Assembly (NCBI GenBank): GCA_028684195.1 | Contig: JAQUGH010000003.1 | Span: forward strand, 2,257 to 41,635 | Length of the DNA: 39,379 bases | Origin: Clostridia bacterium | GTDB lineage: Bacteria > Bacillota > Peptococcia > DRI-13 > DTU073 | Reading direction: 5' to 3' | Shown here: piece after piece, positions 1-39,379 of the stretch | Numbering within the stretch: position 1 is the first letter of the stretch | Layout of the letters: each line of letters starts with the position of its first letter | Translations under genes and position numbers: made by a program | The notes under the pieces: generated by a model | The model's database searches: none | Told to the model about the DNA's origin: nothing | Seen by the model: only the letters and a program-made list of their open reading frames with translations

Positions 1-303
1 CCTAACAATATCCATCCTAGAAAAGGCATTCTCATAATTTTTCACCATACATAAATAGATTTTATAAATAAACTACTTTATGTATGTTCTATAAAATATC
101 TCTATACCCTTCTTTTTATAACGTATTATCTCAAACTCGATGGGGCAAAACATCTATCAATGTGGTGTTTTATCCACTCGCCGAAGGTTAATTGAACCTT
201 TTCATGAACTTAACAATGATTAACTTAACTGAATGGTTTTATTATTAGTTCTTTATTGTAGCCTAATACTCCTTTGTCATATTTGCACTATAAATGTCGT
301 TTT

Positions 304-358
304 GCATAAATATTGCATAACTATTGTTTAACTATTGTTTAACTATTGTTTAACTAGG
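304..358. repeat. 11-bp-period tandem repeat, 5 units (last three gtttaactatt / gtttaactatt / gtttaactagg), overlapping the cwlD stop codon
   Basis: Read directly: gcataaatatt gcataactatt gtttaactatt gtttaactatt gtttaactagg; same GTTWAAC core and 11-bp period as the arrays at 38281 and 39111. Confidence 0.85.
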
Positions 359-1097
359 TTGGACGGTATTGATCACCATATTTTATTAAAAATCTTACTA
401 TTCCACTGTATATGGACCACACTAATTTGTTTTGATATCCATCATCCTGGAGCATCTTTTCTTCCCTGGAATTAGAAAGAAATCCCAGCTCGACATTCGT
501 TGTAGGTATTTTAACCTTTTTTAAAATAATAGTTGTATCATCTATTTTTGCCTTTCTTGTTGTCGTTCCAGGAAACTCAACTAGCTCTTCCTGAATATAG
601 CTTGCTAACTCTTTACTTCCCGGTACATTGGAAGCATAAAAGGTTTGAGCTCCGTACCATCTTTCGGAAGGAAATGAATTACAATGTAAAGCTATATATA
701 TATCCGCTTTTTTACTTTGTGCTAACTCTGCTCTATTCTTTAGATCAGCTCGTTTTCTAGCTCTTATTGATTCCTCCTTATTACTTAAAGCTTTGTCTTC
801 ATTCCGCGTCATATAAACAGTTCCTCCTCCTTGAAGAATAAGGTTCTGTAGCTTCTTTGCAACAGCAAGATTAATATCTTTTTCATATATACCGCTAGAA
901 CTAACCTTACCAGGATCTTCACCACCATGCCCCGGATCTATAATAAATGTTCTACCGGCAATTGCCCAAGATATTGCCTCAACCGCCAATTTTTCTTTGT
1001 TTATATTCCAATTTCTAAATTCAATTAAACATATACCCATTAAACACACAATTAACAACCAAGTAAAGAATCTCTTTTTTATTATAAATAATCTCAT
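354..1097 (-). CDS. cwlD: N-acetylmuramoyl-L-alanine amidase, CwlD-like (Amidase_3)
   Basis: N-terminal membrane anchor, then FIIDPGHGGEDPGK, RxxADLKNRAELAQ, ALHCNS and ELGFLSN motifs; position after rpsI fits CwlD. Confidence 0.85.
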   Translation of the reverse strand: MRLFIIKKRFFTWLLIVCLMGICLIEFRNWNINKEKLAVEAISWAIAGRTFIIDPGHGGEDPGKVSSSGIYEKDINLAVAKKLQNLILQGGGTVYMTRNEDKALSNKEESIRARKRADLKNRAELAQSKKADIYIALHCNSFPSERWYGAQTFYASNVPGSKELASYIQEELVEFPGTTTRKAKIDDTTIILKKVKIPTTNVELGFLSNSREEKMLQDDGYQNKLVWSIYSGIVRFLIKYGDQYRPT

Positions 1098-1177
1098 ACT
1101 TTACTCACCTTCAACTAATTTTATTTTTCTTTATTATAGATATTTCGGAGAGTAACTATATATGCCTTAAATAATTT

Positions 1178-1223
1178 ATACATAAAAGAACTCTCCGCTC
1201 ATGCGGAGAGTTCTTTTATGTAT
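1178..1223 (-). terminator. Strong terminator-like hairpin after rpsI (21-bp perfect stem, 4-nt loop)
   Basis: atacataaaagaactctccgc-tcat-gcggagagttcttttatgtat directly downstream of the rpsI stop. Confidence 0.8.
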
Positions 1224-1245
1224 CTCATACAATACTTTATTAATA

Positions 1246-1638
1246 CTAACGTTTTGAAAACTGTGGTGCACGACGTGCTCCCTTAAGTCCATATTTCTTA
1301 CGCTCTTTCATTCTTGGATCACGTGTCAAGAAACCTGCACTCTTCAAAGCTGGTCTCATCTCACTATCTACTTTCAATAACGCTCTCGCAATCCCTAAAC
1401 GAATTGCTCCCGCCTGACCGGAAGTGCCGCCACCATTTACCTTAGCTAAAACATCAAACTTACTATCAGTGCTAGTAAGTACCAAAGGCTGTTTAGCAAT
1501 CATCTCCAATGTCTTCTTGCCAAAATATTCATCCAAAGTCATACGATTAACTAAAACCTTTCCTTCCCCGGGTACTAAACGTACACGAGCTATAGAAGTT
1601 TTGCGACGTCCTGTTCCATAATACTGTACTTGTGCCAA
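1246..1638 (-). CDS. rpsI: 30S ribosomal protein S9
   Basis: [16 protein letters not shown]... C-terminal [17 protein letters not shown]. Confidence 0.98.
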
Positions 1639-1641
1639 TTC

Positions 1642-2088
1642 TTATACCTCCCTTAAACCCCTTAATTCCCATACTTCGGGTTGTTGAGCCTGGTGGGGAT
1701 GCTCTGATCCTTTGTAAACATTAAGCTTTCTATACATCTCTGCACCAAGCCTATTATGAGGAAGCATTCCCTTTATCGCTTTTTCAATAACAACTTCCGG
1801 CTTTCTTTGTAACAATGTTCCATAATTCATTTCTTTAAGTCCACCAGGGTAACGACTATGTGTATAGTACATCTTGTTCTGAAGTTTATTCCCGGTAAGA
1901 TGTATCTTTTCTGCATTAACAATAATAACAAAATCCCCGGTGTCAACATTAGGTGTAAATGTCGGTTTATGTTTTCCTCTTAAAATAGCTGCCGCTTCTG
2001 ATGCTAAACGACCCAAAGTTTTGTCAGTAGCATCAATAACATACCATTTTCGTGATATTTCTTGGATCTTCGCCATGAAGGTACGCAA
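1642..2088 (-). CDS. rplM: 50S ribosomal protein L13 (apparent TTG start)
   Basis: [49 protein letters not shown] upstream of TTG. Confidence 0.97.
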
Positions 2089-2179
2089 TCCTATTCCCTC
2101 CCAAATTAACTTTATTTATATAACACTCGATCCCGGGGCTAGTGGAATCAAAGCAAATATAACCACAAACTACTGATTC

Positions 2180-2208
2180 ATTTTAATACACGTATCCATT
2201 CGTGTCAA
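2180..2208 (-). promoter_or_regulatory. Sigma-A-like promoter for rplM-rpsI: TTGACA-N17-TAAAAT
   Basis: Reverse complement: TTGACA CGAATGGATACGTGTAT TAAAAT, followed by a ~90-nt leader to rplM. Confidence 0.65.
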
Positions 2209-2225
2209 GGTTTTTCATTCAAACT

Positions 2226-2969
2226 TCAATAATCTACCGCAAGAAGACATAAACCTTGTGGTGGTAATGTCAATCCACTCTTGGTTCGATCCCCCGTTGC
2301 AAGAAGCCGTAATATATCTTCTGCACAGCGCTTTCCTTGTCCGATTTCAAGAAGTGTACCGCCCATAATCCTTACCATATTATATAAAAATCCATTCCCC
2401 GTCACTTTGAATATTATTATTTTATCTTCTGTCTTAATACTACAATAATCTATCGTTTTAATAAAGCTTCGAACTGTTGTATTGCTTGCACAAAATGCTC
2501 TGAAATCATGTTGACCTTCAAACTCTTTACACGCTTTTTTCATTTCATTTATATCTAATCGCATTGGAACACGATAAGCAAAATTTCGCCAACATGGATC
2601 CATAACTTTATCATTAAAAAAAGTATAACAATATGTTTTTTTCTTTGCACTATAGCGAGAATGAAATTCATTTGAGACATCATAAGCTTCCCTAACAACA
2701 ATATCCGCTGGCAATAACAAATTAAGAGCTAATGGTAATTTCTCAGTAGGTATCCTTGTAGCACTATTAAAATTAACGACCTGCCTTTTTGCATGAACAC
2801 CAGCATCTGTTCTACCCGAACCTATAACATTGGTATGCTCCTTCGTTAGGATAAACAGGGTTCTTTCTAAAGTTCCCTGAATAGTTTTTAAACTAGTTTT
2901 GTTCTGAACTTGGAACCCATGATAATTCGTTCCATCATATGCAATTATAAGCATTATATTTCTCATCAT
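2226..2969 (-). CDS. truA: tRNA pseudouridine(38-40) synthase TruA
   Basis: IIAYDGTNYHGFQVQ, GSGRTDAGVHAKRQVVNF, GNGFLYNMVRIMGGTLLEIGQGK motifs. Confidence 0.95.
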   Translation of the reverse strand: MMRNIMLIIAYDGTNYHGFQVQNKTSLKTIQGTLERTLFILTKEHTNVIGSGRTDAGVHAKRQVVNFNSATRIPTEKLPLALNLLLPADIVVREAYDVSNEFHSRYSAKKKTYCYTFFNDKVMDPCWRNFAYRVPMRLDINEMKKACKEFEGQHDFRAFCASNTTVRSFIKTIDYCSIKTEDKIIIFKVTGNGFLYNMVRIMGGTLLEIGQGKRCAEDILRLLATGDRTKSGLTLPPQGLCLLAVDY

Positions 2970-2972
2970 ATC

Positions 2973-3770
2973 TCACAACCAATATCGTGTTAATATTGCA
3001 ACCACAAGAAAAATAGTCATTGCGATAAAAGCTATACAATCTCTATAACCCATTACTAACTGCTTCATTCTTGTTCTGTTCTCGCCTCCGCGGTAACATC
3101 TCGCCTCCATAGCCATTGCTAAATCATCAGCTCTTCTAAATGAACTTAAGAATAATGGTACGAGAAGAGGAATTAAGCTTCTAGCCCTAGTTAATAGCCC
3201 TCCACTTTCAAAATCAGCGCCACGAGCCATTTGTGCTTTCATTATTTTTTCTGTTTCTTCTATAAGAGTTGGTATAAAACGTAACGCTATGGTCATCATC
3301 ATTGCTAATTCATGAGCAACAGGTATAAATAAAGCCTTCAAAACTTTTTCTATCCCATCTGTTAATGCTATGGGCGTCGTTGTTAACGTTAATAATGAAG
3401 TAATTGTAATTAAATATATTAATCGTAAGCTCATAAATACCCCTTGTTGCACACCTTGTTGGGTTACTTTGAATATACCCCATTGCCAGATAACATTATC
3501 CCCTTCCGTCATAAATATGTGTAATCCTAATGTAAGCATGATTATGAAGGAAAGGGGTTTAATTCCTTTCATAATTGTTATAAAAGATATTTGAGACATA
3601 AGAATTGCACCTATAGTAAAAAGCGTAACAACAAGATACCCTGTTAAATTATTAACTAAAAAAAGACCAGTCATATAAAAACATATCGTTATAATCTTAG
3701 TACGAGGATCTATTTTATGAATCGGCGAATTACCAGGAATATATTGACCAATTGTTATGTCTTTAAGCAT
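2973..3770 (-). CDS. ecfT: ECF transporter transmembrane (T) component
   Basis: Multi-TM protein with ARG motifs (AQMARGADFESGG, AMEARCYRGGENRT); adjacent to two ECF ATPases. Confidence 0.93.
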   Translation of the reverse strand: MLKDITIGQYIPGNSPIHKIDPRTKIITICFYMTGLFLVNNLTGYLVVTLFTIGAILMSQISFITIMKGIKPLSFIIMLTLGLHIFMTEGDNVIWQWGIFKVTQQGVQQGVFMSLRLIYLITITSLLTLTTTPIALTDGIEKVLKALFIPVAHELAMMMTIALRFIPTLIEETEKIMKAQMARGADFESGGLLTRARSLIPLLVPLFLSSFRRADDLAMAMEARCYRGGENRTRMKQLVMGYRDCIAFIAMTIFLVVAILTRYWL

Positions 3771-3849
3771 CTCTCTTTGCTCCTCTTAACAAAAAACTTC
3801 ATATTGTATGATTTAAGGAACTGCACCCATTTTTCTTTTGAATTAATAA

Positions 3850-4695
3850 CTATCGCACAACCTTTAATATTTCTTCTCGTGCTTCCTCAACTGTAATTAC
3901 ATCTGTTCGTACAGACCATCCTTCTTTTTTTAATCTAACCATTAATTTCGTCACCGTAGGAACATCTAAACCAATTTTCTGAAGACCATCATACTCTGAA
4001 AATACTTTTCGTGTCTCATCATTATAATATATTTTGCTTTGATGCATAACTACGAGACGTTGGGCTAAACGAGCTACAACATCCATACTATGAGAGACTA
4101 ATACAACTGTTAAACCACAATTATGTAGGTCAACAATATGCGATACTATTTCGTCTCGTCCCTGTGGATCCAAGCTTGCTGTTGGCTCATCCAATATAAG
4201 ATACTTTGGTTCCATTGCTAAAACACCAGCTATAGCAACTCTACGCTTCTCCCCACCACTTAAAGTAAAAGGTGACAAGCTACGATATTTCTCATAGTCT
4301 AAATGAACCATCTTCATAGCCTTTTTTACTTTTTTTATCACCATATCTGGCGATAATCCCATGTTTATAGGACCAAAAGCTATATCTCGAAACACATCTT
4401 CTTCAAATAATTGATATTCAGGATATTGAAAGACAAGTCCTACTTTTTTTCTTATTTCTTTTAACCTCGTCCCCTTAGCAGAAATATCACAGCCATCTAC
4501 AATTACTTTCCCTTTTGTTGGTTTAAGCAACCCATTTAAATGCTGAACAAGTGTCGATTTACCAGAACCAGTATGACCAATTATACCAATAAACTCGCCT
4601 TCTTCAATAACAAGATTAATATTTTCTAACGCATTTGTTTCATAAGCTGAATTAGGTTGATACGTATGATATACACCTTCCAGGCTTATTGACAT
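3850..4695 (-). CDS. ecfA2: ECF transporter ATP-binding protein A2
   Basis: Walker A GHTGSGKST, LSGGEKRRVAIAGVLAMEP, Walker B LILDEPTASLDP. Confidence 0.92.
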   Translation of the reverse strand: MSISLEGVYHTYQPNSAYETNALENINLVIEEGEFIGIIGHTGSGKSTLVQHLNGLLKPTKGKVIVDGCDISAKGTRLKEIRKKVGLVFQYPEYQLFEEDVFRDIAFGPINMGLSPDMVIKKVKKAMKMVHLDYEKYRSLSPFTLSGGEKRRVAIAGVLAMEPKYLILDEPTASLDPQGRDEIVSHIVDLHNCGLTVVLVSHSMDVVARLAQRLVVMHQSKIYYNDETRKVFSEYDGLQKIGLDVPTVTKLMVRLKKEGWSVRTDVITVEEAREEILKVVR

Positions 4696-5510
4696 AAAGC
4701 CACCACCATCTCATCTACTGTTAAAATATCATCTGGAAGATTCAATCCATCTTTAACCAGAATATCACGAAGTTCCATCATGGGTGGTACATCAAGGCGT
4801 AAATCCTTTAACTCCTTAACTTTGTTAAATATTTCTTTGGGCTTACCTTCCATTACTATATTTCCATCCTTCATCACAATAACACGATCAGCAAAAGCAG
4901 CTTCTTCCATAAAATGAGTTATATGAACTACCGTTAAGTTTTCTTCACTATTAAGCTTTACTACCGTATCCATTACCTCTTTACGACCAATCGGATCTAA
5001 CATTGCGGTAACTTCATCCAATAGCAGATATTTAGGTCTCATAGCAATAACTCCAGCTATTGCCACACGTTGTTTTTGCCCTCCCGATAATAAATGAGGT
5101 GCTTTGTTTTTAAAAGAACTCATTCCTACATTTTTCAACGATTCATCCACAAGCCGGCGGATTTCCGTAGGTTCAATCCCCAAATTTTCTGGTCCAAAGG
5201 CCACATCTTCTTCCACCGTAGTTGCAATAAGCTGATTATCCGGATTCTGAAAAACCATTCCAACCTCTTGGCGAATATTCCATAATTCACTTTCATCCCT
5301 AGTATCCTTCTTGTTTATAACAACACTGCCCTTATTGGGTAAAAGTAACGCATTAAAGTGTTTTGCTAACGTGGATTTTCCTGAACCGTTATGTCCAATA
5401 ACCGCAACAAATTCCCCTTGGTTTATCTTTAAATTTATTTCCTTTAAAGCTTCATTGTACCCGCCTTGTGGATTTTGAAATTGATGCATTAATTTTTTTA
5501 CAACAATCAT
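4686..5510 (-). CDS. ecfA1: ECF transporter ATP-binding protein A1
   Basis: GHNGSGKSTLAKHFNALL, LSGGQKQRVAIAGVIAMRP, LLLDEVTAMLDP. Confidence 0.92.
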   Translation of the reverse strand: MIVVKKLMHQFQNPQGGYNEALKEINLKINQGEFVAVIGHNGSGKSTLAKHFNALLLPNKGSVVINKKDTRDESELWNIRQEVGMVFQNPDNQLIATTVEEDVAFGPENLGIEPTEIRRLVDESLKNVGMSSFKNKAPHLLSGGQKQRVAIAGVIAMRPKYLLLDEVTAMLDPIGRKEVMDTVVKLNSEENLTVVHITHFMEEAAFADRVIVMKDGNIVMEGKPKEIFNKVKELKDLRLDVPPMMELRDILVKDGLNLPDDILTVDEMVVALCQ

Positions 5511-5570
5511 TACAATTTCACCACTTTTTTTAAAACTAATCTACATTAAACCTCAACTAACAAATGCTAT

Positions 5571-5631
5571 AAACAAAAACCAGGAAAGCCAAAACTCAAC
5601 TAATACATCAGTTAAGGACATGGTTTTCCTG
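5571..5631 (-). terminator. Terminator-like hairpin between rplQ and ecfA1
   Basis: Minus strand CAGGAAAACC...GGCTTTCCTG followed by GTTTTTGTTT. Confidence 0.6.
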
Positions 5632-5659
5632 ACCTTCAGTTTTAAACACATTTAACACT

Positions 5660-5998
5660 TTAAACTAACTCTACTATAACCATGGAAGCGGCATCGCCAC
5701 GACGAGTACCCACTTTAATAATGCGAGTATATCCACCTTGACGATCAGCATATTTTTTACTAATATTCTCAAAAAGGTCTTTTACAACACTTTCCTCAAG
5801 AATATACGCAGAAGCCTGACGTATTGCAGCTAGATCTCCTTGTTTACCTAATGTAATCATTTTTTCAACAATACTTTTTAATTCCTTCGCTTTTGGTTCT
5901 GTCGTTTCTATACGCCCGTTTTTAAGAAGTGCTGTAACAATACCTCTGAAAAACGCCCGCCTTTGTCCTGAGCTACGTCCCAATTTTCTATAGGACAT
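5660..5998 (-). CDS. rplQ: 50S ribosomal protein L17
   Basis: [39 protein letters not shown]. Confidence 0.98.
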
Positions 5999-6031
5999 TC
6001 ATCCAAACCCCCTTTTTAAAGCTGGATAACT

Positions 6032-6979
6032 CTACTCTTCTGCGACTCTAAGTTTTAACCCTAGAGAATCAAGCTTTTTATCCACTTCTTCTAAAGATTT
6101 TTTACCAAGATTTCTAACCTTCATCATATCTTCTTCTGACTTCTGAACTAATTCTCCGACAGTATTTATCGCTGCTCTTTTTAAGCAATTATAAGATCGC
6201 ACAGATAAATCAAGTTCTTCTATATTCATATCCATTACCTTATCACGTTCATCTTCTTCTTTTTCTACCATTATTTCCACATCATTTACCGTTTCTGTCA
6301 ATCCGATAAAAAGTTTTAAATGGTCATTTAATATTTTAGCAGAAAGACTTAGCGCCTCATCAGGAACAATTGTTCCATCCATCCATACTTCTAAAGTCAA
6401 CTTATCATAATCGGTAATCTGACCTACACGAGTATCTGCAACTGTATAATTCACCTTATAAACTGGTGAAAATATAGAATCTATTGGGATTACTCCGATA
6501 CTCTGATCTTCTTTTTTATTGTTTTCAGAGCGACGATAGCCTCGCCCTTTTTCTACTGTCATTTCCATCATCAATTTTGCATCATCATCCAATGAGGCAA
6601 TATGCAATTCTGGATTAAGAATCTCTACCTGACTGTTCTCTGTAATATCTGCCGCCACAATATCTCCTACTCCATTTGCCTCAAGATAAATTATCTCAGG
6701 CTCATCAGAATACACCTTTAAAGCAAGTGACTTAATATTCATAATGATATCCGATACATCTTCTACAACACCAGGTATAGAGGAAAATTCATGCAATACA
6801 CCATCAATTTTAATGGAAGTAACCGCAGCCCCTGGGAGCGAAGACAATAAGATTCGACGCAAAGAATTACCTAATGTAATACCATATCCTCTTTCCAATG
6901 GCTCAATAACATACTTTGCATAATCCTTTTTCTCGCTCATCTCCACGCACTCAATTTTGGGCTTTTCAATTTCTATCAC
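6032..6979 (-). CDS. rpoA: DNA-directed RNA polymerase subunit alpha
   Basis: [35 protein letters not shown]-terminal domain [14 protein letters not shown]. Confidence 0.98.
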
Positions 6980-7038
6980 AGTTTAACCCTCCTACTCGTA
7001 CCAAACTTTCTCCCCGTTCATTATCAATCATCCAAGAG

Positions 7039-7668
7039 CTATCTAGAATACAACTCAACAATAAGATGATCATCAATAGGAACATCATTTTGTTCTTTAT
7101 TTGGAAGAGACAACACTGTTCCTGTAAGATTTTCCTTATCAAGTTCTAACCACGCCGGAACATTCTTATTGGCAATGATTTCCCCTAATTCTTTAAACTT
7201 AGAAGAATTCATGCTCTTTTCTTTTACTTGAATTACATCTCCGACATCAACAAGCATCGAGGGAATATTTGCTTTGTGCCCATTAATTGTAAAATGATCA
7301 TGCTTAACTAACTGACGACCTTCTGCTCTTGAGCAAACAAAGCCTAAGCGATACACTACATTATCAAAACGTCTCTCCAAAAGTCGTAGCAGATTTTCAC
7401 CTGTAACACCCTTCTGACGATCGGCCTTTTCAAAATAATTCACAAACTGTTTTTCCAAAACCCCATAAATGCGGCGAGCTTTTTGCTTTTCTCTAAGTTG
7501 GAGACCATACTCAGATAACTTTTTGCGTTTATTCTGCCCATGCTCTCCGGGAGCGTAAGCCCTCTTCTCAACACTACACTTTTCAGTATAACAACGATCG
7601 CCTTTCAAATATAGCTTTACACCTTCACGGCGACACAATTTACAAACTGGTCCAGTATATCTTGCCAT
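7039..7668 (-). CDS. rpsD: 30S ribosomal protein S4
   Basis: [16 protein letters not shown] ... [14 protein letters not shown]4 domain. Confidence 0.98.
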
Positions 7669-7686
7669 TATTTAATCGACACCTCC

Positions 7687-8079
7687 TTATACTCTTCTGC
7701 GTTTTGGTGGACGACAACCATTATGTGGAATTGGTGTTACGTCTTTAATTGCACTTACTTCTATTCCTGTAGCTTGTAAGGCACGAATAGCTGATTCCCT
7801 GCCTGATCCTGGTCCCTTAACAAACACTTCCACTTCACGCATACCATGTTCCATGGCCGCTTTTGCTGCTTGTTCAGCTGCCACTTGGGCTGCAAAAGGA
7901 GTACTCTTTCTAGAACCTTTGAAACCTAACTGTCCCGCAGTAGCCCAAGAAATAGCATTACCAGCCACATCGGTAATCATTATAACTGTATTATTAAAAG
8001 TCGATTGAATATGGGCAATTCCTTGCTCGACATTTTTACGTTCACGACGTTTTACTCTGGCAGTTGTTCTTCTAGCCAT
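7687..8079 (-). CDS. rpsK: 30S ribosomal protein S11
   Basis: [42 protein letters not shown]. Confidence 0.98.
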
Positions 8080-8099
8080 TTATTCCTATTCCCCCTTTA

Positions 8100-8471
8100 C
8101 TATTTTTTATGTTTAATTCCAGCAGCCCCACTAGGACCCTTACGAGTACGAGCATTATTTTTTGTATTTTGCCCACGTACCGGAAGACCACGACGATGTC
8201 TCAAACCCCTATAACAAGCGATTTCCATTAACCTCTTGATATTTAAAGATACCTCACGTCTGAGATCACCTTCCACCTTGTATTCCTTACCAATAACTTC
8301 ACGAATCTTACTTACTTCATCCTCCGTTAGATCTTTAACTCTTGTATCAGGATTTACCGCAGTAATGCTCAATATCTTTTGTGAAGTTACCCTGCCAATT
8401 CCATATATATATGTCAAACCTATTTCAACACGTTTATCACGAGGCAAATCAACACCCGCTATTCTGGCCAT
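8100..8471 (-). CDS. rpsM: 30S ribosomal protein S13 (start trimmed to [10 protein letters not shown])
   Basis: [26 protein letters not shown]... [22 protein letters not shown]. Confidence 0.98.
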
Positions 8472-8506
8472 TTGCACACCTCCTTACTGAACTGAATTTT
8501 AAATAA

Positions 8507-8620
8507 TTAACCCTGTCTTTGTTTATGCTTGGGATTTTCACAAATTACCATAACCCTACCCTTACGTTTAATTATTTTACATTTTTCACAAATACGTCTA
8601 ACCGATGCCCTCACTTTCAC
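8507..8620 (-). CDS. rpmJ: 50S ribosomal protein L36 (GTG start; absent from ORF track)
   Basis: Translated by hand: [37 protein letters not shown]. Confidence 0.97.
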
Positions 8621-8647
8621 TGCACTACCTCCTTTGTACTGAGAAAT

Positions 8648-8866
8648 TTACTTATAACGATAAGTAATTCTCCCCTTAGTTAAATCATATGGTGAAAGCT
8701 CAACAGTAACCCGATCCCCTGGTAAAATGCGAATAAAATGCATCCTTATCTTTCCGGAAACATGTGCTAATACCTTATGACCATTTGCTAATTCAACTCT
8801 AAACATCGCATTGGGGAGTGGTTCCAACACCGTCCCTTCAACTTCTATAACATCCTGTTTCGACAT
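8648..8866 (-). CDS. infA: Translation initiation factor IF-1 (start trimmed to MSKQDVIE)
   Basis: [72 protein letters not shown]. Confidence 0.98.
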
Positions 8867-8988
8867 GGGTACCAACCTCCTTATTCCTAGCACCTTAAAA
8901 TGCAACTATTTTTAACGCTTCCTAAATGTAATAACATTATAACTTTTACTACACCAGAATCAAACATTTTATAGTCTGTTCCATAAGA

Positions 8989-9738
8989 TCATTTAGTCAA
9001 TATCCATGGTCCTTTATCTGTAATGGCGATGCTATGCTCAAAGTGAGCAGAAGGCTTTCTATCTTTAGTCACTACTGTCCATCCATTAAGTAAAGTTTCT
9101 ACCTCATGCGTACCCACGTTTACCATTGGTTCAATTGCTATTGTCATACCAGCTCTTAATCTCGGTCCACGTCCCGGTGGTCCAAAATTTGGTACTTGAG
9201 GTTCTTCATGCATATCTCTTCCAATTCCATGTCCAACAAAATCTCTAACAACCGAAAAATCCTTGTCTTCCACAAAACTTTGTATTGCATGTGAAACATC
9301 AAATAACCTATTACCAACCCTAGCTTTGTTAATTCCTTCATAAAGAGACTGTTTTGTAACATCAAGTAATCGTTTTAGACTTTCGTCAACTTCACCCACT
9401 GGCAACGTAACCGCAGCATCACCCACATACCCATTAAGAGTAGCACCAATATCAATACTAATAATATCACCAGATTTTACCTGCTTTAAACTAGGTATTC
9501 CATGTACCACCTCTTCATTGATGGAAGCACAAATTGTTGCAGGAAACCCGTTATAACCTTTAAAAGAAGGTATTGCTTGTTGTTTTAAAATATATTCTTC
9601 TGCCACTCTATCAAGTTCCTGAGTTGTTATACCTGGTTTTAATGCTTCCGCAACTTCTTTATGTGTCTTGGCAACAATCTGACCTGCATCATAAAGATAT
9701 TGCTGTTCTCTATCGGATTTTATAATAATCATTTTCAA
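8989..9738 (-). CDS. map: Type I methionyl aminopeptidase
   Basis: KGYNGFPATICASINEEVVHGIP, ISIDIGATLNGYVGDAAVT, GHGIGRDMHEEPQVPN. Confidence 0.97.
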   Translation of the reverse strand: MKMIIIKSDREQQYLYDAGQIVAKTHKEVAEALKPGITTQELDRVAEEYILKQQAIPSFKGYNGFPATICASINEEVVHGIPSLKQVKSGDIISIDIGATLNGYVGDAAVTLPVGEVDESLKRLLDVTKQSLYEGINKARVGNRLFDVSHAIQSFVEDKDFSVVRDFVGHGIGRDMHEEPQVPNFGPPGRGPRLRAGMTIAIEPMVNVGTHEVETLLNGWTVVTKDRKPSAHFEHSIAITDKGPWILTK

Positions 9739-10382
9739 ACACTTCCCAGGACCTTTAGAATTTCTTTGTTAACTTCCATCACTGATAAGTCCCCCACTAC
9801 ATGATGGAGCAATCCTTTTCCTTCATAATATTCCACTAATGCTGCTGTTTGTTGTTCATAAACATCAAGTCGATTGGTTACTGTTTCCTCAGTATCATCA
9901 CTTCTTTGATAAAGCTCAGCACCACACTCTTGACACTTATCACCATCCTTGGACGGATTGTAAAGAACATGGTATGTGGCTCCACATGATTTGCAAACTC
10001 TACGTCCCGTGAGACGTTTCATAAGCCCTTCTCTATTCACCACAATATTTATTACACTATCCAGACCAACGTCAATACTTTCTAATATCTTTTCCAATGA
10101 ATCAGCCTGAGAAACTGTCCTTGGAAATCCATCTAATAAAAAGCTTTCACTACAATCTGCTTCGGATAATCTTTCTTTTACAATACCCACCGTCACATGA
10201 TCTGGAACAAGTTGCCCCAATTCCATATAACGCTTTGCTTCCAACCCCATGGATGTTCCTTCTTTTACAGCTTTACGGAACATATCACCCGTTGAAATAT
10301 GAGGTATTTTCATTTCTTTCACAAGGAACTCCGCCTGTGTACCTTTACCAGCACCAGGCGGTCCCATAATAATAATTTTCAT
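9735..10382 (-). CDS. adk: Adenylate kinase with zinc-binding lid
   Basis: GPPGAGKGTQAE, DGFPRT; lid CKSCGATYHVLYNPSKDGDKCQECG. Confidence 0.97.
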   Translation of the reverse strand: MKIIIMGPPGAGKGTQAEFLVKEMKIPHISTGDMFRKAVKEGTSMGLEAKRYMELGQLVPDHVTVGIVKERLSEADCSESFLLDGFPRTVSQADSLEKILESIDVGLDSVINIVVNREGLMKRLTGRRVCKSCGATYHVLYNPSKDGDKCQECGAELYQRSDDTEETVTNRLDVYEQQTAALVEYYEGKGLLHHVVGDLSVMEVNKEILKVLGSV

Positions 10383-10397
10383 AACTGGTACCCCCTG

Positions 10398-11651
10398 TTA
10401 TTTCAGGAAACCTTGATAATGTCGCATCAAAAGATTCGATTCCATTTGTTTCATAGTATCTAATGCTACACCAACCACAATCAGTAAACTAGTACCACCA
10501 AAATATACCGGTAATTCTGTTACCTTAATTAAAAGAGATGGCAAAATAGCAATCGCAGCTAAAAAGATAGCTCCAGCAAGAGTAATACGATTTGCCACTT
10601 TTTCTATATATTCTGCAGTAGGACGACCTGGTCTCAATCCTGGTATAAAACCGCCATATTTCTTCATGTTATCAGCAACATCACTAGGATTAAACGTTAT
10701 TGCTGTATAAAAATACGTAAAGAATATAATCATCAAAGCATATATAAGCTGATACCACCAAGATTGAAAATCAAATATTTTAGTCACAAAGATTGCACAC
10801 CCATTCGTAGGAAACCACGATGCTATCGTACCGGGAAACATCATAATAGATATCGCAAAGATAATAGGAATAACACCCGCTTGATTAACTTTCAAAGGCA
10901 CATGTGTACTCTGACCACCATAGACCTTTCTTCCTACCACCCTTTTTGCATATTGTACCGGAATCCGTCTTTGTCCCTCCTGTATAGCTATTATACCTGC
11001 CATTACAACAAGAGCCACTACAATAAACATCAATACAACGAATATATTAGTTGTCCCTTCCTTCAAATACTTAAACATAATTACAATTCCTGACGGAACA
11101 CGTGATACTATCCCTGCAAAGATTATTAAAGATATCCCATTGCCTATTCCCTTTTCTGTTATTAATTCACCTAGCCACATCAAAAACGCAGTACCTGCTG
11201 TCAATGATAATGCAATAAGAAGTGTAGACACAATACCTGGATTAATAATAGCCGTTCTTAAACCAAACGATATTCCAACAGCCTGGATAAAGCCTAAAAT
11301 AACTGTTCCATAACGAACATATTGAGTCATCTTCTTACGTCCATCAGGTTCTTTTGATAATCTTTCCAAATAAGGTATCACAACTGTCAATAGTTGCATA
11401 ATAATTGAAGCATTAATATACGGCGTTATACTCATCGCAAAAATAGAAAACTTCTTAAAAGCTCCCCCTGATATAACATCAAAAAAGCCCAGTAATTGTC
11501 CTTGCCCAACGAGTTTTTCAATAACATCCGTATCAATTCCCGGAACAGGTATGTGAACCCCAATTCTAAATACCACAAACATCATTATAGTAAAAATTAT
11601 CTTTTTTCGTAAATCCGAAAGTTTCCATGCACTTCTTAAAACCTCTAACAA
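10398..11651 (-). CDS. secY: Protein translocase subunit SecY
   Basis: PGIDTDVIEKL, SITPYINASIIMQLLTVVIPYLERLSKEPDGRKK, ten-TM architecture. Confidence 0.97.
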   Translation of the reverse strand: MLEVLRSAWKLSDLRKKIIFTIMMFVVFRIGVHIPVPGIDTDVIEKLVGQGQLLGFFDVISGGAFKKFSIFAMSITPYINASIIMQLLTVVIPYLERLSKEPDGRKKMTQYVRYGTVILGFIQAVGISFGLRTAIINPGIVSTLLIALSLTAGTAFLMWLGELITEKGIGNGISLIIFAGIVSRVPSGIVIMFKYLKEGTTNIFVVLMFIVVALVVMAGIIAIQEGQRRIPVQYAKRVVGRKVYGGQSTHVPLKVNQAGVIPIIFAISIMMFPGTIASWFPTNGCAIFVTKIFDFQSWWYQLIYALMIIFFTYFYTAITFNPSDVADNMKKYGGFIPGLRPGRPTAEYIEKVANRITLAGAIFLAAIAILPSLLIKVTELPVYFGGTSLLIVVGVALDTMKQMESNLLMRHYQGFLK

Positions 11652-12095
11652 CTATATCACCTCTGTTTGGCCGCCCACAGCGGCAATTTTTTCTGTTGCC
11701 GCTTTTGAAAAGCCATGAGCTTTTACGGTTAAAGCCTTTGTGATATCCCCATCCCCAAGTATTCTTATTCCATCACGTACATTTTTTATTAAACCTGATT
11801 CTACCAAAACCTCCGGTGTAACCACCGTGCCATCTTCAAAGCGTTCTTCTAATTGTTTAAGATTTATTATCACATATTCAGACTTAAATATATTTGTAAA
11901 TCCACGTTTAGGCAACCGCCTTTGTAATGGTGTCTGACCACCTTCAAAATATGGACCTTTTCCTCCTCCAGCCCTGGCCTTCTGTCCTTTATGACCACGA
12001 CCAGCCGTCTTGCCTAAACCGGACCCAGTTCCTCGTCCCTTCCTTGTAGACACGTCCCTAGAACCTTCAGCAGACTTTAAATTATGGAGTTTCAT
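11652..12095 (-). CDS. rplO: 50S ribosomal protein L15
   Basis: [44 protein letters not shown]. Confidence 0.98.
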
Positions 12096-12113
12096 TTGTT
12101 ACACCTCCTCTTG

Positions 12114-12299
12114 TCACTGATCCAATTCTTCTACTAATAATAAATGTCCTACTTTTTTAATCTTCCCACATACATCTGGCGTAGCTTCATGAATAACACT
12201 GTGATTCAATTTATGAAGTCCAAGTGTTCTAACATTTGCCCTTACTACTTTATTGTATCCAATGACACTTTTTTTTAAAGTAACTTTTATCTTAGCCAT
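12114..12299 (-). CDS. rpmD: 50S ribosomal protein L30 (start trimmed to MAKIKVTLKK)
   Basis: MAKIKVTLKKSVIGYNKVVRANVRTLGLHKLNHSV. Confidence 0.97.
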   Translation of the reverse strand: MAKIKVTLKKSVIGYNKVVRANVRTLGLHKLNHSVIHEATPDVCGKIKKVGHLLLVEELDQ

Positions 12300-12309
12300 C
12301 GTCGACCTC

Positions 12310-12810
12310 CTAACCCCTAAGTTCTTCAACGGACTTATCCCGCAATCTAGCAACATCCTCAGCCCGTTTTAAACTTTCCAGTCCCTTTAGGGTAGCTCTT
12401 ACCATGTTATTAGCATTATTAGAACCCAGTGATTTAGTTAAAATATCACGTAATCCAACCGCCTCTAGTACAGCGCGAACAGGTCCACCAGCAATAACTC
12501 CAGTACCTTCTGATGCTGGTTTCATTAATACTTTCCCTGCACCAAATCTACCTAATACTTCATGAGGAATGGTTGTTCCCACTATAGGAACCGCAATCAA
12601 ATTCTTTTTAGCATCATCTATACCCTTTCGTATTGCTTCGGGTACTTCAGTAGCCTTACCTAAACCCGCTCCCACATAACCATTGCCATCTCCTACCACA
12701 ATCAACGCACTAAAACTAAAACGACGTCCACCTTTAACAACCTTGGCTACACGGTTTATATAAACAACTGTTTCACTAAGTTCCATTTTACTAGCATCTA
12801 TTCTTGCCAT
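12310..12810 (-). CDS. rpsE: 30S ribosomal protein S5
   Basis: [44 protein letters not shown]. Confidence 0.98.
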
Positions 12811-12834
12811 TCTTTTCCCTCCTTTACCAGCAAC

Positions 12835-13212
12835 TTAAAATACCAGTCCTGCCTCTCGTGCTCCTTCGGCAACCGCTTTCACACGACCATGATAAGTATT
12901 ACCACCACGATCAAATATTACCTCTTTAATACCATTCTTTAGTGCCTTTTCTGCTAATATCTGACCTATCTTGTATGCCGCGCCAACATTTCCACCATAT
13001 TCCAGTTCGCTTTTTATTGATGCTTCCAGTGTCGAGGCAGAGACTATAGTCGTTCCTTGTGTATCATCAATCAACTGAGCATACATATGCTTTGAACTTC
13101 TATAAACAGCCAATCTAGGTCGTTCTGTCGTTCCGTTAATGTTTTTTCTTATTCTCAGATGTTTTTTTTGACAATTTTTCTTATGATCACTTTTTGTTAT
13201 CACATGCTTCAC
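12835..13212 (-). CDS. rplR: 50S ribosomal protein L18
   Basis: [35 protein letters not shown]. Confidence 0.97.
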
Positions 13213-13246
13213 TCCCTTCTTTTATGAGTTAAGCTTTGAAGTGAGT

Positions 13247-13792
13247 TTACTTTTTCTTAGCGCCCGTCTTACCAGCTTTTAAACGTATCACTTCATCAGA
13301 ATATCTAATACCTTTCCCTTTATAAGGTTCCGGAAGTCTCACCGCTCTGATATTAGCAGCTAACTGTCCTACTTTTTCTTTATCAATGCCCTTAACAACT
13401 ATTTTGTTTTGTGAAGGAACTTCAATTTCTAAACCGCTTTCAGGTTCAATTTCCACAGGATGAGAATAACCAACTGCTAATACAAGTTTGTTTCCTTGTT
13501 TAGTCGCCCGATACCCAACACCAACTAAATCTAAGGATTTTTGAAAACCATCAGAAACGCCCTGTACCATATTGGCAATTAAGGCTCTAGTTAAACCATG
13601 TATTGCTCTATGATCCTTATTATCTTTTAAACGACTAACAATCACGTTACTATCTTCAACATTAACTCTTACGTATTCGTGTATATCTCTTTCTAATTGC
13701 CCTTTAGGTCCTTTAACCAAAATACGTAAATCATTAATTTCTACCTCCACCCCAGTGGGTATAGCAATAGGTTGCTTACCAATTCTTGACAT
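13247..13792 (-). CDS. rplF: 50S ribosomal protein L6 (start trimmed to MSRIGKQP)
   Basis: [19 protein letters not shown]... [39 protein letters not shown] upstream. Confidence 0.98.
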
Positions 13793-13841
13793 TTTCGCAC
13801 CTCCCAAGCAAGCCATTTTTTACCGAGATCCCTAAAGGATT

Positions 13842-14234
13842 CTACCAAACATAACAAATTACTTCCCCGCCGAGACCACGTTTTCTCGCTTCTTTATCAG
13901 ACACAATACCTTGTGATGTAGAAATAATAGCAATACCTAACCCGCCTAGAACACGAGGAACCTCATCTTTTTTTGCATAAACACGTAATCCAGGTCTACT
14001 AATACGTTTTATTCCACTAATAACCTTTTCTTTGTTAAATCCATACTTCAAATAAAGTCTAAGAATTCCTTGTTTTTCATCTTCAATAAACTCAAATCCC
14101 TTAATCATCCCTTCCGATTCAAGAATTTGGGCAAGGGTTTTCTTCATATTTGAAGCCGGTATTTCAACCTTCTCATGATTAACTGAATTTGCATTCCTTA
14201 TTCTTGTTAAAAAATCCGCAATAGGATCCGTCAT
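13842..14234 (-). CDS. rpsH: 30S ribosomal protein S8
   Basis: [18 protein letters not shown]... [11 protein letters not shown]. Confidence 0.98.
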
Positions 14235-14270
14235 AACCATATTTAAGCGACCCCCCTTCCTCTATCAAAC

Positions 14271-14456
14271 TTACCAACTGGCCTTGGTCACACCGGGAAT
14301 TTGTCCTTCATGAGCCAGTGTACGAAAGCAAATTCTACACATACCAAACTTCCGTAAATAAGCGTGAGGACGACCACATATTTTGCATCTATTATAGTTT
14401 CTCACCTTGAATTTAGGTGTCTCTTTCTGTTTTAAAACTAACGCTTTCTTGGCCAC
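14271..14456 (-). CDS. rpsN: 30S ribosomal protein S14, zinc-ribbon type
   Basis: 61 aa with CxxC pairs ([20 protein letters not shown]). Confidence 0.97.
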
Positions 14457-14486
14457 ACAATTCCCTCCTTCATATAAAATATTTTT

Positions 14487-15029
14487 TTATTTATTTACGA
14501 GAGGCATTCCCATAAAGCTTAATAGCCCTTTTGATTCCTCATCCGTTTTAGCAGTTGTAACAAATATAATGTCCATGCCTCTTACCTTATCAACCTTATC
14601 ATAATCAATCTCAGGAAATACCAATTGTTCTTTCAATCCAAGGGTATAATTACCTCTTCCATCAAAGGACTTTGGTGATATTCCACGAAAATCTCTAACT
14701 CTAGGTAACACAACATTGAAAAGTTTATCTACAAACTCATACATTCTATCACTTCTCAAAGTTACTTTAGTTCCTATTGGCATACCTTCACGCAATTTGA
14801 AAGCGGCAATAGATTTTTTTGCACGTGTTATAATCGGTTTTTGTCCGGTTATTATTTGCAAATCCACCACTGCACCATCAAGAGCTTTGGGGTTTTGTGC
14901 AGCTTCGCCTACACCAATGTTTACAATTACTTTATCCAGTTTAGGTATTTCCATCACATTCTTATAACTAAACTTCTGCATCATTGCAGGAATAATTTCC
15001 TTAACATACTTTTCCTTTAACCGTACCAC
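14487..15029 (-). CDS. rplE: 50S ribosomal protein L5
   Basis: [43 protein letters not shown]. Confidence 0.98.
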
Positions 15030-15054
15030 ACCTTAACCTCCCTTCTGGCATAGC

Positions 15055-15384
15055 CTACTTGTCAAATTGCTCTCCACATTGATAACAAACTCTAACTTTT
15101 TTACCATCAGTCAAAAACTTTTTATTAATACGAACAGGTTCCTTACACTTCTCACAATATATCATCACATTCGAACTGGCAATAGCTGCCTCTTGTTCAA
15201 CAATTCCACCTTGTGGGCTAGATTGTGTCGGTTTCATATGTTTTTTAACAATATTAATTCCTTCCACAATAACCCTGCCCTTATTAAGATCAACATTAAG
15301 AATTTTACCCTTTTTCCCAGCATCTTTGCCGGTAATTACTTGAACTATATCATTCTTTTTGACATGAATTTTTATTTTATTCAC
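15055..15384 (-). CDS. rplX: 50S ribosomal protein L24
   Basis: KKNDIVQVITGKDAGKKGKILNV; KOW motif. Confidence 0.97.
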   Translation of the reverse strand: MNKIKIHVKKNDIVQVITGKDAGKKGKILNVDLNKGRVIVEGINIVKKHMKPTQSSPQGGIVEQEAAIASSNVMIYCEKCKEPVRINKKFLTDGKKVRVCYQCGEQFDK

Positions 15385-15425
15385 GTACGGATCTCACCTC
15401 CAACCGTAACTTTTCAAAGAAGGTC

Positions 15426-15794
15426 CTACAATACTTCAGGTGCCAATGAAAGAATCTTGATAAATTGTTTTTCTCTCAATTCACGAGCTACAGGACCAAA
15501 TATACGTGTTCCTTTGGGACTCTTATCATCTTTAATTATAACAGCAGCATTCTCATCAAATCTGATATATGAACCATCAGCCCGTCTCTTTGCAGTCTTT
15601 GTACGTACGACTACCGCTTTTACAACTTCACCTTTTTTAACAACGCCACCTGGCGTTGCTTCTTTAACAGTCGCAGTTATAATATCACCAACCGAAGCAT
15701 ACCGATGATATGATCCCCCCACAACTCTGATACATAATATCTGTTTTGCGCCTGTATTATCAGCAACTTTAACAACCGTTTCTTGCTGTATCAT
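15426..15794 (-). CDS. rplN: 50S ribosomal protein L14
   Basis: [28 protein letters not shown]. Confidence 0.98.
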
Positions 15795-15826
15795 ACCGCA
15801 AACCTCCTTTCAGGAATAGTTCCTGT

Positions 15827-16108
15827 TTAAACAATGGGAGCTTTCTCAATAATTTGGACAACCCTCCAACATTTTCCTTTACTTAAAGGACGAGTTTCCA
15901 TAATCTGAACCTTATCTCCAACTTTGCAAATATTTTCTTCATCATGTGCCTTATACTTTTTCGTAATTCTCATGATTTTTTTATACATCGCATGTTTCTT
16001 GAAATTCTCAATCGAGACTACCACAGTTTTATCCATCTTATCACTTACCACAACACCGGTACGTGTCTTACGCATACCTCTTTCCAAGGTTAATACCTCC
16101 TTTGCCAA
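15827..16108 (-). CDS. rpsQ: 30S ribosomal protein S17
   Basis: [45 protein letters not shown]. Confidence 0.97.
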
Positions 16109-16128
16109 AGCTTATCCCCAGAATCAAT

Positions 16129-16329
16129 TCATCCATTCTCTCTTAGCTCACGTTCCCTGATCACCGTATGAGTTCTAGCAATTGTTTTACGAACCTCACG
16201 CAAACGCATGGGATTCTCCAATTGTCCAGTAGCAAGCTGGAATCGTAAGTTAAACAGTTCCTCTTTAAGCTCAATAATCTTATTTCCCAATTCTTCCTGT
16301 GTCAGGTCACGAAGATTTTTAGCTTTCAC
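16129..16329 (-). CDS. rpmC: 50S ribosomal protein L29 (likely GTG start overlapping the rplP stop; ORF track extends to 16353)
   Basis: [43 protein letters not shown]. Confidence 0.9.
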
Positions 16330-16756
16330 TTGCTTCACCACCCATTTCTTCACGTTTTACAAACTTCGTTTTTATGGGCATTTTATAAGAGGCTAAACGA
16401 AATGCTTCCCTAGCTGTGGTTTCATCAACACCGGCAATTTCAAACATAACCCTTCCCGGTTTTACTACAGCCACCCAATATTCAGGTGATCCCTTACCGC
16501 TACCCATACGAGTCTCAGCAGGTTTTACTGTAATGGGCTTATCTGGGAATATTTTGATCCACACCTTACCGCCACGTTTAATATATCTAGTCATGGCAAT
16601 ACGAGCAGCTTCTATTTGACGACTGGTAATCCAACTGGCTTCCAATGCTTGTAATCCATATTCACCATAATTTACTTTACTACCTCTAATAGTTTTCCCT
16701 TTTAACGAACTTTTACGGTGAGGTTTACGCCATTTAACTCTCTTAGGAATTAACAT
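16319..16756 (-). CDS. rplP: 50S ribosomal protein L16 (start trimmed to [11 protein letters not shown])
   Basis: [67 protein letters not shown]. Confidence 0.98.
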
Positions 16757-17411
16757 TAACGTTCTCCTCCTTCCTGTCTTTAACTTCAGGAAGTATCTCC
16801 CCTTTATATATCCAAACCTTAACACCAATTTTACCATAGGTAGTATTGGCTTCTGCAAATCCATAATCAATATCAGCTCTCATCGTATGAAGCGGTACCT
16901 TTCCCTCACTATACCATTCAGTACGAGCAATTTCAGCTCCTCCCAAACGTCCAGAACAGGAAATTTTTACACCTTGTGCTCCAACACGCATAGTACGCGA
17001 AACTGATTGTTTCATTGCACGGCGGAAACCGATACGTTTTTCAAGTTGTGATGCTATTCCTTCCGCAACCAACTGTGCATCAAGCTCCGGCCTTTTTATT
17101 TCTACAATATTTACACTAACCTTTTTTCCAGTCATATTCTCTATACTTTTCTTTAATGCTTCTACCTCAATACCACCCCGTCCTATAACGATTCCCGGTT
17201 TTGCGGTATGAATAGACACCTTTACTCTATTTGCTGCACGATCAATCTTTACACTTGAAACTCCAGCATGAAAAAGCTTTTCTTTTATATAACTGCGCAT
17301 CTTTAGGTCTTCGTGAAGGAGTTCTCCATAGTTTTTGTCAGCGTACCAATTACTATCCCAATCACGAATGATTCCAATTCTAAACCCTTTCGGATGTACC
17401 TTCTGACCCAC
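16743..17411 (-). CDS. rpsC: 30S ribosomal protein S3
   Basis: [30 protein letters not shown] domain. Confidence 0.98.
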
Positions 17412-17755
17412 TATTTTCCCTCCTTCTTTTCGCCAACTACAACAGTAATGTGACTACTACGTTTTTTTATCATATCAGCTCTACCCATAGCTCTTGGCAG
17501 TACTCTCTTCATGGTCGGTCCCACATCCACATATGCTTCTTTCACATACAAATCATCAGCATTCATTTCATAGTTGTGTTCTGCATTTGCAACAGCAGAC
17601 TTCAAAACCTTATTTATAGATTCCGTCGCCTTATGAGCTGTGAATTTAAGAATACCAAAAGCTTCTCTGATTTCCTTTCCCCGGATAAGATCTATCACTT
17701 GACGTGCTTTCCGGGGAGAGACGCGTATATATTTGGCTACAGCTTTTGCTTCCAT
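17411..17755 (-). CDS. rplV: 50S ribosomal protein L22
   Basis: [22 protein letters not shown]... [22 protein letters not shown]. Confidence 0.98.
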
Positions 17756-17781
17756 AAGATATACCTCCTTCTTCCCGGATA

Positions 17782-18066
17782 TTATTTTAAGGCGGTTGAA
17801 CGTTCAGTATGAGCTCCATGCCCTTTAAACGTCCTAGTAGGTGCAAACTCGCCTAACTTTAATCCTACCATATCATCCCTGACATATACAGCAACAAATT
17901 TTCTTCCATCATATACAGCAATCGTATGTCCTATCATCTGTGGAAATATAGTAGAACGACGCGACCACGTTTTGATTACTCTTTTCTCATTTGAACTATT
18001 CATCTGCTCAATTTTCTTTAATAAATGTTCATCAGCAAATGGTCCCTTTTTCAATGACCTGCCCAT
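17782..18066 (-). CDS. rpsS: 30S ribosomal protein S19
   Basis: [23 protein letters not shown]... [17 protein letters not shown]. Confidence 0.98.
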
Positions 18067-18096
18067 TCATTTGCCCCCTTTCCCTTTTTTTATCAA

Positions 18097-18927
18097 TTAT
18101 TTTTTACGAGGCTTAACAATGAATTTACTTGTAGGATTCTTTTTCTTCCTTGTTTTTCCGCCATTAGCAGGTTTACCCCAAGGAGTCATAGGCGTTTTGC
18201 GTCCAACAGGAGAACGACCTTCTCCGCCACCATGCGGATGATCACAAGGATTCATAACTACGCCACGATTAGCAGGTCTAATTCCCAACCAACGAGTACG
18301 ACCAGCTTTCCCAATATTCATATTTTCATGTTCTAAATTACCAATCTGACCTATGGTTGCTTTACATCTTACATGTACCATCCGAACCTCACCGGACGGC
18401 ATACGCAGAGAAGCATAATTACCCTCTCTCGCCATAAGTTGAGCCGAAGTACCTGCAGAGCGAACTAACTGAGCACCCTTAAGAGGTTTTAACTCAATAT
18501 TGTGGACTACCGTTCCTACAGGTATGTTTTGTAATGGCAAAGCATTACCAATCTTTATATCTGCATCAGCTCCCGAAACTACGGTATCTCCTACTTTCAA
18601 TCCATTAGGTGCAACTATATATCTTTTCTCACCATCCACATAATTAAGCAAAGCAATATTTGCTGAACGGTTAGGATCATACTCTATCGTTGCCACCTTA
18701 GCAATAATACCATCCTTGTCACGCTTGAAATCAATTTTTCTATATGAACGTTTATGCCCACCGCCTCTATGTCTGACAGTCATGCGTCCATAATTATTAC
18801 GACCTGCTTTCTTCTTCAACGGTTCAACCAGGGACTTTTCCGGCTCATTAGCTGTTATCTCCTCGAAAGTAGAAACAGTCATTTGCCTTCTTCCCGGAGA
18901 TGTGGGTTTGAAGCCTCTAACTGGCAT
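18097..18927 (-). CDS. rplB: 50S ribosomal protein L2
   Basis: [34 protein letters not shown]. Confidence 0.98.
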
Positions 18928-18962
18928 TCTTTCTCCCTCCCTTACATTCTCACTCTAAATTA

Positions 18963-19247
18963 TTACTCTTCAAAGATCGGCAATCTCTGCCCACTTTTTA
19001 TAGTTACAATAGCTTTCTTCCAAGCGGAAGTATAACCTTGGGATCGACCCTGCCTTTTCTTCTTTCCAGGGACCTTTAAAGTTTTAACATCAACTACGTC
19101 AACTTTAAAAGCATTCTCCACAGCATACTTTATCTCGATTTTATTTGCTTCTCCATCTACCTTAAATGTATATTTGTTTACTTCTATTAATCCGGTAGTT
19201 TTTTCAGTTACTATCGGTTTAATCAGAACTTCATGAGGATTGCGCAT
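18963..19247 (-). CDS. rplW: 50S ribosomal protein L23
   Basis: VLIKPIVTEKTTGLIEVNKYTFKVDGEANKIEIKYAVE. Confidence 0.97.
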   Translation of the reverse strand: MRNPHEVLIKPIVTEKTTGLIEVNKYTFKVDGEANKIEIKYAVENAFKVDVVDVKTLKVPGKKKRQGRSQGYTSAWKKAIVTIKSGQRLPIFEE

Positions 19248-19870
19248 TACTTAAGCACCTCCTCAATCCTAGCAACAGCAGCTTTAGTTATCACTAAAAT
19301 ATCATGATTTACCATGTCATAGACATTGATACCGCTTGCCCCTACCGGCTTTACACCAGGTATATTCCTAGCAGACTTTTGTACATTTTCAAGATCATCC
19401 GCAGTAACAATAAGAACTTTTTGTGTAACTTTTAAATTGCCCAATATCTCCACCATTTGTTTTGTTTTAGGCTCAGCCATTTCTAACTGATCAAGAACAA
19501 TTATCTCGTCATCGCTAACTTTCGCAGATAATACCGATTTCACAGCAAGACGGGCTTTTTTTCTAGGTATATGATATGAATAATCACGGGGCTTCGGTCC
19601 AAATACGACTCCACCTTTACGCCAAATAGGAGAACTATTTGTACCTGCACGCGCTCTACCTGTTCCCTTTTGTTTCCAAGGCTTTTTCCCGCCTCCACGC
19701 ACTTCTGCTCTTGTCTTAGTTGAGTGTGTGCCACGACGCCAACTAGCCATTTGCATAACTATAGCCTCATGAACAACAGCTTGATTTGGTTCTATTCCAA
19801 ATACGGCTTCACTTAATTCACAATCGCCGACCTGTTCACCTTTTGTATTATATAACATAACCTTAGGCAT
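19247..19870 (-). CDS. rplD: 50S ribosomal protein L4
   Basis: [48 protein letters not shown]. Confidence 0.98.
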
Positions 19871-19904
19871 TAAATTATTCCTCCTTTCCCATTGAATCAG
19901 TGTG

Positions 19905-20528
19905 TCATGCCTTAATCGAATTTTTGATGGTTACTAGGCTCTTCTTAGCACCTGGAATAGCCCCTCTAACAAGAAGTAAATTACGTTCCGAATCTACTTT
20001 AACCACCAACAGCTTTTGAACTGTCACACGTTCTCCACCAAGACGTCCGGGAAGTTTACGTCCAAGATAAACACGAGCTGGTCCTTTTGCTCCTAATGAA
20101 CCAGAACCCCGATGATACTTGGAACCATGTTCCATAGGACCACGATGCATCCCATGCCGTTTTATTACACCGCAAAACCCTTTCCCTTTAGAAATAGCAG
20201 ATACATCAACCCATTCACCTTCAGAAAATAAATCAACCTTAATCTCTTGACCTTGTTCAAACGAATCTGTTTCTTCAACTCTAAATTCCTTTAAATAACG
20301 CATCGGTGATAACTGCCCTTTATCAAAATGCCCCTTGCTCGGTTTATTAACTCCCCTAGCTTTTACCTTGCCAAAACCTACCTGGATAGCATTATAACCA
20401 TCAGTATCTAAAGTCTTTTTTTGTATCACAGTACATGGTCCTGCTTCAATTACTGTAACAGGTATCACACGACCCGTTTTATCAAACACCTGAGTCATAC
20501 CAACCTTTGTACCTAATATGGCTTTCAT
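19905..20528 (-). CDS. rplC: 50S ribosomal protein L3 (start trimmed to [11 protein letters not shown])
   Basis: [34 protein letters not shown]... [15 protein letters not shown]. Confidence 0.98.
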
Positions 20529-20589
20529 TACTATTGTCACCTCCTAGCAAACCTTTATATCTACCCATGTGGTATCTACCAATATCGTT

Positions 20590-20901
20590 TTATAGCTTGA
20601 TTTCAATATCCACACCTGCTGGTAAATCCAAACTCATCAATGAATCAACAGTTTTTGGATTAGGATCAAGTATATCAATCAGCCTTTTATGCGTCCTCAT
20701 TTCAAACTGTTCCCGAGAATCTTTGTTTACATGAGGAGCCCTCAATACTGTATACACATTCTTCTCCGTGGGTAACGGTATAGGTCCTGCAACCGACGCA
20801 CCTGTTCGTTTAGCGGTCTCAACAATCTTTTCTGCTGATTGATCAATTATCATATGATCAAAAGCCTTAAGTCTAATCCTTATTTTTTGCTGTTTAGCCA
20901 C
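20590..20901 (-). CDS. rpsJ: 30S ribosomal protein S10
   Basis: [43 protein letters not shown]. Confidence 0.98.
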
Positions 20902-20909
20902 GAATTTCC

Positions 20910-21050
20910 CTCCTTTTCGCCCGAATTATTAAATCTCGGACATTCTCAGTGAAAATTACCTGGTACTGAATTCCCATTCAAACAACGCCATCGGGTGTAT
21001 CATTTACTCCCCAGCAACCTTCCACCTCATCGCATGTCAACCACACTTTA
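20910..21050 (-). promoter_or_regulatory. Putative S10-operon 5' leader (~140 nt, untranslated, between promoter and rpsJ)
   Basis: GTTGACATGCGATGAGGTGGAAGGTTGCTGGGGAGTAAATGATACACCCGATGGCGTTGTTTGAATGGGAATTCAGTACCAGG; GC-richer than other intergenic DNA here, no credible ORF. Confidence 0.5.
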
Positions 21051-21053
21051 TCT

Positions 21054-21082
21054 ATTATACAGAAAAGCAATCATTTATACAA
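21054..21082 (-). promoter_or_regulatory. Sigma-A-like promoter for the S10 operon: TTGTAT-N17-TATAAT
   Basis: Minus strand TTGTAT AAATGATTGCTTTTCTG TATAAT. Confidence 0.65.
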
Positions 21083-21111
21083 GAGTTATTTTAATACAAA
21101 CAAAACTAAGA

Positions 21112-21143
21112 GGGAGAAGAAGGGAATATGCCCCCCAACTCCC
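21112..21143 (-). terminator. Possible terminator after tuf copy 1
   Basis: Minus strand GGGAGTTGGGGGGCATATTCCCTTCTTCTCCC followed by TCTTAGTTTTGTTTG; imperfect stem. Confidence 0.4.
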
Positions 21144-21166
21144 ATGTAACATAACATACTCAATGG

Positions 21167-22357
21167 TTATTCACTAATACCTGTTACCACACCAGCTCCA
21201 ACAGTACGTCCGCCTTCGCGAATAGCGAAGCGAACTCCTTCTTCAATAGCTATCGGTGTAATCAATTCTATATTCATTTTGATGTTATCCCCAGGCATAC
21301 ACATTTCTACACCTTCCGGTAATGTTGCTACCCCTGTAACATCTGTTGTACGGAAATAAAATTGTGGTCTATATCCGTTAAAAAACGGTGTATGTCTTCC
21401 ACCTTCCTCTTTCGTCAATACATATACTTCCGCCGAAAATTTTGTGTGAGGTTTTATTGAACCTGTTTTCGCTAATACTTGACCACGTTCAATTTCTTTC
21501 TTTTCAATGCCTCTTAGTAATGCTCCAATATTGTCCCCTGCTACAGCTTGATCTAACAATTTACGGAACATCTCCAAACCAGTTACTACACATTTGCGTG
21601 GAGCATCACTCAAGCCAACTATTTCTACTTCTTCACCTATTTTTATTGTTCCTCTTTCCACACGACCTGTAGCCACTGTGCCACGTCCGGTTATGGTAAA
21701 TACATCTTCTACCGGCATCAAAAATGGTTTGTCTGTATTTCTTTCAGGTGTGGGTAAATATTCATCAACTGCGTTCATTAATTCCATTATTTTATCTGCC
21801 CATTCACTTTCAGGTTCTTCTAAAGCTTTCAAGGCTGAACCTCTTATAATTGGAATATCATCTCCGGGAAACTCATACTCTGTTAACAATTCCCTTAATT
21901 CCATTTCCACAAGTTCCAATAGTTCTTCGTCATCTACCATATCTACCTTATTCATAAATACTACAATATAAGGTACTCCTACCTGACGAGCAAGTAAAAT
22001 ATGCTCACGTGTTTGAGGCATTGGTCCATCTGTAGCTGACACTACAAGAATTGCTCCATCCATCTGTGCTGCTCCTGTTATCATGTTCTTAACATAATCG
22101 GCATGACCTGGGCAGTCCACATGTGCGTAGTGTCTACTTTCTGTTTCATATTCTACGTGTGATGTGGAAATCGTAATCCCACGTGCCTTTTCTTCAGGTG
22201 CCTTGTCAATTTGATCAAATGCTACTTGTTGTGACAACCCTCTCTTCGATAAAACATTTGTTATAGCTGCTGTCAATGTAGTTTTACCATGGTCTACGTG
22301 ACCGACCGTCCCAATATTTATATGTGGTTTCGATCTGTCGTATTTTGCTTTTCCCAT
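21167..22357 (-). CDS. tuf: Elongation factor Tu, copy 1 (start trimmed to [17 protein letters not shown])
   Basis: [54 protein letters not shown]; 396 aa. Confidence 0.98.
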
Positions 22358-22525
22358 TTCTCTGAATCCTCCTTTAATCTCTTTGTTTTTTCGAGCAATA
22401 ATTCTCTTTAATATTAATACCCATTCAATGGCTAATCGTTCTAATATCCTCTTCCTACAAATCAAGAGCAAGAGTAAATTATTCTTAGAACATTTTAACC
22501 AAGTTTGGTTTTAACAGTAACGCTA

Positions 22526-24604
22526 TTATCTGCCTTGGCACTTCGCAATAATCTCTTCTGTAATGTTTTTTGGTGCTTCTTCATAATGAGCAAACTGCAT
22601 CACATAAGTGCCTCGCCCTTGAGTTTTAGATCTTAAATCTGTCGCGTAACCAAACATCTGCGCTAATGGCACGAACCCTCGAATAACTTGGGCACCTGCT
22701 CTAGCTTCCATGCCTTCAAGTCTCCCCCGACGTGCATTAATATCGCCAATAACATCACCCATATATTCTTCAGGTACAACTACTTCAACCTTCATTATCG
22801 GTTCCATTATAACTGGTTTAGCTTTAGTTGCTCCATTTTTGAATGCCATGGATCCGGCAATTTTAAATGCCATTTCCGAAGAATCTACTTCATGGTAAGA
22901 CCCGTCATATACTGTTGCTCGTAAGTCTATCATAGGATACCCGGCCAATATACCACTTTCCATAGTCTCTCTAATACCACTATCAATGTGTGAAATATAT
23001 TCTTTAGGAATAGCCCCACCTACAACTTTATTAACAAATTCATACCCTGTACCAGGTTCAAGTGGTTCTAACTCAATCCAACAATGTCCATATTGCCCAC
23101 GTCCGCCAGACTGTCTTACGAATTTCCCTTCGGCCTTTACTTTAGAACGAATAGTCTCTTTATACGCAACCTGCGGTCTTCCTACGTTAGCATCAACTTT
23201 AAATTCCCTCAAAAGTCGATCTACTATTATCTCCAAGTGTAACTCTCCCATACCGGATATAATAGTCTGCCCAGTATCTATATCAGTATGTGTTCTAAAA
23301 GTAGGATCTTCTTCTGACAAACGAGATAAAGCTAAACCCATTTTATCTTGATCAACTCTAGTTTTTGGTTCAATAGCTACATCAATAACAGGTTCAGGAA
23401 ATTGCATAGATTCTAAAACTATAGGACTTTCTTCATCGCAAAGAGAATCACCAGTGGTCGTTTCTTTCAAACCCACCGCAGCAGCAATATCTCCTGCATA
23501 TACTTCCGTTATATCCTCTCTGTGATTCGCATGCATCTGCAATAAGCGACCTACTCTTTCCCTTTTCCCTGTACTAGAATTATATACATACGAACCTGAT
23601 TTCAAAATCCCTGAATAAACTCTAAAAAAGGCTAGCTTTCCCACAAAAGGATCTACCATAATTTTAAAAGCCAAAGCCGCAAAAGGTTCACTATCACTCG
23701 AATTCCTTTTTTCTCCTTCACTATCTTCCGGATGTACCCCTTCAATAGCAGGCACATCTAAAGGTGAAGGAAGATAATTAACAACAGCATCCAACAACAA
23801 TTGTACGCCTTTGTTTTTAAAAGAAGACCCACAAACAACTGGTGTTATTGCAACATTTAATGTCGCAATTCTTATAGCATTATTAAGCTCTTCTTCATTT
23901 ATTTCTTCGCCCTCAAGATACTTATTAATCAATTTATCATCAAATTCCGCAACAGCTTCTATTAATTTTTCTCTATACTTTTCCGCCATATCCTGCAGAT
24001 CTTCCGGAATATTGCTTTCTTCGCTTCTTGTACCTAAATCATCATTGTACTTATATGCCTTCATTTTAATAAGATCAACTATCCCTACAAAATTCTCTTC
24101 ACTACCTATCGGCAATTGAATAGCTACAGGATTACCATTCAATCTCTCTTTTATCATGTTGATGCCTCTAAAAAAGTCCGCCCCAACTCTATCCATCTTA
24201 TTAATATAGGCAATGCGAGGCACTCCATATTTATCTGCTTGACGCCAAACTGTTTCAGACTGAGGTTCCACCCCGCCTACTGAACAAAAAACAGCTACGG
24301 CTCCATCCAAAACACGCAAAGAACGTTCAACCTCTACTGTAAAATCAACGTGCCCTGGCGTGTCTATGATGTTAATACGATGTTTTTTCCACTGACAAGT
24401 TGTAGCAGCAGAAGTGATTGTTATACCTCTCTCCTGTTCTTGAGCCATCCAATCCATAGTAGCGGCACCATCATGTACCTCCCCTATTTTATGAACCCGA
24501 CCTGTATAAAATAAAATTCTTTCAGTAGTAGTTGTCTTCCCTGCATCAATGTGAGCCATTATTCCTATATTTCTCGTATCTTTAAGTGCAAATTGCCTAG
24601 CCAA
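22526..24604 (-). CDS. fusA: Elongation factor G
   Basis: [59 protein letters not shown]. Confidence 0.98.
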
Positions 24605-24662
24605 AACCTGCGCCTCCTTTCTATGACCGAATGCTCGTTTTACTTAAATGCAAAACATTCTA

Positions 24663-25133
24663 CTACCAGCGATAATGGGCGAACGCCTTGTTAGCTTCTG
24701 CCATTTTATGAGTGTCTTCTTTCTTTTTAACAGAACCACCGGTATTGTTAGATGCATCTAATATTTCACCGGCAAGCCTTTCTCTCATTGTTCTTTCACC
24801 GCGTTTACGAGAAAAAGTAACCATCCACCTGATCCCTAATGTTTCTCTTCTTTCAGGTCGTACTTCCACAGGCACTTGATAATTAGCACCGCCAACTCTA
24901 CGTGCTTTTACCTCTAACACTGGCATGATATTTTTAAGAGCTTCTTCTAATACATCTAAACCATTCTTTCCGGTTTTCTCTTCAACATTACTCAAAGCAC
25001 CATATAAAGCTTTTTCAGCAGTTCCTCTTTTTCCATCAAGCATTACCTTGTTAATTACTTTATTAACCAGCTTTGATCTATAAATTGGATCTGGCAATAC
25101 TTCTCTTTTAGGTATATTACCTCTTCTAGACAT
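24663..25133 (-). CDS. rpsG: 30S ribosomal protein S7
   Basis: [47 protein letters not shown]. Confidence 0.98.
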
Positions 25134-25193
25134 TTCTTTCCCTCCTTTACTTTGGGATTAAATCATATAGTGTATACATACTACATACAATTG

Positions 25194-25583
25194 CTATTTC
25201 TTAGCTGCAGCTGTCTTAGGTCGTTTTACACCATATTTAGAACGACCCTGTGCCCTTTTTTGAACACCTGCTGTATCTAATGCTCCTCTTACAATATGAT
25301 ATCTAACACCAGGTATATCCTTAATCCTTCCTCCACGAACTAAAACCACGGAGTGTTCTTGAAGGTTATGACCAACACCAGGTATATAAGCAGTAACCTC
25401 TATACCATTTGTTAATCTAACTCTAGCAACTTTTCGAAGTGCAGAATTAGGTTTTTTTGGTGTTGTCGTGTAAACCCTAGTACAAACGCCTCTCTTTTGA
25501 GGACTTTCCTTCAAAGCAGGAGAACCTGACTTCTTCGCTATGGTTTTTCTCCCTTTTCTTACTAATTGGTTAATGGTTGGCAT
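25194..25583 (-). CDS. rpsL: 30S ribosomal protein S12 (start trimmed to [12 protein letters not shown])
   Basis: [57 protein letters not shown]. Confidence 0.98.
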
Positions 25584-25671
25584 ATAAAGCACCTCCTTCC
25601 CAAGCTGTCTTTTTTCGTTATTCCTTTTTATCTGAACAAAATGAAATTATATTTGCTGTAGCAAGGTTACG

Positions 25672-25914
25672 CTAATCTAAAACAGCAACGACCGAAGCCC
25701 CCACCTGAACCCCACAAGCTTTGCCTAACTCCATCATGCTTTCAACTTCAACAACAGCAATTTCTCTTTCTACAGATTTCTCCATAATAGGTATTCTGAT
25801 TTTATCCTCAGCATCTTTTGCTATATATATAACATGAGTCTGCCCTCTATCTATCGCCTTTATTGTCTGCTTAAAACCAACTGTTTTTTTATTTGCTTCC
25901 CTAAGTCTTTTCAC
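25672..25914 (-). CDS. L7Ae-family ribosomal/RNA-binding protein (YbxF-like)
   Basis: 80-aa L7Ae-type fold sequence (VGFKQTIKAIDRGQTHVIYIAKDAEDKI...GKACGVQVGASVVAVL) in the position between rpoC and rpsL. Confidence 0.88.
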   Translation of the reverse strand: MKRLREANKKTVGFKQTIKAIDRGQTHVIYIAKDAEDKIRIPIMEKSVEREIAVVEVESMMELGKACGVQVGASVVAVLD

Positions 25915-25962
25915 AGAACCTTACCTCCTTTAAACAAACCCATTACTAAGGCACACTATAGT

Positions 25963-25991
25963 ATTTTATCACTGGCAACATTTCGTGTCAA
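25963..25991 (-). promoter_or_regulatory. Sigma-A-like promoter for the str operon: TTGACA-N17-TAAAAT
   Basis: Minus strand TTGACA CGAAATGTTGCCAGTGA TAAAAT; its -35 overlaps the last bases of the upstream hairpin. Confidence 0.7.
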
Positions 25992-26028
25992 GATACTATT
26001 ACTAGACATTGTTTAGTAATAGTATCTT
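25990..26028 (-). terminator. Hairpin after rpoC (15-bp perfect stem, 9-nt loop)
   Basis: aagatactattacta-gacattgtt-tagtaatagtatctt; no long T tract on the minus strand. Confidence 0.6.
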
Positions 26029-26104
26029 TATTGAAAGTCTATGTAATAAAACAAGACTTCTTTAGGCAATAAGCTTAACAACTGTTACCTACATATATGA
26101 ATTT

Positions 26105-29100
26105 TTACTCCATCTCAGGTGTTTCTTGTGCAAGATCAACCTTGACATTACGATACCTAGTCATGCCAGTACCTGCGGGTATCAGCTTTCCAATGATTAC
26201 ATTTTCCTTCAATCCTAGAAGTGGATCTGATTTCCCTTTTATTGCAGCTTCCGTCAGAACTCGGGTCGTCTCTTGGAAAGAAGCTGCCGAGAGAAATGAA
26301 TCAGTAGCCAATGATGCTTTTGTTATTCCTAAAATTACTGGCTTTGCTGTAGCAGGTTCACCATCATTAGCTAAAACTTTCGCATTTTCCTCTTCAAATT
26401 CAAAAACGTCAATCAAGCTTCCAGGCAACAATGGAGTATCCCCTGTTTCTTCAACTTTTACTTTTCTTAACATCTGTCTTATTATAACCTCAATATGCTT
26501 GTCGTTAATATCAACACCCTGTAATCTATATACCCTTTGAACTTCTCTCAATAAATATGCTTGTGTCCCTCTAATCCCACGTATTTTTAGTAACTCGTGA
26601 GGATTAACGGAACCCTCAGTTAATTCATCACCTGCTTCAACCATCTGTCCATCTTTTACCTTTGCTCTAGAAGCAAATGGTATCTGATAAATAAACTTTT
26701 CATCCCCAGAATGAATTATTTCTATTTCTCTGCGCTCCTTTAAATTATTAACCTTCGCTTCACCATCTGTTTCAGCTATAATAGCTTGCCCTCTGGGTTT
26801 TCTAGCTTCAAACAATTCCTCTACACGAGGTAAACCCTGCGTGATATCATCACCTGCAACACCACCAGTATGGAATGTCCTCATCGTCAGCTGAGTTCCT
26901 GGTTCCCCAATAGATTGTGCAGCAATTATACCAACAGCCTCACCAATTTCAACCATTCTCCCGGTAGCCATATTTCTTCCATAACATTTACGGCATACCC
27001 CATAACGTGATTTACATGTCAATACAGACCGAATATAAACCTTTTCTATACCTGCTTCAATAATACAATCAGCGTCATCTTCTTTTATTTTAGTTTGTGT
27101 TGGTACAATTATTTCACCTGTCTCGGGGTGTAAAACATCTTCCATAGTAAAACGTCCGATAATTCTTTCACGAAATGGCTCTATAGCTTCATTTCCATCC
27201 TTGATTTCACTAGCATAAATTCCTACATTCGTTCCACAATCATCCTCACGGACTATAACATCCTGAGATACATCAACCAAACGTCGCGTAAGATACCCTG
27301 AATCCGCTGTTCTAAGTGCAGTATCTGCCAATCCTTTACGAGCTCCATGCGTAGAAATAAAATATTCTAAAACTGCTAATCCCTCACGGAAATTAGACTT
27401 AATAGGTAATTCAATGGTTCTTCCCGAAGGATCTGCCATTAGTCCACGCATCCCGGCCAATTGGCGAATTTGTTGAATATTACCACGTGCTCCTGAATTA
27501 GCCATCATATATACCGGATTAAAACGATCTAGATTTGCTAACATAGCTTGAGTTACATCATCTGTTGCTTTATTCCAAACACCAATAACTAGCTGATATC
27601 GTTCATCCTCTGTAATTAAACCTCTTCGGAATTGTTTCTCGATCACTTCAACCTGCTTTTCTGCTTTATCTAAAATACTCGACTTTTCCTTCGGTACTAC
27701 AATATCTGAAACTCCAATGGTTATACCGGCCCTTGTTGAATACTTAAATCCCTGCTCTTTAATCCCATCTAGCATCTTTGAAGTAGCATCATTTCCTAAT
27801 TTATAGTAACACTTTGCTACTATTTTCCCTAACTCTTTCTTTCCAATAATTTCATTATAGTAACCTAGTTCCAGTGGTATAACCGAGTTGAAAATAATTC
27901 TTCCTGTAGTAGTCTCAATTATCTTCCCAGCTCGTTTTATTTTAGCAGGCTCATGAAGTGTTACTTTCCCCATTTCATATGCATATAACGCTTCGTCAGC
28001 GGATCCAAAATATATAACCTTTTCTCTTGTTAATGGCTTAGCCATAGTTAAATAATAAGAACCCAAAACCATATCCTGAGTCGGCGTAACTACCGGTCTA
28101 CCATCTTTAGGATTTAATATATTGTTAGAAGCCAACATAAGAAGTCTCGCCTCTGCTTGAGCTTCTACGGAAAGAGGTACGTGAACAGCCATCTGATCTC
28201 CATCAAAGTCGGCATTATAAGCCGTACAAACTAAGGGATGTAAATGCAAAGCTCTCCCCTCAACAAGAACAGGTTCAAAAGCTTGAATTCCCAAGCGATG
28301 TAATGTTGGAGCTCTATTCAATAGTACAGGATGTCCTTGAATCACTTCCTCTAACACATCCCATACCTCATCCTTCATTCTCTCAACCATTCTCTTGGCA
28401 CTTTTTATATTATGAGCATAATTATCTTTCACCAATTTTTTCATCACAAAAGGCTTAAATAATTCAAGTGCCATTTCTCTTGGCAAACCGCACTGATGCA
28501 TTTTTAAATCAGGTCCAACCACTATAACTGAACGTCCTGAATAATCAACACGTTTTCCTAATAAGTTTTGACGGAATCTACCTTGTTTTCCCTTAAGCAT
28601 ATCACTTAATGATTTAAGGGGGCGATTACCAGGTCCTGTTACGGGACGACCTCTTCTTCCATTATCAATTAAAGCATCGACAGCCTCTTGGAGCATCCTT
28701 TTCTCATTCCTAACAATAATATCAGGTGCCCCCAAATCTAAAAGCCTTTTTAATCTATTATTACGATTAATAACTCTCCTATAAAGATCATTAAGATCAG
28801 AAGTAGCAAACCTGCCTCCGTCTAATTGCACCATTGGTCTCAATTCTGGCGGAATTACCGGTATAACATCCAAGATCATCCATTCAGGACGATTACCCGA
28901 ATTACCAAATGCCTCCACAACCTCTAACCTTCTTGTAGCTCTTATTCTGCGCTGACCTGTAGCTTCTCGTAGTTCAGTCCTAAGCTCAAGAGCCATTTCT
29001 TCCAAATTAATTTCTACTAATAATGCCTTTATAGCTTCGGCTCCCATACCTGCCTTAAATCTATTCTTATATTTCTCATCATACTCTCTATATTCCGATT

Positions 29101-29554
29101 CGGTTAAAAGCTGTTTTTTCATAAGGGGAGTATTGCCCGGATCTGTGACTATATATGAAACAAAATACAAAACTTTTTCCAAAGAACGAGGTGATACATC
29201 CATCAGTAAGCCCATCCTGCTCGGTATCCCTTTAAAATACCAAATATGAGAACAAGGTGCAGCTAATTCAATATGTCCCAGCCTCTCTCTTCTTACTTTA
29301 GACTTAGTCACCTCAACTCCACAGCGATCACAAACTATCCCTTTATAACGTACCCTTTTGTATTTGCCGCAATGACATTCCCAATCCTTTGTAGGTCCAA
29401 ATATTTTTTCGCAAAATAAACCTTCGCGTTCAGGCTTTAATGTTCGATAATTAATTGTTTCAGGTTTTTTTACCTCACCACTTGACCAAACGCGAATTTT
29501 TTCAGGGGACGTCAAGCCAATTTTCATTCTGTCAAAATTATTAACATCCAACAA
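26105..29554 (-). CDS. rpoC: DNA-directed RNA polymerase subunit beta' (likely TTG start, [14 protein letters not shown])
   Basis: [12 protein letters not shown]; zinc-binding [33 protein letters not shown] before TTG. Confidence 0.97.
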
Positions 29555-29606
29555 GGCCTTCTCTCCCTTCCATATAATATTCCGGGACAACACCGCCCGC
29601 TAAAAA

Positions 29607-32600
29607 TTAATCAATTTCATATTCTTCATTGATTTCTTTCGTATCTTCTGCTACGTATTTTTCCTGATTATCGGTATCTACTGTATCCTTTTGTATACTT
29701 TCAATATCTCCTGTTGGTGCATTAACATCAAGTCCCAACTCTTTTGCCGCTTCGCTAATGTCATCATCATTATCGCGAATCTCTACTTCCTCACCATTTT
29801 GAGAGAGCATCTTCACATCCAAGCATAAACTCTGTAGCTCTTTAATAAGAACCTTAAAGGATTCAGGTACCCCTGATTCTGGTATATTTTCCCCTTTAAC
29901 AATTGCTTCATAAGTCTTAACCCTTCCTACAACATCATCTGATTTAACCGTTAACATTTCTTGCAAGGTATATGCCGCACCGTAAGCCTCAAGAGCCCAC
30001 ACTTCCATTTCCCCAAAACGTTGTCCGCCAAACTGAGCTTTTCCACCCAACGGTTGTTGAGTAACTAGAGAATAAGGTCCTGTTGAACGAGCATGAATTT
30101 TATCATCAACCAAATGAGCTAGTTTCAAAATATACATATACCCTACCGTAATCTCATTATCAAACGGCACGCCAGTTCTACCATCATACATTACAGATTT
30201 ACCATTAGTAGGAAGACCTGCTTCTTTCAAAATAATTTCTATATCTTCTTCTGTAGCACCATCGAAAACTGAAGTAGCCATATTTAATCCTAATGTTTTA
30301 GCTGCCCAACCCAAATGAGTCTCTAACACCTGTCCTATATTCATACGCGACGGTACCCCTAATGGATTTAGAACAACGTCTACCGGAGTTCCATCCGGTA
30401 AATACGGCATATCGGCTTCAGGAAGCACTCGCGATATTACACCTTTATTACCGTGCCGACCCGCAACCTTATCTCCCTCGGATATTTTTCTCTTCTGTGC
30501 AATATAAACTCTAACTATCTGATTTACACCTGGAGCCAATTCATCTCCATTCTCTCTTAAAAAGATTTTTACATCAACTATCTTTCCTGCTTCGCCATGT
30601 GGCACACGTAACGACGTATCTCTAACCTCTCGAGCTTTTTCACCAAATATAGCACGAAGTAATCTTTCCTCTGCAGTCAATTCTGTTTCACCTTTTGGTG
30701 TTACTTTTCCTACTAAAATATCGCCTGGTCTAACCTCCGCACCGATTCTAATTATTCCACTATCATCCAAGTCTTTAAGGACATCCTCCCCTATATTAGG
30801 GATATCTCTAGTTATTTCTTCCGGTCCTAATTTTGTGTCCCTGGCATCACTTTCGTATTCTTCTATATGTATAGACGTAAAGTAATCTTCCTTAACCAAT
30901 TTCTCACTTATTAATATAGCATCCTCATAGTTATAACCTTCCCAAGTCATAAATGCTACGAGTACATTACGTCCCAACGCCAACTCGCCTTGTTCAGTAG
31001 AAGGTCCATCAGCAATAATCTGTTCTTTATCAATTTTCTCGCCCTTTGTAATAATGGGCTTTTGATTTATACAAGTTCCTTGATTAGAGCGAACAAACTT
31101 TGTTAATTTATACTTGCTAAGGCTTTTATCATCATTCTTAATACGTATTTCACTTGCCGATACATACTCTGCTATCCCAGCTTTTTGGGATACTATAACT
31201 ACACCTGAATCTTTTGCAGCTTTATATTCCTCACCTGTTCCTACAAGAGGCGCTTCCGTCCTTATAAGTGGAACTGCCTGACGTTGCATGTTAGCGCCCA
31301 TCAACGCGCGGTTAGCATCATCATGTTCTAAAAAAGGAATCATAGCCGTAGCTATTGATACTACCTGTTTAGGTGAAACATCCATATAATCCACTTGTTC
31401 TATTGGAACTTCTAAAATCTCATCTGCATAACGTATATTAACTTTTGAATTTATAAATCTTCCTTTTTCATCTAAAAGTGCATTAGCTTGTGCAATAACA
31501 TAGTTATCCTCTTCATCTGCCGACATATAAACAATTTCTTCTGTAACTCTGCCCTTAGCTTTATCAACTTTTCGATAAGGTGTTTCAATAAAACCATATT
31601 TATTAATACGCGCATATGTACTCAATGAACCTATTAAGCCAATATTAGGACCCTCCGGAGTTTCAATTGGACACATACGTCCATAATGAGAATAATGCAC
31701 ATCACGTACCTCAAAACCAGCTCTTTCTCTAGATAATCCTCCTGGTCCTAAGGCACTCAAACGTCTTTTATGTGTTAATTCCGCTAAAGGGTTAGTCTGA
31801 TCCATAAACTGAGATAATTGGCTAGACCCAAAAAATTCCTTTATAGATGCCACCACAGGGCGAATGTTAATTAACACCTGCGGAGTAATTACATCAACAT
31901 CTTGTATAGTCATTCTTTCACGAACAACACGCTCCATCCGCGATAATCCTATACGAAACTGATTTTGCAACAATTCACCTACAGAGCGCAAACGACGATT
32001 ACCTAGATGATCAATATCATCAGGTTTACCCTCACCCTTCATCAACAGTATAAGATAATTTATAGATGCAATTATATCTTCTTTTGTAATATTCCTAATT
32101 TCGGAAGATACTTCTAATTTTAATTTTTTATTTAGCTTATACCTTCCCACTCTTGCTAAATCATATCTCCTAGGATCAAAAAACAATGTATTCATCAGAT
32201 TTCTAGCACTATCCACAGTGGGCGGCTCTCCCGGTCGAAGTCTCTTATAAATTTCCACTAAAGCCTCATCTTCCGACTCAGTATGATCACGTTCCAAGGT
32301 TAAACGTATTCTCTCATCGTCTTTAAACAATTCGGCAATTTGACCATTGCTGCCATATCCCAAAGCGCGCAACAATACTGTTCCAGGAAGTTTTCGTGTC
32401 CTATCAACTCTTACAAAGATATTCTCATTTACATCAGTTTCAAATTCCAACCACGCTCCACGATTAGGAATTATTGTAGCATTATATATGTTTTTACCGC
32501 TAGCATCTATTTCTTTCTTATAATATACTCCAGGTGATCGCACAAGCTGGCTAACTATTACTCTCTCCGCACCATTAATAATAAACGTGCCTTTATTCGT

Positions 32601-32951
32601 CATTAGAGGAAAGTCTCCCATGAAAACTTCTTGTTCTTTTACCTCACCCGTCTCTTTATTAATTAATCTTGCTTTTACTCTAAGGGGAGCAGCATAAGTA
32701 GCATCCCTTTCCCTACACTCATCTACTGAATACTTAGGCTCACCTAAGCTATAGCCTACAAACTCTAATGCCAAATTACCAGTAAAATCTTGAATAGGAG
32801 ATATATCATGAAGCATCTCCTTTATGCCCTCATCCAAAAACCATTGATACGAATTCTGCTGAATTTCAATAAGATTCGGCATCTGAAGTACTTCTCTTAT
32901 TTCCGAAAAACTTTCTCTTGTCCTCTTCCCAACATTTACTGAATGGCGCAT
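29607..32951 (-). CDS. rpoB: DNA-directed RNA polymerase subunit beta (start trimmed to MRHSVNVG)
   Basis: [66 protein letters not shown]. Confidence 0.98.
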
Positions 32952-32993
32952 TAAAAATCTCACCCCTCAACCATTATTTCAATGCAAACACCT

Positions 32994-33019
32994 AATAGCA
33001 AGGCTCTTACCTTGCTATT
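32994..33019 (-). promoter_or_regulatory. 10-bp-stem hairpin in the rpoB 5' leader
   Basis: aatagcaagg-ctctta-ccttgctatt, between the promoter and the rpoB start; no T tract. Confidence 0.55.
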
Positions 33020-33128
33020 CTAACCAATTATGTAGTCTAACCTTCATTCATAGCGTATATCTTTCATTATTAAAAATATATTGCACATTACACCCATTAT
33101 TCAGATATACATTAATTCGCATTTTTTG

Positions 33129-33157
33129 ATTTTAGCATATACTTCAATTAATGTCAA
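33129..33157 (-). promoter_or_regulatory. Sigma-A-like promoter for rpoBC: TTGACA-N17-TAAAAT
   Basis: Minus strand TTGACA TTAATTGAAGTATATGC TAAAAT. Confidence 0.7.
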
Positions 33158-33195
33158 GAATACTTTCAATATATTTTTATAAACGATAACAACTC

Positions 33196-33224
33196 GAAAA
33201 GGTGCTGTTTTTCAGCACCTTTTC
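33196..33224 (-). terminator. Terminator/attenuator hairpin between rplL and rpoB
   Basis: gaaaaggtgctg-ttttt-cagcaccttttc, 12-bp perfect stem. Confidence 0.7.
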
Positions 33225-33313
33225 ATATCTATTAACACATTAATTATATTCAATAACTCAATGTGCATTGATACTAAGTCCACCTAATCACAATATCACT
33301 TTATTATGCTTAA

Positions 33314-33685
33314 TTACTTTACTTCTACAGAAGCACCAGCTTCTGTCAGTTTAGCTTTAACTGCTTCTGCTTCTTCCTTGCTTACTTTTTCCTTAATGGG
33401 CTTAGGTGCTCCATCAACAAGTTCTTTTGCATCCTTTAATCCCAAACCTGTTATTTCTCGAACAGCCTTAATAACATTAATTTTTTTCTCTCCAACTACA
33501 GTAAGAATTACATCAAATTCGGTTTTTTCTTCTTCAGGTGCAGCTGCCACAGTAGGAGCTGCTGCCACAGCAGCAGGAGCCGCCGCAGTTACACCAAATT
33601 CCTCTTCAAAAGCCTTTACCAATTCAGATAATTCCAAAACAGTTAACCCTTTAACATCTTCAATAATCTCATTAATCTTTGCCAT
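33314..33685 (-). CDS. rplL: 50S ribosomal protein L7/L12 (start trimmed to [13 protein letters not shown])
   Basis: [49 protein letters not shown]. Confidence 0.98.
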
Positions 33686-33744
33686 TTTGTAAAACCTCCT
33701 CAAATTTTCATCATAATATTTTTTACCCACGTGAAATTTTCACC

Positions 33745-34269
33745 TTACACCTGTTCTTTTTCTTTTCTTAAAGCTTCGATAGCATAAACAAACTTCCGAA
33801 TCGGTCCTTGTAAAACATTTGCCATACCTGTAAGCGGTGCTTGCATACCCGCCAAAACCTGGGCCAGCAATACTTCACGTGATGGTAATTCAGCTAACGC
33901 CCTTACACCATCTTCTTCAATTGCTTTCTTCTCTAATATTCCACCCTTAATAATAAGTTTCTTATGGGTTTTTGCAAACTCGCTAACTACTTTCGGGGCT
34001 GAGATTGGATCTTGTAAGCTAAACCCCCAAGCAATGGGTCCATTTAGGTATTTATTGAGTCCCATAATACCGCAATCATCAGCAGCCCGTTCCACCAAGG
34101 TATTTTTAAATACCTTCATTTCATTTCCTGCTTTTTTCATCTTTGATCTCAGTTCCGTGATTTCACCCACATTCAAGCCGCGATATTCCATCATCACCAC
34201 AGATTGGGCTTTGGTAAATTTATCTTTTATACTTTCAACAACCTGTTTTTTTTGTTCAAGACTTCCCAA
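33745..34269 (-). CDS. rplJ: 50S ribosomal protein L10 (apparent TTG start)
   Basis: KFTKAQSVVMMEYRGLNVGEITELRSKMKKAGNEMKVFKNTL; AAGGAGG SD upstream of TTG. Confidence 0.97.
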   Translation of the reverse strand: MGSLEQKKQVVESIKDKFTKAQSVVMMEYRGLNVGEITELRSKMKKAGNEMKVFKNTLVERAADDCGIMGLNKYLNGPIAWGFSLQDPISAPKVVSEFAKTHKKLIIKGGILEKKAIEEDGVRALAELPSREVLLAQVLAGMQAPLTGMANVLQGPIRKFVYAIEALRKEKEQV

Positions 34270-34326
34270 ATCAAAGCGCCTCCTTTCTTCCTATTTTATG
34301 AAACGAAAGCCAGTTAAATCATTTTA

Positions 34327-34364
34327 AATATTTATGTAAATGACTAGTCATTTACATAAATATT
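34327..34364. repeat. 38-bp perfect palindrome between the L10-leader attenuator and rplJ
   Basis: aatatttatgtaaatgactagtcatttacataaatatt equals its own reverse complement. Confidence 0.95.
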
Positions 34365-34375
34365 GTACTATGTTA

Positions 34376-34410
34376 CACAAAAAATAAACCTCTACAGACA
34401 TAGAGGTTTA
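34376..34410 (-). terminator. Attenuator/terminator of the rplJ leader
   Basis: Minus strand TAAACCTCTA-TGTCTG-TAGAGGTTTA followed by TTTTTTGTG. Confidence 0.85.
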
Positions 34411-34427
34411 TTTAATAAGTAATCTAA

Positions 34428-34480
34428 AACAACCTCGGTAGGAATAATATTAAGCCACACGGCACCTACTATCTACAGTC
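34428..34480 (-). ncRNA. Ribosomal protein L10 leader (autoregulatory)
   Basis: Minus strand CTGTAGATAGTAGGTGCCGTGTGGCTTAATATTATTCCTACCGAGGTTG matches the recalled L10-leader pattern (AGTAGGTGC...CTTAAT...CCTACCGAGG), followed by a terminator upstream of rplJ. Confidence 0.88.
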
Positions 34481-34516
34481 AAAAACATATAAAATTATCA
34501 ACACTTTCACTAAGGG

Positions 34517-34545
34517 ATTATATCCTCTTATCAAATATATGTCAA
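34517..34545 (-). promoter_or_regulatory. Perfect-consensus sigma-A promoter for rplJL: TTGACA-N17-TATAAT
   Basis: Minus strand TTGACA TATATTTGATAAGAGGA TATAAT. Confidence 0.85.
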
Positions 34546-34563
34546 CCTTACAAATAGTACAAC

Positions 34564-35256
34564 TTAACCCAATTTAAGAGGATTAAGCTTTACAGCGGGT
34601 CCCATTGTAGATGACATAACAATGCTTTTTATATATTGCCCTTTAGCTCCTGCCGGTTTAGCCTTCATTATCGTCTCAACAATAGTATTAAAATTTTGCA
34701 CTAATTTTTCTTGAGAAAATGACGTTTTTCCAAAAGGCACATGAACAATACCCGTTTTATCTACACGATACTCCACCTTACCAGCTTTAATATCATTAAC
34801 TGCCTTAGTTACATCAAAAGTAACAGTACCCACCTTGGGATTTGGCATCAACCCTTTTGGTCCCAATAATTTCCCTAATCGACCAACCATTCCCATTACA
34901 TCAGGCGTTGCTACCGCCACATCAAATCCAAACCATCCTCCTTGAATCTTCGCAACCATTTCTTCCACACCAACAAAATCAGCACCAGCCGCTACCGCTT
35001 CCTTCTCTTTTTCCCCTTTTGCAAATACCAGTACAGTACGAGTCTTCCCTGTACCATTAGGAAGTACTACTGCCCCACGCACCTGTTGATCCGCGTGACG
35101 AGGATCTACAGCAAGTCGAATGGCCAAGTCTATTGTCTCATCAAATTTTGTTTTAGCCAAATCCTTCACAAGCTCAATTGCCTGTTCACTTTCATACAAT
35201 ATACTTTTGTCAATTTTCTTAGCAGCATCATTGTATCTTTTACCATGTTTTTTCAT
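34564..35256 (-). CDS. rplA: 50S ribosomal protein L1 (start trimmed to [10 protein letters not shown])
   Basis: [18 protein letters not shown]... [22 protein letters not shown]. Confidence 0.97.
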
Positions 35257-35307
35257 CTTTATTCCCCCTTTGTGGTATTGGCGGATTTCTCCTCCCACCG
35301 TGTTACA

Positions 35308-35736
35308 CTAGTCCTCAACAATTTCAATGCCCATACTACGAGCGGTTCCTTCAATCATTCTCATAGCCGCTTCAACACTGTCAGCATTAAGATCCTGCAT
35401 TTTGCTTTCCGCAATCTCTTTAATCTTAGAACTAGGTACTTTTGCTACCTTTGTCTTGTTTGGTTCGCCAGAACCTTTTTCAATACCCGCCGCCTTCTTC
35501 AAAAGAACAGCAGCTGGTGGAGTTTTACAAACAAACGTAAAAGACCGATCTGCATAAACAGTAATCTCCACAGGAACAACCAATCCCACTTGTTTGATTG
35601 TTTTTTCATTAAATTCTTTGCAGAATTGCATGATATTCACACCATGTTGACCCAAAGCAGGTCCAACCGGAGGAGCTGGTGTAGCCTTACCAGCCTGACA
35701 CTGCAATTTTATAAATCCTACAACTTTTTTCGCCAT
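35308..35736 (-). CDS. rplK: 50S ribosomal protein L11
   Basis: [46 protein letters not shown]. Confidence 0.98.
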
Positions 35737-35786
35737 CGTAGGTACACCTCCTTAAATATAATATAGCATATGATTTATTTTTATAC

Positions 35787-36314
35787 TCAATCTGCTTTTT
35801 GTACTTGACTAAAATCTAGTTCTATAGGTGTTTCCCTACCAAACATAGCCACAAGAACCTTTAGTTTCCCCTTATCTGGATGTATTTCTTCAACCATACC
35901 AATAAAATTCTGAAAGGGGCCGGACGTAACTCTGACACTTTCACCTAAATCATATAACATTTTAGGCTTTGCGGTTTCTATTCCCATATGTTTGAGAATG
36001 CTTCTCACTTCAGACTCCAGCAACGGAATTGGCTTCGCACCCGTGCCAACAAAGCCCGTCACTCCAGGTGTATTTCTCACAACATACCACGAATCATCAG
36101 TTAATATCATCTCAACAAGAACGTACCCAGGGAAAACCTTCTTTTTGGTAATTTTCCTTTTACCATCCTTAACTTCCACCTCGTCCTCCATTGGAACAAG
36201 AACGCTAAAAATATTGTCACCAACATTCATAGATTCTACCCTTTTTTCCAAGTTGGCTTTAACTTTATTTTCATATCCAGAATATGTGTGAATAACAAAC
36301 CAATTTTTTTCCAT
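35787..36314 (-). CDS. nusG: Transcription termination/antitermination protein NusG (start trimmed to MEKNWFVIHTYSGYE)
   Basis: KNWFVIHTYSGYENKVKANLEKRVE; KOW SGPFQNFIGMVEEIHPDKGKLKVLVAMFGRETPIELDF. Start choice discussed in findings. Confidence 0.95.
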   Translation of the reverse strand: MEKNWFVIHTYSGYENKVKANLEKRVESMNVGDNIFSVLVPMEDEVEVKDGKRKITKKKVFPGYVLVEMILTDDSWYVVRNTPGVTGFVGTGAKPIPLLESEVRSILKHMGIETAKPKMLYDLGESVRVTSGPFQNFIGMVEEIHPDKGKLKVLVAMFGRETPIELDFSQVQKAD

Positions 36315-36373
36315 AACAACCTGGGTCTTAATAAACGAGCTAGACCCATCCTCCTTCATACTCAATAGTAATA

Positions 36374-36589
36374 TTATCCAATTAATATTTTCATTATAAA
36401 ACTTACTACAGTGTCAATAATCCAAATACCCATTCCCACCAAAAATACAGCAAAAATAACTACAACCGTATAAGCCGCAATTTCCTTTTTAGTAGGCCAA
36501 TGTACTTTCTTTAATTCCCCGATTACTCCTCTATACAACTTTTTTATTCCGCCAAAGAAGCCAACCCTTTCCCCCTTAGCAACACTCAT
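36374..36589 (-). CDS. secE: Preprotein translocase subunit SecE
   Basis: Short single-TM protein with GELKKVHWPTKKEIAAYTVVVIFAVFLVGMGIWIIDTV. Confidence 0.95.
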   Translation of the reverse strand: MSVAKGERVGFFGGIKKLYRGVIGELKKVHWPTKKEIAAYTVVVIFAVFLVGMGIWIIDTVVSFIMKILIG

Positions 36590-36632
36590 AAATCACACAT
36601 CCTAACATTACTAAAAATATACATCATCTAAC

Positions 36633-36782
36633 TTATTTCGTTTCTTTATGCACCTTATGAGCCTTACAAAATTTACAATATTTTTTTACTTCTATACGAT
36701 CAGGATTATTTTTTTTATTTTTACTTGACGTATAGTTGCGTTGTTTACACTCCGTACAAGCTAATGTAACTGTTACTCGCAC
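36633..36782 (-). CDS. rpmG: 50S ribosomal protein L33, zinc-binding form (GTG start; absent from ORF track)
   Basis: Translated by hand: [49 protein letters not shown]. Confidence 0.97.
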
Positions 36783-36840
36783 AATTGCCACCTCCCAGAT
36801 AAACCCCACATTACGAGTATTCTATCCATAACATTTTATA

Positions 36841-36869
36841 ATGCTATCACGACCCGCTTTCCATGTCAA
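36841..36869 (-). promoter_or_regulatory. Sigma-A-like promoter for rpmG-secE-nusG-rplKA: TTGACA-N17-TAGCAT
   Basis: Minus strand TTGACA TGGAAAGCGGGTCGTGA TAGCAT. Confidence 0.6.
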
Positions 36870-36881
36870 TAGTATAATATA

Positions 36882-36920
36882 AAAAACAAAGATCAGCAGG
36901 AAAGATTCCTGCTGATCTTT
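36882..36920 (-). terminator. Rho-independent terminator after tuf copy 2
   Basis: Minus strand AAAGATCAGCAGGAA-TCT-TTCCTGCTGATCTTT followed by GTTTTTTAT; 15-bp stem. Confidence 0.9.
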
Positions 36921-36952
36921 CTGTTATAACTCTCCTTGCCACGAACTATACC

Positions 36953-38143
36953 TTATTCACTAATACCTGTTACCACACCAGCTCCAACAGTACGTCCGCC
37001 TTCGCGAATAGCGAAGCGAACTCCTTCTTCAATAGCTATCGGTGTAATCAATTCTATATTCATTTTGATGTTATCCCCAGGCATACACATTTCTACACCT
37101 TCCGGTAATGTTGCTACCCCTGTAACATCTGTTGTACGGAAATAAAATTGTGGTCTATATCCGTTAAAAAACGGTGTATGTCTTCCACCTTCCTCTTTCG
37201 TCAATACATATACTTCCGCCGAAAATTTTGTGTGAGGTTTTATTGAACCTGTTTTCGCTAATACTTGACCACGTTCAATTTCTTTCTTTTCAATGCCTCT
37301 TAGTAATGCTCCAATATTGTCCCCTGCTACAGCTTGATCTAACAATTTACGGAACATCTCCAAACCAGTTACTACACATTTGCGTGGAGCATCACTCAAG
37401 CCAACTATTTCTACTTCTTCACCTATTTTTATTGTTCCTCTTTCCACACGACCTGTAGCCACTGTGCCACGTCCGGTTATGGTAAATACATCTTCTACCG
37501 GCATCAAAAATGGTTTGTCTGTATTTCTTTCAGGTGTGGGTAAATATTCATCAACTGCGTTCATTAATTCCATTATTTTATCTGCCCATTCACTTTCAGG
37601 TTCTTCTAAAGCTTTCAAGGCTGAACCTCTTATAATTGGAATATCATCTCCGGGAAACTCATACTCTGTTAACAATTCCCTTAATTCCATTTCCACAAGT
37701 TCCAATAGTTCTTCGTCATCTACCATATCTACCTTATTCATAAATACTACAATATAAGGTACTCCTACCTGACGAGCAAGTAAAATATGCTCACGTGTTT
37801 GAGGCATTGGTCCATCTGTAGCTGACACTACAAGAATTGCTCCATCCATCTGTGCTGCTCCTGTTATCATGTTCTTAACATAATCGGCATGACCTGGGCA
37901 GTCCACATGTGCGTAGTGTCTTTTATCTGTTTCATATTCTACGTGTGATGTGGAAATCGTAATCCCACGTGCCTTTTCTTCCGGAGCCTTGTCAATTTGA
38001 TCAAATGCTACTTGTTGTGACAACCCTCTCTTCGATAAAACATTTGTTATAGCTGCTGTCAATGTGGTTTTACCATGGTCTACGTGACCGACCGTCCCAA
38101 TATTTATATGTGGTTTCGATCTGTCGTATTTTGCTTTTCCCAT
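36953..38143 (-). CDS. tuf: Elongation factor Tu, copy 2 (start trimmed to [10 protein letters not shown])
   Basis: Nearly identical to 21167..22357 at DNA level; 396 aa. Confidence 0.98.
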
Positions 38144-38198
38144 TTCTCTGAATCCTCCTCTACAAATAATGACCATCTTTTCTATTTCTGTAAATCAT

Positions 38199-38227
38199 AT
38201 TTTACAATATTTCAAGTGGTCTGTCAA
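38199..38227 (-). promoter_or_regulatory. Sigma-A-like promoter for tuf copy 2: TTGACA-N17-TAAAAT
   Basis: Minus strand TTGACA GACCACTTGAAATATTG TAAAAT. Confidence 0.8.
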
Positions 38228-38280
38228 ATATATACATTGTAAGCTTGAAATAGTTGGTCAGTTGGACAGGGAGAACCATC

Positions 38281-38357
38281 GTTTAACGATTGTTTAACAA
38301 TTGTTAAACTATTGTTAAACTATTGTTAAACGATGGTTAAACTATTGTTAAGCAATT
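38281..38357. repeat. 11-bp-period tandem array, 7 units with GTTWAAC-like cores
   Basis: gtttaacgatt gtttaacaatt gttaaactatt gttaaactatt gttaaacgatg gttaaactatt gttaagcaatt; includes 18-bp perfect palindrome gtttaacaattgttaaac (38292..38309). Confidence 0.93.
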
Positions 38358-38385
38358 GGGATGATTAGCTATTCGGATAAAAACA

Positions 38386-38420
38386 CAAAAAAGCTTAGAA
38401 GAACCTAGTTAGGCCCTTCT
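38386..38420 (-). terminator. Terminator after the orphan ORF
   Basis: Minus strand AGAAGGGCCTA..TAGGTTCTTCT followed by AAGCTTTTTTGTG. Confidence 0.8.
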
Positions 38421-38425
38421 TTGGG

Positions 38426-38905
38426 TTAAAAATCCCTTCCTCTGCCTGTGCCTGTGCCTCTCTTGAGTTCTATTGCTTCTTTTCCTTCTTTTCCTTCTTT
38501 TCCTTCTTTTCCTGGTGTCTTTATTGTATCATCATTTTTTTGTGTTTCTATTTCAGTTCCCTCCGTTTCACCTTCAATGGGAAGTGAAGATTCATAAATC
38601 TCACGTGATTCCTTCCTCCCTATTAAACCCGTTCTCTCTTTTGCCGCTTCCTCTTGACCTTTTTCCAAACCAACCTCATTTTTTCCTGTTTCATTCTTAC
38701 CTTCATTACGGAGACGTATTTTTTCTTCTAGAACGCCCTCCACTTTTGATACCCCCACCATTAACAAACTAGCTGCAGCCAGACAAGCAACGGCAGTCGC
38801 ACCACTAGTCAAAGTAAAAGCAACAGTACCACCAGTAACGGACGGAATTGCTGCTGGTGCAGCAATCAAAGCATGCATTTTTATAAGCATTTCAGGTATA
38901 CCCAT
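38426..38905 (-). CDS. Uncharacterised small protein: hydrophobic N-terminal region, charged tail with (GKE)4 repeat
   Basis: ORF track gives 38426..38983; start at MGIPEMLIKM (38905) preferred because AGGAGG precedes it and the upstream RKRRRLKK is encoded by that SD-like stretch. Own promoter and terminator. Confidence 0.65.
   Translation of the reverse strand: MGIPEMLIKMHALIAAPAAIPSVTGGTVAFTLTSGATAVACLAAASLLMVGVSKVEGVLEEKIRLRNEGKNETGKNEVGLEKGQEEAAKERTGLIGRKESREIYESSLPIEGETEGTEIETQKNDDTIKTPGKEGKEGKEGKEAIELKRGTGTGRGRDF
38479..38516. repeat. 9-bp tandem repeat (ttttccttc) inside the orphan ORF, encoding (GKE)n
   Basis: ttccttc ttttccttc ttttccttc ttttccttc ttttcctgg read directly. Confidence 0.85.
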
Positions 38906-39031
38906 TTTTTTTAAACGCCTCCTTTTCCTTTTTGCTTTTTTAATTATAATGTCTTTGTTAATACTTTTCTTACTAGTATCCATCTTGTTAATATTATGTA
39001 TAATCAGCCAATATTTTATTTCCTTAAGTTA

Positions 39032-39060
39032 CATACTACAATATTTCAAATGGTCTGTCA
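39032..39060 (-). promoter_or_regulatory. Sigma-A-like promoter for the orphan ORF: TTGACA-N17-TAGTAT
   Basis: Minus strand TTGACA GACCATTTGAAATATTG TAGTAT. Confidence 0.7.
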
Positions 39061-39110
39061 AATATATGCATTGTAAACTTGAAATAGTTAGTTGAACAGG
39101 GAAAGCCCAT

Positions 39111-39154
39111 TGCTTAACGATGGTTTAACGATGGTTTAACGATTGTTAAGCAGT
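39111..39154. repeat. 11-bp-period tandem array, 4 units
   Basis: gcttaacgatg gtttaacgatg gtttaacgatt gttaagcagtt. Confidence 0.9.
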
Positions 39155-39185
39155 TGGGATGATTAGCTATTCGGATAAAAGCACA

Positions 39186-39218
39186 ACAAAAAAGCGCCGG
39201 TCTAAACTAGCCGATGCT
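39186..39218 (-). terminator. Terminator after tRNA-Met
   Basis: Minus strand AGCATCGG-CTAGTTTAGA-CCGGCGCT followed by TTTTTTG. Confidence 0.8.
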
Positions 39219-39262
39219 TCTATACCCAAAACATAACTATACAATTAAATACTAAAACAAAT

Positions 39263-39339
39263 TGGTGGCGGCGCAGGGACTTGAACCCCGGACACTGCGG
39301 GTATGAACCGCATGCTCTAGCCAGCTGAGCTACGCCGCC
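39263..39339 (-). tRNA. tRNA-Met (anticodon CAT), CCA encoded
   Basis: Minus strand GGCGGCGTAGCTCAGCTGGCTAGAGCATGCGGTTCATACCCGCAGTGTCCGGGGTTCAAGTCCCTGCGCCGCCACCA; cloverleaf arms pair; loop TTCATAC. Confidence 0.95.
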
Positions 39340-39353
39340 ACGAAAAATATAAA

Positions 39354-39379
39354 TGGAGCTAACGACCGGGCTTGAACCG
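39354..39379 (-). tRNA. 3' end of another tRNA, truncated by the window edge (probably tRNA-Thr)
   Basis: Minus strand CGGTTCAAGCCCGGTCGTTAGCTCCA: T-loop, acceptor strand and CCA; discriminator U fits Clostridial tRNA-Thr, anticodon not visible. Confidence 0.75.

Follow-up and report, generated by a model that had tools for sequence, protein, structure and literature searches.

In the arrangement usual for this order, the tuf promoter follows tRNA-Thr and tRNA-Met and precedes tuf. The locus analysed here is alike in its -35, in the 17-nt spacing, in the sequence between -35 and -10, in the A+T-rich stretch upstream and in its neighbours, but its promoter is duplicated, an ORF lies between the two copies and dispersed repeats lie alongside. 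REP/BIME- or MITE-like repeats are comparable to the repeat families of this genome in that the latter have short copies, which number in the tens to hundreds and are mostly intergenic, and, in one family, a conserved terminus and internal inverted repeats; here, in contrast, tandem 11-bp and 8-bp arrays are joined to such ends, the comparison with named families having been made via Rfam and the literature only. Lineage-specific orphan (ORFan) genes show a coding signature without detectable relatives, as does the ORF of this locus, which differs from typical ORFan genes in that the promoter in front of it is copied from a strong one of a housekeeping gene. No account of this case was found in the literature on tuf promoter duplication, on orphan genes combined with promoter duplication or on 11-bp repeats.

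The window, i.e. the whole stretch of 39,379 nucleotides that was analysed, corresponds to positions 2257-41635 of contig C81 in a genome of 2.37 Mb and 236 contigs. On the minus strand, the order of the features is tRNA-Met, a terminator-like hairpin, the spacer, an 11-bp array, a promoter, the ORF, its terminator and then again spacer, array and promoter, followed by tuf (Table 1). We consider, with a probability of roughly 0.7, that the whole is best explained by a duplication of the tuf promoter in one lineage, with an orphan gene between the copies and the repeats as passengers. The locus would offer a clear case in which duplication in a repeat-rich intergenic region put an orphan gene under a strong housekeeping promoter.

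Table 1. Positions in the window of the features between tRNA-Met and tuf
Feature	Position	Strand	Basis or remark
tRNA-Met (CAT)	39263..39339	-	Relatives have the same neighbour
Terminator-like hairpin and T-run after tRNA-Met	39185..39216	-	Sequence reading and fold; missed by consensus terminator scan
Spacer, ORF-side copy	39158..39180	-	Repeat-family match
11-bp tandem array, short copy	39107..39147	-	Self-comparison
P_orf, ORF-side promoter copy, TTGACA-17-TAGTAT	39033..39061	-	-35 at 39061-39056, -10 at 39038-39033
TACATA leader motif, ORF-side copy	38995..39000	-	Position as in relatives' tuf leaders
Probable orphan ORF, 185 aa	38426..38983	-	ORF list, coding score
Intrinsic terminator of the ORF, AGAAGGGCCTAACTAGGTTCTTCT then T-run	38397..38420	-	Terminator scan and fold
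Spacer TTTTATCCGAATAGCTAATCATC, tuf-side copy	38360..38382	-	Terminus of second dispersed repeat family
11-bp tandem array, long copy	38274..38358	-	Belongs to genome-wide family
P_tuf, tuf-proximal promoter copy, TTGACA-17-TAAAAT	38199..38227	-	-35 at 38227-38222, -10 at 38204-38199; orthologs in nine genomes of the order
tuf (EF-Tu)	36953..38143	-	ORF list

The tuf promoter and its two copies

Self-comparison of the window revealed two pairs of direct repeats between tRNA-Met and tuf: positions 38166-38258 match 39000-39092 (81% over 93 nt) and positions 38311-38392 match 39109-39190 (88% over 82 nt). The offset between the copies is 834 bp at the promoter and 798 bp at the spacer, a difference that arises because the tuf-side array is longer than the ORF-side array (85 bp versus 41 bp). 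An earlier note on this DNA had described a direct duplication about 830 bp apart, with an uncharacterised ORF carrying its own terminator between the copies, and both are present. In pairwise alignment, clear homology between the copies begins at TTTTATCCGAATAG, spans the promoter and fades within about 35 nt past the -10; the homology of the leaders, tested alone, is modest (p 0.064). The resemblance is not due to chance: across the 2.37 Mb of the genome, strong matches to the promoter core are confined to the two at this locus, and the core is orthologous to a tuf promoter that is conserved in the order. The tuf promoter has therefore been duplicated in direct orientation, with an unrelated gene lying between the copies. 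The earlier note had proposed that a junction of terminator, promoter and tuf was duplicated; this holds for the promoter, but a duplicated terminator is unsupported because the two terminators have only a 10-nt GCTTTTTTGT tail in common.

The 61-bp promoter core was used to search 25 genomes of the order. Nine genomes other than that of the window, three of them from the same family, contain one clear copy each (E 4e-5 or better), compared with two in the window's genome. In all nine relatives the promoter comes after tRNA-Thr and tRNA-Met and before tuf; in L109, L111, L115 and L117, whose contigs end at or soon after the tuf start, this placement is based on the tRNA neighbours and the ribosome-binding site, to which L115 and L117 add the first tuf codons. 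The gap between tRNA-Met and tuf is short in the nine genomes and contains the single promoter copy and no counterpart of the ORF. Relatives of this kind, which had been expected to speak against co-regulation of the ORF with tuf, mark the ORF as the later arrival and leave co-regulation unrefuted. Because these genomes have one copy and lack the ORF, the arrangement arose in the lineage of the window's genome, as judged among the genomes compared, all of which come from outside its genus. In the remaining genomes of the order no clear match to the core was obtained, and their tuf promoters have therefore diverged or are unassembled. Among the named NusG relatives, a full tuf gene is present in few only and the promoter core in none.

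In an alignment of the orthologs the -35 does not vary, a stretch upstream is rich in A+T, and AATATTGTA lies between the two hexamers. Both copies in the window match this tuf promoter of the order, i.e. TTGACAGA-15-TAnnAT containing AATATTGTA and located between tRNA-Met and tuf. The relatives are invariant at 24 positions of the core; of these, the tuf-side copy keeps 24/24 and the ORF-side copy differs at 2, one of them in the -10. The ORF promoter may for this reason be weaker, or selection on it may have relaxed after the duplication. Between families, the core (38196-38238 in the window; L109-L117) is 86-93% conserved over about 33-45 bp.

The ORF between the promoter copies

At its N-terminus the predicted protein is basic; a hydrophobic segment follows at approximately residues 55-80, and the tail is rich in E, K and G. 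An AAGGAGG site ahead of Met27 (38905) indicates a possible alternative start that would give a product of 159 aa. When scored against the codon usage of neighbouring ORFs, the frame of the ORF reaches +0.49 bits per codon and the five other frames are all negative. Because the set used for training held some wrong frames, this score is supportive and is not proof; three spurious overlapping ORFs score as high as real genes. The ORF has no sequence relatives in the libraries searched, which comprised 40 relatives, the GTDB genome collection, phage and plasmid records, Pfam, NCBIfam and PHROGs. Weak matches in relatives (E 0.06-0.7) and sub-threshold matches in Pfam, NCBIfam and PHROGs were treated as noise. 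Neither homology of the ORF to tuf nor an origin of its N-terminus in the tuf start was supported by a significant alignment, and the search for paralogs in the genome yielded low-complexity, purine-rich matches only, one example being the tail of an FtsH-like gene in contig C172. Combined, these results point to a probable orphan gene. Its product would be a lineage-specific small membrane-associated protein, the membrane link being drawn from hydropathy alone, with a charged and probably disordered tail.

The ORF could also be non-functional, i.e. a decaying by-product of a repeat-associated duplication that is read from a leftover promoter. The lack of relatives in anything searched would agree with this, as would a repetitive KEGKEGKEGKE stretch in the protein and the low confidence of the AlphaFold2 single-sequence model (pLDDT 58, pTM 0.20). 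However, the frame-specific codon signal is on par with that of neighbouring genes, and the ORF has both the AAGGAGG site and a dedicated terminator, which makes decay an unlikely explanation.

Dispersed repeats next to the promoter copies

The array pattern AACNATNGTTNARCNATNG has 571 matches in the genome when both strands are searched, and a reversed-pattern control has 0; many sites are counted twice in this number because the motif is nearly palindromic. When array clusters were compared with ORFs of at least 100 aa, 44 of the 56 clusters showed no overlap, 10 overlapped by at most 27 bp at the end of an ORF and 2 by 54-71 bp; the intergenic location was counted for this family only. The arrays are frequently joined to 8-bp CCAACTGA/CCAACTGT repeats, and no array match was found in six genomes of the same family. 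Further copies of the array are present at 302-356 in the window and at dozens of loci of the same genome (e.g. L003-L020 and L143-L168), often with 8-bp CCAACTGA/T arrays. An identity of the array with CRISPR-DR61 or a microRNA of Rfam was rejected, the scores being far below gathering; only the tRNA reaches its gathering score.

The spacer belongs to a second dispersed family. Its core ATCCGAATAGCTAA has 49 exact matches in the genome and 66 with at most one mismatch (control, 0). Copies of this family begin TTTATCCGAATAGCTAACCGTCGCTAAG and carry inverted repeats and the inner motif GGTTCAACTAACTTTCA. The boundary is sharp: ATCC is preceded by three T that hardly vary, whereas the base before these is variable. 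Clear homology between the two tuf-region segments starts at about this TTT boundary, and the duplicated segment has the terminus of the second family as its upstream edge. A related junction of spacer and array, with three differences in the spacer and without the tuf promoter, is found at another locus (contig C59). A terminator-like hairpin precedes several copies of the second family (L175, L181 and L195, among L173-L202), and six copies stand in tandem on contig C132, at intervals of 112-121 bp.

Because array and spacer recur genome-wide without the promoter core, what looked like one module consists of repeat sequence plus the tuf promoter. The earlier note had treated the module as a unit of the tuf promoter and had suggested a search for further copies elsewhere in the genome; a module specific for tuf is not supported. 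The promoter core has strong matches at the two copies of the locus only, and the array and spacer matches, numerous, at unrelated loci and above chance, are members of two repeat families that are spread over the genome and mostly intergenic. Their genome-wide distribution argues that the arrays are repeat baggage and not a control element of tuf, which corrects a tempting misreading: the apparent tuf-specific control module is mostly dispersed repeat. The array's period of 11 bp, and its place immediately ahead of the promoter in each copy, would suit a helically phased binding site or an upstream activating element, which would make the module a regulatory unit common to tuf and the ORF. 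Such a role is very unlikely, as the array is found at dozens of further loci, variously placed with respect to genes and without the core, is absent upstream of the orthologous tuf promoter in the nine relatives and differs in unit number between the two copies.

Equally improbable is an ORF that came as a mobile cassette by horizontal transfer, with or without a promoter of its own: its orphan status and the dispersed repeats close by would fit, but its promoter is a copy of the tuf promoter of its own order, it has no match in phage or plasmid records, and no transposase or integrase gene is present among the ORFs between tRNA-Met and tuf. In the general list of repeats, with the edges of the inserted part placed only approximately, no target-site duplication stands out.

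Proposed history and expression of the locus

A duplication of the tuf promoter with the repeats as passengers would have started from an ancestral order of tRNA-Met, conserved tuf promoter with its leader, and tuf, as comparison with the relatives shows. A dispersed intergenic repeat, in which an 11-bp array adjoins the end of a second-family copy, would have settled just upstream of the promoter, behind the tRNA terminator. Next would have come the duplication of the segment extending from the repeat terminus through the promoter into the leader, and a gene equipped with a terminator would have been placed between the promoter copies. The duplication itself is seen in the sequence, and the order of the steps is inferred.

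The leaders provide an indication of which copy is the original. The motif TACATA is present in the tuf leaders of all nine relatives, 29-33 nt past the -10 in seven of them and 50 nt past it in two. The ORF-side leader carries TACATA 32 nt past the -10, whereas the tuf-side leader has TTTGTA there; the ORF-side copy also retains the position adjoining tRNA-Met. Because both the motif and the place next to tRNA-Met are kept, the ORF-side copy is read as the original. The ORF probably inherited the original promoter and the start of the leader, and tuf probably runs from the duplicate, which would reverse the polarity pictured in the earlier note. As evidence for polarity, a motif of six bases is thin; the short motif and the position together suggest this direction, and the 2 changes in the ORF-side core, at positions that the tuf-side core keeps, speak against it.

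From leader motif and position, transcription of the ORF would most likely begin at the original promoter, with the original start of the leader, and that of tuf at the tuf-proximal copy. Because the ORF is likely transcribed from the original tuf promoter, it is probably strongly expressed alongside EF-Tu; co-expression of the two would be a sound expectation. A more doubtful proposal, which we put forward tentatively, is that the orphan took the ancestral EF-Tu promoter and leader start, with tuf left on the duplicate, and that its membrane-associated product scales with the translation machinery and has a role linked to growth rate; a translation-linked function of the ORF is to be taken as a possibility only.

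In this order the tuf promoter is deeply conserved, and both it and its TACATA leader motif are worth study in themselves. The motif recurs in tuf leaders of the order about 30-50 nt past the -10. The window also contains a second tuf gene at 21170-22471 (21.2-22.5 kb), which over the first 150 aa is 99% identical to the tuf gene at 36953-38143. This near-identity suggests gene conversion or a recent duplication.

Follow-up and report, generated by a model that had tools for sequence, protein, structure and literature searches.

An 11-bp tandem array upstream of tuf belongs to a dispersed intergenic family that is probably made up of solo arms of IVS/IVP-type elements

We analyzed a stretch of 39,379 nucleotides from a Clostridia bacterium (contig JAQUGH010000003.1; this whole stretch is hereafter called the window) and found that the tandem array of 11-bp units upstream of one of its tuf genes is a copy of a dispersed, intergenic family that carries no ORF. 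Our preferred reading, which we regard as probable but by no means certain, is that these arrays are solo arms of elements of the IVS/IVP type, where IVP denotes a PF05635 gene, coding for the 23S rRNA intervening-sequence protein. This reading was suggested by the shared repeat motif, the 8-bp repeat linked to it, the orientation with transcription and the placement at gene ends, in all of which the arrays match IVP cassettes of other genomes.

The array upstream of tuf (38281-38357; this array, those described below and the palindrome have no assigned strand) consists of seven quasi-palindromic units with the consensus GTTWAACNATK, in the order GTTTAAC-gatt, GTTTAAC-aatt, GTTAAAC-tatt, GTTAAAC-tatt, GTTAAAC-gatg, GTTAAAC-tatt and GTTAAGC-aatt, so that six cores fit GTTWAAC exactly and the seventh is GTTAAGC, with NATT or NATG spacers. 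TRF returned a period of 11 with 6.5 copies and 88% matches, which together with this unit listing bears out the seven exact 11-bp units of a preliminary description of this DNA. The 18-bp perfect palindrome reported there is likewise present (38292-38309), at the point where the core switches from GTTTAAC to GTTAAAC, and a stem was predicted at 38281-38309. The array begins 54 bp upstream of the -35 element of the tuf promoter, a distance that we also reproduced. This promoter (38199-38227, minus strand, with the -35 TTGACA at 38227-38222 and the -10 TAAAAT ending at 38199) belongs to one of two copies of the gene for elongation factor Tu (36953-38143, minus strand, Pfam GTP_EFTU). The linked 8-bp repeat AGTTGGTCAGTTGGACAG forms a short run (38252-38269, plus strand) between promoter and array, followed by the linker ggagaaccatc leading into the 11-mers. 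The window as a whole contained 47 unit matches with at most one mismatch, relative to 20.4 ± 4.9 in dinucleotide shuffles, and none of 100 shuffles reached 47.

Two further arrays were found in the window, and these, like the 8-bp run and the genome-wide dispersal, had been missed in the preliminary description. The second array (39112-39151, four units) lies within 39014-39190, a stretch that copies the tuf promoter segment (38180-38392) with 72% identity, and the third was found at 302-356 (also given as 326-354), with the TAG stop codon of an Amidase_3 gene (356-354, minus strand) inside it or flush with it. Between the two promoter and array copies sits an ORF of 185 aa and unknown function (38426-38983, minus strand), upstream of which lies the 39112-39151 array, so that this ORF has a tuf-type promoter and array of its own, in diverged form; its low-complexity, KEG-rich tail is coded by the 9-bp tandem repeat TTCTTTTCC. 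We rejected this ORF as the cargo of an array-bounded element, as it had no Pfam match, a search of 39 other genomes gave no homologue, and its flanks are explained by the duplicated tuf promoter segment. An Rfam scan of the window returned only an L10 leader and one tRNA, and thus gave no 23S rRNA location for the tuf array; the ribosomal protein L10 leader RNA (RF00557) lies at 34373-34496 on the minus strand.

The source genome is a fragmented draft of 2.37 Mb in 236 contigs. The genome-wide scan that had been proposed in the preliminary description revealed a dispersed family, with 419 matches to the two-unit motif (at most two mismatches) relative to none for the reversed, uncomplemented control. 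In 0.89 Mb of sampled sequence there were at least 52 arrays with a minimum of three units each, all of them intergenic and none inside a predicted gene, although the coding share of this sequence was about 85%; seven palindromic control motifs gave no arrays in 0.53 Mb sampled from contigs that the first match list did not include. The arrays filled intergenic gaps. Many began at the final codons of the preceding gene, or within them, and stopped about 10-25 nt ahead of the following start codon; they often directly adjoined a stop codon or a Shine-Dalgarno site. Where the two neighboring genes run in one direction, the sense strand mostly had GTTAAAC and not GTTTAAC as the core (25 arrays versus 5). 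The preliminary description had held that a random distribution, with no relation to promoters or gene ends, would speak against its proposal; the promoter relation was largely absent, whereas the relation to gene ends was present, in that arrays abut these ends and are oriented with transcription.

The 8-mer was also dispersed (127 matches, none for its control), and a composite order of 11-mers, GTTAAGCAGTTGG(TCAGTTGG)nACAGGAAAAC and again 11-mers recurred at many intergenic regions. At one pair of near-identical loci (L083 and L097) the length gap was exactly one 11-bp unit. We found no empty site, so that transposition of the arrays is putative. A second dispersed intergenic word, GGGACGGTTCT/AGAACCGTCCC, which looks REP-like, occurred in about 25 of the sampled intergenic regions (for example L089:9195-9350, L095:7748-7981 and L099:12952-13200).

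The proposal of a tuf-specific element was not supported by these results, as at least 52 arrays lie beside unrelated genes, the region upstream of the second tuf copy (21170-22357, 99% identical to the 36953-38143 copy) has no array, and only one of 59 sampled relatives carried any (G059, a distant genome of the same phylum), with none in the sampled genomes of the same family or order. We therefore rejected tuf-specific control, given the missing array at the second tuf copy and in the sampled relatives, and as far as the evidence goes the array stands beside tuf by chance. The suggestion of an intrinsically curved upstream element was abandoned as well, since the predicted end-to-end/contour ratio was ordinary (0.974 for the tuf array and 0.965 for genomic windows, with 0.569 for an A-tract control, all calculated with assumed wedge angles). 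A multimeric protein, the other suggestion made there, may bind the array.

The preliminary description fared better in its view that constraint acts on the symmetric core rather than on the strand. In 183 sense-oriented units of the source genome, positions 1-3, 5-7, 9 and 10 carried 1.5-2.0 bits each and positions 4, 8 and 11 were almost free (0.02-0.36 bits), giving a strand-symmetric skeleton, GTT.AAC.AT., that is self-complementary and therefore allows a single strand to fold on itself. The tuf array is predicted to form, as RNA, the long self-complementary stem expected of an IVS-type element (-28.5 kcal/mol on the plus and -19.0 on the minus strand, with z of -7.9 and -5.4), though its folding was not above that of unit-order shuffles. 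Across 38 arrays the mean z was -0.5 relative to reordered units and -0.3 relative to column shuffles, values that make selection for hairpins on the order of the units unconvincing. The 11-mer array at L141:5270-5345 is a near-perfect long hairpin (-33.5 kcal/mol) of GTTGAAC units followed by GTTCAAC units, unlike most arrays.

Arrays of this kind are patchily spread. Of 399 Bacillota genomes drawn, seven in addition to the source carried them, in five families, with zero matches for the controls, and an exact three-unit scan of GTDB returned matches in Clostridia MAGs and rumen Bacteroidetes. Single cross-phylum matches (Neptunitalea, a Gammaproteobacteria MAG and Alicyclobacillus) may be due to chance and were set aside as evidence. 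A phage or viral origin was rejected, the three-unit pattern having no match in 2.9 million viral contigs. The 8-mer and the 11-mer co-occur in the genomes G087, G137 and G123, and in three others (G176, G404 and G238) arrays are present and no IVP was found.

In four Bacillota genomes an IVP gene is directly flanked by the 11-mer (G059, G087 and G137) or the 8-mer (G123), so that the short tandem repeats of the tuf array are of the type seen in the arms of such genes. An IVP gene of 116-120 codons lies directly between 11-mer arrays in G059 and in G087; in G123 the 8-mer stands on both sides; and G137 has, in order, an array, an IVP, an array, a broken IVP copy and a further array. The G137 cassette (L229:1489-2260) is partly duplicated in tandem, with an intact IVP and a truncated copy each followed by an array. 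The cassettes of G059 and G087 come from different bacterial families and have non-homologous neighboring genes, and their ORFs are 79% identical; in an alignment of the two loci the similarity runs from the first array to the last, with flanks at 46-53%. Moreover, the final IVP codons are themselves repeat units in G059, G087 and G137, which represent three families. The 11-mer arms around an IVP can be direct (L236, direct 34, inverted 18), and direct and inverted arms are hard to separate here because the quasi-palindromic unit blurs them. The source genome itself yielded no gene for an IVP/S23 four-helix-bundle protein: a profile search of the draft assembly gave no PF05635 or bAvd match, and a tblastn search with 38 IVPs against 0.89 Mb of it gave nothing convincing.

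We then have to consider the flanks of IVP genes in general, for which we collected 69 genes from the 399-genome Bacillota draw (PF05635 above the cut-off in 62), three Bacteroidota genomes and 14 plasmid records (Cyanobacteriota and others). With our own gene calls, thresholds chosen by eye, flanks of 120 bp and overlapping TRF matches counted once, a tandem array was present in at least one flank of 55 of the 69 genes, in four phyla, leaving about one-fifth without an array at the threshold used; a period of 7 was dominant, and periods of 8, 9 and 11 occurred too. Arrays on both sides were observed at 12 of 38 IVP genes but at only 1 of 210 other genes (either side, 30 of 38). The downstream flank matched the reverse complement of the upstream flank in 46 of the 69, relative to 1-6% of mismatched pairs and 7 of 210 other genes (MWU p of 3e-15, 5e-10 and 1e-4 for inverted arms in three IVP sets, which are the best-scoring part of one draw and two convenience sets, with several loci per genome that are not fully independent). 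Examples of such arm pairs are GTAACTA/TAGTTAC (L240), AGTGGAG/CACTCCC (L244) and GGGAACA/TGTTCCC (Nostoc, L290). The three Bacteroidota genomes, which we reached solely via the 11-mer, had nine, seven and five IVP matches. In G007, which is of the same order as the source genome, TAGTTAC had 190 matches across the chromosome and one array beside an IVP gene, so that again there are many solo arrays and few IVP genes. A Pseudanabaena plasmid (L289) carries an IVP with long heptamer runs in direct orientation between cas6 and cas4, and cyanobacterial plasmids (L289, L291 and L297) have IVP cassettes within CRISPR-cas sets (cas6-IVP-cas4 and cas10-IVP-cmr3), co-directional with the cas genes.

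The inverted layout was also observed in true rRNA intervening sequences (IVSs), as the PF05635 genes of L256 and L293 (Azospirillum) lie inside 23S rRNA and have inverted heptamer arms. The 23S IVS of Coxiella is reported to carry two to three tandem heptamers before the S23p ORF, in a number that differs between strains (PMC4990558). Weak bAvd matches were also obtained, and the similarity of PF05635 to Avd, a protein of diversity-generating retroelements (PMC10053308), makes an RNA-based route plausible.

Under our preferred reading, a complete element would consist of a tandem array, a Shine-Dalgarno site, a gene about 115-125 codons long whose product is a four-helix bundle (PF05635, Avd-like), and a second array that is usually the reverse complement of the first. 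In its transcript the two arms would pair, or each quasi-palindromic 11-mer array would fold on itself, and either event would leave the IVP gene in a loop, as in 23S rRNA intervening sequences. The solo arrays of the source genome would then descend from IVP cassettes or have been spread by the same machinery, and this genome may have lost the IVP-bearing copy, or its draft assembly may miss it. We infer a hairpin intermediate, of RNA or single-stranded DNA, whose slipping arms would create and homogenize complementary repeats, and the array near tuf would be a tolerated passenger.

The alternative that fares best, although we consider it unlikely, is that these are ordinary long simple-sequence repeats, grown by replication slippage in tolerant intergenic DNA and without a tie to any gene family. 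Tandem repeats of 6-11 bp are over-represented in the intergenic DNA of some prokaryotes (PMC4060949), and L083 and L097 are exactly one unit apart in length, as slippage would produce. However, eight positions at 1.5-2 bits beside three near zero are unexpected from slippage alone, and this account has also to face a skeleton that recurs in distant Bacillota families and Bacteroidota with zero control matches, an order of 8-mer, linker and 11-mer that is repeated at many loci, and the strong enrichment of such flanks at IVP genes.

Less likely again are arrays of binding sites for a DNA-binding protein at many intergenic positions. These would be helically phased like the tandem 11-bp direct repeats (iterons) of the ParR/parC centromere of plasmid R1; the tandem 11-bp period is common to both systems, and the tuf family is dispersed whereas the R1 centromere is a single locus per plasmid, beside parM/parR. 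The exact period, the dyad-symmetric conserved skeleton with its free positions 4, 8 and 11, and its recurrence in distant genomes would suit such sites, but no relation to promoters was found, stop codons and Shine-Dalgarno sites are abutted too, and the period-7 and period-8 arms around other IVPs are out of helical phase. Moreover, the sampled genomes of the same family have no such arrays, and no candidate protein was identified.

It is also rather improbable that pre-existing arrays are target or landing sites for IVP cassettes instead of the cassette ends. In its favor, solo arrays far outnumber the IVP-bearing ones, and rRNA IVSs sit in defined helices (PMC4990558); however, G059 and G087 share array and ORF as one unit amid unrelated neighbors, repeat units encode the last IVP codons in three families, and rRNA IVSs bring their own heptamer arms. 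The least credible alternative, for which a proposal on the TAACTGA repeats of Beggiatoaceae is the model (PMC4679880), is that the arrays act at the RNA level, in 5' or intercistronic leaders, and control how operon mRNAs are translated or how stable they are. It would account for the 25:5 sense bias, the ends about 10-25 nt ahead of start codons and the strong predicted folds, but many arrays follow stop codons, the tuf array precedes the promoter and so falls mostly outside the tuf transcript, and co-directional insertion of IVP cassettes would yield an equal orientation bias.

Returning to solo arms of IVS/IVP-type elements, we compared the family with known systems. As with MITE-type elements, many ORF-less copies share their ends with a few ORF-bearing ones; unlike in MITEs, the ends are tandem arrays of variable number. 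We found no target-site duplication, no transposase linked to the arrays and no empty site. Dispersed intergenic arrays with lineage-private motifs, as observed here, are also formed by the STRR heptamers of filamentous cyanobacteria and by other long simple-sequence repeats of prokaryotes, which are known mainly as 7-bp units and for which no origin is known to have been assigned. With the STRR and TAACTGA types the family shares many intergenic arrays of the same motif in one genome and a change by a whole unit (in the one pair L083/L097). The TAACTGA heptamers of Beggiatoaceae, Cyanobacteria and Bacteroidetes are also dispersed, multicopy, short intergenic arrays, often just ahead of start codons and patchy across phyla, but they differ in their 7-bp unit and in sequence, and translational regulation has been proposed for them (MacGregor 2015, PMC4679880), in a paper that does not mention intervening sequences, S23 or four-helix proteins. 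The 23S rRNA IVSs with S23/IVP (PF05635; Coxiella, Leptospira, Azospirillum) share with the family described here terminal self-complementary arms and a patchy spread, and the tandem heptamers of their upstream arm (L256, L293; Coxiella, PMC4990558) are found in intergenic IVP cassettes too. Unlike these IVSs, the tuf array lies outside rRNA, adjoins no IVP ORF, is built of 11-bp and 8-bp units and belongs to a family of dozens of copies.

Apart from the Coxiella heptamers, a full-text search, with most subscription journals outside its coverage, found no literature that connects IVP genes to dispersed tandem repeats. Each of the three parts (IVSs, IVPs and dispersed short tandem repeats) was known already, and within the literature searched it is their joining that is new. 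More tentatively, and with somewhat more doubt than belief, we suggest that IVP/S23 genes with inverted arms may form one widespread class of mobile elements, of which 23S IVSs would be only the rRNA-located members. The dispersed 7-, 8- and 11-bp arrays seen in Bacillota, Bacteroidota and Cyanobacteriota, the tuf array among them, would be its ORF-less arms, and the IVP might act on the folded RNA or single-stranded DNA of the arms, copying them into intergenic sites.

Two separate puzzles are tied together by these data, namely the function of S23/IVP with its many intergenic genes, and the nature of dispersed heptamer-type repeats, since in four phyla it is these repeats that form the arms of IVP cassettes, inverted in the way seen in 23S IVSs. 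Arrays of this kind near a promoter should accordingly not be taken as regulatory sites. The link makes the origin of the repeats, their mobility and the role of the IVP directly testable, and it suggests an origin for a type of repeat DNA so far without explanation, as debris left by a little-known mobile element.
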